From: an uncultured Aequorivita sp.
GTDB lineage: Bacteria; Bacteroidota; Bacteroidia; Flavobacteriales; Flavobacteriaceae
Length of the DNA: 64,000 nucleotides
NCBI GenBank assembly: GCA_937125455.1
Contig: CAKZLK010000030.1
Location: 1-64,000, forward strand
Reading direction: 5' to 3'
The notes beneath the pieces are model-generated. The model did not search any database, was not told the origin of the DNA, and was given only the letters and a program-made list of their open reading frames with translations. Of the stretch, positions 1 to 64,000 are shown piece by piece (within the stretch, counting starts at the first letter, position 1; every line of letters begins with the position of its first letter). A program made the position numbers and the translations under genes.

Positions 1-68
1 TCCGTGTGGAGTACACCGAGGACGGCAACGCAAAGGAATTTAAAGGACATTTTACCCTAAAACGATAA
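1..68 (+). CDS. C-terminal end of a secreted protein with a type IX (type B) sorting signal (partial)
   Basis: Only the last 21 or so codons are in the window; the reading frame is open from the left edge and stops at a TAA at 66-68. The tail has an EYTEDG stretch followed by FKGHFTLKR, the usual ending of the gliding-motility-associated C-terminal (type B) sorting domain that directs proteins to the type IX secretion system. Nine bases separate its stop from the PorP/SprF gene. Large SprB-like or CHU_C-type surface proteins are commonly encoded directly upstream of PorP/SprF genes, which fits. The identity of the body of the protein cannot be known from this window. Confidence 0.7.
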   Translation, partial: RVEYTEDGNAKEFKGHFTLKR

Positions 69-77
69 ATAGAAATT

Positions 78-1079
78 ATGAACATCAAACAAATTCCCCT
101 TATCCTACTTTTGATATCATCGCTTTATGGATTTTCACAGGATGGTATACCTGTATACTCGGACTATTTTGCTGATAATTTATATCTGTTGCATCCATCC
201 ATGGCTGGAGCAGCAACACATAACCAACTGCGGTTAACAGCAAGAAAACAGTGGTTTGATCAAAAAGAAGCTCCAAATTTACAAACGTTAAGTTTTAACG
301 CACGTTTGGGCGAACAATCTGGAGTGGGTGTCATTCTTTACAATGATAAAAATGGCTATCATTCGCAGACGGGTGGTTACCTTACTTATGCCCATCATAT
401 TATGTTTTCAAGAAGCGAAGCAGATCTTAATCAGTTATCGTTTGGGCTAAGTGCGGGATTGACACAACAGCGACTCGACGAAACTAATTTTCCTTTAGAA
501 GATTATGATCCCGTAATAGTTGGAATTGTTCAAAGCACATCATATTTTAATGTTGATGCGGGTGTTTCCTATAACTTTTTAAATTTTTCAGGACACTTCA
601 CTGTAAAGAATATCATATTTCAAAACAGATCTATTTATACTGAAAAATACGAATCCAATAATCAAAGAAAATACTTGATTTCAGCTGGATATGCCATAGG
701 AAAATACGGATCTGATTGGACTTATGAGCCTTCTTTCCTTTTTCAATGGAGCGAGGGTACTGGAGAACAAGCAGTCGATGTAAACTTTAAGGCTTACAGA
801 ACTATGGATTTCGGTCAATTATGGGGCGGATTGTCTTACAGAAGAAGTTTGGATGGTGCTGAATATCTGAATGGACAAGAAGTAAAAGCCCAAAAGCTTC
901 AATTGTTCACACCTGTTTTAGGGATTAATTATAAGAACTTCATGTTTGCTTATACCTATTCGTATCAATCAGGAAATGTCAAGTATCAAAGTGGAGGATT
1001 TCATCAAATTACTTTGGGCTACGACTTTTTGGGCGGCAGACCAGAACCGTATGACTGTAACTGTCCTGCCATCAATTAA
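78..1079 (+). CDS. PorP/SprF family type IX secretion system membrane protein
   Basis: 333 aa with an N-terminal signal peptide (hydrophobic residues 5-18, likely cleaved near FSQ) and a body made of amphipathic beta strands typical of a 14-stranded outer-membrane barrel. The early mature motif with LHPSMAGA and the repeated aromatic/glycine strand pattern fit the PorP/SprF family, whose members help attach or export specific type IX-secreted proteins at the outer membrane. It follows a partial gene ending in a type B sorting signal by 9 bases, the common adhesin-SprF pairing, so it probably serves that upstream protein. It is one of what are usually many paralogues, so sprF itself is not claimed. 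Confidence 0.85.
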   Translation: MNIKQIPLILLLISSLYGFSQDGIPVYSDYFADNLYLLHPSMAGAATHNQLRLTARKQWFDQKEAPNLQTLSFNARLGEQSGVGVILYNDKNGYHSQTGGYLTYAHHIMFSRSEADLNQLSFGLSAGLTQQRLDETNFPLEDYDPVIVGIVQSTSYFNVDAGVSYNFLNFSGHFTVKNIIFQNRSIYTEKYESNNQRKYLISAGYAIGKYGSDWTYEPSFLFQWSEGTGEQAVDVNFKAYRTMDFGQLWGGLSYRRSLDGAEYLNGQEVKAQKLQLFTPVLGINYKNFMFAYTYSYQSGNVKYQSGGFHQITLGYDFLGGRPEPYDCNCPAIN

Positions 1080-1091
1080 TCTTTTCATAAT

Positions 1092-1133
1092 AAAAAAATG
1101 CCCGATACTTATATGAGTATCGGGCATTTTTTT
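1092..1133. terminator. Bidirectional intrinsic terminator
   Basis: An inverted repeat with arms at 1092-1109 and 1116-1133: GC-rich core TGCCCGATACT paired with AGTATCGGGCA, flanked by an A run on the left and a T run on the right. It lies between convergent genes and can end transcripts from both sides. Confidence 0.9.
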
Positions 1134-1148
1134 ATTACTTAAAAACAA

Positions 1149-2297
1149 CTATTCCCAAGTATAATTCTTTTTTTCTGCTTGCTTTTTTATGGCTTGAACC
1201 ATTGCATTTTCCAATCCATTAGTTGCCTCTTTAGTATTTTCGGCAATGTACTTTCGGCGTTGCTCGTTCAAACCCATAATTTGTTTTTGAATGGCTTCTC
1301 TTTCCAAACGTTTTAATTCTAAATACTTTTTTATTTCCGAAGTATTCTTTCCTTTTAGTTCCTGTGGCAATTCGTCTTTTTTCAATTTATCATAGCTAAA
1401 ATCTGCTTCTTTTTCAGCATCTACCAAATCCCAGTTGCTATTGGTGTAAAGATGACTTCCTTTTGATACCGTTCTGCTCACGGCATTTGCTTTACTGTAT
1501 TCAGCAGCATTTGCATCTTGTTCTTGTTGTACCCGACTTTTTTTACTTCCAGCACTTCCGTAGGGAACATAAGTGTTGTTAAGCTTCACATTTAACTGAA
1601 TAATTATGTCATCATAAGGGGATGGAACATACACAGTTTGTTGGTTTTGGTTTATAGCCATATAATCACCATAGGTAAGTTGGGCACCATCTTTCCAGTA
1701 ACTATCTATACCGTGACGGTAATCACCACAAAAAATAGTATTCACAATTACTCCATTTTCCTTAGCATCCATTGCCGCGTCTTTATAATTGATTCCGCCT
1801 TGATCAAAAGGTTCGTTGCCTGCTATAAAGACCATTTTTAAATCATCATTCTCATTTCCCCAATCCAGTTTTTTCAAAGATTCCTGAATTACCGCTCCAC
1901 AATATTCACTGCCGCCATTGGTTGTCAATGAGAAAAGTTCTTTGGAAACATCATCCAAATCTTCTGTGAAACTTAAAATCTTTCGAATGTAATTATCGCG
2001 TGAACTCAAATTATCATTCCCGTATTCGTATAAAGCAATTTGAAGTTTCGGACGGTCATTGCGGCATTTCGCGTAGCTAAGTTCGTTTACGATTTCCCAA
2101 AGTTGGGCTTTGGCCTGATCTATCAATCCGTCCATGCTGTTGCTTGTATCCAATAGTAAAGCCACTTTTATGTAGTGGTCCTTTTTCGGGGTTTCTATTG
2201 CGGCCAATAATTGTTTGTCGGTTTTTTTGGTCTCTGCTTTGCAAGAATATGTAAGTGCAAGCATAGCAACCAAGAGGATAATTTGAGATTTTTTCAT
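1149..2297 (-). CDS. VWA domain lipoprotein
   Basis: 382 aa from the ATG at 2297; a second ATG three codons upstream (2306) is possible, but the MKKSQ start gives a clean lipoprotein signal with lipobox LTYSC, placing the protein on a membrane facing the periplasm. A von Willebrand factor A domain covers about residues 40-230 and keeps the metal-site motif DTSNSMDG. A basic, glutamine-rich and probably helical region follows (about 290-380). VWA domains bind protein partners through a divalent metal. No partner gene lies beside it, so its role is unknown. It converges with the PorP/SprF gene across a shared terminator. Confidence 0.8.
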   Translation of the reverse strand: MKKSQIILLVAMLALTYSCKAETKKTDKQLLAAIETPKKDHYIKVALLLDTSNSMDGLIDQAKAQLWEIVNELSYAKCRNDRPKLQIALYEYGNDNLSSRDNYIRKILSFTEDLDDVSKELFSLTTNGGSEYCGAVIQESLKKLDWGNENDDLKMVFIAGNEPFDQGGINYKDAAMDAKENGVIVNTIFCGDYRHGIDSYWKDGAQLTYGDYMAINQNQQTVYVPSPYDDIIIQLNVKLNNTYVPYGSAGSKKSRVQQEQDANAAEYSKANAVSRTVSKGSHLYTNSNWDLVDAEKEADFSYDKLKKDELPQELKGKNTSEIKKYLELKRLEREAIQKQIMGLNEQRRKYIAENTKEATNGLENAMVQAIKKQAEKKNYTWE

Positions 2298-2389
2298 AAC
2301 GTTCATATATAATTTAAGGTAAACTTACGGCGAAGTTTTTTCTATAAAAACATACGTTGAGCAAGCGGTTTCTTTCATTTAGGGAAGCG

Positions 2390-2397
2390 TATTTTTG
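2390..2397 (+). promoter_or_regulatory. Candidate -7 promoter element for the histidine kinase operon
   Basis: TATTTTTG matches the Bacteroidota -7 consensus TAnnTTTG, about 100 bases before the kinase start. No clear TTG -33 element lies at the right distance, so the call is tentative. Confidence 0.35.
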
Positions 2398-2500
2398 GAT
2401 GAGGGAAGTATTCTTTTTTCACCTTTGCTGAAGCTATTTCAGAAAAACGTAATTTTAGACATTGCTGCAAAGTGCGTATGTTTACCGTTTTAAAGACCAA

Positions 2501-4696
2501 ATGAAAAAATTTGTTTTTCTTTTATTGATAGTTGCTCTTTTTTCGTCTGCAGAAAGCTTTTCGCAAGTGAAGCGTTCTTCGGAAAATAAATCATTTATGC
2601 TCAAGGGCGAAGTGATTGACGGCGAAACAAACATGCCAATCCCAAAGGTGAATGTTGAGATTTTGGGCGGTCAATACACCACTACAAATTTCTCGGGAAG
2701 ATTTACCATTTCTGCTAAAATAGGTGATGAGCTTGTGATAAAAAGCGATGACTTTGTTACGGTCTACTACACAGTCAAGAAAAATGATTTTGTAACGGTT
2801 CGAGTTGAAAAGGCCAAAACTGAAGCTGACCCTATTGTTTCAAAGACTTCAAAAGATTCTAGACCGGCTGGCTTCATTGTTTATCTGGATTCCGCTAAAT
2901 TCTTTCTAAAGAAAGATGCGCAAAAAAGTATTGAATATGTAACCAAAGCACTAGAGCCCAAACGCGGAAAAACAATTTCAAAAAAAGAGAATAGTCTAGC
3001 TTTTGAAACTTTGGGAGACATCAACTTGTTTTGGAGTCAGCCAGATTTGGCAGTTGATAATTATAAACAAAGTCTTCAAAATAGTGACAATACAGATGTG
3101 GCAATTAAGTTAGCTAAGGCATTTGCACAGAACAAAAATTATCAGGAAAGTATTTCGGCATTTCAAAAATTATTGGAGAATAAGCTTTCAGCCTATCAAA
3201 AAGTTGAAGTTTACGAAGGTTTGGGCGATACTTATAAAGCTATTGGCGATGGCGTGAAAAGCGTTTTTAATTACCAAAAAGGGTTGGATACAGCAAAAGA
3301 GAATAGGATTACGCCTAAAATCACAAACTTAAATTCCAAAATCGGCGAAGCGTATGCGCAAAGTGGTTCTTTGAATGAAGCAGAAGAATACTTTGACAAT
3401 TCGCTAAAACTTGCTAAAAAGGAAAACAAGCAACGTGCAGTTTCGGAAAAGAACAAAGTGGCTGATTTTTACAACCAAAACCGCGATTACGAAAAGGAAA
3501 TCCAACTTCGTGAGGAAACTTTGGAGGAGCTGAACTCCATGGGAAATGCTGCCACAGTTGAAGATGAAGCGCTAACACCACAACGTCAAAATTATAAAAT
3601 TGCCAATGCTTTTGTGGCACAGGAAAAATACAAACAGGCCATTCCTTATCTTAAAAAAAGTATAGCAGAGGCAGACAAAGAAGCCGATTTAATTGTTCAA
3701 AAAGATGCCGTGAGAAAACTTTCCGAGATTTATCGGGACATTGGCGAGTTTGACAAAGCCACTGAAAGTTACCAGCGTTACGTTGAAGTTGTGGATGAGC
3801 TTTATGTGAAAAAGGAGCAGGAAATTAGCCAGGCAGCACGTTTCAGTAAAGAGATAACACAAAAACAAAATCGTATTGCGAGCTTGGAAAACGATAGAAA
3901 ACTTAATGAAAGTCGCTATAAATTGGCTTTTGAAAATCAAGAGTTAATCGAGAGAAACAGTCAAATTCAAAAATGGGTTATTGGGTCTTTAATTATAATC
4001 GTATTGCTTTTGTTTTTTGCAGCTTATACGCAGTACAAAAACGTGAAACAACAAAAGTTTGCCAATAATATTTTAGCATTGAAATCGCTTCGATCACAGA
4101 TGAACCCACATTTTATTTTTAACGCGCTTAACAGTGTCAATAGTTTTATTGCAGTGAATGACGAACGCACCGCCAATAAATATTTGACAGATTTTTCATT
4201 GTTGATGCGTTCTGTTCTGGAAAATAGCGAAGAGGATTTTATTCCGTTGGAAAAGGAAATTGAATTGTTGGAGCTTTATGTAAAGTTGGAACATTTTAGG
4301 TTTAAGGATAAATTCGATTATAAAATTACGATTGACGAAAACATAAAAAGGAACGAATTTGTTATTCCTCCGATGTTGCTTCAACCGTATGTTGAAAACG
4401 CCGTTTGGCACGGCCTTCGATACAAGGAGGAGAAAGGTTTGTTGGAAATTAATTTCGAGCAAATCAATTCTGAAACCATAAAAATCTCTATTGTTGACGA
4501 TGGTATCGGTCGCTCAAAATCGAATGAGTTCAAAACCGAAAACCAAAAGAAGCAAAAGTCAAAAGGGATGGGCAACACCCAAAAGCGAATTGCTATTTTA
4601 AACGAAATGTACAAAGACAAAGTAGACGTGAAAGTGGAAAACGTATTTGAAAACAGTGAAGGGACCAGAGTTGAACTTATTTTAAAGAAGGACTAA
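2501..4696 (+). CDS. TPR-containing LytS/YehU-type sensor histidine kinase
   Basis: 731 aa from the ATG at 2501, which starts a clear signal peptide; the frame stays open 13 codons further upstream only through a TTG. Order of parts: signal peptide; a carboxypeptidase-regulatory-like beta sandwich (about 35-105); a long run of tetratricopeptide repeats (about 140-460); a coiled coil; one transmembrane helix (about 487-510); then the His_kinase domain with QMNPHFIFNALNS (phospho-accepting His near 536) and a HATPase domain. It therefore senses through a periplasmic TPR solenoid and signals inside. Its stop codon overlaps the start of the LytTR regulator by one base (TAATG), so the two form a coupled two-component system. 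The signal is unknown. Confidence 0.88.
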   Translation: MKKFVFLLLIVALFSSAESFSQVKRSSENKSFMLKGEVIDGETNMPIPKVNVEILGGQYTTTNFSGRFTISAKIGDELVIKSDDFVTVYYTVKKNDFVTVRVEKAKTEADPIVSKTSKDSRPAGFIVYLDSAKFFLKKDAQKSIEYVTKALEPKRGKTISKKENSLAFETLGDINLFWSQPDLAVDNYKQSLQNSDNTDVAIKLAKAFAQNKNYQESISAFQKLLENKLSAYQKVEVYEGLGDTYKAIGDGVKSVFNYQKGLDTAKENRITPKITNLNSKIGEAYAQSGSLNEAEEYFDNSLKLAKKENKQRAVSEKNKVADFYNQNRDYEKEIQLREETLEELNSMGNAATVEDEALTPQRQNYKIANAFVAQEKYKQAIPYLKKSIAEADKEADLIVQKDAVRKLSEIYRDIGEFDKATESYQRYVEVVDELYVKKEQEISQAARFSKEITQKQNRIASLENDRKLNESRYKLAFENQELIERNSQIQKWVIGSLIIIVLLLFFAAYTQYKNVKQQKFANNILALKSLRSQMNPHFIFNALNSVNSFIAVNDERTANKYLTDFSLLMRSVLENSEEDFIPLEKEIELLELYVKLEHFRFKDKFDYKITIDENIKRNEFVIPPMLLQPYVENAVWHGLRYKEEKGLLEINFEQINSETIKISIVDDGIGRSKSNEFKTENQKKQKSKGMGNTQKRIAILNEMYKDKVDVKVENVFENSEGTRVELILKKD

Positions 4697-5427
4697 TGAA
4701 ACTAAATGCAATTATCGTAGAAGACGAAGAAACCAGCCGTGAAATCCTTAGAAACTATCTGGCGAAATATTGCCCAAATATTGTTTTGAAAGGCGAAGCT
4801 GCCAATGTTAATGACGCTTTGTTTTTAATACGAAATAATGATTTGGACGTAGTTTTCCTAGATGTGGAAATGCCGTTTGGAAATGCATTTGATTTACTTG
4901 ACAAAGTTGGCGATAGGCAGTTTGAAACTGTTTTTGTAACTGCTTACAACCATTATGCAATGGATGCTTTAAATGCCCATGCTTCCTATTATTTGCTAAA
5001 ACCAATTTCCATCGATAAATTGATTGAGGCTGTGGATTATGTTCAAGAGATAAAGGAAAAGGAAAACAACCTTCAGAATTCAATTTTAAAGCCGCTACAA
5101 ACACAGGTTGCCGGCAAGATTACAATTCCGCTGCAAAACGGTTTTGAAGTACTTCAAATGGAAGATATACTCTATTGTCAGGCCGATGATAATTACACCC
5201 AGATTCATTTAAAGGTTGGAAAGCGTTTGGTGAGTAAAACCCTAAAATATTTTGAAGACTCATTGTCGGAAAATGGATTTGCACGTGTCCATAAATCTTA
5301 TTTGGTAAATGTGAATGAAATTACCGAGTACAAAAAAGGAAAGGGTGGGAGTGTAGTGCTTTCCAGCGGAAAGGAAATAATGGTAAGTCCTTCGCGAAAG
5401 AAGGATTTGTTGGCTTATTTCGGATAA
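4696..5427 (+). CDS. LytTR family DNA-binding response regulator
   Basis: 243 aa. An N-terminal receiver domain has the acidic pair at 10-11, phospho-accepting Asp56 in VFLDVEMP and the conserved Lys102 in YLLKPIS. A LytTR DNA-binding domain covers about 140-243, with the typical VHKSYLVN segment and a final basic stretch. It overlaps the upstream kinase gene by one base and is surely its partner. LytTR regulators bind short direct repeats at promoters; target genes cannot be read from the window. The carbonic anhydrase-like gene begins 14 bases after it and may be co-transcribed, though no functional link is known. Confidence 0.92.
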   Translation: MKLNAIIVEDEETSREILRNYLAKYCPNIVLKGEAANVNDALFLIRNNDLDVVFLDVEMPFGNAFDLLDKVGDRQFETVFVTAYNHYAMDALNAHASYYLLKPISIDKLIEAVDYVQEIKEKENNLQNSILKPLQTQVAGKITIPLQNGFEVLQMEDILYCQADDNYTQIHLKVGKRLVSKTLKYFEDSLSENGFARVHKSYLVNVNEITEYKKGKGGSVVLSSGKEIMVSPSRKKDLLAYFG

Positions 5428-5441
5428 AAAAATTAAAAAAA

Positions 5442-5954
5442 ATGATAATTAAACCTGTAAACGGAAAACACCCACAAATCCCAAAAGATTGTTTCATTGC
5501 TGAAAACGCCACCATTGTTGGCGATGTAGTAATGGGTAATGAATGTAGTGTTTGGTTCAATGCCGTGATTCGCGGTGATGTAAATTTCATCAAAATGGGC
5601 AATAAAGTGAATGTGCAGGATGGAGCCGTAATTCACGCTACTTATAAAACTTCGCCAACCACTATTGGGAATAATGTTTCCATTGGACACAATGCCATAG
5701 TTCACGGTTGTACAATCCACGATAATGTTTTAATTGGAATGGGAAGTATTGTTATGGACGATTGTGTGGTGGAAAGCAATACGATAATTGCAGCAGGCGC
5801 CGTGGTTTCAAAAAACACGAGGGTTGAGAGTGGAAGTATTTATGCAGGCATTCCCGCCAAAAAAATAAAAGATATCAGTCCCGAATTGACCAAAGGCGAA
5901 ATTGAACGAATTGCCAATAATTATGTGATGTATTCTTCATGGTTTAAGGAATGA
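5442..5954 (+). CDS. Gamma carbonic anhydrase family hexapeptide-repeat protein
   Basis: 170 aa, composed of left-handed beta-helix hexapeptide repeats and a C-terminal helix. Three histidines that bind zinc in the gamma class are present: His65 (VIHATY), His83 and His88 (IGHNAIVHG). This is the YrdA/CaiE-like branch, many members of which are trimeric metal proteins with weak or untested carbonic anhydrase activity, so the family call is firm and the reaction is not. It follows the LytTR gene closely and converges with murI, one base apart, with no terminator visible between them. Confidence 0.85.
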   Translation: MIIKPVNGKHPQIPKDCFIAENATIVGDVVMGNECSVWFNAVIRGDVNFIKMGNKVNVQDGAVIHATYKTSPTTIGNNVSIGHNAIVHGCTIHDNVLIGMGSIVMDDCVVESNTIIAAGAVVSKNTRVESGSIYAGIPAKKIKDISPELTKGEIERIANNYVMYSSWFKE

Positions 5955-5955
5955 T

Positions 5956-6747
5956 TTAGAAGTCTTTCTTTTCTACGGAAATCTTATCGGCATATTCTTT
6001 AAGAAGAAATTTTAAAGTATCAGTTTCTGCATTTGTGAAAAATTGAAGCGTTGGTTTTGTGTTCTCTTCGCGGAGCAAATCCAAACTTTGCAAAACAATT
6101 TTTGTCTGCCGTGCGACTGCTTCTCCAGAATCAATGATTTTCACATTTTCGGGAAGAATCTTTTTTAATTGCGGAATGATATACGGATAATGGCTACAGC
6201 CCAATACTAAGTAATCAATATTTGCATCTATCATTGGTCTGGTGTGTTTTTTTAATAACTCCACCATTTCTGGACCGTCAAGATTCCCAGCTTCAATGAG
6301 TGGTACAAGGCCTTCACCAATAATCTCTACTACGCTTATATCTTTTGTGAATTCACTGGTCGTTCTACTGAAGAGTGCGCTGCTAAGTGTGCCTTTTGTC
6401 GCTAAAATTCCTATGCTTTTTGAAGTTGTTTTTAGGGCCGCTGGTTTTATTGCTGGTTCAATACCTATAAATGGAATATCATAATTTTGCCGAAGCTTAA
6501 TAATAGCATTTGTGGTTGCCGTGTTACATGCTACCACAATTATTTTGCATCCTAGTTCCAGTAATTTTTCAACGTTTTTGATGCTGAGCTTCGTTATCTC
6601 TTCAGCAGATTTATTTCCGTAAGGCGCATTTTTGCTATCGGCAAGGTAGATGGTATTTTCAAATGGAAGCAGTTTGTGTATTTCCTGCCAGATTGAGGAA
6701 CCGCCAACTCCCGAATCAAAAACTCCTATGGGGCTGTTTTTATCCAT
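5956..6747 (-). CDS. murI: Glutamate racemase
   Basis: 263 aa, the usual length. It converts L-glutamate to D-glutamate for peptidoglycan. The N-terminal FDSGVGG motif (Asp11), catalytic Cys74 in VACNTATTN and second catalytic Cys184 in LGCSHYPY (with His186) are all present, so an active enzyme is expected. It lies downstream of the ompH pair on the same strand, separated from it by a terminator, so it likely has its own promoter in the 90-base gap (TACTTTTA near 6757 is close to a -7 element). Confidence 0.95.
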   Translation of the reverse strand: MDKNSPIGVFDSGVGGSSIWQEIHKLLPFENTIYLADSKNAPYGNKSAEEITKLSIKNVEKLLELGCKIIVVACNTATTNAIIKLRQNYDIPFIGIEPAIKPAALKTTSKSIGILATKGTLSSALFSRTTSEFTKDISVVEIIGEGLVPLIEAGNLDGPEMVELLKKHTRPMIDANIDYLVLGCSHYPYIIPQLKKILPENVKIIDSGEAVARQTKIVLQSLDLLREENTKPTLQFFTNAETDTLKFLLKEYADKISVEKKDF

Positions 6748-6786
6748 TTAGTAAAAGTAGCTAATTACTTGAAATTTGGGCATAAA

Positions 6787-6815
6787 AAAACTGCCCGTTA
6801 GTAACGGGCAGTTTT
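6787..6815 (-). terminator. Intrinsic terminator after the ompH genes
   Basis: Arms 6787-6800 and 6802-6815 pair perfectly (core CTGCCCGTTA with TAACGGGCAG). Read on the minus strand it is followed by a run of T. It ends the envelope operon before murI. Confidence 0.85.
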
Positions 6816-6840
6816 AAAATTTTATAGTTTTAAAAAAGAA

Positions 6841-7350
6841 TTACATCCCCAACTCTTTTTTAACGTCTGCCATTAGATCTTTACCATCGGCAAGGATAAC
6901 TCCACTACCCACAGTTGAATCTAATACATACTGATATCCTTGAGCTTTAGCTACCCTCTGAATGGTAGATTGTGCTTTTTCAAGGATTGGTTTAAAGATG
7001 TCTGTTCTTTTCTTATCCAGATCTTGAAGCGCTTGTTGTCTGTATGCTTGAATGTTGTTTTGCATACCTTGAACTTCTTCAACTCTTTTTTGGTTTTCTG
7101 CGTCAGTTTTGCCTGCAGCCTCACTGTCGTATTGCTTCATTTTGGTATCAAGCTCTTTAGCCATTGCCTTAATCTCTGTGTCGTACGTTTTTTGCACTTT
7201 TTCCAACTGACTTTGAGCTGCTTTATATTCTGGCATTGCTTCAATCAGTTCCTGTGCATTAATATGTGCAATTTTAGACTGGGCGTTTACAAAACTTGTA
7301 GCTCCCACAAAAAGTGCCATTGCAACTAATAACGTTTTCATTTTTTTCAT
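6841..7350 (-). CDS. OmpH/Skp family periplasmic chaperone
   Basis: 169 aa with a signal peptide cleaved near VNAQS and a long helical coiled-coil body (about 45-140), the jellyfish-tentacle form of Skp. Skp trimers hold unfolded outer-membrane proteins in the periplasm and hand them to the BAM complex. It is the second of two tandem ompH genes downstream of bamA on the minus strand, which supports that role. It starts IAHINAQELIEAMPEY, close to the corresponding segment of its neighbour, indicating duplication. A terminator follows. Confidence 0.88.
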   Translation of the reverse strand: MKKMKTLLVAMALFVGATSFVNAQSKIAHINAQELIEAMPEYKAAQSQLEKVQKTYDTEIKAMAKELDTKMKQYDSEAAGKTDAENQKRVEEVQGMQNNIQAYRQQALQDLDKKRTDIFKPILEKAQSTIQRVAKAQGYQYVLDSTVGSGVILADGKDLMADVKKELGM

Positions 7351-7422
7351 TGTAAGTGTATTTAATTTAAGTGTTATTTTATTTGAAAGTATTAATTATT
7401 AGATTTATTAATTAATCATTGA

Positions 7423-8292
7423 TTATTGGCCATTTTCATCGCCTCCGCCTGTTGGAGGATTGTTTTTATTTTGGCGTGCATTCATAATAGAATCTTTTCT
7501 TCGTTCTCTTTCCTCAATTAAACGTTGTCTGCGTTCTTCAAACTCTGCTTTTTTAGCGGCCCGGATTGAGTCACGTTCCTTTTGACGTTGCGCCATCATT
7601 TCTTCACGCTCTGTTTTTTTGGCTTCAACAATTTTTTCGCGTTCCTCTTGTTTTTCCTGAATGGCTTTTTCTCTTTCGGTAACGGCCCCTTCTTCTTCAA
7701 GTGAAAGTTTTTCGCGTTGTTCTATTTCTCGTTTTTCTTTTTTATCGGCTGCCTGAACCCTTCTTCCTGCACGCTCTATGCTTCGCAAAACCAGATCACT
7801 GATGTCGTTTCGTTTTGCAGCAAAAAGCATTACAACATCTGCAGATTTATCAAAAATAAAATCATACTTTTTATTTTCAGCAACTTCCTGGACAATATTG
7901 AATACTTGATCTTGGATAGGCTGAACCAACTGTCTTCGCTGAATCATTAAATCGCCATTAGGTCCAAAGCGATCCTGCTGATATTGGAGCATTTCGTCTT
8001 CCTTTATTTTTATTTCTTCTTCGCGTTCGTCAATCAATTCCTTAGTTAAAAGAACCCTTTCATTTGCAAGGTTCAATTTCATTTGATCAATTTCCTTTTG
8101 TTTTTTTTCGATGTCCTGTTTCCAGCGTTGTACTTTACCTTCCAATTGGATGGAAGCTTCTTTGTATTCTGGAACACTTTCCAGGATATATTCCATATCA
8201 ATATATCCTATTCGAACGCCTCTTTGTGCTTCTGCCATGAAGGTGAAGCAAAAAAGGGCAACGGTAAAAAAGAGTATTTTTTTTGTCTTCAT
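7423..8292 (-). CDS. OmpH/Skp family chaperone with long charged C-terminal extension
   Basis: 289 aa from the ATG at 8292, which begins the signal peptide MKTKKILFF; the frame is open further upstream but that part overlaps the end of bamA and is not signal-like. Residues 25-180 form the Skp/OmpH fold, starting with VRIGYIDMEYILESVPEY. After that comes an unusual tail of about 100 residues rich in Glu, Arg and Lys (REEK/RQRE-type heptads), probably one long coiled coil, ending in GGGDENGQ. Ordinary Skp is about 160 aa. It lies 41 bases after bamA, so a role in outer-membrane protein assembly is likely; what the tail binds is unknown. Confidence 0.85.
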   Translation of the reverse strand: MKTKKILFFTVALFCFTFMAEAQRGVRIGYIDMEYILESVPEYKEASIQLEGKVQRWKQDIEKKQKEIDQMKLNLANERVLLTKELIDEREEEIKIKEDEMLQYQQDRFGPNGDLMIQRRQLVQPIQDQVFNIVQEVAENKKYDFIFDKSADVVMLFAAKRNDISDLVLRSIERAGRRVQAADKKEKREIEQREKLSLEEEGAVTEREKAIQEKQEEREKIVEAKKTEREEMMAQRQKERDSIRAAKKAEFEERRQRLIEERERRKDSIMNARQNKNNPPTGGGDENGQ

Positions 8293-8333
8293 ATTATTTG
8301 GTTGTTGTTGTTTAAGAAAATATCGTGCCAGTT

Positions 8334-10946
8334 TTAAAATTGTTGTCCAATGATAAAGTGGGTTTGCCATCCATTCTTTTCGGTTCCACCCAAAACAGGA
8401 TCAAATCCGTATCCAAAATCGATACCCAATAACCCAAATGCTGGCATAAATATACGTAATCCTGCGCCAGCTGAACGTTTTAGTTCGAAAGGATTGTAAT
8501 TTCTGAATCCGTCATAGGATGCCCCACCTTCCACAAAACCAAGCACATAAATTGATGCGAGTTGCTTTAGGGTAACAGGGTATCTTACCTCTAACGAAAA
8601 TTTATTGTAAATCGTATTTCCATCTACATCTGATAAAGATTGGTTTGGATAACCTCGTAATTGAATCACCTCTCGGCCGTCTAAGCTATATGCTCCAAGG
8701 CCATCGCCACCTACAAAGAATCTTTCAAATGGAGGTACTCCGCGGTCTTGATTATAGGCTCCCAAAAATCCAAATTCAGTATTGGTGCGAAGAACCAATT
8801 TATCAATTAGCCTGGTATACCAAGTCCCTTTGAATTTTACTTTATAATATTCTAACCATTTGAATCGCTCTTGGTCAATTTCAGAAATCCGATTTTTGGC
8901 ATCAACATAGTCAGGGTTATCGCTGGTAACAAGATCTAGTTGAGCTCTCTCATTAGCTAATGATTTATAATTCACGCTGTTAAATGAGGAATAGGGTAAG
9001 GTCATTTTTGCTGTAATACTAAAATCAGAACCTTGGGTAGGAAAAACAGGGTTGGTTGCAGTATTATTTCGGCTTATACCTATTGTGTAGGCTAAGTTAT
9101 TTGAATATCCATCTCCAAAGGTGAATAGACCAGTATTGTAATTGTTTAAGTTATAATGTTGAAAGCTAATAGCATTGGACCATACAAAATAATCATCCGG
9201 CCACTTCACTTTTTTGGCAAGACCTACTGAACCACCGGTAATGGTAAAGCTTCTTGATTTATCAGCCTGTCTATTGTTGTAGTCGTAGAAGTTCTGAATG
9301 GTATGTGAGAAAGATGTTGACAACTGCACAGGTTTTCTACCTCCCAACCAAGGCTCGGTTAGCGAAAGGCTATAAGTTTGATAGTAACCACTAGCTTGTG
9401 CACGAAGTGAAAGTTTTTGGCCATCACCCATAGGTAATGGTTTGTATGCTTTTAAGTTGAATATGTTGCGAAGCGAAAAGTTATTGAACGAAAGGCCCAA
9501 TGTTCCCACAAAGCCACCGCCACCATAACCTCCTTGAAGTTCAATCTGACTGGAACCTTTTTCAACTACAGAATATTCTAAATCAACAAGACCGTTATTT
9601 TCATCTACTTTTTTGAAGTTTGGAGTAAGTTGTTCCGGATCGAAGAAACCTAACTGTCCTAATTCACGAATAGTTCTTACTACATCACTTTTGCTATATT
9701 TTTGACCAGGGCGAGTTCTTAACTCTCTATAAATTACGTGGTCATTGGTGCGATCATTTCCTACTACCGTAACATGGTCAAAATAGAACAAGTTGCGCTC
9801 CATAATCCTTATTTCAAAATCTATGGTGTCGTTGCGAACAGCTACTTCCACTGGATTTATACGTGCCGCAAGATAACCGTTGTTTTGGTAAAGATTGGTT
9901 ATGTCATTTGCATCGGGTGCAGAATCATCCTGAATACGTTCCTGCAGCAATACTCCATTATAAACTTCACCTTTTTTTATTCCTAAAACTTGACGCAATT
10001 GGCTGTCGGTAAACACACTATTTCCAATGAATTTTATATCTCCAAAATAATATTTTTCACCTTCCTCTAATTTAATATCCAGTGCTATGTTCTTTTTGTT
10101 AAGAACTCTTAGGGAATCACTAATAATTCTTGCATCGCGATAACCATTCGATTTGTATTTCTTAAGGATTGACTCTCTGTCTTCTTCAAACCCTTCTTCA
10201 GTGTATTTTGAACGCTTCCAGATACGGGCAAAGTTTTTGCGTTTGGTCTTTTTCATTGAGCGGCGTAATTTACCGTCGCTGAAATATTCATTACCCTCAA
10301 AGTTTATCTTTTTCACTTTAACACGTTTTCCTTTGTCCACGGAAATAACCATGTTTTTTGAAATTTCTACACCGGTAGAATCAGTGAAGGGAGTGGTGCT
10401 AATTGTTACATCGGTATTATAAAAACCTTCTTTTTTATATTTATTTGCGATGTAGTTTTTTGTAGTTGTAATAAGGTTTTTTGTGATTTTCGCGCCAGCT
10501 TTAAGGTCGTTGTCTTTAATAATTTCCTTTTTCTTCGCTTTGCGAATGCCTTTCCCTGTTATGGTTACTTCATGAAGCTTTGGTAATTCCACAATATAAA
10601 GTTCCAAGTCAACATTGTCACCCTCAATATTAGTAACGTAAAAGGCTATATCACTAAAAAGATTTTGCTCCCAAAGTTTTTTGGTTACTTGGCTTAGTTT
10701 TTCGCCGGGAATGTAAATGCGATCGCCCTTTTTTAGACCGGTAAAAGCAACGACAGTCTGCTCATTAAAGCTTTGCGCTCCTGAAACTGTTATGTTGTTT
10801 ATGGTATATTTTTTACCGCTGTCAAGTTCTTTTTGCTGTGCCTGAAGTGTAAAAACGGAAAGTATTGTAAATAGTAAAATACAATAAGATTTTCTGTATG
10901 TAAGCAATAGGGAACTATTGATTAAGTTGTTCACTGGTTTTTCCAA
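8334..10946 (-). CDS. bamA: BamA/Omp85 outer-membrane protein assembly factor
   Basis: About 870 aa. After the signal peptide (cleaved near LQAQQ) come periplasmic POTRA repeats (about 45-440) and a 16-stranded barrel domain with the VRGYP-type motif (here LRGYPN) near the lid lock; the last residue is Phe, as required for barrel signals. It inserts outer-membrane proteins. No ATG starts the frame: the codon at 10946 is TTG, overlapping uppS by 32 bases, and another TTG at 10907, just after the uppS stop, gives a compact signal peptide and may be the true start. It is followed by two skp genes in the same operon. Confidence 0.92.
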   Translation of the reverse strand: MEKPVNNLINSSLLLTYRKSYCILLFTILSVFTLQAQQKELDSGKKYTINNITVSGAQSFNEQTVVAFTGLKKGDRIYIPGEKLSQVTKKLWEQNLFSDIAFYVTNIEGDNVDLELYIVELPKLHEVTITGKGIRKAKKKEIIKDNDLKAGAKITKNLITTTKNYIANKYKKEGFYNTDVTISTTPFTDSTGVEISKNMVISVDKGKRVKVKKINFEGNEYFSDGKLRRSMKKTKRKNFARIWKRSKYTEEGFEEDRESILKKYKSNGYRDARIISDSLRVLNKKNIALDIKLEEGEKYYFGDIKFIGNSVFTDSQLRQVLGIKKGEVYNGVLLQERIQDDSAPDANDITNLYQNNGYLAARINPVEVAVRNDTIDFEIRIMERNLFYFDHVTVVGNDRTNDHVIYRELRTRPGQKYSKSDVVRTIRELGQLGFFDPEQLTPNFKKVDENNGLVDLEYSVVEKGSSQIELQGGYGGGGFVGTLGLSFNNFSLRNIFNLKAYKPLPMGDGQKLSLRAQASGYYQTYSLSLTEPWLGGRKPVQLSTSFSHTIQNFYDYNNRQADKSRSFTITGGSVGLAKKVKWPDDYFVWSNAISFQHYNLNNYNTGLFTFGDGYSNNLAYTIGISRNNTATNPVFPTQGSDFSITAKMTLPYSSFNSVNYKSLANERAQLDLVTSDNPDYVDAKNRISEIDQERFKWLEYYKVKFKGTWYTRLIDKLVLRTNTEFGFLGAYNQDRGVPPFERFFVGGDGLGAYSLDGREVIQLRGYPNQSLSDVDGNTIYNKFSLEVRYPVTLKQLASIYVLGFVEGGASYDGFRNYNPFELKRSAGAGLRIFMPAFGLLGIDFGYGFDPVLGGTEKNGWQTHFIIGQQF

Positions 10947-11658
10947 ATCTTCTTTCTCTGTTTTGATAATTTAATATTGCTTCAAAAAGATGGTTTTTAG
11001 TATAATCCGGCCAAAGTGTTTCAGTAAAGTAAAGCTCGGCATATGCTATTTGCCAAAGTAAAAAATTACTAATACGCTGTTCGCCACTGGTGCGGATCAA
11101 TAAATCTACATCTGGTAAATTTTGCGTGTAAAGATGATTATTTATTACCGTTTCATCAATATCATGCGGCGAAATTAGGTTATTTTTAACTTTAAGACTA
11201 ATCTCTTTTATTGTTTTTGTGATTTCTTCCCTAGAACCATAACTTAGTGCGAGGGTAAGAGTCATTCGCTTATTGTTCTTGGTTTTTTCAATAACGTCTA
11301 ACAGTTCCTTGTATGCTTTTTTGGGTAAAGCGTCCAGATTGCCTATGGCGTTTAGTTTTATATCATTGTCGTTTAATGTCTTTATTTCTTTTTTCAAAGA
11401 GGAAACCAAAAGCTTCATCAATAATTCTACTTCTATCTTTGGTCGGTTCCAGTTTTCTGTTGAAAAAGCATAAAGTGTTAAAAACGGAATGCCAATTTCT
11501 GCACTTCCCTCAACTATTTCACGAACAGCTTTGGTTCCATTTTCGTGACCGATTGATCGGAAAAGACCTTTTTGTTTTGCCCAACGGCCGTTGCCATCCA
11601 TAATAATGGCAAGGTGTTGTGGCAGTCTATCTTTGTTTATTTGGTCTTTTAGGTCCAT
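10915..11658 (-). CDS. uppS: Isoprenyl transferase (undecaprenyl diphosphate synthase)
   Basis: About 247 aa from the ATG at 11658; an ATG two codons upstream (11664) is equally possible, and both begin after the DUF6089 stop. It condenses isopentenyl diphosphate units on farnesyl diphosphate to make the C55 lipid carrier for cell-wall synthesis. The cis-prenyltransferase motifs are complete: HLAIIMDGNGRWAK with the catalytic Asp, TLYAFSTENWNRP, and C-terminal DLLIRTSGEQRISNF and LWPD. The uppS-bamA order is standard for the phylum. Its end overlaps the longest bamA frame. Confidence 0.95.
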   Translation of the reverse strand: MDLKDQINKDRLPQHLAIIMDGNGRWAKQKGLFRSIGHENGTKAVREIVEGSAEIGIPFLTLYAFSTENWNRPKIEVELLMKLLVSSLKKEIKTLNDNDIKLNAIGNLDALPKKAYKELLDVIEKTKNNKRMTLTLALSYGSREEITKTIKEISLKVKNNLISPHDIDETVINNHLYTQNLPDVDLLIRTSGEQRISNFLLWQIAYAELYFTETLWPDYTKNHLFEAILNYQNRERRFGKTSEQLNQ

Positions 11659-11665
11659 CTTCATT

Positions 11666-12358
11666 TTAAAAGTTGCAATAGCAAGGCTTTCTTCCGAAGG
11701 CAAAAGTAACAGTTATTCCAGTAAATACGTACCAATCGTCGCTATTTGTATTCCCAAACTTAAGTCCTTCCGCATCTGCCAGCCCTTTTACAGGATTACT
11801 TCCGTCCAGATCGTCAGTAAATGTGTAGCGTGCGCCTATTTCAAAACCAAACATAGCGTTTTGACTTATATTTGCTTTATAGCCTATTACCATTGGTATT
11901 GCAATACTAGCAGCATTGTCATACTCCGCAATCTCGCCAGTTCCTTTTTTGCGGAGTGCCGTGTAGCTAAATCCAGTAAGGCCAGTATATAAGTAGGGGG
12001 CTGAAATCGCTTTCTGGGCATGAACGTCAAAATCCCAGAAGGTGTATTCAATACCAATTGATATCTCTTTTACGGTATTTTCAAAGGAATATCCACGCTG
12101 TTTTCTGCGGCTGTTAGAGCTTTTAGCATCGTCACCTTTTATTTTAGCTACCATTATGGAACCTCTAAACGCATGTCTTGCACTGCGGTTCCATTTAAAA
12201 ATTCCGCCTATCGCAAAGGTGTTTGGATTTATATAATTGGTTTTGCCAACATCGCCAATATAGTTGGCGCCTCCTATCATCCCACCTATTTCGTAGGTTT
12301 GAGAATGCGCCAAAAACGTTGTTAAGAGTATTAAAAATACAGTAGCGAAATACTTCAT
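11666..12358 (-). CDS. DUF6089 family outer-membrane beta-barrel protein
   Basis: 230 aa from the ATG at 12358, which begins a signal peptide (MKYFATVFLI, cleaved near HSQ). The mature part starts YEIGGMIGGANYIGD and consists of alternating beta strands ending in an aromatic-rich strand, as in small outer-membrane barrels. DUF6089 proteins are always found between nadK and uppS-bamA in flavobacteria, suggesting a role in envelope biogenesis, but no function is established. The gene downstream begins a few bases after its stop. Confidence 0.82.
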   Translation of the reverse strand: MKYFATVFLILLTTFLAHSQTYEIGGMIGGANYIGDVGKTNYINPNTFAIGGIFKWNRSARHAFRGSIMVAKIKGDDAKSSNSRRKQRGYSFENTVKEISIGIEYTFWDFDVHAQKAISAPYLYTGLTGFSYTALRKKGTGEIAEYDNAASIAIPMVIGYKANISQNAMFGFEIGARYTFTDDLDGSNPVKGLADAEGLKFGNTNSDDWYVFTGITVTFAFGRKPCYCNF

Positions 12359-12374
12359 ATACTTTAAAAGTTTG

Positions 12375-12382
12375 CAAATATA
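12375..12382 (-). promoter_or_regulatory. Candidate -7 promoter element upstream of DUF6089-uppS-bamA
   Basis: On the minus strand TATATTTG matches TAnnTTTG, 17 bases before the DUF6089 start codon, so the leader would be very short. No TTG at the normal -33 distance is visible. Confidence 0.4.
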
Positions 12383-12457
12383 ACAATAAACTTGTCTTGG
12401 CATTACCGTAAGCCAATTTGTCTTTGTTGATTAACAAATTTTGGTGAATTTTATTGT

Positions 12458-13342
12458 CTAATTCCGCTTGTCTTCACCCCATAAAAGTTTTTTTCGAAGC
12501 GTTTTTATAAAGCTGTCATCGTGAAGTTGTAATAATTTAATGGTAAAAGGTGCTTTCTTGATAATGATACTTGTTTCGTTTTCAAGAGTTGCAATTCGCG
12601 AATCCATAGAAACCAAAAAAGTGCTTTCACGTCCTGAAACTTTTAAAGTAATAGTGCTAGAATCTGGAATAACCAAGGGGCGGGCGTTAAGGTTATGGGC
12701 TGCAATTGGCGTGAGCACAATATTATTTGCTTCTGGGTCAATAACTGGTCCTCCGCAGCTTAACGAATATCCCGTAGAACCAGTAGGAGTTGCTACAATA
12801 AGCCCATCTGACCAATAGGAGGTAAGGTATTTGTCATTTACCAGCGTTTCAACTTTTATCATAGATGTTGTGTTTCGCCTGTTTACTGCAATTTCATTTA
12901 AAGCAAAATTGAGTGGTTGTATTTCTTCGCTCTTTGGAAATGTTTCTACAGTGAGAAGGCTTCTTTCAGAAATGGAATATTCGCCCTCCAAAATTTGATT
13001 TAAGCTTTCGGTAATTTCTTCTTTTTGAATTGTAGCCAAAAAACCTAGTCTTCCTGTGTTTATTCCAACAATGGGAATACCCAAATCCCCCACAAATGTT
13101 ACGGCTTTCAAAATAGTTCCGTCACCGCCAATACTAAAAAAAAGATCAAAACTAGCGTCCAATTCCGTAAATGTAGAAAAGCCAGAAAAGTTTTTTGTAA
13201 TGTCTTGATTTTGGTTAATGATGCCCAAAAAGTTTTCCTCTATAAGCACTTCAGCCTCTTTTTTTTGAAGCGCCCCTAGCAAAATCTGAATATAAATTTC
13301 AGAATTTTCGTGATAAAACTGGCCGTAGATACCTATTTTCAT
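12458..13342 (-). CDS. nadK: NAD kinase
   Basis: 294 aa, normal length. It phosphorylates NAD to NADP. Visible motifs are the GGDGTIL loop (ATP/polyphosphate and catalytic Asp), LNEIAVNR, and the PTGSTGYSLSCGGP glycine-rich NAD-binding block. It starts three bases after the stop of the CBS gene, so the two are co-transcribed. Confidence 0.95.
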   Translation of the reverse strand: MKIGIYGQFYHENSEIYIQILLGALQKKEAEVLIEENFLGIINQNQDITKNFSGFSTFTELDASFDLFFSIGGDGTILKAVTFVGDLGIPIVGINTGRLGFLATIQKEEITESLNQILEGEYSISERSLLTVETFPKSEEIQPLNFALNEIAVNRRNTTSMIKVETLVNDKYLTSYWSDGLIVATPTGSTGYSLSCGGPVIDPEANNIVLTPIAAHNLNARPLVIPDSSTITLKVSGRESTFLVSMDSRIATLENETSIIIKKAPFTIKLLQLHDDSFIKTLRKKLLWGEDKRN

Positions 13343-13345
13343 AAA

Positions 13346-14002
13346 TTATATATTAAGGTATTTGTCTAAGTACTCAGAACGTTCCTTCAAATCTTCTAAA
13401 AACTTATCTTCCTCGTGATGGCTAATCACGTTATAGTTATACCTTCTAAAAGTTTGCACAATACTATTCATTGCCGTATGACCTACTTTTACAGTAATTT
13501 GAACGTTATCATTATCAATTTTAGAAATAAAGACCCCGAATATCCGGCTTCCGTTTGATTCCACTATTTGGCAGACTTCACTGAAAGAATAGTCTTGAGT
13601 GCCTTTTTCAACTACAATTATACCTCCGGTCTCGTTCAAAAAAGGAGTGTTGTTGAAAAGACTCATAATATCGCCCAATTCGTAATAACCTAGATATTTA
13701 TTATCCGCTCCCAATACAGGCATAATATTGCTGTTGTTCAACGCAAAGGCTTCCAAAATATCCAGCCAGTTAGTGTCTTCAAGTACATGAAAAGGCTCAA
13801 GCGCATATTGAAAATCACTCAGTAGTTTTTTATTATCAAAACAATATGCGTCATTTTCAGAAACACAACCTATGTAATGGCCGTCTTTTTCAACAGGAAC
13901 GTGCGAGTAGGTAAGTTGATTAAAAACGGTTTGCACATCTTTTATCTTTGCCGAAATATCAAATGGCTCAATATCGTTAATGATGTAATTCAAAGTTTCC
14001 AT
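13346..14002 (-). CDS. CBS domain-containing protein
   Basis: 218 aa. Residues 1-125 contain a pair of CBS repeats (the SHVPVEKDGHYIGCVSEND and NNSNIMPVLGADNKYLGYYE segments), which usually bind adenine nucleotides; residues 130-215 form a separate alpha/beta (ACT-like) region. There is no attached enzyme or channel, so it is likely a ligand-sensing regulator. It is the first gene of the run CBS - nadK - DUF6089 - uppS - bamA, a stable flavobacterial arrangement. It is divergent from pdxJ. Confidence 0.82.
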   Translation of the reverse strand: METLNYIINDIEPFDISAKIKDVQTVFNQLTYSHVPVEKDGHYIGCVSENDAYCFDNKKLLSDFQYALEPFHVLEDTNWLDILEAFALNNSNIMPVLGADNKYLGYYELGDIMSLFNNTPFLNETGGIIVVEKGTQDYSFSEVCQIVESNGSRIFGVFISKIDNDNVQITVKVGHTAMNSIVQTFRRYNYNVISHHEEDKFLEDLKERSEYLDKYLNI

Positions 14003-14063
14003 TGCAATTTATTTTTAACGCAAATTACTTAAAATAAAGGTTCAGTAAGCGCTCTAAGGTTTG

Positions 14064-14071
14064 TATTTTTG
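14064..14071 (+). promoter_or_regulatory. Candidate -7 promoter element for pdxJ
   Basis: TATTTTTG fits TAnnTTTG and lies 20 bases before the pdxJ ATG, in the 88-base divergent gap with the CBS gene. No strong -33 TTG is seen. Confidence 0.5.
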
Positions 14072-14090
14072 TTAATTCTAACACAAAGAA

Positions 14091-14804
14091 ATGACAAAAT
14101 TAAGCGTAAACATAAATAAAATAGCCACGTTGCGCAATGCGCGTGGCGGTAATGTGCCCAACTTAATTCAAGTTGCAAAAGACGTACAGAAATTTGGTGC
14201 ACAGGGAATCACAATCCATCCAAGGCCCGATGAACGACACATTCGGTATCAAGATGCGTATGATTTAAATCCGATTGTTTCCACCGAATATAATATCGAA
14301 GGAAACCCGATGGATAATTTCACGAAGCTGGTTTTGGAAATAAAGCCTACGCAAGTTACACTCGTGCCCGATGCTGTAGATGCAATAACATCCAATGCTG
14401 GTTGGGATACGGTAAAGCACAAAGACTACTTAAAAGAAATAATCTCTGAATTCAAACGTAATGGAATCCGCACTTCCATTTTCGTAGACCCAACCTTAAA
14501 AATGATAGAAGGTGCCGCCGAAACTGGAACGGACCGAATTGAATTGTATACAGAAGAATTTGCAAAGCAATATTCCATGAGAAATAAAGAGGCTATAAAA
14601 CCTTATACGGAATGTGCAATTCTGGCTAATAAGTTGAATTTGGGTATCAACGCAGGTCATGATCTTTCATTGGAAAACATTAAATTTTTTAAAGAAAACA
14701 TTCCAGATCTGTTAGAAGTGAGTATAGGGCATGCACTTATATGCGAAGCACTTTATGATGGACTGGAAAAGGTTATTGCAGAATATTTAAAAAAACTTAA
14801 TTGA
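14091..14804 (+). CDS. pdxJ: Pyridoxine 5'-phosphate synthase
   Basis: 237 aa. It makes pyridoxine 5'-phosphate from 1-deoxyxylulose 5-phosphate and 3-amino-2-oxopropyl phosphate, the last ring-forming step of DXP-dependent vitamin B6 synthesis. The TIM-barrel landmarks are present: VNINKIATLRNARG, the GITIHPRPDERHI active-site loop, VTLVPD, and GINAGHDLS near the C-terminus with the phosphate-binding SIGHALI. Its stop overlaps the start of the hydrolase gene by one base, so they are coupled. Confidence 0.96.
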   Translation: MTKLSVNINKIATLRNARGGNVPNLIQVAKDVQKFGAQGITIHPRPDERHIRYQDAYDLNPIVSTEYNIEGNPMDNFTKLVLEIKPTQVTLVPDAVDAITSNAGWDTVKHKDYLKEIISEFKRNGIRTSIFVDPTLKMIEGAAETGTDRIELYTEEFAKQYSMRNKEAIKPYTECAILANKLNLGINAGHDLSLENIKFFKENIPDLLEVSIGHALICEALYDGLEKVIAEYLKKLN

Positions 14805-15565
14805 TGATTTTACATTCTCAAATTTTAGGTAAGGGCAAACCTTTCGTAATTCTCCACGGTTTCTTAGGAATGAGCGATAACTGGAAAACCCTTGGTATTC
14901 GTTGGGCGGAAGATGGCTATGAAATTCATCTTTTAGACCAACGCAACCACGGACGAAGTTTTCACAGCGATGAATTTTCGTATGAAGTAATGGCTGAAGA
15001 TTTAAAAAAGTATTGTGAAGAACACCATTTAAATGAAATAGTTCTCCTTGGCCATTCAATGGGAGGTAAAGTTGCCATGCAATTCGCCGTAACCTATCCC
15101 GAAATGGTTTCGAAATTAATTATTGCTGATATTGGTCCCAAAGCGTATCCGCCACATCATCAGGATATTTTGAAGGCCCTTTCAAAGTTGGACTTCTCAA
15201 AGATAAAATCTCGTGGCGAGGCTGAAGATATTCTTTCAGAATTCATAAAAGATGAGGATACGCGGTTATTTCTTCTTAAAAACTTGTATCGAAAAAACAA
15301 AAATGAATTGGGTTTGCGAATAAACTTACCGGTACTTTCAGAAAAAATTGAGGAAGTAGGAGTGGCTCTCCCTAAAAATGCTGTTTTTAAGGGCGATACG
15401 TTGTTTTTGGGTGGCGAGAAAAGCGGCTATATTGAACCTATGGACGAACTTTTGATCAAAAAACATTTTCCTAAAGCTAAAATTGAAACAGTCTCAAAGG
15501 CTGGCCATTGGCTACACGCAGAAAATCCCAATGAATTTTATGATAATGTTATGAATTTTTTATAA
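14804..15565 (+). CDS. Alpha/beta hydrolase (YbfF-like esterase)
   Basis: 253 aa from the ATG at 14804, which overlaps the pdxJ stop (TGATG); the codon before it is a TTG. Alpha/beta-hydrolase fold with oxyanion loop HGFLG, nucleophile elbow GHSMGG (Ser near 91) and catalytic His in KAGHWLHAENP. It resembles the small YbfF/BioH-type esterases, which act on acyl thioesters or methyl esters. Natural substrate unknown; the link with pdxJ may only be co-transcription. Confidence 0.85.
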   Translation: MILHSQILGKGKPFVILHGFLGMSDNWKTLGIRWAEDGYEIHLLDQRNHGRSFHSDEFSYEVMAEDLKKYCEEHHLNEIVLLGHSMGGKVAMQFAVTYPEMVSKLIIADIGPKAYPPHHQDILKALSKLDFSKIKSRGEAEDILSEFIKDEDTRLFLLKNLYRKNKNELGLRINLPVLSEKIEEVGVALPKNAVFKGDTLFLGGEKSGYIEPMDELLIKKHFPKAKIETVSKAGHWLHAENPNEFYDNVMNFL

Positions 15566-15667
15566 TATTGTAAAGAGTTTTCTTATGCGTGCATAATAAA
15601 TTCTCAAAAATAATTCCTTACATAACATATTAACCTTCTGGTATTAACTCAAAAAAATAAAACAATT

Positions 15668-16918
15668 ATGAAAAAAGTATTATTAATTGCCGTTTTTGCA
15701 CTTGCATCGGCGGTAACTTATGCCGGTGGTTACCGTGTAAGTTTGCAGGGCAACAAGGCCTTAGCGATGGGCCACACAGGCGTTGCTGTTGTAAACAGCA
15801 GCGAATTGGTGTTCTTTAACCCAGCTGGATTGGTCTATTTGGAAGATAAATTTAATATCACTGCCGGGGCATTTGGTGTTTTCTCAAATATTGCATATCA
15901 AGACACTAGTTCAGGAGCAAATGCCCGAACAGATAGTCCTGTAGGTACACCGCTCTATTTGTATGCTTCATATAAAGCAACAGATTGGTTGGCTTTTGGT
16001 CTTGGTGTTTACACGCCTTATGGAAGTGAAGTAAAGTATGAAGATGATTGGGCAGGATCTCATTTGGTTAATAATATTGACTTAAAAGCAATCTATATAC
16101 AGCCAACCGTTTCTTTTAAAATTAATGATAAGATAAGCTTCGGCGGAGGTCCTATTTATGTAACTGGTTCGGTGAATTTTAACAGAAACCTAAACCGTAC
16201 ACTTACCGATCTTGATGGAAATCGTTCAAATGTTACTGTTGATGCTACAGGCGTGAGTAACTGGGGATGGGTTGCTAGTACCATGGTGAATCTTACTGAA
16301 AATCTTCATATAGGTGCTACGTACAGATCTGAAATTATTCTTGATGCTAAGGACGGCGACGCAACTTTTGAAAATGTGCCAAATTCGCCTTTAACTCCTT
16401 TTGCAGACACAACATTTGACGCTTCATTGCCAATGCCAGCAGAAATGACTGTGGGTATGTCTTATGACTTCTTGGATAAATGGACATTTGCTTTTGATTT
16501 CAACCGTACTTTTTGGGACGTTTATGAATCGTTGGATATAGATTTTGCAAATCCAGCTATTCCAGATTCAAAGAATGCGCGTAACTATAAAAACGCTTCT
16601 ATCTATCGTTTTGGAATGCAGTATGACGCTACAAAAATGTTTACATTAAGAGCTGGATATTATTTTGATGAGTCTCCGGTTCAAGATGGATATTTTGCGC
16701 CAGAAACTCCACGTAACGATAGCAATAACTTCACTGCCGGTCTAACAGTAAACCTTGGCGAGCATTTACAAATAGATGCATCTTTCCTTTACTCACACTT
16801 TAAAGAAATCGACGCTTCCTATAACTATTATTTTGAAAACGGAGTAGCTGTTCCTTTTAGCGGAACCTATAAAACCAATGCATTTGTTCCAGGTTTGGGG
16901 CTTACTTATAAACTATAA
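15668..16918 (+). CDS. OmpP1/FadL family outer-membrane transporter
   Basis: 416 aa with a signal peptide (cleaved after VTYAGG) and the FadL start YRVSLQGNKALAMGHTGVAV, followed by NPAGLVYLEDK. The rest is a 14-stranded barrel pattern ending in an aromatic-rich strand (GLGLTYKL). FadL-type barrels carry long-chain fatty acids or other hydrophobic compounds across the outer membrane by a lateral route. It lies 18 bases before an SGNH-hydrolase lipoprotein, suggesting that the hydrolase releases lipids or acyl groups that this porin imports. The substrate is not visible. Confidence 0.9.
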   Translation: MKKVLLIAVFALASAVTYAGGYRVSLQGNKALAMGHTGVAVVNSSELVFFNPAGLVYLEDKFNITAGAFGVFSNIAYQDTSSGANARTDSPVGTPLYLYASYKATDWLAFGLGVYTPYGSEVKYEDDWAGSHLVNNIDLKAIYIQPTVSFKINDKISFGGGPIYVTGSVNFNRNLNRTLTDLDGNRSNVTVDATGVSNWGWVASTMVNLTENLHIGATYRSEIILDAKDGDATFENVPNSPLTPFADTTFDASLPMPAEMTVGMSYDFLDKWTFAFDFNRTFWDVYESLDIDFANPAIPDSKNARNYKNASIYRFGMQYDATKMFTLRAGYYFDESPVQDGYFAPETPRNDSNNFTAGLTVNLGEHLQIDASFLYSHFKEIDASYNYYFENGVAVPFSGTYKTNAFVPGLGLTYKL

Positions 16919-16936
16919 CTGAAAAATTAAGAAGAG

Positions 16937-18469
16937 ATGAAAAATATATTAAAATATACATTCGCGGTTATGGCCATTGGTCTTGTAAGTTGCGATCCAG
17001 AATTTGACAGCCCTGTAACCGATGAGGGGTTTTATACTAGTGGAACGGCAAACCTTTCAAAATATGTTGCTGTGGGAAACTCCTTAACCGCTGGTTATGC
17101 TGATGGTGCTTTATACATTACAGGACAGAAAAACAGTTATCCAAACATTATGGCGCAGCAGTTTGCTTTTGCTGGAGGTGGTGAATTCACCCAACCTTTA
17201 ATGAATGATAATCTTGGTGGCTTGTTGTTAAACGGAACCCCACTAACAGAAAACAGATTTGTATTGGCGGTAGACGCAAATGGAAATCCTGGGCCAGTTC
17301 GTTTGGCAGGAAATTCAACTACTGATATTACCAATCATCTTTCAGGAGCCTATAACAATATGGGTGTTCCGGGAGCAAAAAGTTTCCATTTGGTGGCTCC
17401 TGGATATGGAAATGTGGCTGGAGTGCCTGTGGGTGCGGCAAACCCTTACTTTGTGCGTTTTGCAAGTAGTGAAAGCGCAACCGTAATAGGTGATGCTGCG
17501 GCACAAAACCCTACTTTCTTTAGTCTTTGGATTGGTAATAACGATATCTTGAGCTATGCCACATCTGGCGGTGCAGGTGTTGACCAAACCGGAAATCTTG
17601 ATCCAACAACTTATGGTTCAAATGACATAACAGATCCAAATGTTTTTGGTTTGGTTTATAGCCAACAAGTTGATGCCTTAACTGCTGGCGGTGCTAAAGG
17701 TGTTTTAATTAATATTCCTGAAGTAACGTCCATTCCATATTTCACTACAGTACCTACCAATGCAATACCTTTGGATGCTGCTACCGCTGGTGCTTTGAAT
17801 GCTCAGTTTGCTGCATATAATACACAAATTCTTCCAGGACTTGTGGGAATTGGTTTTATAACAGCTGAAGAAGCTGCTTTGCGAACAATTAACTTTTCTG
17901 CTGGACAGAATTTCCCAATTATGACTGATGACGATCTTACCGATATTACTGCAGTTTTGCAGGGCCCTCCATTTAACTTGCCAGCTTCTTTAGCTACATT
18001 GTTGGGTCAACTGCGACAAGTGAAGTCTAACGACTTGATAGTTCTTACTGCTTCATCTGTATTGGGAACAACTCCAGACCCAAGCAATCCACAAGGAGTT
18101 ATTGGGGTTTCAATTCCGCTTAGTGATCAATATGTATTGGCTGCTTCAGAACAAGCGCGAGTAACTGCGGCAAGCACAGCATACAATGCTACAATTCAAG
18201 CCCTTGCCGGTGCTAAAGGGTTGGCTTATGTTGATGCAAAATCTGCTTTGGCAAGTGTAGCAAACGGAGGAATTCCTTATGATGGTGGTATTTTAACCTC
18301 TCAGTTTGTTACAGGTGGTGCTTTCTCTTTAGATGGTGTTCACCCTACGCCAAGAGGATATGCGTACACCGCAAACCTTATTATTAAAGCAATCAATGAT
18401 ACGTATGATGCAACCATCCCAATGGTGCACATAGGTAACTATGCAACTGTTACGCTTTCAAACAATTAA
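16937..18469 (+). CDS. SGNH/GDSL hydrolase-like lipoprotein
   Basis: 510 aa. The signal ends in a lipobox (GLVSC, Cys near 19). SGNH blocks: block I reads VAVGNSLTAGYADG, with the nucleophile Ser kept although the usual GDSL is GNSL; block III is LWIGNNDI; block V is DGVHPTPRGYAY, with the Asp and His of the triad. A large insertion sits between the blocks. It is probably a surface or periplasmic esterase/lipase acting with the FadL porin upstream. A terminator follows. Substrate unknown. Confidence 0.85.
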   Translation: MKNILKYTFAVMAIGLVSCDPEFDSPVTDEGFYTSGTANLSKYVAVGNSLTAGYADGALYITGQKNSYPNIMAQQFAFAGGGEFTQPLMNDNLGGLLLNGTPLTENRFVLAVDANGNPGPVRLAGNSTTDITNHLSGAYNNMGVPGAKSFHLVAPGYGNVAGVPVGAANPYFVRFASSESATVIGDAAAQNPTFFSLWIGNNDILSYATSGGAGVDQTGNLDPTTYGSNDITDPNVFGLVYSQQVDALTAGGAKGVLINIPEVTSIPYFTTVPTNAIPLDAATAGALNAQFAAYNTQILPGLVGIGFITAEEAALRTINFSAGQNFPIMTDDDLTDITAVLQGPPFNLPASLATLLGQLRQVKSNDLIVLTASSVLGTTPDPSNPQGVIGVSIPLSDQYVLAASEQARVTAASTAYNATIQALAGAKGLAYVDAKSALASVANGGIPYDGGILTSQFVTGGAFSLDGVHPTPRGYAYTANLIIKAINDTYDATIPMVHIGNYATVTLSNN

Positions 18470-18488
18470 TATAAAAATTAAATTTGCT

Positions 18489-18520
18489 AAAAACCGCTCT
18501 CTTTTGAGGGCGGTTTTTTT
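18489..18520 (+). terminator. Intrinsic terminator after the FadL/SGNH pair
   Basis: Stem AAACCGCTCTC pairing with GAGGGCGGTTT (one G-T pair), followed by a run of T. Confidence 0.8.
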
Positions 18521-18550
18521 TATCTTTAAATTCAACTTAAACCTAAAAAA

Positions 18551-18895
18551 ATGAAATTAATAATTAAACTTTTGCTAACCGCCTTGGCAGTTGTTGTTTT
18601 AGCTAAAATCTTGCCTGGTGTTGCCGTTGACGGTTATGGATCGGCAATTATTGTGGCCATTGTCATTGCTTTGTTACGATTGCTGGTAAGACCCATATTA
18701 GTGATTTTAACCTTGCCAATTACCGTTGTTACTTTTGGACTTTTCCTTCTTATCATCAATGCAATCATCATCTTAATGGCAGATTATTTTGTAGCCGGTT
18801 TTGCAGTGGCTTCAATATGGTGGGCGCTTCTTTTCAGTTTGTTGCTTTCGCTATTTCAATCTATTCTTTTTTCGCTTTTGCAGGACGACAAATAA
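18551..18895 (+). CDS. Phage holin family-like (Mycobacterium Phage_holin_4_2) membrane protein
   Basis: 114 aa with four hydrophobic segments (about 4-22, 28-50, 55-78, 88-110) and the LRLLVRPILVILTLPITVVTFG pattern (given here only as a landmark around 42-63) typical of the YvlD/holin_4_2 family. Despite the family name it is a common chromosomal membrane protein, often linked to envelope stress, not evidence of a prophage. No lysis or phage genes are nearby. Confidence 0.75.
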   Translation: MKLIIKLLLTALAVVVLAKILPGVAVDGYGSAIIVAIVIALLRLLVRPILVILTLPITVVTFGLFLLIINAIIILMADYFVAGFAVASIWWALLFSLLLSLFQSILFSLLQDDK

Positions 18896-18924
18896 TTGGC
18901 TGAACAACAGTCTCTAAATGTTTG

Positions 18925-18952
18925 TTGAATTTTGCAAAAAGACGTACTTTTG
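18925..18952 (+). promoter_or_regulatory. Promoter for trigger factor
   Basis: TTG at 18925-18927, 17 bases, then TACTTTTG at 18945-18952: a good Bacteroidota housekeeping promoter ending 25 bases before the start codon. Confidence 0.75.
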
Positions 18953-18977
18953 CATCCCGAAATTCAGAAGAGAAAAA

Positions 18978-20297
18978 ATGAACATTACAAAAAAAGACAT
19001 CGATAAATTGAACGCTGTACTAACAGTGGAAATTTCAAAAGACGATTATTCCAGTAAAGTTGAAAAAGTGCTGAGCGATTATCGTAAAAACGCTAATATT
19101 CCCGGTTTTAGAAAAGGCCAAGTGCCAATGGGAATGGTGAAGAAACAGTACGGAAAAGCTGTTTTGGTTGAAGAGGTAAATAAAATTTTACAGGAAGCAC
19201 TTCACAAATTTCTTACCGAAGAAAAATTGGACATTCTTGGAAATCCACTCCCAAAGAATGAAGCAGATATAAACTGGGATGCCGACGATTATTTGTTTGA
19301 ATTTGAATTAGGACTTTCGCCAGAATTCAACGTTGATGTAAAAGGGAAAGAAGTTGTTCAATACAAAATCGTTGCAGACGATGAAATGCTGAACAACCAA
19401 GTAAAGACTATCCGTAAGCAATACGGAAAATTGATTTCGAAGAAAGAAGTTGATAAAGGTGATGAAATCACTGGAACATTTACTTCAACTGAAAAAGAAA
19501 TCGAGAAGAAAACCACACTTTCCACTGATGATATTACTGGAAAAAAACAACTTGAAAGCTTGGTCGGTTCAAAAGTTGGCGATACAGTTACTTTGAAAAC
19601 GAAAGGAATGTTCGCCGATGACCACGATAACCAAAAATTCTTGGGCGTTGAACACGACGATGCACACGGTTTGGACATTGAAGTTTCTTTTAAAATAGAA
19701 GAAGTGAACAAACGCGAAATGGCCGAATTGAACCAAGAGTTGTTCGATAAATTATTTGGCGAAGGCGTGGTTTCTTCCGAAGAAGAATTGAAAGCGAAAA
19801 TAAAAGAAGATGCCGAAGGACAATTTGCACAGCAAAGCGATCAAAAATTGCTGAACGATGTGGTTGATTCTTTATTGGAAAATACAAAATTCGATCTTCC
19901 CAAGGAATTTTTACAACGTTGGATTGCAATGTCCGGTGAAAAGAGACTTTCTGAAGAAGAAGCAAAAGAAGAATACGAAAGAAGCGAAAAAGGACTTCGT
20001 TACCAGTTGATTGAAGGAAAGCTTCGTGCAGAAAATAAGCTGCAGGTTACTTTTGATGAGTTGAAGGACTATTCAAAAAATATGATAAAAGCACAAATGG
20101 CGCAATTTGGGCAAACGGATCCTTCAGAAGAGGAATTGGAATCCATCGCAGCAAGAATTCTTTCAAATAAAGAAGAAGTTCAACGTTTGAGCGAACAAAT
20201 GAATTCGGCTAAATTGCTGAATTTCTTTAAGGAAAATGCAAAACTGAAGACTAAAGAGGTTTCTTACGATAAATTCATTAAGGAATCCTACGCATAA
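18978..20297 (+). CDS. tig: Trigger factor (ribosome-associated chaperone)
   Basis: 439 aa from the ATG at 18978; the frame is open 20 codons further upstream but that region holds the promoter. N-terminal ribosome-binding domain with the signature loop PGFRKGQVP (about 41-49), then a diverged FKBP-like prolyl isomerase domain and a long helical C-terminal chaperone region rich in Lys and Glu. It meets nascent chains at the exit tunnel. It precedes clpP and clpX, the classic tig-clpP-clpX order, but a terminator-like hairpin sits between tig and clpP here. Confidence 0.93.
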   Translation: MNITKKDIDKLNAVLTVEISKDDYSSKVEKVLSDYRKNANIPGFRKGQVPMGMVKKQYGKAVLVEEVNKILQEALHKFLTEEKLDILGNPLPKNEADINWDADDYLFEFELGLSPEFNVDVKGKEVVQYKIVADDEMLNNQVKTIRKQYGKLISKKEVDKGDEITGTFTSTEKEIEKKTTLSTDDITGKKQLESLVGSKVGDTVTLKTKGMFADDHDNQKFLGVEHDDAHGLDIEVSFKIEEVNKREMAELNQELFDKLFGEGVVSSEEELKAKIKEDAEGQFAQQSDQKLLNDVVDSLLENTKFDLPKEFLQRWIAMSGEKRLSEEEAKEEYERSEKGLRYQLIEGKLRAENKLQVTFDELKDYSKNMIKAQMAQFGQTDPSEEELESIAARILSNKEEVQRLSEQMNSAKLLNFFKENAKLKTKEVSYDKFIKESYA

Positions 20298-20321
20298 TTC
20301 AGCGAAGAAATAGTTATCTTT

Positions 20322-20354
20322 AGGCGTTGAATTATATAATTTAACGCCTTTTTG
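20322..20354 (+). terminator. Hairpin terminator between tig and clpP
   Basis: Arms AGGCGTT (20322-20328) and AACGCCT (20343-20349), with the AT-rich interior also self-complementary, followed by T residues. It likely limits read-through from tig into clpP. Confidence 0.65.
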
Positions 20355-20407
20355 ACTTAAACCTTTTCCTGTTCAGGAAAGTATATTTTTAAAACGAACA
20401 AAAATTT

Positions 20408-21082
20408 ATGAACTACAGTAAAGAATTTAGAAATTTTGCTATAAAAGATCAAGGAGTCAGTAATATGTACTACGATAAAATTATTAGTAGTATGTATCCA
20501 ACGAACTTGACACCAAATATTATTGAAGAGCGCCAAATGAACGCCGTGGCGATGGACGTTTTTTCAAGGTTGATGATGGACCGAATCATTTTCCTTGGAA
20601 CAGGAATTGACGACCAAGTGGCGAACATTGTTCAGGCACAATTATTGTTTTTGGCAAGTACGGATGCAACTCGGGATATTCAGATTTATATCAATTCTCC
20701 TGGCGGAAGCGTATACGCAGGCCTTGGGATTTACGATACTATGCAATTTATAAAACCAGACGTTGCAACTATTTGCACAGGAATGGCGGCCTCCATGGCA
20801 GCTGTGCTTTTGTGTGCTGGTGAAAAAGGAAAGCGTAGTGGTTTGACGCACTCTCGTGTTATGATTCACCAACCATTGGGTGGAGCACAAGGACAGGCGA
20901 GCGACATTGAAATTACCGCACGCGAAATCATTACACTTAAAGAAGAACTTTATAAAATAATTGCCAAGCATTCTGGCCAGACCTACGAAAAGGTTTATGA
21001 AGACAGTGATCGCGATTACTGGATGAAAGCAGACAAAGCGTTGAAATACGGAATGATCGATGAAATATTAACGCGAAGCTAA
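20408..21082 (+). CDS. clpP: ATP-dependent Clp protease proteolytic subunit
   Basis: 224 aa. The serine protease barrel subunit that works with ClpX/ClpA. Catalytic Ser near 129 in TGMAASMAAVLL and His154 in VMIHQPLGG are present, and the acidic member lies in the EDSDRDYWM segment. It has a roughly 35-residue N-terminal propeptide-like region ahead of the processive core, slightly longer than average but common in the family. clpX follows 27 bases later, so the two are co-transcribed. Confidence 0.96.
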   Translation: MNYSKEFRNFAIKDQGVSNMYYDKIISSMYPTNLTPNIIEERQMNAVAMDVFSRLMMDRIIFLGTGIDDQVANIVQAQLLFLASTDATRDIQIYINSPGGSVYAGLGIYDTMQFIKPDVATICTGMAASMAAVLLCAGEKGKRSGLTHSRVMIHQPLGGAQGQASDIEITAREIITLKEELYKIIAKHSGQTYEKVYEDSDRDYWMKADKALKYGMIDEILTRS

Positions 21083-21109
21083 AAAAATAGATTTTTGAAA
21101 AAAGATAAT

Positions 21110-22342
21110 ATGTCTAAAGAAGATTTAGAATGCTCTTTTTGTGGTCGAAAAAAGTCGGAGACCAACTTGCTTATTGCAGGATTGGATGCCCATATTTGCG
21201 ATCGCTGTATTGAGCAAGCGCATGGAATTGTAGTCGAGGAAGCTTTACATTCAGGCAATACAGAATTGTCTAAGGATTTAATGCTGAAAAAACCAAAACT
21301 TATAAAAGCCTTTTTGGACGAATATGTAATTGGACAGGAATTTACCAAAAAAGTTATGTCGGTTGCGGTTTACAATCATTATAAAAGATTGCTTCAGCCA
21401 AAAAGCGATGACGATATTGAAATACAAAAAAGTAACATCATCATCGTTGGTCAAACAGGAACTGGGAAAACATTGATTGCTAAAACCATCGCGCGAATGT
21501 TGAATGTTCCTCTAGCAATTGTTGATGCTACAGTTTTAACCGAAGCTGGATATGTAGGCGAAGACGTTGAAAGTATTTTAACACGTTTACTCCAAGCTGC
21601 AGATTACAACCTAGAAAAAGCCGAAAACGGAATCGTTTTTATTGACGAAATTGATAAAATTGCAAGAAAAAGCGATAACCCTTCAATCACCCGTGATGTG
21701 AGTGGCGAAGGTGTTCAGCAAGCATTATTGAAACTTTTGGAAGGCACAACGGTCAATGTTCCGCCAAAAGGAGGAAGAAAACATCCCGATCAAAAATTTA
21801 TTGAAGTGAATACTGAAAACATTCTCTTCATCGCTGGCGGCGCTTTTGATGGCATTGAACGCCATATTTCAAAACGATTGAATATGCAAGCGGTAGGTTT
21901 TACAGCTTCATTGAAGGAAAATCAATTGGAGAAAGACAATATGCTTCGCTATATTATTCCGAAGGATTTAAAAGATTTTGGTTTAATTCCCGAAATAATT
22001 GGTCGTCTTCCCGTGCTTACTTATATGAATCCATTGGACAAAGAAACACTTCGTGCAATACTTACAGAACCTAAAAATGCCATTATAAAACAGTACAAAA
22101 AACTGTTTGAAATGGATGGAATTGATTTTGTGATTACCGAAGAAGCATTGGATTTTATTGTAGGACAGGCTATTGATTACAAGCTAGGTGCACGTGGCTT
22201 ACGCTCTCTTTGCGAAGCCGTTTTGACCGATGCTATGTATGAAATGCCGGGTACCGATGAAAAGACTGTTCAGGTCACTAAGGAATACGCAGAAGAAAAA
22301 TTGAACAAATCGACACTTAAAAAGTTGAAGGCGGTTTCATAG
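21110..22342 (+). CDS. clpX: ATP-dependent Clp protease ATP-binding subunit ClpX
   Basis: 410 aa from the ATG at 21110; the frame is open five codons upstream from a TTG. N-terminal zinc-binding domain with Cys8, Cys11, Cys30 and Cys33; Walker A GQTGTGKT; Walker B VFIDEIDK; sensor and pore motifs typical of AAA+ unfoldases ([24 protein letters not shown]). It unfolds substrates and feeds them to ClpP, encoded directly upstream. Confidence 0.97.
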
Positions 22343-22367
22343 AAATTGAAATACCTTATATAAATAA

Positions 22368-22398
22368 AAAACCTCGGAAAGTTCCCGAGGTTTTTTTA
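22368..22398. terminator. Bidirectional terminator between clpX and a small lipoprotein gene
   Basis: Arms AACCTCGG (22371-22378) and CCGAGGTT (22386-22393), with an A run before and a T run after. It ends clpX on the plus strand and the small lipoprotein gene on the minus strand. Confidence 0.85.
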
Positions 22399-22416
22399 TA
22401 TCTGCTAATTAAATGC

Positions 22417-22602
22417 TTATGGTGTTGCGAGCAAAGTCTTATTTTTATTGTAAAGAATTTTGTTCTGCATTTGCTCCTTTTTACTTTTCAAATTATAGCC
22501 AGCTACTTCATTTTCTTTTTTGTTTGCAGATTGCGTAGTTGCGCAAGATGTAAACAGAACCGTAAACACTGAAAATAATACTATATAAAAAAACTGCTTC
22601 AT
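22417..22602 (-). CDS. Small lipoprotein of unknown function
   Basis: 61 aa. Hydrophobic signal followed by a lipobox (LFTSC, Cys at 20) and a short polar tail rich in Lys, Asn and Gln. The signal is convincing, the position between terminator and gap is clean, and the gene is likely real. I do not recognise the mature part. It may be an abundant small envelope lipoprotein. Confidence 0.6.
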   Translation of the reverse strand: MKQFFYIVLFSVFTVLFTSCATTQSANKKENEVAGYNLKSKKEQMQNKILYNKNKTLLATP

Positions 22603-22622
22603 TTTGAAATACTAATGATTTA

Positions 22623-22790
22623 ATGCATCAAAAGTACTGCGGAAGTAAAGCGCTCACAAAAGTTTTAGTTGAACTTACAGGTAAACTCGTTGAAATACAG
22701 TTATTGAAAAAAGCAGTCGATGAAGTGTTTAAAATGCCCGATTTACAGCACCTTACAAAAAGCTTTATCTTAAAAGTTCAGTTTAAATAG
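22623..22790 (+). CDS. Possible 55-residue small protein
   Basis: An ATG-started frame of 55 codons fills almost the whole gap between two minus-strand genes and ends 8 bases inside the 3' end of the GH3 gene. The translation has ordinary protein composition (KALTKVLVELTGKLVEIQL, then KKAVDEVFKMPD) with an amphipathic helix pattern, unlike random AT-rich DNA. There is no recognisable domain and no clear promoter. It may be a real small gene or a fragment of an old one. Confidence 0.3.
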   Translation: MHQKYCGSKALTKVLVELTGKLVEIQLLKKAVDEVFKMPDLQHLTKSFILKVQFK

Positions 22791-24303
22791 TGCTGTTTAA
22801 TCGTAAAAGTTCCTCTAAATAGTCTCTAGTATTTGAAAGTCTGGGAACTTTATGTTGCCCGCCAAGCTTATTTTTTTCCTTTAACCAATCATAAAAAAGA
22901 CGTTCTCTGGCGTGGTGAATTTTTGGAGCATTCAAGGTAGTATTATTAAAACGTTTGGCCTCATAATCACTGTTCACCTCCTGTAATGCGTTATCCAAAA
23001 GTTGTGTAAAAGAATTTAAATCTTCGGGTGGCGATTTAAATTCAATAATCCACTCGTGTGCTCCTTTTTCCTTTCCATTCATAAAAATGGGGGCTGCGGT
23101 GTAATCTACAATTTCGGCATTGGTAAGCTGTGAAACTTTTCGCAATGCGGTTTCGGCATTTTCAATAATTAATTCTTCGCCAAAAACATTGATGTGGTGC
23201 TTGGTTCTTCCTGTAACCTTAATTCTATAAGGGTCTGTTGAGGTAAAGCGAACTGTATCACCAATTTTATAGCGCCAAAGTCCAGCATTGGTGGTGATTA
23301 TAACAGCATAATTTTTATCTTCCTCAACTTCGCTCAATGGAATTACTTTTTCTTCTGGAGTGCCATAATTATCCATCGGAATAAATTCATAAAAGATACC
23401 GTAATCCAGCATTAACAACAGTTCCTTGTTTTCATTGCGGTCTTGGATAGCAAAAAAACCTTCCGAAGCATTATAGATTTCATAATACCTGAAATCACTT
23501 TTCGGCAACAATTTATTGTATTGATCAATGTACGGGTCAAAATTCACACCGCCGTGAAAATATACTTCCAGGTTTGGCCAGACTTCAAAAAGATTTCCTC
23601 TACCTGTAGTTTCCATCACGTTGTTAAGCAAAACAAGCATCCACGAAGGCACCCCGGCCAGACTAGTTACATTTTCTTTGATGGTTTCGTTCACGATTGC
23701 CTGCATCTTGGTCTCCCAATCGCCCATTAGCGAAACTTCATTGCTTGGAGTACTGCTGAATTCAGCCCAAAAGGGCATATTGTCTATTAAAATCGCAGAA
23801 AGATCCCCGAAAACGGTTCCATTTTCTTGGTACAATTGTTTGCTTCCGCCAAGCCGTAAACTTTTGCCCAGAAATAACTGTGCGCTTGGATTGTTATTAA
23901 GGTACATACATAGTAAATCCTTGCTGGCTGCGTAATGGCAGTCTTCCAATGAATCCATTGTTACTGGAATAAACTTACTTTTGGCATTGGTTGTACCACT
24001 GGATTTTGCAAACCATTTTATGGGTGTTGGCCAAAAAATATTTGTTTCTCCACGTCGTGCCCTTTCTATTCGCGTTTCATTTTCTTCATAAGTGGTTATA
24101 GGAATTCTTTCGGAAAATTCACGATAGGTCCTGATTGATGCAAAATCATATTCTTTTCCAATTTCTGTATTTTTTGCTTTTTGAAGCAAGTTGAAAAGTA
24201 GTTCTTCCTGAACCTCAATAGGGTATTTCAAAAAAAGGTCTATTTGATGGAACCGTTTCTTTAAAAACCAAGAAGCAATGGAATTTACAATGGGGATTGG
24301 CAT
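22783..24303 (-). CDS. GH3 family acyl-adenylate-type protein
   Basis: 506 aa. Matches the GH3 family, named from plant auxin-conjugating enzymes: N-terminal WFAKSSGTTNAKSKFIPV nucleotide-binding P-loop-like segment (about 99-116), YNASEGFFA (AMP-binding), and GLWRYKIGDTVRFTS with the family Trp-Arg-Tyr block, then a C-terminal lid domain. GH3 enzymes activate a carboxylate as an adenylate and join it to an amino acid. Flavobacteria carry such proteins universally, but their substrate is unknown. It is divergent from a DUF2797 gene with 124 bases between. Confidence 0.85.
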   Translation of the reverse strand: MPIPIVNSIASWFLKKRFHQIDLFLKYPIEVQEELLFNLLQKAKNTEIGKEYDFASIRTYREFSERIPITTYEENETRIERARRGETNIFWPTPIKWFAKSSGTTNAKSKFIPVTMDSLEDCHYAASKDLLCMYLNNNPSAQLFLGKSLRLGGSKQLYQENGTVFGDLSAILIDNMPFWAEFSSTPSNEVSLMGDWETKMQAIVNETIKENVTSLAGVPSWMLVLLNNVMETTGRGNLFEVWPNLEVYFHGGVNFDPYIDQYNKLLPKSDFRYYEIYNASEGFFAIQDRNENKELLLMLDYGIFYEFIPMDNYGTPEEKVIPLSEVEEDKNYAVIITTNAGLWRYKIGDTVRFTSTDPYRIKVTGRTKHHINVFGEELIIENAETALRKVSQLTNAEIVDYTAAPIFMNGKEKGAHEWIIEFKSPPEDLNSFTQLLDNALQEVNSDYEAKRFNNTTLNAPKIHHARERLFYDWLKEKNKLGGQHKVPRLSNTRDYLEELLRLNSTI

Positions 24304-24427
24304 GTTTTTCTGCTATCTTTATGCTATAAAAATAGCGATTTTATAATTACGATTTTCCCTTTTTTTGAAGTGATGTTTTTACTGCATTCCTTCAGAAAAA
24401 TATTTCGGCATAAATAATCATAAATAA

Positions 24428-25222
24428 ATGAATTACGAAGGAGTACTCACCAAAATGCAAACTGAAAACGGTTCGCCCATTCAATATTACTTAGTTTTTG
24501 AAAATGACTTTTTGAATGTAAACCAATTATTGGATAAAAAAATTGCTATCAATTTCCTGCATTATCAATGTTTAAACTGCGGACTTCAAAAAAAAATATA
24601 CCGTCAGGGTTTTTGTTATGATTGCTTTTATGAAATTCCCCAAGCTGCAGATTGGATCATTAATCCTGAACTTAGCAAGGCTCATTTAGGAATAGAGGAT
24701 CGTGATCTTGCTTATGAAGAAAAAGTGCAAATACAGCCACACGTGGTTTACCTAGCCAACAGCAGTAGCGTTAAAGTTGGCGTTACTCGGAAGAGTCAAA
24801 TACCCACCCGTTGGATTGATCAAGGTGCCCACGAAGCTATTGAGATAGTTGAGGTTCCCAATCGTTATTTGGCGGGAATTACGGAAGTTGCATTAAAGGA
24901 TTACGTGAGCGACAAAACAAATTGGCGCACCATGCTCAAAAACGAGATTAAAGATGAAAACTTGGTAGCATGGCGTGATAAATTAAAACAATATATACCC
25001 GATGAAGCCACTGAATATTATTTGGAAAATAATTCAGAAACCAATCTTCAGTTTCCAGTTTTAAAATATCCCGAAAAGCCAAAATCGCTAAACCTTGAAA
25101 AAAATCCTTTTTACGAAGGAATTCTAAAAGGAATAAAAGGGCAATACCTCATTTTTGAAGATGATACCGTATTCAATATTCGTGGAAATGAAGGGGCTGT
25201 TGTGTCTATAACTGTGAATTGA
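24428..25222 (+). CDS. DUF2797 domain-containing zinc-motif protein
   Basis: 264 aa. A four-cysteine cluster (CLNCG and FCYDCF, about 47-68) probably binds zinc. It is followed by the conserved block VYLANSSSVKVGVTRKSQIPTRW (landmark around 109-131), a GIY-YIG-like segment noted for DUF2797, and then IDQGAHEAIEIVEVPNR. Function is not established; the GIY-YIG resemblance might mean nucleic-acid binding or cleavage. It converges with the AsmA-like gene, one base apart. Confidence 0.75.
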   Translation: MNYEGVLTKMQTENGSPIQYYLVFENDFLNVNQLLDKKIAINFLHYQCLNCGLQKKIYRQGFCYDCFYEIPQAADWIINPELSKAHLGIEDRDLAYEEKVQIQPHVVYLANSSSVKVGVTRKSQIPTRWIDQGAHEAIEIVEVPNRYLAGITEVALKDYVSDKTNWRTMLKNEIKDENLVAWRDKLKQYIPDEATEYYLENNSETNLQFPVLKYPEKPKSLNLEKNPFYEGILKGIKGQYLIFEDDTVFNIRGNEGAVVSITVN

Positions 25223-25223
25223 A

Positions 25224-27875
25224 TTAGTTTTCTGTTTTTGTAGTATCGGTCTTCTTTTTCTTCCCGCCTAAAATACCACCCAAAACGTCTTTTATAATTT
25301 TTGTGTTTTGTTGTTGGGCAGTTTGTTGCTGGTTATTTGTGTTGGTAATCGTTTTTGTAGAATCTTGTTTGGTATCACCACCCAATAATCCACCCAAAAT
25401 ATCGGTTCCTTGATTAATGAGTTTATCTTTTTGTTTCGCCAAAAGTTGCTGGGTAAGTGTATTGATTGCGGCTTCGGAGTTAAGTGAAACTTGAGGATTG
25501 GTAAATGTTCCTTTCAACCCAATGGGTAAAGCAACGCTCATTTCGTCGGCTTCTTTCGGGCTTAAATTTTGAAGTAATTTTGTTACTTCGCCACCCAAAT
25601 ATTTTGCAGGAACATCCAGCGTTAAATTATAATCGATGGATTTATCCAGGCCATGTGTTCCCGCTACTGCTAAATCAATTCCTTTCACATCAAAATGAAA
25701 CGGCTTCACTTCAATTTTTCCATTGTTGAAAGTAAAATTGGTACTCACATCTCGCAAACTCAACCTATCTAAATTCAAAAACGAAACTTTGTCTCCAAGA
25801 GCGGAAAGGAGTGGAGCCTGCTGTGGATCAACTTCTGCAGTAATTATTTGCGCCAATGCAGTTCCGGCTAGTGTAGAAAGTTTTGGTGAAAGATCTTTCG
25901 TCAATTCTCCGTTCAATTGAAATTTCGTATTCAAACTTCCCTGTAAAGCCTTTGCAATCGGCACTAAAAATTGGAACATCTCCAATTCCTTGAAAGATTG
26001 ATCAATGTCTATTTTGCTCAAATCGAGATCCATTGCAAAGGTTGGCGTTTCGTCTTTGGTAGAAACGTTTCCAGAAAGCGCAATGTTTCCACCAAAAATA
26101 TTTGAGGTAAAATTGCTTATTGTAATGGTTTCATTTTTAATTGCGGCAATCCCTTTCGCATTTGTTAATTCTAGATTGTCATAAATAACTTTATTTGCGT
26201 TAAAATCTAATGTTGCATCAAGAAAATCTGGAATTTTTACGGCTTCCGGTGAAGTGGTTTTCTGGGAAGTGCTTCCTGATCTTTCGGAATTTCTTTTGGC
26301 TGAATTGTCATCCGAAGCCATAAAATCATTGACATTAAAAGTATTGGATTGAATGGCAAAACGCCCTTTCAAATCCTGTTTGCTCATTAAAAAAGGAATT
26401 AGGTTTTTAATGTTTCCCGAAGCTTTAAAATCAGTTTGGCCTGTTTGGGCATTCAATTCCTTTAAAGTTATTGTACCTGGCTCAAGTGCTAAATTTGCGT
26501 TTGAAACTTTCAATTCATTTTTAAAACCAGCGTCATAGGTAAAATTGGTCAAACTTGCGGTTCCACGTGCATCTATTTTTTGGTACTGCTCTTTATCAAC
26601 GGATTCCATGTCGAAATTGGCGATAATATCTGCTTTAAAAATCCCACTGAGGTCCTGTTCCATGTCCACGGGCAACACCTTTTTAATATTCGCAAGATTT
26701 AATGTACCCTGCATTTCCATATTTATAAATGGGTTTTCGGTCATATTTTTAATGCTTCCATTTATACGAAAAGGTTCGCCGTCAATTCTAAACGTGAGCT
26801 TTGGAATGTTTAAATATGTATCTTTCAAAAAACCAGTTTCGTTTTTTAGTTGTGCGTCAATAGTAATATTATTTACTGCTTTTGGAAGATTGGGATATTT
26901 AAACGAGGCGTTCTCACTAGCCACTTTTATATCCATCATCGGAATGTGGGTACTGTCCACAATACCTTTCAACATTCCGTTTACCGTAAAATCGCCCGTG
27001 GTTTTCACATCATTTATTTGCTTCACATAGGTTTCTGGAAGAACGGCGAGAAAATTTTTAAAATCAGATGAGGGAGTTTTGAAAGTAATATCCACTTCAT
27101 TATTTGTTTCGTTCACTTTTACAAAGCCATCAAATTTTAGGGGTAATTCGTTAATTTTAGCTTCGTTTTCTAGAAAAGTGTATTTCTGGTTTTTTAAATC
27201 AAGTTTGAAAACTGCGTCTAGTGAAATGTGGTTTTTGGTCAAATATTCGGCACTTTCGATCCTGAAAGAAGCAAACGCTTCGGTTTTTGTGTCTAAGTTA
27301 GTGACCTCCTGGGAAAGATCGCCACTGCCTTCATGCTGAACTTCTGTTAGCATTAAATAGGTTTTGTTGGCTTCGTCCAAATAGTTGATTTGTGAATTTT
27401 TTATCTCATATTTTTTCAATTTAAAATTAAAACCGCCACTATTAGATGTGTCACCCTCTGTAATTGCTGGAGCATTTTTTTTTACGGCAATGTCATAATT
27501 CGCGTTTCCGAGTGAGTCAATTTTTATATTTACAAAAGCCTCGTCCAATTTTATGGCGTCAATTTCAATGTCTTTTGTTTTGAAAAGTTGCATTATTCCC
27601 ATATCCAACTTCAGGCTTTTTCCTCTGGCAAGTGTATCACCCTCAAATGGAGTTTTATTGATCACGCTGAAATTTTCCAACTGAAGCGAAGCATTTGGAA
27701 AACTGCTGAAAAGACTCAAGTCTAACTGTTCCCACGCTACTTTTGCGTTTAGGTTTTTTTCGATGGTTTGTTTTAGTATTTTTTCAAGACTTCCTTTAAA
27801 GATAAATGGTGCCGCTAACAACAGCAGAATTAAAATTCCGAGAATAATTCCTATTATTTTGAGCGATTTCTTCAT
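25224..27875 (-). CDS. Large AsmA-like protein
   Basis: 883 aa. One N-terminal membrane anchor (about 7-27) with the rest in the periplasm as repeated beta strands of the AsmA/TamB-type groove (chorein-like), and an AsmA C-terminal region at about 560-800. The end is a low-complexity tail rich in Thr, Gln and Lys, including GGLLGGD and GGILGGKKKK. Members of this superfamily are proposed to carry phospholipids between membranes or to help outer-membrane assembly. It is a single gene between convergent and divergent neighbours. A second, smaller AsmA-like protein lies at 60.7 kb. Confidence 0.8.
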   Translation of the reverse strand: MKKSLKIIGIILGILILLLLAAPFIFKGSLEKILKQTIEKNLNAKVAWEQLDLSLFSSFPNASLQLENFSVINKTPFEGDTLARGKSLKLDMGIMQLFKTKDIEIDAIKLDEAFVNIKIDSLGNANYDIAVKKNAPAITEGDTSNSGGFNFKLKKYEIKNSQINYLDEANKTYLMLTEVQHEGSGDLSQEVTNLDTKTEAFASFRIESAEYLTKNHISLDAVFKLDLKNQKYTFLENEAKINELPLKFDGFVKVNETNNEVDITFKTPSSDFKNFLAVLPETYVKQINDVKTTGDFTVNGMLKGIVDSTHIPMMDIKVASENASFKYPNLPKAVNNITIDAQLKNETGFLKDTYLNIPKLTFRIDGEPFRINGSIKNMTENPFINMEMQGTLNLANIKKVLPVDMEQDLSGIFKADIIANFDMESVDKEQYQKIDARGTASLTNFTYDAGFKNELKVSNANLALEPGTITLKELNAQTGQTDFKASGNIKNLIPFLMSKQDLKGRFAIQSNTFNVNDFMASDDNSAKRNSERSGSTSQKTTSPEAVKIPDFLDATLDFNANKVIYDNLELTNAKGIAAIKNETITISNFTSNIFGGNIALSGNVSTKDETPTFAMDLDLSKIDIDQSFKELEMFQFLVPIAKALQGSLNTKFQLNGELTKDLSPKLSTLAGTALAQIITAEVDPQQAPLLSALGDKVSFLNLDRLSLRDVSTNFTFNNGKIEVKPFHFDVKGIDLAVAGTHGLDKSIDYNLTLDVPAKYLGGEVTKLLQNLSPKEADEMSVALPIGLKGTFTNPQVSLNSEAAINTLTQQLLAKQKDKLINQGTDILGGLLGGDTKQDSTKTITNTNNQQQTAQQQNTKIIKDVLGGILGGKKKKTDTTKTEN

Positions 27876-28006
27876 AAAAAAATTGAAAAATTTATTGGTG
27901 ATAATTTCTTTGATAACAACCTGTTAATAAAATGGCCGTAACAGAAAATTATATCTGCACACAAATTTACTTGGTAGTCATTTTCTTTTCCTTAATTTCG
28001 TCTTAA

Positions 28007-29152
28007 ATGTTAAAATTGGATTCACTAAAGCCTCTTCACGACATCTATTTTTCCCTTGGCAGCAATATGGGGAACCGTTTTGACCATCTTCAAAATGCAG
28101 TGAATGCATTGTTTGAAGAAGTTGGGAGCATCATTAAAATATCTTCCGTTTATGAAACTCCCGCATTTGGTTTTGACGGGGATCCTTTTTTGAACTGTGC
28201 GGTTTGGCTGCAAACCGCTATGAAACCTTCCAAAGTCCTAAAAACTATTTTGGAAATTGAAAAAAAAATGGGGCGAAAACGTCATGCTTCAAAAGGCTAT
28301 GCTTCCAGACCTATTGATATCGATATCATTTTTCTCGATGATTTGGTAAAAGAATCTGCAAAATTAACCCTGCCTCATCCTGAAATGGAAAAGCGAAAGT
28401 TTGTTCTGCAACCATTGGCAGAGCTCAATTCACAATTAATTCACCCAGTTTCGCATAAGAATATTATAAAACTCTTGGCAGAAACAGCAGATAAAAGTAT
28501 ACTTCAAAAACAATCTAAATGGCTTAGCAATCCTATGAAGGATTATAATATTTCTCGGTATAATTACATAGCTATTGAAGGAAATATTGGTGCGGGAAAA
28601 ACGAGCCTGGCCACAAAAATAGCGAGTGATTTTAACTCCAAATTAATTTTAGAGCGATTTAAGGACAATCCTTTTCTGCCGAAATTTTATGAAGATGCCG
28701 CACGTTATGCTTTTCCTTTGGAAATGTCTTTTTTGGCAGACCGCTATCAACAGTTGGTGGATGATATTACTCAATTTGATCTATTTAAGGAATCTGTTAT
28801 CGCCGATTATGACGTGAATAAATCCCTAATATTTGCAAGCATCACATTGCCAGAGGAAGAATATGCGCTCTATAAAAAACTATACCATGTGATGCACAAG
28901 GATGTGCCAAAACCAGATGCCTATATTTATCTTTATCAAAATACGGAGCGTTTGCTGGAAAACATAAAAAAGAGGGGGCGTAAATACGAACAGAGCATTG
29001 AAGCCTCTTACCTTCAAAAACTTAATAAGAGTTATTTGGAATTCATTAAAAACCAACATTCCGAAACTATAAAAATCATCGATATTTCTGAGATGGACTT
29101 TATGAAAAATCGTGCGGATTATTTGAAGATTTTAAAAGAAATTCTTTCCTAA
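28007..29152 (+). CDS. folK: Fusion of FolK (HPPK) and deoxynucleoside kinase
   Basis: 381 aa. Residues 12-165 are 2-amino-4-hydroxy-6-hydroxymethyldihydropteridine diphosphokinase, the folate-pathway step that adds pyrophosphate before dihydropteroate synthase: IYFSLGSNMGNR at the start and the signature RPIDIDIIFLDD (101-112). Residues 185-381 are a deoxynucleoside kinase: P-loop GNIGAGKTS (192-200), the ERFKDNPFLPKFY segment, and the RxxxR-like KKRGRKYEQ lid. There is one continuous frame with no stop between. The two activities are not in the same pathway; fusion means fixed co-expression of folate and nucleotide salvage enzymes. The same arrangement is seen in other flavobacteria, so it is not a frameshift artefact. 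Confidence 0.88.
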   Translation: MLKLDSLKPLHDIYFSLGSNMGNRFDHLQNAVNALFEEVGSIIKISSVYETPAFGFDGDPFLNCAVWLQTAMKPSKVLKTILEIEKKMGRKRHASKGYASRPIDIDIIFLDDLVKESAKLTLPHPEMEKRKFVLQPLAELNSQLIHPVSHKNIIKLLAETADKSILQKQSKWLSNPMKDYNISRYNYIAIEGNIGAGKTSLATKIASDFNSKLILERFKDNPFLPKFYEDAARYAFPLEMSFLADRYQQLVDDITQFDLFKESVIADYDVNKSLIFASITLPEEEYALYKKLYHVMHKDVPKPDAYIYLYQNTERLLENIKKRGRKYEQSIEASYLQKLNKSYLEFIKNQHSETIKIIDISEMDFMKNRADYLKILKEILS

Positions 29153-29205
29153 ATACTAAATATTGTCGCTGTAAAATTATTTTTACTTCCTTGAAAAATT
29201 GATGG

Positions 29206-29235
29206 TTGAAAGCATATCTGCTTTATGTACCTTTG
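29206..29235 (+). promoter_or_regulatory. Promoter for the pseudouridine synthase homologue
   Basis: TTG at 29206-29208, exactly 19 bases, then TACCTTTG at 29228-29235, ending 13 bases before the ATG. This is the ideal Bacteroidota sigma-A promoter layout and implies a very short leader. Confidence 0.8.
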
Positions 29236-29248
29236 CAAAAAATATTAA

Positions 29249-30181
29249 ATGAGTACACAAGACAATTACGACAAGGGAAGAAGTTCCAACAAGCCTGGAA
29301 AAAATGCACGAAAGAAAAGTATGGCTCGTGGAAATGCTCCATTAAAATCTGATACTTCACATAAAAATACTGGTCGCCAGCAAGACCCAACAAAACCAAA
29401 GCTGAAGTTTGACAAAACTGGAAAAGAAATTGGGCGTCGTGAAAAGCCAGCAATAGTAGAAGTAAAGAAAAGCAATCCCGAAGACGGCATTCGTTTGAAT
29501 AAATATATCGCTAATAGCGGTGTTTGCTCGCGTCGCGAAGCAGATACATATATTGCCACTGGTTTGGTTACTGTTAATGGTAAAATCATTAACGAGATGG
29601 GCTATAAAGTTCAAATGAAAGATGATGTTCGCTTTGACGGTCGCCGACTAAACCCAGAACCAAATACCTATGTTTTACTGAATAAACCCAAAGGTTTTGC
29701 AACCACAGACAGTAATGCAAAGGGAATGACAGTAATGGATTTGGTTGCCAACGCTACCACAGCTAAAATAAAACCTTTCGGTCGTTTGGGTAGAAATGCT
29801 ACGGGGCTTTTGCTTTTCACCAATGATGATGAATTTGTTCAGAAATTTACCAAGAAAGGAATTTCACGTTTGTTCCATATTGAATTGGACAAAAATTTAA
29901 AATCCGAGCATCTTAAAAAAATTAAGGAAGGGATCACAATTGAAGGAAAGGAAATAGCTGTAGAAGAAATAAGTTATGTAGATAATTCGCCAAAAAGTGA
30001 AATAGGTTTAAAGATAAAGCACACAGGAAACAGCGTTATCAGAACTATTTTTGAACATCTTGGTTACGATGTGGTTCGGGTAGATTGTGTTACGCTGGGT
30101 CCGCTTACCAAAAAAGATTTGCCTCGTGGTCGGTGGAGAACACTTACCGATAAGGAACTCAGCATGTTCAGTATGATTTAA
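29249..30181 (+). CDS. RsuA/RluB-family pseudouridine synthase homologue with altered active site
   Basis: 310 aa. A basic, low-complexity N-terminal tail (1-65), an S4 RNA-binding domain (about 73-130, IRLNKYIANSGVCSRREAD), and a pseudouridine synthase domain (about 130-305) with LNKPKGFATT, GLLLFTND and GRWRTLTDKE. In this family the catalytic Asp is in GRLD; here the same position reads GRLG (Gly181, codon GGT at 29789-29791). The rest of the fold is kept, so the protein probably still binds RNA but may not isomerise uridine. It could be a ribosomal assembly factor, or the substitution could be a sequencing error. Confidence 0.85.
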   Translation: MSTQDNYDKGRSSNKPGKNARKKSMARGNAPLKSDTSHKNTGRQQDPTKPKLKFDKTGKEIGRREKPAIVEVKKSNPEDGIRLNKYIANSGVCSRREADTYIATGLVTVNGKIINEMGYKVQMKDDVRFDGRRLNPEPNTYVLLNKPKGFATTDSNAKGMTVMDLVANATTAKIKPFGRLGRNATGLLLFTNDDEFVQKFTKKGISRLFHIELDKNLKSEHLKKIKEGITIEGKEIAVEEISYVDNSPKSEIGLKIKHTGNSVIRTIFEHLGYDVVRVDCVTLGPLTKKDLPRGRWRTLTDKELSMFSMI

Positions 30182-30492
30182 TGGAAAAGGAAATTTTTTG
30201 CCATTTCATTAATTATTGATTTTTTTTTGGCACATTTGTATTGAAAATAAATAAAGTGATCGTATTTTTAAAATGGTTGGTTTTTGAAAAATTTCAAAAA
30301 CAAATATTCTAAATGAACAATACATTTTTACTTCTAGTCGCTGTAATGCAGCAGGTTACGGGCAAAAGTTCCACTATAAACGCCTTGCCTATTCGCATGT
30401 AAAATTCAAGTTAATTTTTTGTTATACCTCTACTATTTTGGGGAAGTAGCCATAAGAATTTTTAATTTACACCATTCAACGAAAATAAAAGA
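30182..30492. other. 311-base gap before the polyamine operon
   Basis: AT-rich, with no RNA gene or strong terminator recognised. It contains a 29-codon frame (30313-30402), listed separately. A long leader before arginine decarboxylase leaves room for post-transcriptional control, but I see no known riboswitch. Confidence 0.4.
30313..30402 (+). CDS. Possible 29-residue leader peptide upstream of arginine decarboxylase
   Basis: ATG to TAA, 29 codons; N-terminal half hydrophobic (FLLLVAVM), then polar. No arginine codon run is present, only one Arg near the end. It could be a translated leader or chance. Low confidence. Confidence 0.15.
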   Translation: MNNTFLLLVAVMQQVTGKSSTINALPIRM

Positions 30493-31890
30493 ATGAATAC
30501 CAAATACATAGATTTAATAAACCAAACATATTATTTTCCGCAAGAGGAATTCCGATTGGGTGATAATGGACTTGAATTTCACGGAGTAGATCTAATGGCG
30601 CTTGTTGAAAAATATGGCGCTCCGCTTAAGTTTACCTACCTTCCAAAAATTTCGGAAAACATCAATTTGGCCAAAAAATGGTTTGCCAACGCTATTGAAA
30701 AAAACAATTACAAAGGCACCTACAATTATTGTTATTGCACAAAAAGCTCGCATTTTAAACACGTTTTAAATGAAGCCTTAAAAAATGATATTCATATCGA
30801 AACCTCTTCAGCGTTTGATATTGATATTGTGGAAAGCTTGAAGGAAACGGGAAAAGTCACAGATAAAACATACGTTATCTGTAACGGTTTTAAGCGTGAG
30901 CAATACATTACAAACATTGCCAGGCTTATCAATAACGGCCACGAAAATTGCATCCCTATTATTGATAATTACGAAGAAATTGAACTGCTTTCAGACAATA
31001 TTGAAGGTCATTTTAATGTGGGAATTCGAATAGCTTCTGAAGAAGAGCCAAAGTTCGAATTCTATACTTCTCGTTTGGGAATAGGATACAAAAATATTAT
31101 TCCTTTCTATGAAGAACAGATTAAAAATAATGATAGGGTGGATCTTAAGATGCTTCATTTCTTTATAAATACTGGTATTCGTGACACCGCTTACTATTGG
31201 AACGAATTGGTAAAGTGTTTAAAAGTGTATGTTCGCCTTAAAAAAATCTGCCCTTCCTTGGTTAGTCTCAACATTGGCGGAGGTTTCCCAATAAAAAACT
31301 CACTGCACTTTGAGTACGATTATCAGTATATGATAGACGAAATTCTTAACCAAATAAACATTACCTGTGAAGAGGCCGATGTGCCAGTACCAAATATTTT
31401 TACAGAATTCGGAAGTTTTACAGTTGGCGAAAGTGGAGGTGCTATCTATGAAATTTTGTATCAAAAACAACAGAATGACCGTGAAAAGTGGAATATGATC
31501 AATTCCTCTTTTATCACGACCCTGCCAGACACTTGGGCCATCAGCAAAAAATTTATAATGTTGCCTATCAACCGTTGGAACGATGAGTATGAAAGAGTCC
31601 TTCTGGGGGGCTTAACATGTGACAGTGACGATTACTACAATAGTGAACAAAATATGGCGGCTATTTATCTGCCAAAATTCAGAAAAGAAAAACCTTTGTA
31701 TATTGGCTTCTTTAACACAGGAGCTTATCAGGAATCCATTGGCGGTTTCGGGGGCTTGCAGCACTGCTTGATTCCTTCGCCAAAACATATTTTGATAGAC
31801 AGAGACGAAAATGATAATATAACAACTAAACTTTTTTCAGAACAACAAACAAGCGAGCAATTGCTAAACATTTTAGGTTATGAGCACTAA
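30493..31890 (+). CDS. speA: Arginine decarboxylase (alanine-racemase-fold type)
   Basis: 465 aa. PLP-dependent fold III decarboxylase converting arginine to agmatine. The PLP lysine is in YCYCTKSSHF (about 87-96), the phosphate-binding loop is NIGGGFP, and the C-terminal block GGLTCDSDDYY supplies the active-site Cys/Asp. It is shorter than E. coli SpeA (about 658 aa) because it lacks its large insertion; this short form is usual in the phylum. The last 11 bases overlap agmatinase, so the pathway genes are coupled. Confidence 0.88.
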   Translation: MNTKYIDLINQTYYFPQEEFRLGDNGLEFHGVDLMALVEKYGAPLKFTYLPKISENINLAKKWFANAIEKNNYKGTYNYCYCTKSSHFKHVLNEALKNDIHIETSSAFDIDIVESLKETGKVTDKTYVICNGFKREQYITNIARLINNGHENCIPIIDNYEEIELLSDNIEGHFNVGIRIASEEEPKFEFYTSRLGIGYKNIIPFYEEQIKNNDRVDLKMLHFFINTGIRDTAYYWNELVKCLKVYVRLKKICPSLVSLNIGGGFPIKNSLHFEYDYQYMIDEILNQINITCEEADVPVPNIFTEFGSFTVGESGGAIYEILYQKQQNDREKWNMINSSFITTLPDTWAISKKFIMLPINRWNDEYERVLLGGLTCDSDDYYNSEQNMAAIYLPKFRKEKPLYIGFFNTGAYQESIGGFGGLQHCLIPSPKHILIDRDENDNITTKLFSEQQTSEQLLNILGYEH

Positions 31891-32815
31891 GACGTACGCC
31901 GGAATCCCGCAAAAATATGCGGCCCTTGAAACATCAAAAATTGTATTAATCCCAGTTCCGTATGACGGAACCAGTACCTGGCAAAAAGGTGCCGACAAGG
32001 GCCCCGAGGCATTTTTGGACGCTTCAGAGAACATGGAGCTGTATGACATTGAAACCCAGACAGAGGTTTACAAACAGGGGGTTTACCTTGCAGACGCAAT
32101 CACAGAAAATTCCTCTCCAGAAGCAGTGGTTTCTGAAGTACATAAAATCACAAAAGACTACATAAAACGAAACAAATTCGTAACAATTTTTGGTGGTGAA
32201 CACAGCATTTCCATAGGAACCATTCGTGCATTCAACGAGTGTTTTGATGATCTTACCGTGCTTCACATAGATGCACACGCAGATTTGCGTAAAGACTTCC
32301 ACGGAAGCACTTGCAATCACGCCTGTGCGGTTTATGAAGCCAGTCAGACCACAAACTTAGTACAAGTGGGTATTCGTAGTATGGACATTGCCGAAACTCG
32401 TGTGATGGATGAAGAAAAAGTATTTTTTGCGCACGATATGGCAAAGGATGAATACTGGATGGATAAAGTAATTGAAGCTTTAGGCGAAAACGTTTTTATT
32501 ACCTTCGATCTTGACGCATTTGATCCTTCAATCCTTCCTTCAACAGGAACGCCTGAACCAGGGGGGCTTTTTTGGTATGAAACGCTGGACTTTCTAAAAC
32601 AAGTTTTTGAAGAAAGAAACGTGGTAGGTTTTGATATTGTAGAACTTTGCCCAAATGAACAAGAAAGAGCTTCAGATTTCGTGGCTGCAAAACTGTACTA
32701 CAAAATGTTGACCTATAAATTTGCAGGAACCGAAGAAGGAGACGAATACGATAACCATTTCACCGAAACCAAAAAAGGTGTTTCAAAATTTAATACAGAA
32801 GAAGATGAATACTAG
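31880..32815 (+). CDS. speB: Agmatinase
   Basis: 311 aa of the ureohydrolase family. It hydrolyses agmatine to putrescine and urea. All manganese-binding motifs are intact: GGEHSISIG, HIDAHADLR and TFDLDAFDPS. It directly follows arginine decarboxylase, which makes its substrate (11-base overlap), and overlaps the deoxyhypusine synthase-like gene by 11 bases. This intact enzyme contrasts with the degraded arginase homologue at 48.9 kb. Confidence 0.94.
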   Translation: MSTKTYAGIPQKYAALETSKIVLIPVPYDGTSTWQKGADKGPEAFLDASENMELYDIETQTEVYKQGVYLADAITENSSPEAVVSEVHKITKDYIKRNKFVTIFGGEHSISIGTIRAFNECFDDLTVLHIDAHADLRKDFHGSTCNHACAVYEASQTTNLVQVGIRSMDIAETRVMDEEKVFFAHDMAKDEYWMDKVIEALGENVFITFDLDAFDPSILPSTGTPEPGGLFWYETLDFLKQVFEERNVVGFDIVELCPNEQERASDFVAAKLYYKMLTYKFAGTEEGDEYDNHFTETKKGVSKFNTEEDEY

Positions 32816-33782
32816 CAAAGGATCAATTTCCCAATTTATTGAAAAATATTATTTACACTTCAACGCCGCGGCGCTTGTGGATGCTGCAAAAGGTTACGAA
32901 GCACAGTTGAACCAAGGTTCAAAAATGCTTGTTTCTCTTGCTGGAGCTATGAGTACTGCCGAATTGGGGAAGATTTTTGCCGAAATGATCCGTCAGGATA
33001 AAGTACATATCATCTCCTGCACAGGCGCAAACCTTGAGGAAGATATAATGAATCTGGTGGCTCACAGCCATTACAAACGTGTTCCAAATTATAGGGATTT
33101 AACCCCACAGGATGAGTGGGATTTACTTGAAAAAGGAATGAACCGCGTTACAGATACTTGTATTCCCGAGGAAGAAGCTTTCCGAAGAATCCAAAAACAT
33201 ATCGTGAAATTATGGAAAGAAGCTGAAGCCAAAGGCGAACGCTACCTTCCACACGAATATATGTACAAACTTCTTTTAAGCGGGGTAATGGAGGAACATT
33301 ACGAAATAGACTTAAAAGACTCTTGGATGTACGCTGCCGCTGAAAAAAATCTGCCTATAGTTTGCCCTGGTTGGGAAGACAGTACCATGGGTAACATCTT
33401 TGCTAGCTACGTTCTAAAAGGCGAATTGAAAGCCTCTACAATGAAAAGTGGTATTGAGTATATGACTTTTCTTGCAGATTGGTACACTGACAATTCAGAA
33501 AAAGGAATCGGTTTCTTCCAGATTGGTGGAGGGATTGCAGGAGATTTTCCAATTTGTGTTGTGCCTATGCTTTATCAAGATATGGAGCGAACAGACACTC
33601 CATTTTGGAGCTATTTCTGTCAAATCAGCGATTCTACCACTAGTTTTGGAAGCTATTCAGGAGCAGTGCCAAACGAAAAAATTACTTGGGGAAAACTGGA
33701 TATTGATACTCCCAAATTCATCATTGAAAGTGATGCAACCATCGTTGCGCCTTTAATTTTTGCGTACCTTTTGGGTATGTAA
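32805..33782 (+). CDS. Deoxyhypusine synthase-like protein
   Basis: 325 aa from the ATG at 32805, inside the end of speB; the frame is open further upstream only as an overlap shadow. Rossmann-like fold with SLAGAMSTAELG near the N-terminus, GGGIAGDFPI (NAD region), and C-terminal ITWGKL, where Lys297 aligns with the catalytic lysine of deoxyhypusine synthase. Bacteria lack the eIF5A substrate; bacterial homologues transfer an aminobutyl or related group between polyamines, such as to homospermidine or an agmatine derivative. The position after speA-speB supports a polyamine-making role. The exact product is unknown. Confidence 0.85.
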   Translation: MNTSKGSISQFIEKYYLHFNAAALVDAAKGYEAQLNQGSKMLVSLAGAMSTAELGKIFAEMIRQDKVHIISCTGANLEEDIMNLVAHSHYKRVPNYRDLTPQDEWDLLEKGMNRVTDTCIPEEEAFRRIQKHIVKLWKEAEAKGERYLPHEYMYKLLLSGVMEEHYEIDLKDSWMYAAAEKNLPIVCPGWEDSTMGNIFASYVLKGELKASTMKSGIEYMTFLADWYTDNSEKGIGFFQIGGGIAGDFPICVVPMLYQDMERTDTPFWSYFCQISDSTTSFGSYSGAVPNEKITWGKLDIDTPKFIIESDATIVAPLIFAYLLGM

Positions 33783-33895
33783 AAACAGGTAAATATTTTT
33801 TACAAATAAATACGAATTACGAAAACATAGAAATCGTTTCCCTCAATAAAAATAGTTGGGGGAAGTGATAATAGATTATGTAATACAATAACAGC

Positions 33896-35434
33896 ATGGA
33901 ACCACAAAAGATTGAAAATATAGAATTGAAATTTTTAACGCTTAAGGATTATGAGGCGTTGAAAGAAGCCACCATTCAATCTTATGGCGGACTGCCAAAC
34001 AGCTATTGGAAAATAAACGAAATTGGTAGTCTTATAGATATTTTTCCAGAAGGACAAGTTGTAATAATGGCCGATGGCGAAATTGCAGGCTGCGCCCTCT
34101 CCATCATTGTAGATTATGACGAAATTGAAGACCAGCATACCTATAAAGATATTACAGATGATCCCACTTTCAGTATTCACGATCCAGAAGGCGATGTGCT
34201 TTATGGAATAGATGTTTTCATCCGTCCAGATTTTCGCGGATTGCGCTTGGGAAGAAGATTATATGATTACAGGAAGGAACTTTGTGAAAATTTAAATTTG
34301 AAAAGCATTGTTTTTGGCGGAAGAATGCCAAATTATCACTTGCATTCCGATAAACTTTCTCCAAAGCAATATATGGACAAAGTAAAACGCAAACAGATTG
34401 ATGATCCTGTGCTAAACTTTCAAATCTCAAATGATTTTCACCCAGTTCGTGTCTTGAAAGGTTACTTGGAAGGTGATAAAGCCAGTGGCGAATTTGCGGT
34501 TTTGATGGAATGGGACAATATTTACTATACTAAGCCAGAGAAAAAACCAAAACCAAGTGCCGTAAAGAGCATCGTGCGTCTTGGCCTTATACAATGGCAG
34601 ATGCGAAGCTACTCTGGCATGGAAGAGTTGATGCACCAAGCTGAATATTTTATTGATAGTGTTGCTGGGTATCGTTGTGATTTTGCGATGTTTCCTGAGT
34701 TTTTTAATGCTCCTCTTATGGCAAAGTACAACCATATGAGCGAACCGGATGCTATTCGTGAGTTGGCAAAATATACCAAGGAAATTACCGAAAAACTCTC
34801 CCAATTATCCATTTCATATAATATTAATATTATCACAGGTAGTATGCCTGAGATGGTGCGTGGAAAACTTTATAATGTAGGTTATTTATGCCGCCGCGAC
34901 GGAAGTGTGGAGCGCTACGAAAAAATTCACGTAACTCCAGACGAAACTAGGGTTTGGGGAATGGTAAATGGAAATTCATTAAAAACCTTTGATACCGACT
35001 GCGGAAAAATAGGCGTATTGATTTGTTACGATTCTGAATTTCCTGAACTTTCAAGATTACTTTCAGATGAAGGAATGGATATCCTTTTTGTGCCATTCCT
35101 CACAGATACCCAAAACGGTTATTCCCGTGTAAGGCTATGTGCCCAAGCCAGAGCCGTAGAGAACGAATGTTACGTGGCTATCGCGGGAAGTGTAGGAAAC
35201 CTGCCAAAAGTACACAATATGGATATTCAGTACGCCCAAAGTGCTGTGTTCACTCCTTGCGACTTCTCTTTTCCAAACAACGGAATAAAAGCCGAAGCAA
35301 CCCCAAATACCGAAATGATTTTGGTAGCTGATGTTGATTTGGATTTACTTCGCGAACTTCATACTTTCGGCGCTGTTCGGAATTTGAAGGACAGAAGGAA
35401 AGATTTCTACAGATTGGAACGGGTAAAAAAATAA
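33896..35434 (+). CDS. Fusion of GNAT acetyltransferase-like domain and carbon-nitrogen hydrolase
   Basis: 512 aa. Residues 1-205 form a GNAT N-acetyltransferase-like domain (DVFIRPDFRGLRLGRRLYD, acetyl-CoA loop near 112-124). Residues 225-510 are a nitrilase-superfamily hydrolase with the full Glu-Lys-Cys triad: Glu in FPEFFNAP, Lys in EKIHVTPDE and Cys in GVLICYDSEFPE. Nitrilase homologues include N-carbamoylputrescine amidase, which acts in the alternative agmatine route. It lies 113 bases downstream of the polyamine genes on the same strand. An amide made from or removed from a polyamine is likely, but unproven. Confidence 0.85.
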   Translation: MEPQKIENIELKFLTLKDYEALKEATIQSYGGLPNSYWKINEIGSLIDIFPEGQVVIMADGEIAGCALSIIVDYDEIEDQHTYKDITDDPTFSIHDPEGDVLYGIDVFIRPDFRGLRLGRRLYDYRKELCENLNLKSIVFGGRMPNYHLHSDKLSPKQYMDKVKRKQIDDPVLNFQISNDFHPVRVLKGYLEGDKASGEFAVLMEWDNIYYTKPEKKPKPSAVKSIVRLGLIQWQMRSYSGMEELMHQAEYFIDSVAGYRCDFAMFPEFFNAPLMAKYNHMSEPDAIRELAKYTKEITEKLSQLSISYNINIITGSMPEMVRGKLYNVGYLCRRDGSVERYEKIHVTPDETRVWGMVNGNSLKTFDTDCGKIGVLICYDSEFPELSRLLSDEGMDILFVPFLTDTQNGYSRVRLCAQARAVENECYVAIAGSVGNLPKVHNMDIQYAQSAVFTPCDFSFPNNGIKAEATPNTEMILVADVDLDLLRELHTFGAVRNLKDRRKDFYRLERVKK

Positions 35435-35438
35435 TTAT

Positions 35439-35470
35439 AAACCTGTAAGGTTTTAAAACCTTGCAGGTTT
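35439..35470. terminator. Bidirectional hairpin between GNAT-nitrilase and glycosyltransferase genes
   Basis: Arms 35439-35454 and 35455-35470 (AAACCTGTAAGGTTTT with AAAACCTTGCAGGTTT, one G-T pair). The right arm overlaps the last codons and stop of the minus-strand glycosyltransferase gene, so the coding end forms part of the hairpin. Confidence 0.7.
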
Positions 35471-36835
35471 CAATTTTGTTTGAAGAAACAGTTCCCAAAC
35501 AGCAACTCCAATTACAACAAGATATTCCAAGGCCACCAACCAAAGTTTTTCATCAAAGCCATTTTCCCCATACGCGGAATAACTTAGCACGATCATAAAA
35601 CTCAATACAATCGGGAATTTATATTTCGTAAAAACCGATAGCAAAAGAGGAGTGGCAATGTACCACGGATGCATGGTGGTTGAAAGCAGAAAGTAAAATG
35701 AAATCGCAAAAAGCATAGCTGTAATCAACTGTTGAGGTGTTTTGTTTTTTCTGAAAAAAGCAATTCCCAAAACAAAAAATAGCACTATAACAGGAAGAAT
35801 CTTTCCAACGGTTGCAATCAAATTCCATCCCACAACCTGAAATCCGATCCATCGAATTACATAATAAATACTAGCATTAAACTCAAAATTCTGAAACCAA
35901 AGTGCAATGGTTGAAGAAAAATTATGGATAAATCCCGTAGAAAGAAATGGTAGGAAAGTAATGCCAACGGTCATTATAATTACTGAATAAAACTTTAATA
36001 ATGTTGTCGGGTCGAGCCTTTCGACTCCGTTCAAGACAGGCTGCGTCGAGACCTTCTTGTAAATAAAATATTTCAAAAATAAAGGAAGAAACAACAGCGG
36101 AATCAGCTTCACCGAAACAGAAATTCCAATCAAGACTGCCGCCCAAAACCATTTTCCTTTAAAAAGTAAATACAGTGCCCCAACAAAAAAGAAAAGCATC
36201 ACTCCTTCAAAATGAAGGTTTCCGGTAAGTTCAATGATGATGAAAGGATTCAGAAAATACCAAAAAATGTTTTTTATTGGTAGCTTTAATTGTTCTAATA
36301 TTTTTTTTCCGAAGTATAAAATAATAATATCTGCTAAAATAATAAAAGCACGCAAAACAATTATCGACCCCAAAATACTCTTCCCCGCAAAAAGCGCAGT
36401 AATTGCAAAAAAGAATTGATTAACAGACGGATAATTACTGAAATGGCATGCATTCAGAGAGCCCATTCCGTCGAGCAATTGTTGCGATTGTTCAATTGTC
36501 ACCTCGAGCGCAGGGGAGGCGTCTGGTGTAAATAAATACGGACTAACGCCTTGTATTAATAAACGTCCATCCCATAAAAACCGATAAAAATCCTGAGAGA
36601 GATTTGGAGTAGCAACAATAAAAATTAGTCGAAAAACAATTCCAAAACTGGCTAAAATCCAAAAGTTGAGCTTGAATTTCTCAATAAAAAGATAAGCTGT
36701 AAAAAACAGGGCAGCGTAAAGCGAGATGAGTTTTACAAAATCACTTCGCTCCAAATCATATCCAAAACTGATGTAAAATGCGAGGGAAAGTGCCGCAAAT
36801 AAAAGTGGGATTTTATATAATTTAATGAAATTCAA
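35453..36835 (-). CDS. Multi-pass membrane glycosyltransferase (GT-C, MptB/DUF2029-like)
   Basis: 460 aa with about 10-12 hydrophobic segments from residue 9 to 445. The periplasmic loop between early helices has SQDFYRFLWDGRLLIQG, the acidic-residue pattern of polyprenol-phosphate-mannose-dependent GT-C enzymes. It probably transfers a sugar from a lipid carrier outside the membrane to a glycan or protein; the sugar is unknown. A 45-base REP-like repeat at 36008-36053 is read in frame and adds a polar loop (KKVSTQPVLNGVERLDPTT) between two helices. The last codons overlap a hairpin terminator. Confidence 0.75.
   Translation of the reverse strand: MNFIKLYKIPLLFAALSLAFYISFGYDLERSDFVKLISLYAALFFTAYLFIEKFKLNFWILASFGIVFRLIFIVATPNLSQDFYRFLWDGRLLIQGVSPYLFTPDASPALEVTIEQSQQLLDGMGSLNACHFSNYPSVNQFFFAITALFAGKSILGSIIVLRAFIILADIIILYFGKKILEQLKLPIKNIFWYFLNPFIIIELTGNLHFEGVMLFFFVGALYLLFKGKWFWAAVLIGISVSVKLIPLLFLPLFLKYFIYKKVSTQPVLNGVERLDPTTLLKFYSVIIMTVGITFLPFLSTGFIHNFSSTIALWFQNFEFNASIYYVIRWIGFQVVGWNLIATVGKILPVIVLFFVLGIAFFRKNKTPQQLITAMLFAISFYFLLSTTMHPWYIATPLLLSVFTKYKFPIVLSFMIVLSYSAYGENGFDEKLWLVALEYLVVIGVAVWELFLQTKLKPARF
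36008..36053. repeat. REP-like palindromic element inside a coding sequence
   Basis: A GC-richer insert bounded by GGGTCGAG and TCGAGACC, with internal arms AGCCT (36015-36019) and AGGCT (36038-36042) and a small hairpin GTCGA-GCCTT-TCGAC. Its composition and the TTTCGACTCCG... pattern resemble intergenic repeats scattered in flavobacterial genomes. Here the reading frame passes through it without a stop. No second copy was found in this window. Confidence 0.6.
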
Positions 36836-36907
36836 AAAACCGTTATTTTTAATCGTTAGCTAGAATTCAAAAAATCTAAAATCAGCAATCCACAATCGTT
36901 ATTCAAC

Positions 36908-38035
36908 TTAGTCTTGCCATTCAGCAATAAAAAGGTTGGTGTCGTGCCCGCCGCCATTATTTCTATTGGAAGAAAAAACCAGTTTCTTGCCATCATTTGA
37001 AAATACAGGAAAGGCATCAAATGTCCTACCGTGTGTAACGCGTTCTAAATTCTTCCCGTCAATATCTATTAAATATAGATTAAAAGGAAATCCTCTTTCT
37101 GCCTCAAAATTGCTTGAAAACAAAATCTTTTTCCCCGAAGGATGAAAGAACGGTGCCCAATTGGCATTTCCTAAATGTGTAAGTTGTCTAAGTTCACTTC
37201 CGTCGGCATTACAAATAAAAAGCTCCATTTCGGTGGGCTGCACCAAACCTTGGGCTAACAAATCTTTATATTCCTTTATTGCCGCTTCGGTTTTTGGACG
37301 GGAAGCACGAAAAATTAATTTACTTCCGTCCGGTGAAAAGAAGGCCCCGCCGTCATATCCTAATTCGTTAGTGATTTGTTTTACATTTTTCCCATCGAGA
37401 TCCATGGTATAAAGTTCTAAATCGCCACTTCGCATAGAGGTGAAAACAATTTTATCGCCTTTTGGCGAAACGGTCGCTTCGGCATCGTACCCAGGTTCAT
37501 TTGTTAGTTGTGCTGTAATATTTCCTTCTAAATCTGACACAAAAATGTCGAAGCTATCATAAACGGGCCAAACATATTTCCCTTCTTTTTTTAGTGGAAC
37601 TTCTGGGCAGTTTATGTCTTTTAAGTGGGTGCTCCCATAAACAATATGTTTTCCGTCCGGTAGAAAATAACTACAGGTAGTTCTGCCTTTTCCCGTGCTT
37701 ACCATTGGCGGCTGTTTATCCTTAAAAGTTTCATCGGCATTCATCAAAAACATTTGGTCGCAGTTTACACCCCAATTTTTGTAGTTGCTTTGGAAGATGA
37801 GCTTGCTATCGTCAAAACTCCAATATGCCTCTGCGTTATCACCCCCAAATGTTACTTGCCGAATGTTTTTGAAATGTTTTTCTTCCGAATAAATTAAAGT
37901 ATCCTTTGTTTGTGGGTCTAGGACGGCAAATGAAGTTTTTTCGGTAGCGTTGGGCGATTCTTTCCCGGCTTCTTTTACTTCATTTTTACAACCCGCAAAA
38001 ACGGAAACAATCAATAGCGTATATATTATTTTCAT
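36908..38035 (-). CDS. TolB-like beta-propeller lipoprotein (PD40 repeats)
   Basis: 375 aa from the ATG at 38035, which starts a lipoprotein signal with lipobox SVFAGC; the frame runs 63 codons further upstream but overlaps the divergent gene. The body is a series of PD40/WD40-like blades: repeated patterns such as SPKGDKIVFTS, SPDGSKLIFRA, HPSGKKILFSS and SNDGKKLVFSS, forming a six-bladed propeller. TolB-like propellers bind partner proteins or peptides; a peptidase role without a catalytic domain is unlikely. Its start codon lies 31 bases from the start of the divergent M28 peptidase gene. Confidence 0.82.
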   Translation of the reverse strand: MKIIYTLLIVSVFAGCKNEVKEAGKESPNATEKTSFAVLDPQTKDTLIYSEEKHFKNIRQVTFGGDNAEAYWSFDDSKLIFQSNYKNWGVNCDQMFLMNADETFKDKQPPMVSTGKGRTTCSYFLPDGKHIVYGSTHLKDINCPEVPLKKEGKYVWPVYDSFDIFVSDLEGNITAQLTNEPGYDAEATVSPKGDKIVFTSMRSGDLELYTMDLDGKNVKQITNELGYDGGAFFSPDGSKLIFRASRPKTEAAIKEYKDLLAQGLVQPTEMELFICNADGSELRQLTHLGNANWAPFFHPSGKKILFSSNFEAERGFPFNLYLIDIDGKNLERVTHGRTFDAFPVFSNDGKKLVFSSNRNNGGGHDTNLFIAEWQD

Positions 38036-38043
38036 TTTTAATG

Positions 38044-38061
38044 TACTTTTGAACAAAAGTA
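38044..38061. promoter_or_regulatory. Palindromic pair of face-to-face -7 promoter elements
   Basis: TACTTTTG at 38044-38051, two bases, then its reverse complement CAAAAGTA at 38054-38061. Each arm is a perfect TAnnTTTG -7 element, one per strand, and this 18-base palindrome sits in the 31-base gap between two divergent start codons. No good -33 TTG is seen on either side. Confidence 0.6.
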
Positions 38062-38066
38062 ATGAT

Positions 38067-39296
38067 ATGCGTGCAATTTTAGTATTATTTCTAGCAATGC
38101 TTGTTTTTTCCTGCAAGGAAACAAAAATGAAGTCCGTTAGTATGAAGGAAGACGTTTCTGTTTTGGCGAATGATAGTTTGAAAGGAAGGAAAACTGGTTC
38201 TTCAGACGAAAAAAAAGCTGCCAATTATATTGCAAAAAGGTTTACAGGTTTAGGTTTGCAACCAAAGGGAACTGATGGTTACTATCAAAAATTTAGTTTT
38301 AAGGTTAGTAAAAATCCACATCAGGAAGCGGAATTTACCTCAGAAAAAAATGACAGTACTGAAACGGGTGAAAACGTAATCGCATTTTTAGATAATAAAG
38401 CGGAGAATACCGTAGTTATTGGTGCGCATTACGACCATTTGGGAATGGGTGGTGAAGGCTCACTGTATCGCGAAGGTGAAGCAATTCATAACGGCGCTGA
38501 CGATAACGCAAGTGGGGTGGCAATGATGCTTCACTTGGCAGATTCACTTCAAAAGAAAGATTCCCCTAAAAACAACAACTATCTTTTCATCGCTTTTTCT
38601 GGGGAAGAGGAAGGTTTGTTGGGATCAAATTACTTTGTGAAAAACCCGACCATCAACACCAAAAAAGTAAACTATATGCTTAATATGGATATGGTGGGAA
38701 GATTGAATGCTGAAAATACTTTGGCTGTTTATGGTGTGGGAACATCGCCAATTTTGAAACAAACCGTAAATGCAAATGCGGGCGATTTAAACATTGCTGA
38801 AAACGAAAGTGGTGTAGGTCCGAGTGACCACACTTCGTTTTATTTGGCAGATATTCCTGTGTTGCATTTTTTTACAGGCCAGCATGAGGATTACCACAAA
38901 CCGAGTGACGATACTGAAAAGGTGAATTTTGAAGGAATGGAAATTGTTTCAAATTATATTTTTAGCATTATAAAGGATCTTGACGGTCAACCAAAACTTC
39001 CTTTCAAGAAAACCAAAAATGAGAGCGAAGCAGTTCCAGATTTTAAAGTGACTTTAGGTGTTGTACCCGATTATCTTTTCAGTGGAAAAGGAATGCGAAT
39101 TGACGGTGTTAGCGAAGACCGCCCAGCGCAAAAAGCGGGACTTCAAAAAGGAGATATCGTCGTAAAAATGGGCGATTATGAAGTTACAGATATGATGAGT
39201 TATATGAAAAGCCTTTCAAAATTTGAAAAAGGAGAAACCACAATAGTTACCATTAATAGAAACGGTGAATTGATGGAGGTTGAGGTTACTTTTTAG
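38067..39296 (+). CDS. M28 family zinc aminopeptidase with C-terminal PDZ domain (lipoprotein)
   Basis: 409 aa from the ATG at 38067 with a lipoprotein signal (lipobox LVFSC); the frame is open 39 codons further upstream, across the divergent gene's start. Zinc ligands of the M28 family are all present: GAHYDHLG, GADDNASG, GEEEGLLG, NMDMVGR, and a final His in HEDYHKPSD. A PDZ domain fills the C-terminal 100 residues (LVRID... GLQKGDIVVKMGD). It likely trims peptides in the periplasm. The divergent propeller lipoprotein may be a partner. Confidence 0.9.
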   Translation: MRAILVLFLAMLVFSCKETKMKSVSMKEDVSVLANDSLKGRKTGSSDEKKAANYIAKRFTGLGLQPKGTDGYYQKFSFKVSKNPHQEAEFTSEKNDSTETGENVIAFLDNKAENTVVIGAHYDHLGMGGEGSLYREGEAIHNGADDNASGVAMMLHLADSLQKKDSPKNNNYLFIAFSGEEEGLLGSNYFVKNPTINTKKVNYMLNMDMVGRLNAENTLAVYGVGTSPILKQTVNANAGDLNIAENESGVGPSDHTSFYLADIPVLHFFTGQHEDYHKPSDDTEKVNFEGMEIVSNYIFSIIKDLDGQPKLPFKKTKNESEAVPDFKVTLGVVPDYLFSGKGMRIDGVSEDRPAQKAGLQKGDIVVKMGDYEVTDMMSYMKSLSKFEKGETTIVTINRNGELMEVEVTF

Positions 39297-39310
39297 GAAT
39301 ACTTCAACAT

Positions 39311-39347
39311 AAAAAAACCTCACAAATCTTTAAGAATTGTGAGGTTT
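39311..39347 (-). terminator. Terminator of the groESL operon
   Basis: Arms AAACCTCACAA (39315-39325) and TTGTGAGGTTT (39337-39347); on the minus strand a T run follows. It may also weakly end the M28 gene on the plus strand. Confidence 0.8.
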
Positions 39348-39372
39348 AAATCTATTTAATCACTTTTGGAAA

Positions 39373-41031
<1,659 letters not shown>

Positions 41032-41084
41032 TTAGCTGTATGCCTTAAGCTTTGGTTAAACTAATTTTGAACTTTTATGAAACG

Positions 41085-41360
41085 TTATATGATGGCCAAA
41101 ATATCATCTTCACGCATGATGAGATAATCTTTGCCATCGAACTTTAATTCGCTGCCAGAATATTTTCCGTAAAGTACGGTATCGCCAACCTTCACGGTCA
41201 TTTTGTGGTCTTCTTTTCCTTTGCCCACAGCTACTACTTTACCTTGTTGTGGTTTTTCTTTTGCAGAGTCTGGAATGTAAATTCCCGAAGCTGTTTTAGT
41301 TTCTGCCTCTTGAGGCTGTACCAAAACGCGATCGGCAAGTGGTTGGATTTTTAATGCCAT
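41085..41360 (-). CDS. groS: Co-chaperonin GroES
   Basis: 91 aa. Lid of the GroEL chamber. It has [16 protein letters not shown] at the start, the mobile loop region [18 protein letters not shown], and [17 protein letters not shown] near the end. No CIRCE element is seen upstream. A short inverted repeat (TTAAAC, TTTA, GTTTAA at 41382-41397) lies in the leader; its role is unknown. Confidence 0.97.
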
Positions 41361-41460
41361 TTCTATTTATTTTTTTAGTTGTTAAACTTTAGTTTAAATG
41401 TTTTGATTCCTAATTGGCAGAAACTGTGCCACTGCCTATAAACTGACATATTACAAAACA

Positions 41461-41491
41461 AAAATGCCAGCTTGTCAGAAGCTGGCATTTT
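41461..41491 (-). terminator. Terminator after secG
   Basis: A perfect 13-base-pair stem (41461-41473 with 41479-41491, core ATGCCAGCTT) and a five-base loop; T-rich sequence follows on the minus strand. It ends the miaB-to-secG operon before groES. Confidence 0.88.
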
Positions 41492-41513
41492 AAAAAAATA
41501 TTGTAACTAAATA

Positions 41514-41846
41514 TTAGTTCGTTGTATCTGTTGCAGCTGGTGCTGGTGTTTGTGTAGTTGGTACAGCGGGAACAGCGCTATCATCAAAAGTTTTTGATTG
41601 TAAACTGTTGCCACCCATAATAAAAACGTTGGAAAATAAAATTAGCGCTAACATAATAGTAGCAAGGGTCCAAGTACTTTTATCAAGAAAGTCACTCGTT
41701 TTCTGAACACCGCCAATTTGTGCGCCACCACCACCGCCGAACGATGATGAAAGACCGCCACCTTTTGGGTTTTGAACCATTATAACTACGACCAACAAAA
41801 AGGCCACTATCATTATCAAAATTAAAAATATTGTAAACGTACTCAT
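41514..41846 (-). CDS. secG: Preprotein translocase subunit SecG
   Basis: 110 aa. Two transmembrane helices (about 5-24 and 60-78) with the typical loop MVQNPKGGGLSSSFGGGGGAQIGG, and a C-terminal Pro/Thr/Ala-rich tail. It is the small accessory subunit of the SecYEG channel. Its start overlaps the end of the TPR gene upstream (ATGA). Confidence 0.92.
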   Translation of the reverse strand: MSTFTIFLILIMIVAFLLVVVIMVQNPKGGGLSSSFGGGGGAQIGGVQKTSDFLDKSTWTLATIMLALILFSNVFIMGGNSLQSKTFDDSAVPAVPTTQTPAPAATDTTN

Positions 41847-42790
41847 GATTGTTCTGAATTAATCAATTTATCTATCGCCCGAATTTGGTCTGCAAAGAAA
41901 CCACTTTTTTCGGGATTTTTCAAAATTAAAATTTTATATGCTTGAATTGCTTTTTTATAATTCTTTTGTTGTAAGTAAACTTTTGCCAAAGTCTCCGTCA
42001 TCAGTGAGTCAGGAGGTTGTGTATAAGGTTTTGCTAAGTTATTATTTCCCTCTTTTGGCGCTTTTTTTTCTATTTCCGAGGGAATTATTTTTGGACGTTC
42101 CTGGATAAACTTGTCTATTAACTCGAATTTCCGTTCTTTTTCCTCCTGTGCTGAAGTTTCCTCCTTTATAGGATTTTTGGAAGGGGAATCTTCGTGTGCA
42201 GAATTTTCGGTTGCTTTTTTTAACGGTTCTTCCGAACGTTCAATTGGCTTTGCTTTTATAAGTTTTAACCATTCGGAGAAGGAATGTGTGTCGTTTTTTG
42301 TGAATTCCAACGGTTTGTCTGGTTGCAGAATTTCCTCAGGATTTATTTCTTTCTTTTCAGCTATATTGTTAACGGATGCTACCTTTCTTTGGAAAAGCTC
42401 TGGATTCAAAATGTTTTCGGCCTTTTGCATTTCGGCCTTGAGTTGCTTGTCTATTTCTAAGCTTATTTGTTCCGAGACATTTTCAGAAATAACTTTAATT
42501 TCATCCACCGAAGCATCGTGCTGCAAGATGGTTTGTGAAATTTCATTCTGAATAAATTTTTCGGAAGTAATATATTCAAACAAAATATCACGATCGGTTG
42601 TGTGTGCCGCGGTAAGTTTCAGCGCATCGTTGTAAAGAAAACTGTTTTGATTTTTTAAACCTTTTAGCTGTAATGCCCGCGCACTTTGAAAATAAGGATA
42701 TTTTTTAACGAGCAAATCCAAAGCAGCCAAATCCTCAGAAGTTATTTTCTGCGGATTTGCCAATAGATATGTATAACTCTCAATATTCAA
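41843..42790 (-). CDS. TPR-like protein of the secG-lptE block
   Basis: 315 aa, no signal peptide. N-terminal helical part (1-130), a charged low-complexity middle (about 150-235; Glu, Lys, Pro-rich) and a C-terminal pair of TPR-like helices (SLMTETLAKVYLQQKNYKK... about 262-310). It is found in the same place, between secG and lptE, in related genomes, but no role is known. It is cytoplasmic by sequence. Confidence 0.75.
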   Translation of the reverse strand: MNIESYTYLLANPQKITSEDLAALDLLVKKYPYFQSARALQLKGLKNQNSFLYNDALKLTAAHTTDRDILFEYITSEKFIQNEISQTILQHDASVDEIKVISENVSEQISLEIDKQLKAEMQKAENILNPELFQRKVASVNNIAEKKEINPEEILQPDKPLEFTKNDTHSFSEWLKLIKAKPIERSEEPLKKATENSAHEDSPSKNPIKEETSAQEEKERKFELIDKFIQERPKIIPSEIEKKAPKEGNNNLAKPYTQPPDSLMTETLAKVYLQQKNYKKAIQAYKILILKNPEKSGFFADQIRAIDKLINSEQS

Positions 42791-42858
42791 TGTCTAATTT
42801 TAAATAGTATCAATCCAGAATCTAAATTTTAATTTTTCTCCTTTAGGGATTATGGAAC

Positions 42859-43371
42859 TTACCAGTTGGCAAGCGACTTGTTAAAAATATCCTGTGTTAA
42901 ACGTTCAAAAATAATGTCTACTGCCGCATCAAGTTTGGAGCCTGTTAATTGAGTTTGTCCATTGTAGTCATAGTAAAAACTAAATGGTTGTTCAAAATCT
43001 TTCAGCGGTTCTTTGGTATTAAAAAAACGCACATTTATGCTTATTGTAAGTCTGTTTTGTGCTGCAGTACTATTGGAAGTTGCTGTTATTGGGGCAATAT
43101 AATATTGGGTTATTTCGCCTTCGTAAACCAAATCGCCATTGTTGTTTACAAGGTCTAAGCTGGTTTGGTTTAGCAACAAATCCTGTAGTTTTTGCGTGAA
43201 GTCTCGTGCAATCCCAGGTTCCACTATAGGTGCGTTATTTTGAAAATAATTTACCTGTACAGTTTTGGTGGTGCTGTAATTTATATCAGCACCTGTAAAC
43301 GAATACGCACCACAACCTTGCAGAAGAGAAGTTAAAGCTATTGTTATAAAAAGATTTAAAATATATTTCAT
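42859..43371 (-). CDS. lptE: LptE family outer-membrane lipoprotein
   Basis: 170 aa with lipobox SLLQGC (Cys near 20) followed by GAYSFTGADI. The LptE/RlpB fold is recognisable in the pattern of strands and in the RDFTQKLQDLLLNQTSL helix. LptE plugs LptD at the outer membrane and helps lipopolysaccharide reach the surface. Bacteroidota LptE is diverged, so the family call is good and the exact role is by analogy. It lies 25 bases after the sigma-54 activator on the same strand. Confidence 0.82.
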   Translation of the reverse strand: MKYILNLFITIALTSLLQGCGAYSFTGADINYSTTKTVQVNYFQNNAPIVEPGIARDFTQKLQDLLLNQTSLDLVNNNGDLVYEGEITQYYIAPITATSNSTAAQNRLTISINVRFFNTKEPLKDFEQPFSFYYDYNGQTQLTGSKLDAAVDIIFERLTQDIFNKSLANW

Positions 43372-43396
43372 GGTTATTTTTTAAAGATAAAGAGAA

Positions 43397-44674
43397 TTAC
43401 AGATCGTATTGCTTTATCTTTCTGTAAAGCGTTCTTTCGGAAATACCTAGTTCATCTGCAGCATCCTTTCTTTTTCCGTTGTATTTTTCAAGTGATTTTT
43501 TGATAAGTTCCAACTCTTTTTGTTGAAGCGAAAGATTTTCTTCTTCCTCAATATCTTCTGCGTAATCATATTTGTCTTTTCGCGACTCTGAAGCATTTTC
43601 TGGAATACTGAAAACTTCCACATCATTTTCCTCATCGCTATTCTCTTCTTCAATTATTGAAGCCAACTCTTCTTCGGCATTGTTTTCTTCATCATATATT
43701 TTATTGATAAGTGAAGACTGTTCTTCCTTCACTTTGGCGGTATTGCCAGTTTTCATCAACTCCAAAGTAAGCTTTTTAAGATCGTTTACATCGCGTTTCA
43801 TATCAAAAAGCACTTTGTAGAGAATCTCGCGTTCACTGCTGAAATCGCTTTCGGCTTTTTTTGAATTTACAACTGCAGGAAGATTGCTGCCCATATCAGG
43901 CAGGTAGTGTTTTAAAGTATCATAAGAAATTTCGCGGTTCTGCTCCAAAACAGAAATCTGCTCTGCAATGTTACGCAATTGACGAATGTTGCCACTCCAG
44001 CGATATTTCAACAATAAATCCGTTGCTTGATCTGTCAACCTAATTGTGGGCATTTTGTATTTCTGCGCAAAATCTGCCGCAAATTTTCGGAAAAGCAAAT
44101 GAATATCTTCTCTTCTTTCGCGCAGCGGAGGCAAGTTGATTTCCACAGTGCTCAATCTGTAGTACAGATCTTCACGGAATTTTCCTTTTTCAATGGCATC
44201 AACCATTTTTACATTGGTTGCGGCCACAATGCGTACGTCTGTTTTTTGTGCTGCGGAAGAACCTACTTTTAAAAATTCGCCATTTTCCAATACACGAAGT
44301 AAGCGTACTTGCGTAGTTAGGGGTAATTCGCCAACTTCATCTAGAAAAATGGTTCCGCCGTCTGCTACTTCAAAATAACCGCTTCGTGTTGCCGTAGCTC
44401 CAGTGAACGATCCTTTTTCGTGACCGAAAAGTTCGCTGTCTATTGTTCCCTCGGGAATGGCGCCGCAGTTTACGGCTATGTATTTTCCGTGCTTTCTATG
44501 TGAGAGCGAATGGATTATTTTTGGAATACTCTCTTTCCCTACACCGCTTTCACCCGTTACCAATACCGAAATATCTGTGGGCGCTACTTGTATTGCTTTT
44601 TCTACAGCGCGGTTCAGTTTTGGGTCGTTGCCTATTATTCCGAATCGTTGTTTTGTTGCTTGTATACTTTCCAT
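43397..44674 (-). CDS. Sigma-54-interacting transcriptional activator
   Basis: 425 aa. AAA+ domain (about 12-250) with Walker A GESGVGKE (41-48), the sigma-54 contact loop GSFTGA (88-93, a Ser variant of GAFTGA), Walker B TIFLDEVGE and arginine finger region. A long acidic linker (about 300-385) leads to a Fis-type helix-turn-helix (RKDAADELGISERTLYRKI, about 402-420). There is no receiver or sensor domain at the N-terminus, so its trigger is unknown. It sits directly after miaB (2 bases between). Confidence 0.92.
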   Translation of the reverse strand: MESIQATKQRFGIIGNDPKLNRAVEKAIQVAPTDISVLVTGESGVGKESIPKIIHSLSHRKHGKYIAVNCGAIPEGTIDSELFGHEKGSFTGATATRSGYFEVADGGTIFLDEVGELPLTTQVRLLRVLENGEFLKVGSSAAQKTDVRIVAATNVKMVDAIEKGKFREDLYYRLSTVEINLPPLRERREDIHLLFRKFAADFAQKYKMPTIRLTDQATDLLLKYRWSGNIRQLRNIAEQISVLEQNREISYDTLKHYLPDMGSNLPAVVNSKKAESDFSSEREILYKVLFDMKRDVNDLKKLTLELMKTGNTAKVKEEQSSLINKIYDEENNAEEELASIIEEENSDEENDVEVFSIPENASESRKDKYDYAEDIEEEENLSLQQKELELIKKSLEKYNGKRKDAADELGISERTLYRKIKQYDL

Positions 44675-44676
44675 AG

Positions 44677-46122
44677 TTAATTACTTTCAGAACAATCGAT
44701 CACTTCACCGATAAGCGTGGCAGTAGTGCAATCGGTAATCAAAACCTCTACAAAATCACCTGGCTTAAAATTTTTCTTCGGAAAAACCGCAACATTGTTA
44801 TGCTCTGTTCTTCCGCTCCATTCGTCTTTATTTTTTTTCGATTCTTTTTCAATTAAAACAGTGACGGTTTTTCCTAAAAATTCCGCCGTGCGAATGGCGC
44901 TATGCTTTTGCTGAAGATCAACAATCTCGGTCAATCTGCGGCTTTTGGTTTCTTCTGGAACATCATCTTCCAGCTTTCGTGCAGCCATTGTGCCAGGCCT
45001 TTCGGAATATTTGTACATATAGCCAAAACCGTATTTTACATATTCCATTAAGCTCAAGGTTTCTTGATGATCTTCCTCGGTTTCAGTTGGAAAACCAATA
45101 ATCATATCTTGCGAAATGGAGCAATCTGGAATAATTTCCCAAATCCTGTCGATTAACTTCATATATTCTTCCCGTGTGTGTTGGCGGTTCATTTCCTTTA
45201 AAATCCGAGTACTTCCACTTTGAACCGGAAGGTGAATATGGTTGCAGATGTTGTCGTGTTTTGCAACAATATGCAACACTTCTTCGTGCATGTCCTGCGG
45301 GTTGCTGGTTGAAAATCGAATCCGCATTTTTGGATGTGCCGTTGCAGCCATATCAAGCAATTGTGCAAAATCGGTAGCAGTGGCTTGTTGCATTTCGGAA
45401 GCATTTTTGAAATCTTTTTTCAGTCCGCCACCGTACCAAAGATAACTGTCCACATTTTGACCAAGAAGCGTGATTTCTTTGTAGCCTTTTTCGGCTAAAT
45501 CATTTATTTCACGTAAAATACTTTGTGGATCACGACTTCGCTCACGACCACGGGTAAAAGGAACCACGCAGAAAGTACACATATTATCACAGCCGCGGGT
45601 GATGCTTACAAAAGCAGTTATTCCATTTCCGCCCAAACGCACGGGCGAAATATCGCCGTAGGTTTCTTCTTTGGAAAGAATTACGTTTACTGCATCGCGG
45701 CCTTCTTCTACTTCTTTTAATAAATTTGGGATGTCTTTATAGGCATCTGGACCAACAACCAAATCGACGATTTTTTCTTCTTCTAGAAATTTTTCTTTTA
45801 AGCGTTCCGCCATACAACCCAAAACGCCAACCTTCATTTTCGGGTTGATACGTTTTACGGCGTTGTATTTCTCCAAACGTTTGCGAACAGTTTGTTCAGC
45901 TTTATCGCGAATAGAACATGTGTTTACCAAAACCAAATCGGCTTCTTCCAATAAATTTGTAGTGTTGTATCCCTGGTCTGCTAGGATGGAAGCAACGATT
46001 TCGCTATCGCTAAAATTCATGGCGCAACCGTAACTTTCTATATATAACTTACGGGAATTATCTTCACGAGCTTCCAATGTTAATGTGTTTCCTTGCGTAT
46101 TTTCGTCAATTATCTTTTCCAT
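44677..46122 (-). CDS. miaB: tRNA-2-methylthio-N6-dimethylallyladenosine synthase
   Basis: 481 aa, radical SAM methylthiotransferase acting on A37 of tRNAs that read UNN codons. The UPF0004 domain has Cys33, Cys69 and Cys103 for the auxiliary iron-sulfur cluster; the radical SAM motif is RGCDNMCTFC (Cys178, Cys182, Cys185), and a TRAM RNA-binding domain lies at the end. It is first in the operon miaB - activator - lptE - TPR - secG. Confidence 0.97.
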   Translation of the reverse strand: MEKIIDENTQGNTLTLEAREDNSRKLYIESYGCAMNFSDSEIVASILADQGYNTTNLLEEADLVLVNTCSIRDKAEQTVRKRLEKYNAVKRINPKMKVGVLGCMAERLKEKFLEEEKIVDLVVGPDAYKDIPNLLKEVEEGRDAVNVILSKEETYGDISPVRLGGNGITAFVSITRGCDNMCTFCVVPFTRGRERSRDPQSILREINDLAEKGYKEITLLGQNVDSYLWYGGGLKKDFKNASEMQQATATDFAQLLDMAATAHPKMRIRFSTSNPQDMHEEVLHIVAKHDNICNHIHLPVQSGSTRILKEMNRQHTREEYMKLIDRIWEIIPDCSISQDMIIGFPTETEEDHQETLSLMEYVKYGFGYMYKYSERPGTMAARKLEDDVPEETKSRRLTEIVDLQQKHSAIRTAEFLGKTVTVLIEKESKKNKDEWSGRTEHNNVAVFPKKNFKPGDFVEVLITDCTTATLIGEVIDCSESN

Positions 46123-46169
46123 AAAAATCCAACTTCAATGTAATTTTTAAACTAAAACCATTGAACTGG

Positions 46170-46199
46170 CAAATATACAATAATTGCAAACGGTGACAA
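46170..46199 (-). promoter_or_regulatory. Promoter for the miaB operon
   Basis: On the minus strand TTG (46199-46197), 19 bases, then TATATTTG (46177-46170): the perfect consensus, giving a leader of about 40 bases before the miaB ATG. Confidence 0.82.
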
Positions 46200-46342
46200 A
46201 GTGGCAGAATGATTTAATGGAAATCTTAAACAGCAAAGAATTTAAATAAAATTATGAGGAAATATTTGTGTCTTTTCGGCTAAAACTCCTGTTGCGATTT
46301 TCAAATTTCACAGCTGAAATGATTCGTATTAAAAAATTCATA

Positions 46343-46350
46343 TACTTTTG
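46343..46350 (+). promoter_or_regulatory. Candidate -7 promoter element for topA
   Basis: TACTTTTG fits TAnnTTTG and lies 20 bases before the topA ATG. No clear -33 element. Confidence 0.5.
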
Positions 46351-46370
46351 CAATCATAACAATATAGGAT

Positions 46371-48890
46371 ATGGCAAAGAATTTAGTGATCGTTGAGTCC
46401 CCGGCAAAAGCAAAAACCATTGAAAAATTTCTTGGGAAAGATTTCAAGGTTTCCTCCAGTTTTGGGCACATTGCGGATCTTCCATCCAAGGAATTGGGTG
46501 TAGACGTAGAAGGGGATTTCACACCTAAATATATAGTGAGCAGCGACAAAAAGAAGTTGGTGGCAGAGTTGAAGGCGCTCTCAAAAAAAGCTGAGATGGT
46601 TTGGTTGGCGAGTGATGAGGATCGAGAGGGGGAAGCCATTGCATGGCACTTGGCTGAAGAATTAAAACTTGATAAAAACAAGACCAAACGTATTGTTTTT
46701 CATGAAATTACAAAATCTGCCATTTTAAAAGCAATTGAAAATCCGCGACAAATAGATTATAATTTAGTAAACGCACAACAGGCGCGTCGTGTACTGGATC
46801 GTTTGGTGGGTTATGAACTTTCACCGGTTCTTTGGAAGAAAGTGAAAGGCGGACTTTCTGCAGGACGTGTACAATCCGTTGCTGTGCGTCTGATTGTTGA
46901 ACGAGAGCGAGAAATAGAAGCGTTTACGCCAGTTGGTTCATATAGGGTTGATGCGGAATTTACTACGGCTGATGGAAGTAAATTCAAAGCGAAACTTCCA
47001 AAGAATTTTGACACCGAAGCAGAAGCACGCGAGTTCCTTCGTAAAAATTTAGGCGCTTCTTATAAAATTTCAGACTTAACAAAAAAACCTGCCAGCAAAT
47101 CGCCCGCGGCACCCTTTACCACCTCAACATTACAGCAGGAAGCAGCGCGTAAACTGTATTTTTCAGTTGGGAAAACGATGACAATTGCACAGCGGTTGTA
47201 TGAAGCTGGTTTTATAACATATATGCGTACCGATAGCGTCAACCTTAGTAACGACGCAAAAAATGCAGCACAAAAAGAAATTATTTCTTCCTACGGAAAG
47301 GAATACAGCAAACCGAGGGATTACAAAGGTAAAACGAAAGGCGCTCAGGAAGCTCACGAGGCCATTCGACCTACGGATATGTCTATGCACAACATAACTG
47401 GCGACCACGATCAAGCGCGTTTGTATGATTTGATTTGGAAACGGACGCTAGCTTCGCAAATGAGCGATGCTGCCTTGGAACGCACCAACGTGAAGATTGA
47501 TGTGCTTTCAAAGGAAAAAGTTTCAGAAAACTTCACCGCTAATGGTGAAATGATAAAATTTGACGGATTCCTAAAAGTATATTTGGAAGGAACCGATTTT
47601 GAAGAAGAAGAGCAGGAGGGCATGTTGCCGAATATGAAAAACGGCGATTCGTTGGAGAATAATTACCTAACCGCAACTGAAAGATTTACGCGTCCACCGT
47701 ATCGATTTACTGAGGCTTCCTTGGTAAAGCAATTGGAAGAGCTTGGCATTGGCCGACCGTCAACTTACGCGCCTACTATTTCAACCATTATCAGCAGAAA
47801 CTATGTGGAAAAAGGGACTGTGGAAGGTGTAGAGCGAAAATATCTGCAGCTTACACTTCAGGAAGAAAGTATTAAAGATAAAATCTTGACCGAAACCGTT
47901 GGTTCTGATAAAGGAAAGTTAGTTCCCACAGATATAGGGATGATTGTGAATGACTTTTTGGTTGAACACTTCGAAAATATTCTTGACTATAATTTCACGG
48001 CAAAAGTGGAACAGGATTTTGACGATATCGCCGAAGGAAAAGAGGAGTGGACCAAAATGATGAAAGATTTCTACGGAAAATTTCATCCCCGTGTTGAAGA
48101 CGTTGAGGAAAACGCAGAACGCGAAAGCGGTGAACGTATTCTTGGTGAAGATCCACAAACCGGTAGAACCGTTTTGGTTCGTCTTGGAAAATATGGTCCA
48201 ATGGCACAAATCGGTGCTCCGGACGATGAAGAGAAAAAATTTGCCAGTCTACGTCCAGACCAGCAACTACATTTGGTTACTTTTGAAGAAGTAATGGATC
48301 TTTTTAAGCTTCCTAAGACTTTAGGGGTTTATGAAAAAGAAGAAGTTGAAGTAAACAACGGTCGTTTTGGCCCTTACGTTCGCTTCGGAAAAACTTTTAT
48401 TTCACTTCCAAAGGGAATGGATCCGTTGGAGGTGGATATGGCTTTTGCAAAAGAGCTAATTGAAGAAAAGAAAAAAGCTGATGCTCCTATATATATCTAT
48501 GAGGATCTGCCAGTTCAAAAAGGCGTTGGACGTTTTGGACCATTCATAAAATGGAACAATATGTTTATCAATGTGAACAAAAAGTATGATTTTGACAACC
48601 TTTCCGAAGAAGATATAATTGAGCTTATCGAAGACAAAAAGCAAAAAGAGATCGATAAGTTGATCAACGAATGGCCAGAGGAGAAAATCCGCATTGAAAA
48701 GGCGCGTTGGGGACGTTTCAATCTTATAAAAGGCAAAACAAAAGTAGAGCTTCCCAAAGGCACTGAAGCCGATAAAATTACTTTGGAAGAAGCGAAAGAT
48801 TTATTGGAGAAGAAAAGTCCGAAGAAAAAGAAAGCTGCTGCAAAAAAGAAAACCACAACTAAGAAAAAAGCTACAGCCAAGAAAAAATAA
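46371..48890 (+). CDS. topA: DNA topoisomerase I (type IA)
   Basis: 839 aa. Toprim domain (KNLVIVESPAKAKTIEKFLG, with ASDEDREGEAIAWHLAEEL metal-binding acidics) and catalytic Tyr near 284 in GFITYMRTDSVNLS. Instead of zinc fingers, the C-terminal third has repeat modules with GRFGPYVRFGK and GRFGPFIKWN (Toprim C-terminal repeats), and then a lysine tail of about 28 residues (KKSPKKKKAAAKKKTTTKKK...). It relaxes negative supercoils. The start is the ATG at 46371. Its stop overlaps the next start by one base. Confidence 0.96.
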   Translation: MAKNLVIVESPAKAKTIEKFLGKDFKVSSSFGHIADLPSKELGVDVEGDFTPKYIVSSDKKKLVAELKALSKKAEMVWLASDEDREGEAIAWHLAEELKLDKNKTKRIVFHEITKSAILKAIENPRQIDYNLVNAQQARRVLDRLVGYELSPVLWKKVKGGLSAGRVQSVAVRLIVEREREIEAFTPVGSYRVDAEFTTADGSKFKAKLPKNFDTEAEAREFLRKNLGASYKISDLTKKPASKSPAAPFTTSTLQQEAARKLYFSVGKTMTIAQRLYEAGFITYMRTDSVNLSNDAKNAAQKEIISSYGKEYSKPRDYKGKTKGAQEAHEAIRPTDMSMHNITGDHDQARLYDLIWKRTLASQMSDAALERTNVKIDVLSKEKVSENFTANGEMIKFDGFLKVYLEGTDFEEEEQEGMLPNMKNGDSLENNYLTATERFTRPPYRFTEASLVKQLEELGIGRPSTYAPTISTIISRNYVEKGTVEGVERKYLQLTLQEESIKDKILTETVGSDKGKLVPTDIGMIVNDFLVEHFENILDYNFTAKVEQDFDDIAEGKEEWTKMMKDFYGKFHPRVEDVEENAERESGERILGEDPQTGRTVLVRLGKYGPMAQIGAPDDEEKKFASLRPDQQLHLVTFEEVMDLFKLPKTLGVYEKEEVEVNNGRFGPYVRFGKTFISLPKGMDPLEVDMAFAKELIEEKKKADAPIYIYEDLPVQKGVGRFGPFIKWNNMFINVNKKYDFDNLSEEDIIELIEDKKQKEIDKLINEWPEEKIRIEKARWGRFNLIKGKTKVELPKGTEADKITLEEAKDLLEKKSPKKKKAAAKKKTTTKKKATAKKK

Positions 48891-50053
48891 TGATAGAGTT
48901 TTTATCCCCAGTTTCAAAAAAAGTAATGGCAAACCGGGAAATTCTGCCACCGGGAACATTGGGAAAGCAAATTGAAGCCCATGTAAAAATGGGTGAGTTG
49001 CCAAGTTTAAAAGATGTAAAGTTTGCGCTCCTTGGAATTAAAGAAAACCGAGGTGATGTAGATTTTATGGGTGGAGACATTTCTTTTGATCCGTACAGAA
49101 AAGCTTTTTATTCTTTATATCCCGGAAATTGGAATTACAAAATTATTGATTTAGGTGATATTGAAAAAGGCGAAACTGCCGAAGACACTCGCTTTGCGGC
49201 CAAAGAAGTAATAGCTGCTCTTTTGAAAAAAAATATTGTCCCAATTATTTTTGGGGGAAGTCAGGATTTAGCTTATGCACAATATCGCGCTTATGACGGC
49301 ATTGGCAATATGGTGAATGTTGTTAATATTGACAACCGTTTTGATCTTGGTAACGCAGAATTACCAATTTCCAATAAATCCTATGTGGGAAAAATGGTAG
49401 TAAACAAGCCTTACAACCTTTTTAACTATAGCGTTTTGGGCTACCAATCTTTTTTTAATGCGCCGCAAGAAATTGCTTTGATGGATAAATTGTTTTTTGA
49501 CGCTTACAGATTAGGAGAGGTCGCTGCAGAAATAAACGTTGTGGAACCCATAATGCGAGATGCCGATATGGTAACTTTAGATGTTACTGCAATAAAAAGC
49601 GCAGAATTTAGTTATAAAAATAACGAAAGCCCGAATGGTTTTGATGGTCGTGAAATTTGCGCCATTTCGCGTTATGCAGGCATCAGTAATAAAGTACAAT
49701 CTTTCGGTGTTTACGAACTGACTGATTCCCTTGAAAACAGAAGCGGGGCTATGCTAATAGCTCAAATAGTCTGGTATTTTATAGAAGGATATAACTTCAG
49801 AGTTGATGACGATGATTTTGATAATGAAAATCTATTTACAACCTATAAAGTTCCAGTTGAAGATGATGTTTTAGAATTTAAAAAGAGTAATAAAACAGGC
49901 CGATGGTGGATTGTTTTGCCTTTTATTTCAAATGTTAATAATAAATTAAAAAGACAAACGTTATTACCTTGCACTTATGGCGAATATTTGGGTGCATGCA
50001 ATCAGGAAATTCCTGAACGGTGGTTAAAAGCCCGCCATAAAAATGAAGTATAA
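48890..50053 (+). CDS. Arginase/formimidoylglutamase-fold protein lacking metal ligands
   Basis: 387 aa. The ureohydrolase fold is recognisable, but each metal motif is changed: GGxH is FGGSQD (121-126), the DAHxD block is NIDNRFD (146-152, His lost, two Asp kept), and the DxD block is LDVTAIK (about 229-235). A manganese centre is therefore unlikely, so it is probably not an arginase, agmatinase or formimidoylglutamase even if named so by similarity. It is coupled to topA (TAATG overlap) and lies just before gldKLMN, an arrangement I would expect to be conserved in flavobacteria. Its role is unknown. Confidence 0.75.
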   Translation: MIEFLSPVSKKVMANREILPPGTLGKQIEAHVKMGELPSLKDVKFALLGIKENRGDVDFMGGDISFDPYRKAFYSLYPGNWNYKIIDLGDIEKGETAEDTRFAAKEVIAALLKKNIVPIIFGGSQDLAYAQYRAYDGIGNMVNVVNIDNRFDLGNAELPISNKSYVGKMVVNKPYNLFNYSVLGYQSFFNAPQEIALMDKLFFDAYRLGEVAAEINVVEPIMRDADMVTLDVTAIKSAEFSYKNNESPNGFDGREICAISRYAGISNKVQSFGVYELTDSLENRSGAMLIAQIVWYFIEGYNFRVDDDDFDNENLFTTYKVPVEDDVLEFKKSNKTGRWWIVLPFISNVNNKLKRQTLLPCTYGEYLGACNQEIPERWLKARHKNEV

Positions 50054-50100
50054 TCAAACAAACAAGTAAAAACGTTGATTAAGGGTTTTTCAAAAAAAAA

Positions 50101-50131
50101 TTGTTTTTTTGAAATTTTATAGATAGGTTTA
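50101..50131 (+). promoter_or_regulatory. Candidate promoter for the gldKLMN operon
   Basis: TTG at 50101-50103, 20 bases, then TAGGTTTA at 50124-50131 (last base differs from TAnnTTTG), 34 bases before the gldK ATG. Confidence 0.4.
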
Positions 50132-50165
50132 CGCCCTTGAATCTCGAAATTTAACCTAAATACCT

Positions 50166-51539
50166 ATGAAGAAGTTTATTGCATTAACTGCGATCGTTGC
50201 CTTTTTGTTCAGTTGTAACTCCGGAGACCGGGGAGAACTGGTTGGGGCAAAAGGTAAAAAATGGTATCCTCAAAAGCCTTACGGAATGACGCTTATCCCG
50301 GGTGGATCCTTCATCATGGGTAAAAGTGATGATGACTTTGTAGCCGTTAACGATGCGCCAACAAAGACTGTTACCGTTCGTTCGTTCTATATGGACGAAA
50401 CCGAGATTACAAATGCGGAGTACCGTCAATTTGTGAATTGGGTTCGTGATTCTACAGTGAGATTGCGACTTGCAATTATGGCTGATGAAGTTGGAGCAAC
50501 ACCAGGCGATGGGGGTGTGGGCGAATTTGCCTTTGTAGATCAAGAGAATGAAGAAATGACTCCATATCAGCAATATATGTATGATAATTACTTCGGTATG
50601 GGTGAAGATTACTATGCTGGACGAAAATTGAATGACAAAATTGACTTGATTTGGGATACAGCGGAATATCCAGACGAATATTATTCTGAAGTTATGGACA
50701 CCATGTATATTCCAACGGAAGAATCATATAATGGACAACGTACTATCGATGTAAGTAAATTAAACTTCCAATATACCTATATGGATATTGAATCTGCTGC
50801 GCGAGATAAAACCAAAAGACGAAAAGATTTTATCAAAAAAGAAGAATTGAATATCTATCCAGATACTACCGTTTGGATTAAGGATTTTAACTATTCATAT
50901 AACGAACCAATGCACAATGATTATTTTTGGCATGAAGCTTACGGTGACTATCCTGTGGTTGGTGTAAACTGGAAGCAGGCAAAGGCCTTCTGCGCTTGGA
51001 GGACGTTGTATAAAAACTCATACCAAAAATCAAAAAAGCAAAATTTTGTAAACTCATTCCGTCTTCCTGGCGAAGCTGAGTGGGAGTATGCTGCACGTGG
51101 TGGTCTGCAGTCTGCAACTTATCCTTGGGGTGGTCCTTATGCTAAAAACGACCGTGGTTGTTTTATGGCTAACTTTAAGCCGTTACGTGGAGATTATGCT
51201 GCTGACCAAGCACTTTACACAGTAGAAGCAGATGCTTATGAGCCAAATGATTTCAACCTTTACAATATGGCTGGAAATGTTTCGGAATGGGTGGCTTCTT
51301 CTTATGATCCAGCTTCTTATGACTATACATCAACAATGAACCCGAATGTAAACGATCCTGACAATATGCGAAAAGTAGTTAGGGGAGGTTCGTGGAAAGA
51401 TGTTGCTTATTTCCTTCAAGTAAGTACCCGTGATTATGAATATGCAGATTCGGCAAGAAGTTATATTGGCTTCAGAACTGTTCAGGATTATATGGGTACC
51501 GATGTTACTCTAAATGATAAATTGGGCGACGCACGCTAA
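50166..51539 (+). CDS. gldK: Gliding motility lipoprotein GldK
   Basis: 457 aa with a lipobox (FLFSC, Cys near 17). The body is a formylglycine-generating-enzyme/SUMF1-type fold (MTLIPGGSFIMGKSDDD; YPVVGVNWKQAKAFCAWR; FRLPGEAEWEYAARGG; NMAGNVSEWV; VVRGGSWKD). In the type IX system it forms a periplasmic ring with GldN, attached to the outer membrane, on which the GldLM motor acts. The FGE fold is used structurally. It is first of the four-gene cluster. Confidence 0.96.
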   Translation: MKKFIALTAIVAFLFSCNSGDRGELVGAKGKKWYPQKPYGMTLIPGGSFIMGKSDDDFVAVNDAPTKTVTVRSFYMDETEITNAEYRQFVNWVRDSTVRLRLAIMADEVGATPGDGGVGEFAFVDQENEEMTPYQQYMYDNYFGMGEDYYAGRKLNDKIDLIWDTAEYPDEYYSEVMDTMYIPTEESYNGQRTIDVSKLNFQYTYMDIESAARDKTKRRKDFIKKEELNIYPDTTVWIKDFNYSYNEPMHNDYFWHEAYGDYPVVGVNWKQAKAFCAWRTLYKNSYQKSKKQNFVNSFRLPGEAEWEYAARGGLQSATYPWGGPYAKNDRGCFMANFKPLRGDYAADQALYTVEADAYEPNDFNLYNMAGNVSEWVASSYDPASYDYTSTMNPNVNDPDNMRKVVRGGSWKDVAYFLQVSTRDYEYADSARSYIGFRTVQDYMGTDVTLNDKLGDAR

Positions 51540-51616
51540 ACATTCCGCTATTAATCCAAATCAACCTTAAATAATTTAACCTTAACTAAAATACCTCAAT
51601 TAAAAATTAACTAATT

Positions 51617-52279
51617 ATGGCACAAGCAAGATCATCTAAAAAACTATTTAACATGGCCTATGGCCTTGGAGCATCCGTTGTAATTTTAGGAGCACTTTTC
51701 AAAATTCTTCACTGGGAGCTTCCATTAGGCTTTACCACGCTTACAGGTGGGTTCCTTTTGGCCGTTGGACTTATAACTGAAGCAATTATTTTTGCTATAT
51801 CAGCATTTGAACCAGTAGATGACGATTTAGATTGGTCATTGGTTTATCCAGAATTGGCTGGTGGTGCCACAACTACTAAAAAAGGTGTAAAAGAACCAGA
51901 AGATGCACAGGGGCTTTTGTCTAAAAAATTGGATGAAATGCTTAAAGATGCGCGTATTGATTCAGAATTAATGAATAGCCTTACAACTAGCATCCGTTCT
52001 TTTGAAGGTGCTACAAAAAGTATGGCTCCTACTGCTGAAGCTATGAACTCTACTAAAAAATACAGTGAGGAAATGGCACTTGCAGCTGCACAAATGGACT
52101 CTTTGAATAGTTTATACAAAGTGCAAATTGAATCAACAAGCCGTCAAACTGAAGCAAACCAACAAGTTGCGGAAAATGCTGAACAGCTAAAACAACAAAT
52201 GCAGCACTTAGCTACCAACCTTTCTTCATTGAACGGTGTTTATGGAGGTATGCTTTCTGCAATGACTAATAGAAACTAA
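51617..52279 (+). CDS. gldL: Gliding motility protein GldL (motor proton-channel subunit)
   Basis: 220 aa. Two transmembrane helices (about 15-32 and 40-62), the second carrying a conserved membrane-embedded Glu (Glu55 in GLITEAIIF), thought to be the proton-carrying residue of the GldLM motor. The rest is a cytoplasmic coiled coil with many Gln, Ala and Met. It starts 77 bases after gldK. Confidence 0.96.
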   Translation: MAQARSSKKLFNMAYGLGASVVILGALFKILHWELPLGFTTLTGGFLLAVGLITEAIIFAISAFEPVDDDLDWSLVYPELAGGATTTKKGVKEPEDAQGLLSKKLDEMLKDARIDSELMNSLTTSIRSFEGATKSMAPTAEAMNSTKKYSEEMALAAAQMDSLNSLYKVQIESTSRQTEANQQVAENAEQLKQQMQHLATNLSSLNGVYGGMLSAMTNRN

Positions 52280-52323
52280 GATAGGTTTTCACCTTAATTA
52301 TTAATCTTTAAAAAAGAATTAAA

Positions 52324-53901
52324 ATGGCAGGAGGAAAACTATCCCCAAGGCAGAAGATGATTAACCTGATGTATCTGGTTTTCATCGCGATGCTTGCATT
52401 AAACATGTCCAAAGAAGTATTATCTGCTTTTGGATTATTAAACGAAAAAATTGAAGACGCTAACGTAGCTACTTCACAGCGAAACTCTGCATTCATGGAA
52501 GGTTTGGCTGTTAAAGCTGCTGATGAGCCCGCTCAATATGCAGCGGTTAAAGCAAAAGCGGATCAGGTATCTCAAATATCAGACGATTTGGACTCTTATA
52601 TTACTTCACTTAAATCTGCATCAATTGAAAAAATTGAAGATCCTTCTGATTATGAAGTGATGGATAAAGCAGATTATTTTAACAACCTATTCTTTACAGG
52701 TGATAAGTATAAAGAAGGCGGACAAGAGTTTTTGGATAAAATGAATAAATATCGCACAGATATGATGACTGTTTTATCAGATACTGCTCTTGCTAAAGTT
52801 GCAGGAATCCAAGATATCAAAAAATCCATAGAAGCTAATTTTTCTACAGCAGAAGTAACCAATCGCGATGGCAAAAAAGTTGAATGGTTGAATTACAACT
52901 ATGAAGGTTTTCCTTTAATAGCATCTTTAACTAAGTTAACTCAGATTCAAGCTGACATTAAAAGTACCAAAAGTGAAGTCTTACAACGAATGCTATCCGG
53001 CCAACAAGCTGCTGCATTGTCATTCAGTAATTATTCTACCTTATTGGAAACTTCAAAATCTGCATATTATTCCGGAGAAAAATTTGATGGCGCTATTGTA
53101 TTGGGCCGAACAGATGAAAGCACTAAGCCGCAAAGAGCAGAACTTACTTTAGACGGTAGAAAGCTTGTGGAAGGAACTGATTATACTTTTGAAGGAGGTA
53201 AGGTAAAAATGAACGTAAATGCTGGTTCGCCTGGTGATCACAAAATTGAAGGATCATTATTTTACGGTGAAGGTGGTGATGTAACTGAGGTTCCTGTTGA
53301 TCGCTCTTTCGCTACAATCTCATTACCAAACTCTGCAGTAATTGCTGCGGATAAAATGAACGTAGTTTATCGTGGTGTAGATAACCCAATAACTGTTTCC
53401 ATTCCAGGAATTCCTGATAATAAAGTAAACGCTTCTGCACCTGGTCTTTCCAGAGTTTCAGGCAGCAAATATGTAATGCGTCCCGGAACTGGCAGAACTG
53501 TTATGATTTCTGCAAATGGAACATTGCCTGATGGTAAACCAGTAGGTTCTAAATCTGAATTCCGTATTAAGGATATTCCACCACCAGTTGGAGCCATCCG
53601 TGGAGAAACTGGAATTGTAAGAATGGAGCGTCAAGGTCTGGAAATTTCAACTATTTCTGCGGTACTGCAAGATTTTGATTTTGAAATAAATATTAATGTA
53701 ACAGGTTTCAGCTTTAAAGTTTCAGGGCAACCAACTGTTAAAGTAAACGGTACAAAATTGGATAGTGCTGCCAAAGGCGCATTAAGAAGAGCTGGAAGAG
53801 GGGAAACTGTTCAAATTTTTGACATAAATGCAAACCTTGCTGGAAATTCAGGCTATAAATTGAAAAAGATTTCTCCTGTAATTATAGAATTAACAAACTA
53901 G
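52324..53901 (+). CDS. gldM: Gliding motility protein GldM (motor stator/periplasmic shaft)
   Basis: 525 aa. One N-terminal transmembrane helix (about 12-32, after SPRQKMINL, whose Arg9 is conserved) and four periplasmic domains forming a long dimeric shaft that reaches the GldKN ring. With GldL it turns the proton gradient into motion and secretion energy. It lies 44 bases after gldL. Confidence 0.96.
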   Translation: MAGGKLSPRQKMINLMYLVFIAMLALNMSKEVLSAFGLLNEKIEDANVATSQRNSAFMEGLAVKAADEPAQYAAVKAKADQVSQISDDLDSYITSLKSASIEKIEDPSDYEVMDKADYFNNLFFTGDKYKEGGQEFLDKMNKYRTDMMTVLSDTALAKVAGIQDIKKSIEANFSTAEVTNRDGKKVEWLNYNYEGFPLIASLTKLTQIQADIKSTKSEVLQRMLSGQQAAALSFSNYSTLLETSKSAYYSGEKFDGAIVLGRTDESTKPQRAELTLDGRKLVEGTDYTFEGGKVKMNVNAGSPGDHKIEGSLFYGEGGDVTEVPVDRSFATISLPNSAVIAADKMNVVYRGVDNPITVSIPGIPDNKVNASAPGLSRVSGSKYVMRPGTGRTVMISANGTLPDGKPVGSKSEFRIKDIPPPVGAIRGETGIVRMERQGLEISTISAVLQDFDFEININVTGFSFKVSGQPTVKVNGTKLDSAAKGALRRAGRGETVQIFDINANLAGNSGYKLKKISPVIIELTN

Positions 53902-53926
53902 ATATTTGTATAAAACCCCTATCGGT

Positions 53927-54826
53927 ATGAATTTGAAAAATGTTGTTTTATTTGCTTTTGGCCTTGGAATGGCTACTAGTGCAAATGCACAGGTGAACAT
54001 TCTAAATGCTAAAACTCCTGAGGATATCGGTAAAAAAACCGAAGCACAAATTGCGTATGATAACGATGAGCCATTACCTTATGGCTATACGGACGAGCGT
54101 GATGTGTTGTGGTCTAAAACAACTTGGGAAATTATTGATCTTGATGAAAGAGTAAACTTCCCGTTGTACTATCCTATTGATACAAACAACATTGGGTCAG
54201 ACAGACGTTCACTTTATGACGTTTTGGTGAAAAACATCAAAAATGGAAAAATTGATAATGTGTATGCAGATTCATACTTTACTGAAAAGCGTACTCTGAA
54301 TGATATTGAAGCCTCTTTGGTTTACAGTGATACTACAGACTTAGGTATTGAGCAATTCAATGCTGAAGGAACAGTAGATCCGCAATACATTCGTCGTTTT
54401 TCATTGGATGCTGGAGATATTGAAGAATGGCACATAAGAGGATATTGGTATTTGGACAAGCGCCAAGGCGAGCTTAAATATCGTATGCTAGGTATTTGTC
54501 CAGTTGCTAACGAAGCACGTTCCAAAGCTTTTCCAGAAGATGGAATTGATTCAAAAGTTGAACTTTTTTGGGTTTGGTTTCCAGGAGCGCGCGAAGTTCT
54601 GCATAATGCGAAAGCATTTAACAGAAAAAACACATCGCAACCAATATCATATGACCACCTTTTAAACTCAAGACGCTTTGAGGCTGTTATCTATAAAGAA
54701 GACAACGTTCAGGGTGATAGGGATGTTAAAGATTATATCAATGACAATGCACTTATGCAATTATTGGAATCTGATAGAATCAAAGAGAAAATACGTAATA
54801 TTGAAATAGATTTGTGGAATTATTAA
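53927..54826 (+). CDS. gldN: Gliding motility protein GldN
   Basis: 299 aa from the ATG at 53927; the frame is open to a TTG seven codons earlier. Signal peptide (cleaved near ANAQV), then the GldN fold with LWSKTTWEIIDLDERVNFPLYYP as a landmark (about 56-78). It forms the periplasmic ring with GldK. It ends the operon; a terminator follows. Confidence 0.95.
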   Translation: MNLKNVVLFAFGLGMATSANAQVNILNAKTPEDIGKKTEAQIAYDNDEPLPYGYTDERDVLWSKTTWEIIDLDERVNFPLYYPIDTNNIGSDRRSLYDVLVKNIKNGKIDNVYADSYFTEKRTLNDIEASLVYSDTTDLGIEQFNAEGTVDPQYIRRFSLDAGDIEEWHIRGYWYLDKRQGELKYRMLGICPVANEARSKAFPEDGIDSKVELFWVWFPGAREVLHNAKAFNRKNTSQPISYDHLLNSRRFEAVIYKEDNVQGDRDVKDYINDNALMQLLESDRIKEKIRNIEIDLWNY

Positions 54827-54856
54827 TAAGTTAATGAAACCCAAATTTTGAAGAAG

Positions 54857-54895
54857 AACCTTCAAGTTCCATTTTGGAAACTGAAGGTTTTTTTT
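54857..54895 (+). terminator. Terminator of the gld operon
   Basis: Imperfect stem AACCTTCAAGTTCC with GGAAACTGAAGGTT followed by a run of eight T. Confidence 0.82.
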
Positions 54896-54908
54896 ATTCT
54901 AATTTATA

Positions 54909-55952
54909 ATGATTGAGAAAGATTATATAATTGTAGGTCTCGGCATAGCCGGCATCACCATTTGTGAACAGCTTCAAGAGCACGGAAAGAGCTTTGTAGT
55001 GATCGATAACGGTAAAGAGGGGGCTACAGCTAAATCTGGCGGCGTATTTAATCCTACGGTGCTTAAACGCTTCACAGCAGCCTGGAATGCCGCTGCCTTT
55101 TTTCCTTTTGCTGTTGAGTTCTACAATCAGCTTTCCGACAAACTTCAACTGGAGATATACACAAAAACTCCAATTCTAAGAATTTTTAAAAGTGTTGAAG
55201 AGCAGAACAATTGGACCGTTGCTAGCGACAAGAAAGAATTACGGGATTTTCTTTCTTCTAATTTTTTAAAAAATACGAATATTGCTGTTGATGCACCCTT
55301 AGGTTTTGGTGAAGTTTTAGGGACAGCCCAAGTACATACGAACAATTTACTTACAGGATATCGAAGCTATTTAAAAGATAAAGACGCTTTGCTTGTTGCA
55401 GATTTTCAATATGAAAGCATTCAGCAGAGAGCGAATAGCGTGGTTTACAAAGATATTTCGGCAAAAAAGATCATTTTCACAGAAGGTTCAAAAGTAGTTT
55501 ACAATCCATTTTTTCCAAAAAATGCAATCGTTGGAAACAAGGGTGAATACCTAATCATTAAAGCGCCTTCCTTGAAAATGGAGATGCTTTTAAAAGGTGC
55601 TATGTATGTGATTCCTTTGGGGAATGACGAATATAAAATTGGGGCTACCTATGGCCGTGATGATTACACTACAAATCCAACAGAAGTTGCTAAAGAAGAA
55701 ATTCTTTCAAAAGTGAAAACCTTCATAAATTGTTCTTTTGAAATAATTGGACAAACTGCAGGAGTACGCCCCACAACTAAAGACCACAGGCCACTTTTGG
55801 GAAGTTTGGCTGAAAATCCAAATCTAGTTTTCTTTAATGGCTTGGGGTCACGCGGGTTTTTGATGGCTCCGTTGCTTTCTGAAGCACTTTTTAATTTTTT
55901 GGAAAATGATGTACTACTTCCTAAAGAAATGAATATTAAAAGGATGATTTAA
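54909..55952 (+). CDS. FAD-dependent oxidoreductase (DAO family)
   Basis: 347 aa. Dinucleotide-binding GLGIAGITICEQL (12-24), an Arg/Lys-containing SGGVFNPTVLKRFT segment, and a C-terminal GVRPTTKDHRPLLG plus FNGLGSRGFLMAP block, the pattern of D-amino-acid-oxidase/glycine-oxidase-type flavoproteins. Substrate unknown; family members oxidise amines or amino acids. It is converged on by the DUF983 gene 10 bases later. Confidence 0.82.
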   Translation: MIEKDYIIVGLGIAGITICEQLQEHGKSFVVIDNGKEGATAKSGGVFNPTVLKRFTAAWNAAAFFPFAVEFYNQLSDKLQLEIYTKTPILRIFKSVEEQNNWTVASDKKELRDFLSSNFLKNTNIAVDAPLGFGEVLGTAQVHTNNLLTGYRSYLKDKDALLVADFQYESIQQRANSVVYKDISAKKIIFTEGSKVVYNPFFPKNAIVGNKGEYLIIKAPSLKMEMLLKGAMYVIPLGNDEYKIGATYGRDDYTTNPTEVAKEEILSKVKTFINCSFEIIGQTAGVRPTTKDHRPLLGSLAENPNLVFFNGLGSRGFLMAPLLSEALFNFLENDVLLPKEMNIKRMI

Positions 55953-55962
55953 TTTTTCAGAA

Positions 55963-56349
55963 TTACCCTTTTGCTTTATTCGGGTCGTACTTCATAAAAA
56001 GGTTAATCCAAATATTTCGGGAAACCCGTAAAATAAGTGGAAGCATTAAGACCAAGGTGGCAATTATGACCAGAAATGTATAATCTCTGTCCAAACCAAT
56101 AAAAAAGTAAGCAATTATAAATGATGCAACAGCAATTGCTACTCCCACGGCATAGCTCACATACATAGCTCCATAAAAAAACGATGGTTCTATTTTAAAT
56201 TTCGTATTGCAATGGCTACAACGCTCGTGCATTTTCAAGGCTTTTGAAAATTTATAGGGGTTAGGTTCTACGTACATTTTACCTTTGTGGCATACAGGGC
56301 ATGTGCCTGTGAGAATGCTGTAGAGTTTCGTGCCTTCGAGGAATTGCAT
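55963..56349 (-). CDS. DUF983 membrane protein with zinc ribbon
   Basis: 128 aa from the ATG at 56349; an ATG 11 codons upstream (56382) is also in frame. Two CxxC pairs near the N-terminus (TCPVCHKG, RCSHCN) form a zinc ribbon. Two transmembrane segments (about 62-85 and 90-112) and a short basic tail follow. DUF983 proteins have no known activity. It is divergent from the ABC-F gene with 59 bases between starts. Confidence 0.75.
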   Translation of the reverse strand: MQFLEGTKLYSILTGTCPVCHKGKMYVEPNPYKFSKALKMHERCSHCNTKFKIEPSFFYGAMYVSYAVGVAIAVASFIIAYFFIGLDRDYTFLVIIATLVLMLPLILRVSRNIWINLFMKYDPNKAKG

Positions 56350-56408
56350 AATGCGTTTTTTTAGCACCGTAAAAATAAGCATCTTTGCAAAAATTTTAGT
56401 CCTTTTAA

Positions 56409-58319
56409 ATGGTCAATATTCATAATCTTTCGGTTTCCTTTCAAGGTGACTATTTGTTCGAAAAAATCACTTTCCAATTAAAGCCTGGCGATCGGGTAGG
56501 TTTGGTTGGTAAAAATGGGGCGGGCAAATCTACCTTACTTAAAATAATAGCAGGAGAACAGGAATACGATACTGGACAAATTGCCACCGATAAAGAAATT
56601 TCCATTGGTTTCTTAAAACAGGATATCGATTTTGAAAAAGGCCGTACCGTTTTGGAAGAATCCTACGAGGCTTTTACCGAAATCAAAAGGCTTGAGAAAC
56701 AGCTTGCTGAAATAAATAAGCAACTTGCTGAGCGCACCGATTATGAAAGTGACACTTATCATCAATTGATGGTAGATTTGAATGAAGTACAGCATCAATA
56801 CGAAATTCACGGTGGCTACAATTATCAAGGGGAAACCGAACGTATTTTGCAAGGGTTGGGTTTTCAAAGAGAGGACTTTACAAAGCTTACCGAAACTTTT
56901 TCCGGCGGTTGGCGTATGCGAATTGAATTGGCCAAGCTATTGCTTCAAAACAACGATATTCTCTTGCTGGATGAGCCTACGAACCACTTGGACATTGAAT
57001 CTATTCTCTGGTTGGAAGAGTTTTTGAAAGGCTATACAGGCGCTGTTGTGATTGTCTCTCACGATAAAATGTTTTTGGATAACGTAACCAATCGCACAAT
57101 TGAAATCTCTCTTGGGAAAATTTACGATTTCAACAAGCCATATACGCAGTATTTAGTGCTTCGGAATGAATTGCGTGAGCAACAATTGGCTTCGCAAAAA
57201 AACCAACAAAAACAGATTGAGCAAACCGAAAAACTGATTGATAAGTTTCGAGCTAAAGCAAGTAAAGCTACAATGGCGCAATCGCTGATAAAAAAGCTTG
57301 ACAAGATTGATCGTATTGAAGTTGACGAAGACGACAACAGTGTGATGACACTTCGCTTTCCGGTTTCTATCACTCCGGGAAAGGTGGTGATTGAGGCTGA
57401 AAATATTTCGAAGAATTACGGTGAAAAAAAAGTTTTGAACGGCGTAAATCTTTTGGTGGACCGCGACAGTAAACTTGCTTTTGTGGGCCAAAACGGACAA
57501 GGAAAATCCACCTTGGCTAAAATAATTGTCGGCGAAATAGAATACGGTGGCAAGCTCACTTTGGGTCACAATGTACAGATTGGTTATTTCGCACAAAACC
57601 AAGCAGACTATTTAGATGGAAGTAAAACCGTACTTGACACAATGATTGATGCTGCCAATGAAAAAAATAGAAGCCGTGTGCGCGATATTTTAGGCTCTTT
57701 CCTTTTTAGGGGAGATGAAGTAGAAAAATATGTAAGAGTACTCAGTGGTGGTGAGCGAAACCGATTAGCGCTTGCAAAACTATTGCTTCAGCCTTTCAAC
57801 GTTTTGGTAATGGATGAACCCACAAACCACCTCGATATTAAGTCTAAAAACGTATTGAAAGACGCATTAAAAAGCTTTGAGGGAACCTTGCTTTTGGTTT
57901 CACACGATCGTGATTTTCTACAGGGATTGACCAATAAGGTGTATGAATTTAAAGACCATCACATCAAAGAATACTTGGGTGATATTGATTATTTTCTAGA
58001 GCAACGAAATCTTCAAAATCTTCGAGAAGCTGAGAAGCGAACAGTTGTTTCCGAAGTAAAGGAAAAAAGAAGTGCAGGCGAAGAATATGAAATTCAAAAG
58101 AAACTGAAATCTGCAAAAAACAAACTGAGCAATGTGGAGGCGACTATTTCACAATTGGAAAAAGAAATAGCTAATATTGATACCGAACTGCTTATCAATT
58201 ACGAAGAAACCATTGCAAAACCTCACTTTTTTGACAAATATCAAGAAAAGAAAAAGAAGCTAAAAAAGCTAATGGAAGATTGGGAAGTGCTTCAAGAAAC
58301 TGTGGAATCCCTGTCCTAG
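56409..58319 (+). CDS. ABC-F family ATPase
   Basis: 636 aa with two ABC domains in one chain and no membrane part. First Walker A GLVGKNGAGKST (about 32-43), signature FSGGWRMRIELAKLLL, Walker B ILLLDEPTNHLD; second Walker A FVGQNGQGKST, signature LSGGERNRLALAKLL, Walker B VLVMDEPTNHLD. A linker between them has the ABC-F arm, and the C-terminus is a coiled coil as in Uup. ABC-F proteins act on the ribosome; which subgroup (Uup-like most likely from the C-terminal coiled coil) is not certain. Confidence 0.93.
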   Translation: MVNIHNLSVSFQGDYLFEKITFQLKPGDRVGLVGKNGAGKSTLLKIIAGEQEYDTGQIATDKEISIGFLKQDIDFEKGRTVLEESYEAFTEIKRLEKQLAEINKQLAERTDYESDTYHQLMVDLNEVQHQYEIHGGYNYQGETERILQGLGFQREDFTKLTETFSGGWRMRIELAKLLLQNNDILLLDEPTNHLDIESILWLEEFLKGYTGAVVIVSHDKMFLDNVTNRTIEISLGKIYDFNKPYTQYLVLRNELREQQLASQKNQQKQIEQTEKLIDKFRAKASKATMAQSLIKKLDKIDRIEVDEDDNSVMTLRFPVSITPGKVVIEAENISKNYGEKKVLNGVNLLVDRDSKLAFVGQNGQGKSTLAKIIVGEIEYGGKLTLGHNVQIGYFAQNQADYLDGSKTVLDTMIDAANEKNRSRVRDILGSFLFRGDEVEKYVRVLSGGERNRLALAKLLLQPFNVLVMDEPTNHLDIKSKNVLKDALKSFEGTLLLVSHDRDFLQGLTNKVYEFKDHHIKEYLGDIDYFLEQRNLQNLREAEKRTVVSEVKEKRSAGEEYEIQKKLKSAKNKLSNVEATISQLEKEIANIDTELLINYEETIAKPHFFDKYQEKKKKLKKLMEDWEVLQETVESLS

Positions 58320-58403
58320 AATACTGAAAAACCCTGTAAATTCTTTCAATTATTTGTTTTAACTTGTTCTTTTTAAATAAGTTAAAAATTAATTGTGGGG
58401 ATT

Positions 58404-60131
58404 ATGGAAAACGAAAATACTTTCAAACTGTGCATCACTATGGCGGGTGCCGTTTCTGCGGGAGCTTACACTGCTGGCGTTTTAGATTATTTAATTGAAA
58501 CGCTAGATCTTTGGGAAAAGGCCAAAGAAAAAAACCGAAAAATAGGAATCACACACCCAGATTACGATCACACTATTCCAATGCATCAAGTTGAGATTGA
58601 CGTAATCAGCGGCTCTTCGGCGGGTGGTATTTCGGGTTCTTTGACATTTATGGCATTGGCCGATAAACATTTCAAAAGTTACAATAAAGACAATCCAACC
58701 GGAACTAATAACATTTTCTACAAAAGTTGGGTAGAAATGGGCAACTCTATTGAAAACAGCACGGTTGATAAGCTTCTTGATAATTCAGATTTAAAAGAAT
58801 ATGGTGAAGTGCGTTCGCTGCTCAACACTCAAGCTATTGATGTAATTGCGGATGAAGCATTGGCCGTACGCGAGCAACGCGAAATTCCGAAATATGCTTC
58901 GGACAGTTTAGATGTTATTTTAACGACCACCAATTTGCGCGGCATCAATTTTATGGTAAACTTTGACGATAGCGGCCACGATACCTCCAAGGGGACTGTA
59001 ATTACAAATCATGGGGGTTTTTTCAGATATAAATTGAAGAACCAAAAGTTTTCTACTGGAATTCCTGAGAAGGAAGACGAACTTTATTATGTGCTCGATA
59101 TTTCAAATGAAAAGCATCTTCAATACCTGAAGGATGCTACCTTGAGCACTGCTGCTTTTCCGATAGGTTTAAAATCGCGTGAGGTTGCAATTTCTTCAGA
59201 ATACATTAAACGTTATCCGAAATATTTGTTCAACAAATCAAAAGGCATCGAGCCATTATTGCCTGATGGCGAAATTTATAAATTCAATTCAGTGGACGGT
59301 GGCGTAATAAATAACGAACCATACGGAATTGGGGTAAAAGTATTGAAGGAAAAAAATCCAAAAAGTATTGATAACTGTAAATATGGCGTAATTATGATTG
59401 ATCCATTTCCCAATAAAGATCACGATGTTGCGGAATCTGGAAGTGGTATTATGAGTATTGCTGGAGGACTTTTGAAAGCACTTCGCAATCAGGTAATGTT
59501 TAATCAGGATGGGATTTTGGAAGCTTTGGATATGACGGATCGCACTAAGTTTTTGATAGAACCCGTTCGGAAAATTGAAAAGGATGGCAAATGGATACGT
59601 CCAAAAAATGATTTGGCTTCAGCACCTATTGGTGGTTTTGCAGGATTTTTGAGCCGTGATTTTCGAGCGCATGATTTTCAGTTAGGCCGAAAAAACTGTC
59701 AGGTTTTTTTGCGGTATTATTTTGCGGTTGCTTCTGAAGACATTGAAAAACGCCTGAGTATTGTGCCAAACAGTGCTATTAAGGATCGGTATCAATTTTC
59801 GGTTCCGGCAATGGATTCAAACGGTGAAAAGTTTTTTCCAATAATTCCCGATATGCGGGTTTTGAGAAACTTTGATAATCAAGTGGATAAAATAAATTAT
59901 GGAAAGGATGCAGAAATTCAAGATCTACCCTTTCCAAAAATATCATTTTCAGAATTTGAAGCTAGGTACAAATCAAAAATTAAAGATAGAATCGGATTGA
60001 TTGTGAAACACCTTTTAAAAAACAAATTCCTTTCTTTTTTAGCCAATTTCTTTTATGCAAAAAATGCAGGTTATAACTTTGTAAAAGATGCCCTTTACAA
60101 AGAGCTTCACGAGAATGATTTGTTGAAATAG
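58404..60131 (+). CDS. Patatin-like phospholipase
   Basis: 575 aa from the ATG at 58404 (a GTG three codons upstream is in frame). Patatin hydrolase: the oxyanion region is AGAVSAGAYTAG (14-25), nucleophile Ser72 in ISGSSAGG, and the dyad Asp near 299 in SVDGGVINN. A long C-terminal part has no known domain. No signal peptide. It probably cleaves acyl chains from lipids. Its downstream neighbour begins six bases after its stop. Confidence 0.9.
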   Translation: MENENTFKLCITMAGAVSAGAYTAGVLDYLIETLDLWEKAKEKNRKIGITHPDYDHTIPMHQVEIDVISGSSAGGISGSLTFMALADKHFKSYNKDNPTGTNNIFYKSWVEMGNSIENSTVDKLLDNSDLKEYGEVRSLLNTQAIDVIADEALAVREQREIPKYASDSLDVILTTTNLRGINFMVNFDDSGHDTSKGTVITNHGGFFRYKLKNQKFSTGIPEKEDELYYVLDISNEKHLQYLKDATLSTAAFPIGLKSREVAISSEYIKRYPKYLFNKSKGIEPLLPDGEIYKFNSVDGGVINNEPYGIGVKVLKEKNPKSIDNCKYGVIMIDPFPNKDHDVAESGSGIMSIAGGLLKALRNQVMFNQDGILEALDMTDRTKFLIEPVRKIEKDGKWIRPKNDLASAPIGGFAGFLSRDFRAHDFQLGRKNCQVFLRYYFAVASEDIEKRLSIVPNSAIKDRYQFSVPAMDSNGEKFFPIIPDMRVLRNFDNQVDKINYGKDAEIQDLPFPKISFSEFEARYKSKIKDRIGLIVKHLLKNKFLSFLANFFYAKNAGYNFVKDALYKELHENDLLK

Positions 60132-60136
60132 TACTT

Positions 60137-60319
60137 ATGCACGAACATTTTTTTCAATGTCCCCACTGTTGGGAAGAGATTTCGATGTTGCTGGATACTT
60201 CTGTCCGGCACCAAAAATATATAGAGGATTGTGAAATTTGTTGCAATCCCATCGAGCTAGAAGTGTCCTTTGAATACGGTGAACTTGCTGGTTTTTCAGC
60301 AAATGGTATTGGTCAATAG
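60137..60319 (+). CDS. CPXCG motif-containing cysteine-rich protein
   Basis: 60 aa. Two CxxC-type pairs (CPHC near 8-11 and CEICC near 42-46) in a small zinc-ribbon-like protein with an ETGxx-like acidic middle. The family is widespread and uncharacterised. It follows the patatin gene by five bases, so it is in the same transcript. Confidence 0.78.
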   Translation: MHEHFFQCPHCWEEISMLLDTSVRHQKYIEDCEICCNPIELEVSFEYGELAGFSANGIGQ

Positions 60320-60365
60320 AATTTATTTTATTAAATTTAAAAACCAAAAAACAAAATATTCCACT

Positions 60366-60719
60366 ATGCTCTCCACTTTTACACTTGCGGATAATATAAT
60401 AGGATTTATTGTTGATGGACCTTATGATGAATTCGCTGTTGAAAAAATACAGTATGAAGTAAATGAAAAGCTGGAGATTTATGATAAGGTAAACCTTTAT
60501 TTAGAAGACACTTCGAATGCTGAAATTTCGTTTAAGGCAATTTTAAAAAACCTTCCTTTTAAACTTAAGACCGGAAACCGTTTTGAGAAAGTGGCAGTGG
60601 TTACAGATCGAAAATGGTTACAGGTTTTCAGCAACTTCGAGAAATTGTTTTTCAATGCGGAAATCCGTACTTTTTCTGGACAGGACAGGCTTAAAGCGAT
60701 ACAATGGATAAGTCATTGA
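60366..60719 (+). CDS. SpoIIAA-like (STAS/CRAL-TRIO-type) small protein
   Basis: 117 aa from the ATG at 60366; the frame continues upstream but overlaps the cysteine-rich gene. The pattern GFIVDGPYDEFAVEKIQYEVNE (landmark about 12-33), KVNLYLEDTS and KVAVVTDRKWLQVFS matches the SpoIIAA-like family (DUF3478). Function unknown; membrane-lipid or regulatory roles have been suggested for the fold. It converges on the AsmA-like gene with five bases between. Confidence 0.75.
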   Translation: MLSTFTLADNIIGFIVDGPYDEFAVEKIQYEVNEKLEIYDKVNLYLEDTSNAEISFKAILKNLPFKLKTGNRFEKVAVVTDRKWLQVFSNFEKLFFNAEIRTFSGQDRLKAIQWISH

Positions 60720-60724
60720 ATTTT

Positions 60725-62290
60725 TTAGCCTTTTTTGTTATTACCCAACATCGCTTTCATTAAGGCGTTTTTTACACTAAGCCATAAGAAATTAAAAACT
60801 GATTTTGTTTTGTCGCGAGTGGCTTTAGCTTGTGATTCTCTGTAATTATTATTGTCCTTCTTGCTGTTTTTCGAAATAAAAATATTAGCTACTGCGGAAA
60901 GAAACCTATTTTTTCTTTTTCCATCTTCTCTCAATACAACAACCTTAAAATCGGTGTATTTTATTTTCATATCTATTCTTGAGGCTTCACTATTACCATC
61001 AATCGTAAAAAAAGTACTGTTCGTTGTTCCTTCTAAACGGACTTTTAGATTCGGTTCCGTAAAACTGTTCATTCTGTCGGCAACCATGGAGCCTATTTTT
61101 GCTTCAAAAAGAAATTGATCACTAGTGTTTTGAACATCAAAACTCCAATTTGCTGAAATTGGGGTTTTGTCCATAAAAATGGCATCTATCTTTATTTCAG
61201 TTTTTGTAGGACTTGTATAGGTATTGCTAACGTTTGAAATGGCAGCATTCAGATTCTTAAAATCTATGGAACCGCCCATATTTTCTTGTTTCTGTCTTTC
61301 TTCGTATTTTATTTTGGCATCGTCAATTTTCAAGGAATCTACCGTTAGGTCAAATGGTAGTTCCCGAAGCATTTTACTATACAGGGGTTTTGTTTTTGGA
61401 TCATCGGCTACTAACTTGTCACGATAGACTTCTAGTGCAGGTGCTTCTAAAGAGATTTTTTTACTCTTTGCAAAAAAACGATTGTTCTCGAAACCAAAAT
61501 CAAAATCAGCCACCAAGAGTGACTTCAAGGTAAGGGCGTAATAATCCCGCTCTTTTTTTATAATTTGCGAAAGTTCCCTTTTGGAATATTTCGTCTTAAG
61601 CTTTAAGTTTTTAAAAAGGGCATTGTGCTTTTCTAATGAAAAGCTTTCAACGGTAAGGTTTTCATAGGGACTCACTTTTACAAAAACCGTATCACTTTGG
61701 GCTTTAAAATCGTTATATTCAAAAGGAATTTTGCGTATAACAGTTTTATTGTCAACTTTTACCCCGTCTACCTTAACGGTTAGTCCTGATGTATAGATTT
61801 TTGTGGAATCTCCCCCTTTCTCATAGATAGCAAACTTGGTGTTTTTTATCTCAACATGATCCACAATAATTGGTTTGTAAATTTTTGCTACGGCTTGGCG
61901 AGTACTATCTTTGGAGGGCTTTAGGCGGTCTTGATAATAAACTATTTTCGGATTTTCAAGTGAAATGGCTTCGGCATGAATTTTACCATTGAATATGTAG
62001 TCCCAATAACTTATGTCGGAAATTTTCAGCTTTTCAACATTTATGAAAGTATGCTTAACATTGTCCTCCTTATTTTTAATGATTAGCGATGCATTTTTAA
62101 CAATAAGTGAACCTCCTAATGATTCCACGGTAATATTATCATAGGAGCGGACCATATTTTCAGGCAATCGTTCTTGGATGAAATTTTCAAGCTTACTTTT
62201 TAAAATACTGTTAATGGAAACAGTTCCTATGATAAACACAGCACCTAAGGCGAGTATTGCTAATGCTATTTTCTTAAAAAATTTGTTCAT
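60725..62290 (-). CDS. AsmA/DUF748-like periplasmic protein
   Basis: 521 aa. N-terminal membrane anchor (about 6-30), then a repeated beta-strand array with motifs such as ITVESLGGSLIVKNASLII and AISLENPKIVYYQ that recall AsmA/DUF748 proteins of the lipid-transfer superfamily. The C-terminus is basic (NKKG). It is shorter than the 883-aa protein at 25 kb and seems a separate member. No partners are nearby. Confidence 0.65.
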   Translation of the reverse strand: MNKFFKKIALAILALGAVFIIGTVSINSILKSKLENFIQERLPENMVRSYDNITVESLGGSLIVKNASLIIKNKEDNVKHTFINVEKLKISDISYWDYIFNGKIHAEAISLENPKIVYYQDRLKPSKDSTRQAVAKIYKPIIVDHVEIKNTKFAIYEKGGDSTKIYTSGLTVKVDGVKVDNKTVIRKIPFEYNDFKAQSDTVFVKVSPYENLTVESFSLEKHNALFKNLKLKTKYSKRELSQIIKKERDYYALTLKSLLVADFDFGFENNRFFAKSKKISLEAPALEVYRDKLVADDPKTKPLYSKMLRELPFDLTVDSLKIDDAKIKYEERQKQENMGGSIDFKNLNAAISNVSNTYTSPTKTEIKIDAIFMDKTPISANWSFDVQNTSDQFLFEAKIGSMVADRMNSFTEPNLKVRLEGTTNSTFFTIDGNSEASRIDMKIKYTDFKVVVLREDGKRKNRFLSAVANIFISKNSKKDNNNYRESQAKATRDKTKSVFNFLWLSVKNALMKAMLGNNKKG

Positions 62291-62365
62291 GATTTAAAGA
62301 TAGCGAAAGATAGCAAAGCAAAAACTACTATGTTTAACACTTTGCAAAAAATTATGTTTTCTAGC

Positions 62366-62395
62366 TTGTAGGGTTCAAAATCCTTTGTATCTTTG
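62366..62395 (+). promoter_or_regulatory. Promoter for the initiator tRNA gene
   Basis: TTG at 62366-62368, 19 bases, then TATCTTTG at 62388-62395: perfect consensus. The transcript would start near 62402, leaving a 65-base 5' leader before the mature tRNA. Confidence 0.82.
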
Positions 62396-62466
62396 CAATC
62401 CAATATTTCTGTCGGCATTATGAACCGAAAGTTAAAAGCTAAAGATGAATTATTGAAAATCCATAT

Positions 62467-62539
<73 letters not shown>

Positions 62540-62552
62540 CTAGCAAAGACAG

Positions 62553-62582
62553 GGCTTCACAGAAATGTGAAGCCTTTTTTTA
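62553..62582 (+). terminator. Terminator after the tRNA
   Basis: Arms GGCTTCAC (62553-62560) and GTGAAGCC (62567-62574) followed by T residues. Confidence 0.9.
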
Positions 62583-62589
62583 TAGACTG

Positions 62590-62610
62590 GGTACAACATA
62601 GGTACAACAT
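62590..62610. repeat. Tandem GGTACAACAT pair, possible integrase-related site
   Basis: GGTACAACAT at 62590-62599 and again at 62601-62610 (11-base period), 50 bases beyond the tRNA. Short direct repeats beside a tRNA 3' end are common at sites used by tyrosine integrases. No integrase gene is in the window, so this is only a suggestion. Confidence 0.4.
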
Positions 62611-62688
62611 TTTAAATTTTTTCTTCAAGAATTTTAATTTGAAGAGAATTGATGTCAATTGTACTTATATCTTATTTTGGTTATAGTT

Positions 62689-63369
62689 TCAGTTCGAAAC
62701 TTGTTCTATATTGAGTTGAGGTTTGTATTTCCTAAAAAGTGCCAAATCAAATTTTAATTGTTGCAAGCCATACCCTTTCAAATCATAGATTTTCTTCCGG
62801 CAACATTTCTTGTATTTAGGCCCGCCACATAATGGACATTCTTTATTGGGGTGATATTTGATGCCATTAATGGCCGTTTCCAATAAGGAAACAATATTTT
62901 TTAAATCAGATAGTCCAAATTCTTCTTGGTAAAATTGTGCGATACCATCAAAGTGGTGCTTGTATTCCCCATTCGCATAACCCCCTGTGGATTCTTTATA
63001 ATGATAATTGGCAAAAAAAGGATATATAACTTCTCTGTAAAACTCTTCAAAAACGATACCTCTCCCTTTTCTTTTCATTAGCTTATGCGGAATGTCCAAA
63101 CAACATTCCCCTTTCTTGGAAATATGAAAGTCCCAATCTCTATTGATAATTTGAGTTTTCTCGATTACCATAGGAACGGTATATGGGTATTCAGCTTCGT
63201 TTATAAGAATTAGGATTTTAAAGTGCCCCCAGAGCTTATCACTTTTGTCTAAGACACTTATTTTGCCTTCCAGAGCTAAATATCCGGTTTTAGGGCTTTC
63301 AACTTTCTCAAAGGCAAAATATTTGTCCAGAAAATTTTCAATATCAGTACTGAGGCCTTTTTTACCCAT
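62689..63369 (-). CDS. E2 (ubiquitin-conjugating)-like protein with SEC-C-type zinc motif
   Basis: 226 aa from the ATG at 63369, which overlaps the stop of the cyclase gene (ATGGGTAA, 8 bases); an ATG 15 codons upstream (63414) is also in frame. Residues about 30-125 read as an E2 fold: WGHFKILILINEAEYPYTVP resembles the E2 strand and YPxxxP turn, and FHISKKGECCLDIP matches the E2 active site HPNI...G.ICLDI, with Cys90 the likely thioester Cys and His82. A C-terminal CPLCGGPKYKKCC (178-190) is a SEC-C-type zinc motif. No E1 or JAB protein is near in the window. It most resembles E2-type partners in antiphage systems; the match is by eye only. Confidence 0.7.
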   Translation of the reverse strand: MGKKGLSTDIENFLDKYFAFEKVESPKTGYLALEGKISVLDKSDKLWGHFKILILINEAEYPYTVPMVIEKTQIINRDWDFHISKKGECCLDIPHKLMKRKGRGIVFEEFYREVIYPFFANYHYKESTGGYANGEYKHHFDGIAQFYQEEFGLSDLKNIVSLLETAINGIKYHPNKECPLCGGPKYKKCCRKKIYDLKGYGLQQLKFDLALFRKYKPQLNIEQVSN

Positions 63370-64000
63370 AGTTGAAGTAAGGTTTACTTTTAGAAGCGAT
63401 TGGATACAAATCACGGCTATTCCTGTTGGGATCAGGAAAGGTGTTAATTGTCAATACCAAGACACCCATATCATTTTGAACAGCTAGGTTGTTATCTACC
63501 AAATAGCGTTCCCAATCAAAGTTGTATTGGTAATATTTTCTTCCATCCTCATAATCGTGTATTTCTTTGCTTCGTTGCTCAAAATACTTGTCCTTTCTAA
63601 GTTGTGTTGTCACATTGTGACCTACAACTATGCCACTGTTTTTTGCGTTACTTTGCATTTTAGGTGCAAGACTCGTATGAAGACTGCAAGTAGTAACTTC
63701 GCCTGATTCACCAATGCCGGAATAGAACCAATCCACTTGTTTGGAATGACCCAAATCCAATCCTGCTCTTGTATGTATGTCTTGAATACCATTATCTTCA
63801 AAAAACTCTTTAAGATCATTTTTCACGAAATAGGATATCATAGAGAAGGACTTTAAGGCATCTTCTACGGCTTTTAGCTTTTCTTTCTTTTTTCCGCCGA
63901 AATATACCATTAAACCATCGCCCTGTATGCGATGCACGTAGCCACCGCATAGGTTTACTGCAAATATTGATGCTCGGATGATACTTTCTGTAATCAACCT
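63362..64000 (-). CDS. Class III adenylate/guanylate cyclase-like protein (partial)
   Basis: At least 212 residues; the frame is open at the window edge, so the true start lies beyond 64000 (the leftmost in-frame start codon, TTG at 63997, is probably internal). GGYVHRIQGDGLMVYFGG carries the second metal-binding Asp (GDG) and phosphate-loop region; RAGLDLGHSKQVDWFYSG and GIVVGHNV fit the later strands. The first metal Asp lies outside. The usual Asn-x3-Arg of the family is not clear in VTTCSLHTSLAPKMQ. Cyclic nucleotide synthases of this class, when stand-alone and next to defence-like genes, include Pycsar cyclases. Effector genes may lie off the window. Confidence 0.72.
   Translation of the reverse strand, partial: RLITESIIRASIFAVNLCGGYVHRIQGDGLMVYFGGKKKEKLKAVEDALKSFSMISYFVKNDLKEFFEDNGIQDIHTRAGLDLGHSKQVDWFYSGIGESGEVTTCSLHTSLAPKMQSNAKNSGIVVGHNVTTQLRKDKYFEQRSKEIHDYEDGRKYYQYNFDWERYLVDNNLAVQNDMGVLVLTINTFPDPNRNSRDLYPIASKSKPYFNYG

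Follow-up and report, generated by a model that had tools for sequence, protein, structure and literature searches.

Our results showed that an operon of the order PycTM-PycC-E2 lies at the end of the window, that is, the whole stretch of 64,000 nucleotides from an uncultured Aequorivita sp. that was analyzed, and continues past its last position (Table 1). We consider it probable that a dedicated E2 enzyme regulates the cyclase of this Pycsar operon. Most of the proteins encoded directly upstream of E2s of the window type carry a [KR]-P-[FYW] tail, placed 2–12 residues from the end.

The initial annotation had described a class III cyclase and an E2-like protein, encoded by overlapping genes beside a tRNA. 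Both genes were found on the minus strand at that place; they overlap by 8 bp when the E2 is read from its ATG, and the tRNA, confirmed as tRNA-Met, lies 148 bp from the end of the E2 gene. The same annotation had advised a search for an effector beyond position 64000, and in the extended contig PycTM was present immediately upstream of PycC. PycTM matched PF18967 (3.5e-11, 43.9 bits for a cut-off of 27.2) and the PADLOC model of the 2TM effector (8e-66). The PADLOC model of PycC matched the clipped in-window protein with 1.6e-104 and the whole protein with 5.4e-155, and the E2 matched the PADLOC model PDLC00833 (2.5e-97), which despite its label "E1-E2" spans only an E2-sized protein (222 positions).

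Table 1. Coordinates of the operon and of the element that carries it
Feature	Position	Strand	Remarks
E2-like gene	62689..63369	-	226 aa; most likely start ATG 63369
Alternative longer GTG ORF of the E2-like gene	to 63414	-	
PycC class III pyrimidine cyclase gene	63362..64348	-	328 aa; in-window part 63362..64000, cut by the window end
PycTM effector gene	64349-64843 of the contig (window numbering continued)		164 aa; outside the window, first gene of the operon
PycC C-terminal tail KPYFNYG	63365..63385	-	Proposed E2 recognition and conjugation tag; from the tail comparison
Proposed catalytic Cys90 codon of the E2	63100-63102	-	
tRNA-Met (CAU)	62467..62540	+	ARAGORN; integration site of the operon-carrying element
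Left copy of 45-bp exact direct repeat	62498..62542	+	Covers the 3' end of tRNA-Met
Right copy of 45-bp exact direct repeat	contig C30 99350-99394		Beside the tyrosine recombinase gene
Tyrosine recombinase gene	contig C30 97980-99188		Phage_integrase 5.4e-15; just inside the right repeat

The cyclase fold claimed for the partner of the E2 was borne out, as the window PycC is related to 8JSF, its sole solved match (E 1.6e-60). This is EaPycC from Elizabethkingia, a demonstrated cCMP synthase (PMC11224242). In the alignment, the EaPycC metal residues D102/D146 correspond to D100/D144 of the window PycC, and the CTP residues F100/R142/Q144 to F98/R140/Q142. F98, D100, R140, and D144 were present in 58 of the 58 PycC with a window-type E2, and Q142 in 51 of them (six had H and one N). 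With all three CTP-specificity residues in place, the window PycC is predicted to be specific for pyrimidines. The operon has the features of Pycsar, a PycC with the two metal Asp and a PycTM next to the cyclase. The search in Pfam gave no gathering-level match for PycC (Guanylate_cyc 0.045), and NCBIfam gave none for PycC, PycTM, or the second E2 family described below. A PycC tree was built from 59 rows and came with a long-branch warning.

The AlphaFold2 model of the E2 showed a UBC fold over residues ~1–131 (pLDDT 92.5) and resembled solved E2s, including the Serratia CBASS E2. Cys90 was found in 78 of the 78 E2s and His82 in 77, in agreement with the E2 fold and the cysteine predicted in the initial annotation. 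We propose Cys90 as the active-site residue, based on its conservation and on a weak profile match to UBE2L3 (0.017; query 4–93 on chain 4–89). The C-terminus has a SEC-C-type zinc motif (C178, C181, and C189), and the pattern C-x1-2-C-x5-12-C was present in 74 of 78 E2 C-termini. The C181 column held C in only 20 of the 58 PycC-linked E2s and G in 34, a low count that we attribute to the alignment slipping by one residue between C-x-C and C-x-x-C. The window E2 had no gathering-level match in Pfam (UQ_con 0.072) and only one match, below threshold, in NCBIfam. Homology to the E2 domain of Cap2 is not claimed, because the hhalign match with the E2 alignment was weak (E 0.06, probability 0.91%).

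When the PycC alignment was used for a pattern scan over 84,980 species genomes, 63 PycC loci were recovered, apparently from Bacteroidota. PycTM was present in all 63, and an E2 of the window type (E 9e-22 or better) lay directly downstream in 56, so the pair is not a one-off; these counts come from a scan that favors relatives of its seeds, and the seeds were mostly E2-linked PycC. The third gene of the remaining seven loci belonged to a second E2 family (152–168 aa), of which the member in L023 is called an E2 by PADLOC (PDLC00862, 2.8e-40). A member of this family (P0001) had no single-sequence match in the PDB, but the family profile showed homology to 8HSB_B (1.2e-18), which is the E2 in the CdnG-E2 complex of Serratia. 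Among 395 genomes drawn evenly from the phylum, eight carried this PycC family (threshold 1e-20): four with the window-type E2 (one of them the window's own), one with the second E2, and three without an E2, which were the weakest matches (8.8e-71 to 1.4e-45). Overall, PycTM was directly upstream in 68 of 68 PycC loci, and no E1/Cap2-like match was found in the fetched stretches of these loci. In 52 of the 58 PycC-E2 loci, the cyclase frame and the longest E2 frame overlap.

The E2 profile had matches in 260 of the 395 genomes, with matches below 1e-15 in 10. Below the first twelve rows, the matches covered only the C-terminal part of the profile, mostly in frames of ~1000 aa, and were set aside as presumably the SEC-C of SecA. 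Viral contigs, scanned both with PycC and with the E2 alignment, yielded no relatives. A tblastn search of phage records with PycC gave two distant PycC-like stretches in unannotated records, OR846597.1:48286-48960 (Enterococcus phage Efs 1-1-1) and OK490408.1:19170-19721 (Klebsiella phage Kp4852-2), with 34% and 32% identity (4e-29 and 1e-17), respectively; these may be Pycsar genes or decoys. A small ORF (65–73 aa, ...KGAVKxRSQVxNP...LYVKRD...) occurs before or near PycTM operons in two hosts (L021:3900-4097 and L020:7589-7810) and is perhaps a common neighbor gene of these operons.

The E2 tree was built from 68 rows, with near-identical or broken rows excluded, and had some long branches. 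The PycC-linked E2s formed one group (90/96), and the E2s of CD-NTases were found on several branches. For the family of the window E2, this suggests that Pycsar captured a CBASS-type E2 once, with the second family as a further case. The mixed design proposed in the initial annotation holds, as a Pycsar cyclase and its PycTM coupled to a stand-alone E2 of a kind that is also found beside CBASS CD-NTases.

For the tail comparison, [KR]P[FWY] was scored within the last 20 residues. Beside the window-type E2, the motif was present in 53 of 58 PycC, 17 of 19 CD-NTases, and the one metallo-beta-lactamase (1/1). P-aromatic was found in 57 of the 58 PycC; the exception, L084, has a broken cyclase frame and was retained as a miss. 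The CD-NTases L125 and L154 lack the motif, and L154 retains S-P-W. The motif was absent from all 26 cyclases that go with a different conjugating enzyme or lack one (PycC 0/7 and 0/3; CD-NTase 0/7, 0/6, and 0/3), which amounts to 0 of 25 informative ones, since L165, with a CD-NTase frame cut short and an uninformative tail, was retained. Among other C-termini from the same loci, the motif occurred in 2 of 719. The count dropped 9 of 113 rows, which were stretches fetched twice or identical (L159, L164, L020, L021, L022, L027, L023, L034, and L028), and retained L167, which has masked letters. The rows called Cap2 were assigned with a custom profile, whose alignment matches the PDB Cap2 at 1.1e-18; L169 is a weak member.

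In clusters at 60%, the motif was present in 24 of 28 against 0 of 22 (Fisher 1.7e-10, with clusters treated as independent, which they are not fully). The PycC with a window-type E2 form 12 clusters at 60% identity, and their tail counts are not independent because these proteins are mutually related. The motif was first noticed in seven loci (both G000 copies, G004, G292, G181, G028, and G046) and the count then took in these as well as later loci; without the seven, the counts were 48/53 for PycC, 15/17 for CD-NTase, and 1/1 for the metallo-beta-lactamase. In a free alignment of 46 PycC (42 with the window-type E2 and four with the second family), P323 and Y324 were at least 90% conserved. 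When the tails were aligned on P-[FWY], the 100% values of the motif itself are uninformative and the flanking columns are the informative ones; the linker columns 10–26 residues before the motif had 0.7–1.9 bits each. EaPycC ends in KPYLR, and its near-identical homologue in Chryseobacterium (L081, E 3.2e-218) has a window-type E2 downstream.

The second E2 family goes with another tail. Its PycC end in HRFHY in seven of seven cases, one with further residues after it. The broader pattern H[RH][FY] was found in 7/7 PycC and 3/7 CD-NTases of this family (HRF or HHY), the other four CD-NTases being without it, in 0 of the 90 remaining partners, and in 1 of 719 other genes. The tails thus go with the E2 type and not with the cyclase fold: one cyclase family has different tails according to its E2, and one tail can be common to different cyclase families beside one type of E2. 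A CD-NTase tree built from 35 rows without their tails shows six or more changes of E2 type on well-supported branches. On average, tail and E2 type agreed in 4.8 of six independent pairs, and no pair went in the opposite direction (median p 0.0625, with too few pairs for a lower value). The alignment of the Serratia CdnG ends at 324 of 407, short of the C-terminus.

Two observations were made on other partners. On the Runella slithyformis plasmid pRUNSL03 (L131:1899-3636), a metallo-beta-lactamase-fold protein ending in NAKPWQRG is followed by a SEC-C E2, which makes this an E2-coupled metallo-beta-lactamase system; metallo-beta-lactamase homologues in operons with ThiF-type enzymes have the tails KPMGGQ, QPMGTEHE, and KPMG. 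At L170:982-2460, a 492-aa CD-NTase has a C-terminus that by eye is like the small E2 family (WLFFYEGWLDTGIWYGPEFPH). It is apparently a natural cyclase-E2 fusion, and it was retained in the tail count and scored as having no conjugating enzyme.

Judging from these sequence comparisons, the E2 most likely recognizes PycC and conjugates it via its tail, as proposed for E2-only CBASS. That PycC is what the E2 acts on is suggested by the C-terminal tail common to unrelated E2 partners. In the mechanism that we propose, the E2 would bind the C-terminal tail of PycC (KPYF...), and Cys90 would attack this tail, perhaps with loss of the few variable residues at its end, so that a thioester arises with no separate E1 involved. 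The E2 would then ligate PycC to a lysine, most likely on another PycC or on a membrane or host partner, and this ligation may cluster or prime the cyclase. As expected from the family, phage infection would cause PycC to make cCMP from CTP, and cCMP would open PycTM in the membrane, leading to death or growth arrest of the infected cell.

The idea that a conserved C-terminal Gly serves as the tag was rejected, because the final residue is variable. Over 57 PycC, the last residue was F in 9, K in 8, G in 7, E, D, and R in 6 each, and one of ten other residues in the rest, with A once; thus 8 of the 57 end in G or A, and the PycC of the window operon ends in Gly. With such a variable end, the tail would either be trimmed first or take part in a chemistry unlike that of Cap2. 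In E2-only CBASS, the cyclase is reportedly trimmed. Cyclase-cyclase conjugation has been proposed for an E2-only CBASS, and the tails of Cap2-type cyclases are described as becoming conjugated to lysines (PMC11153139). In the system of PMC10097602, deletion of the terminal Gly is given as abolishing conjugation, with Ala as a partial replacement.

A rather unlikely alternative is that the E2 links PycC to a target other than PycC (a protein of the host membrane or of a phage, or PycTM) instead of building PycC chains, so that the conjugate is a localization tag or a storage form; conjugation could also hold the cyclase off until infection. There is a precedent in the type II CBASS of B. cereus, whose cyclase becomes joined to PspA, which in the authors' model prevents activation (PMC11153139). 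PycTM, the constant upstream neighbor of PycC, is moreover predicted to be membrane-bound. However, the B. cereus system has an E1 and the deconjugating Cap3, whereas the 68 PycC loci gave no E1/Cap2-like match, and the present data single out no particular target.

Still less probable is that the tail is a docking motif only, by which the E2 would bind PycC non-covalently and regulate it allosterically, with Cys90 used elsewhere or unused. A short linear peptide motif at a variable distance from the end would suit docking, and the best structural match of the E2 model was the UEV domain of Tsg101, present in the match list with bound PTAP/PSAP peptides. UEVs are not known to have the catalytic cysteine, unlike the E2s studied here, with their invariant Cys90 and nearly invariant His82.

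The operon is cargo at the left edge of an integrative element of ~36.9 kb in tRNA-Met (contig C30 62498-99394; L003, L180). Between the direct repeats are genes for a TraG ATPase (1.9e-62), a coupling protein, and a DUF5712 protein, which we take to be the relaxase, as well as AbiEi/AbiEii-type and XRE-ImmA/IrrE genes. In a mobile element with such defense genes, the E2 gene could be a chance neighbor that merely travels with Pycsar, but this is very improbable because the two genes are adjacent in 56 of 63 loci from many genera, their frames overlap, and the tails match the E2 type. The PycC protein is 98%–100% identical in Membranihabitans, Salegentibacter, Mesonia, Tamlana, Nonlabens, and Zunongwangia, a sign of recent transfer. 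A genome of the same genus has this operon as well (G004:C64). The element also carries a DNA methyltransferase gene and genes that by eye resemble arsenic resistance (ArsR- and transporter-like). Directly after the XRE-ImmA/IrrE gene there is a gene for 137 aa (L003:3492-3905, contig C30 65491-65904) without a Pfam or PADLOC match, which is possibly a toxin or partner of the XRE-ImmA/IrrE gene.

A second PycTM-PycC-E2 copy was found in the same genome, on contig C61 (L004:8481-10701; C61:92480-94700), beside a tRNA-Leu. It has 78% DNA identity to the window copy over the 1.3 kb compared, and the tail of its PycC is SRPYFNYD. Its E2 is frameshifted and split into two overlapping frames, so either this copy is decaying or the E2 is dispensable at times. 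AbiE-type and XRE-ImmA/IrrE-like genes also adjoin the second copy, with a counterpart of the 137-aa gene in the same arrangement.

The window operon has in common with Pycsar (PycC and PycTM) of the clade E / cCMP type the PycC family, the catalytic residues, and the PycTM effector, and differs by the E2 added as a third gene. In the main text of the EaPycC paper, a word search gave 0 occurrences of "ubiquitin" (PMC11224242). A stand-alone E2 without an E1 is shared with E2-only (type II-short) CBASS, for example the CdnG-E2 of Serratia marcescens (8HSB, 8YJY), but membership in CBASS was rejected because the cyclase is a class III PycC and not a CD-NTase; the window E2 also differs from that of Serratia in its added SEC-C-type zinc motif and in belonging to a different E2 family. 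In type II CBASS with Cap2 (E1-E2) and Cap3, an E2-type enzyme acts on the cyclase C-terminus, as we propose for the window E2, and the B. cereus cyclase tail KPGGFA also contains K-P (PMC11153139). In contrast to that type, the PycC loci had no E1/Cap2 match, and a terminal Gly/Ala is not conserved in PycC. The Bil (bacterial ISG15-like) system is another antiphage use of an E2 enzyme (PMC12948488), from which the window operon differs in that the PycC loci had no E1-like match and the proposed substrate is the cyclase itself.

The initial annotation had also presented the pair as a possible undescribed system. Pycsar with an E2 is a Pycsar variant and not a free-standing new system, and PADLOC models match every part of the operon and already cover its proteins; the literature searched contained no description of Pycsar plus E2. 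Our searches returned no paper joining the two, with the founding papers on Pycsar and on E2-only CBASS outside their reach. What appears to be new here is the tail code, together with its occurrence in three different folds.

We lean slightly toward the view that bacterial E2-only modules are portable regulators that read short C-terminal tags, with at least two families, each with its own tag, acting on unrelated enzymes (CD-NTases, PycC by both families, and a metallo-beta-lactamase-fold protein by the first). The tags are [KR]-P-aromatic for the SEC-C E2s and H-R-F in part of the partners of the Serratia-type E2s. In this branch, Pycsar would then be under the control of an E2 that covalently conjugates its cyclase, which would parallel, in a non-homologous enzyme, the conjugation of cGAS. 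The already crystallized EaPycC (8JSF) carries the tail. If an E2 does regulate PycC via a tag at its C-terminus, control of the ubiquitin-like kind would be a transferable device for bacterial alarm enzymes, beyond the cGAS-like enzymes.
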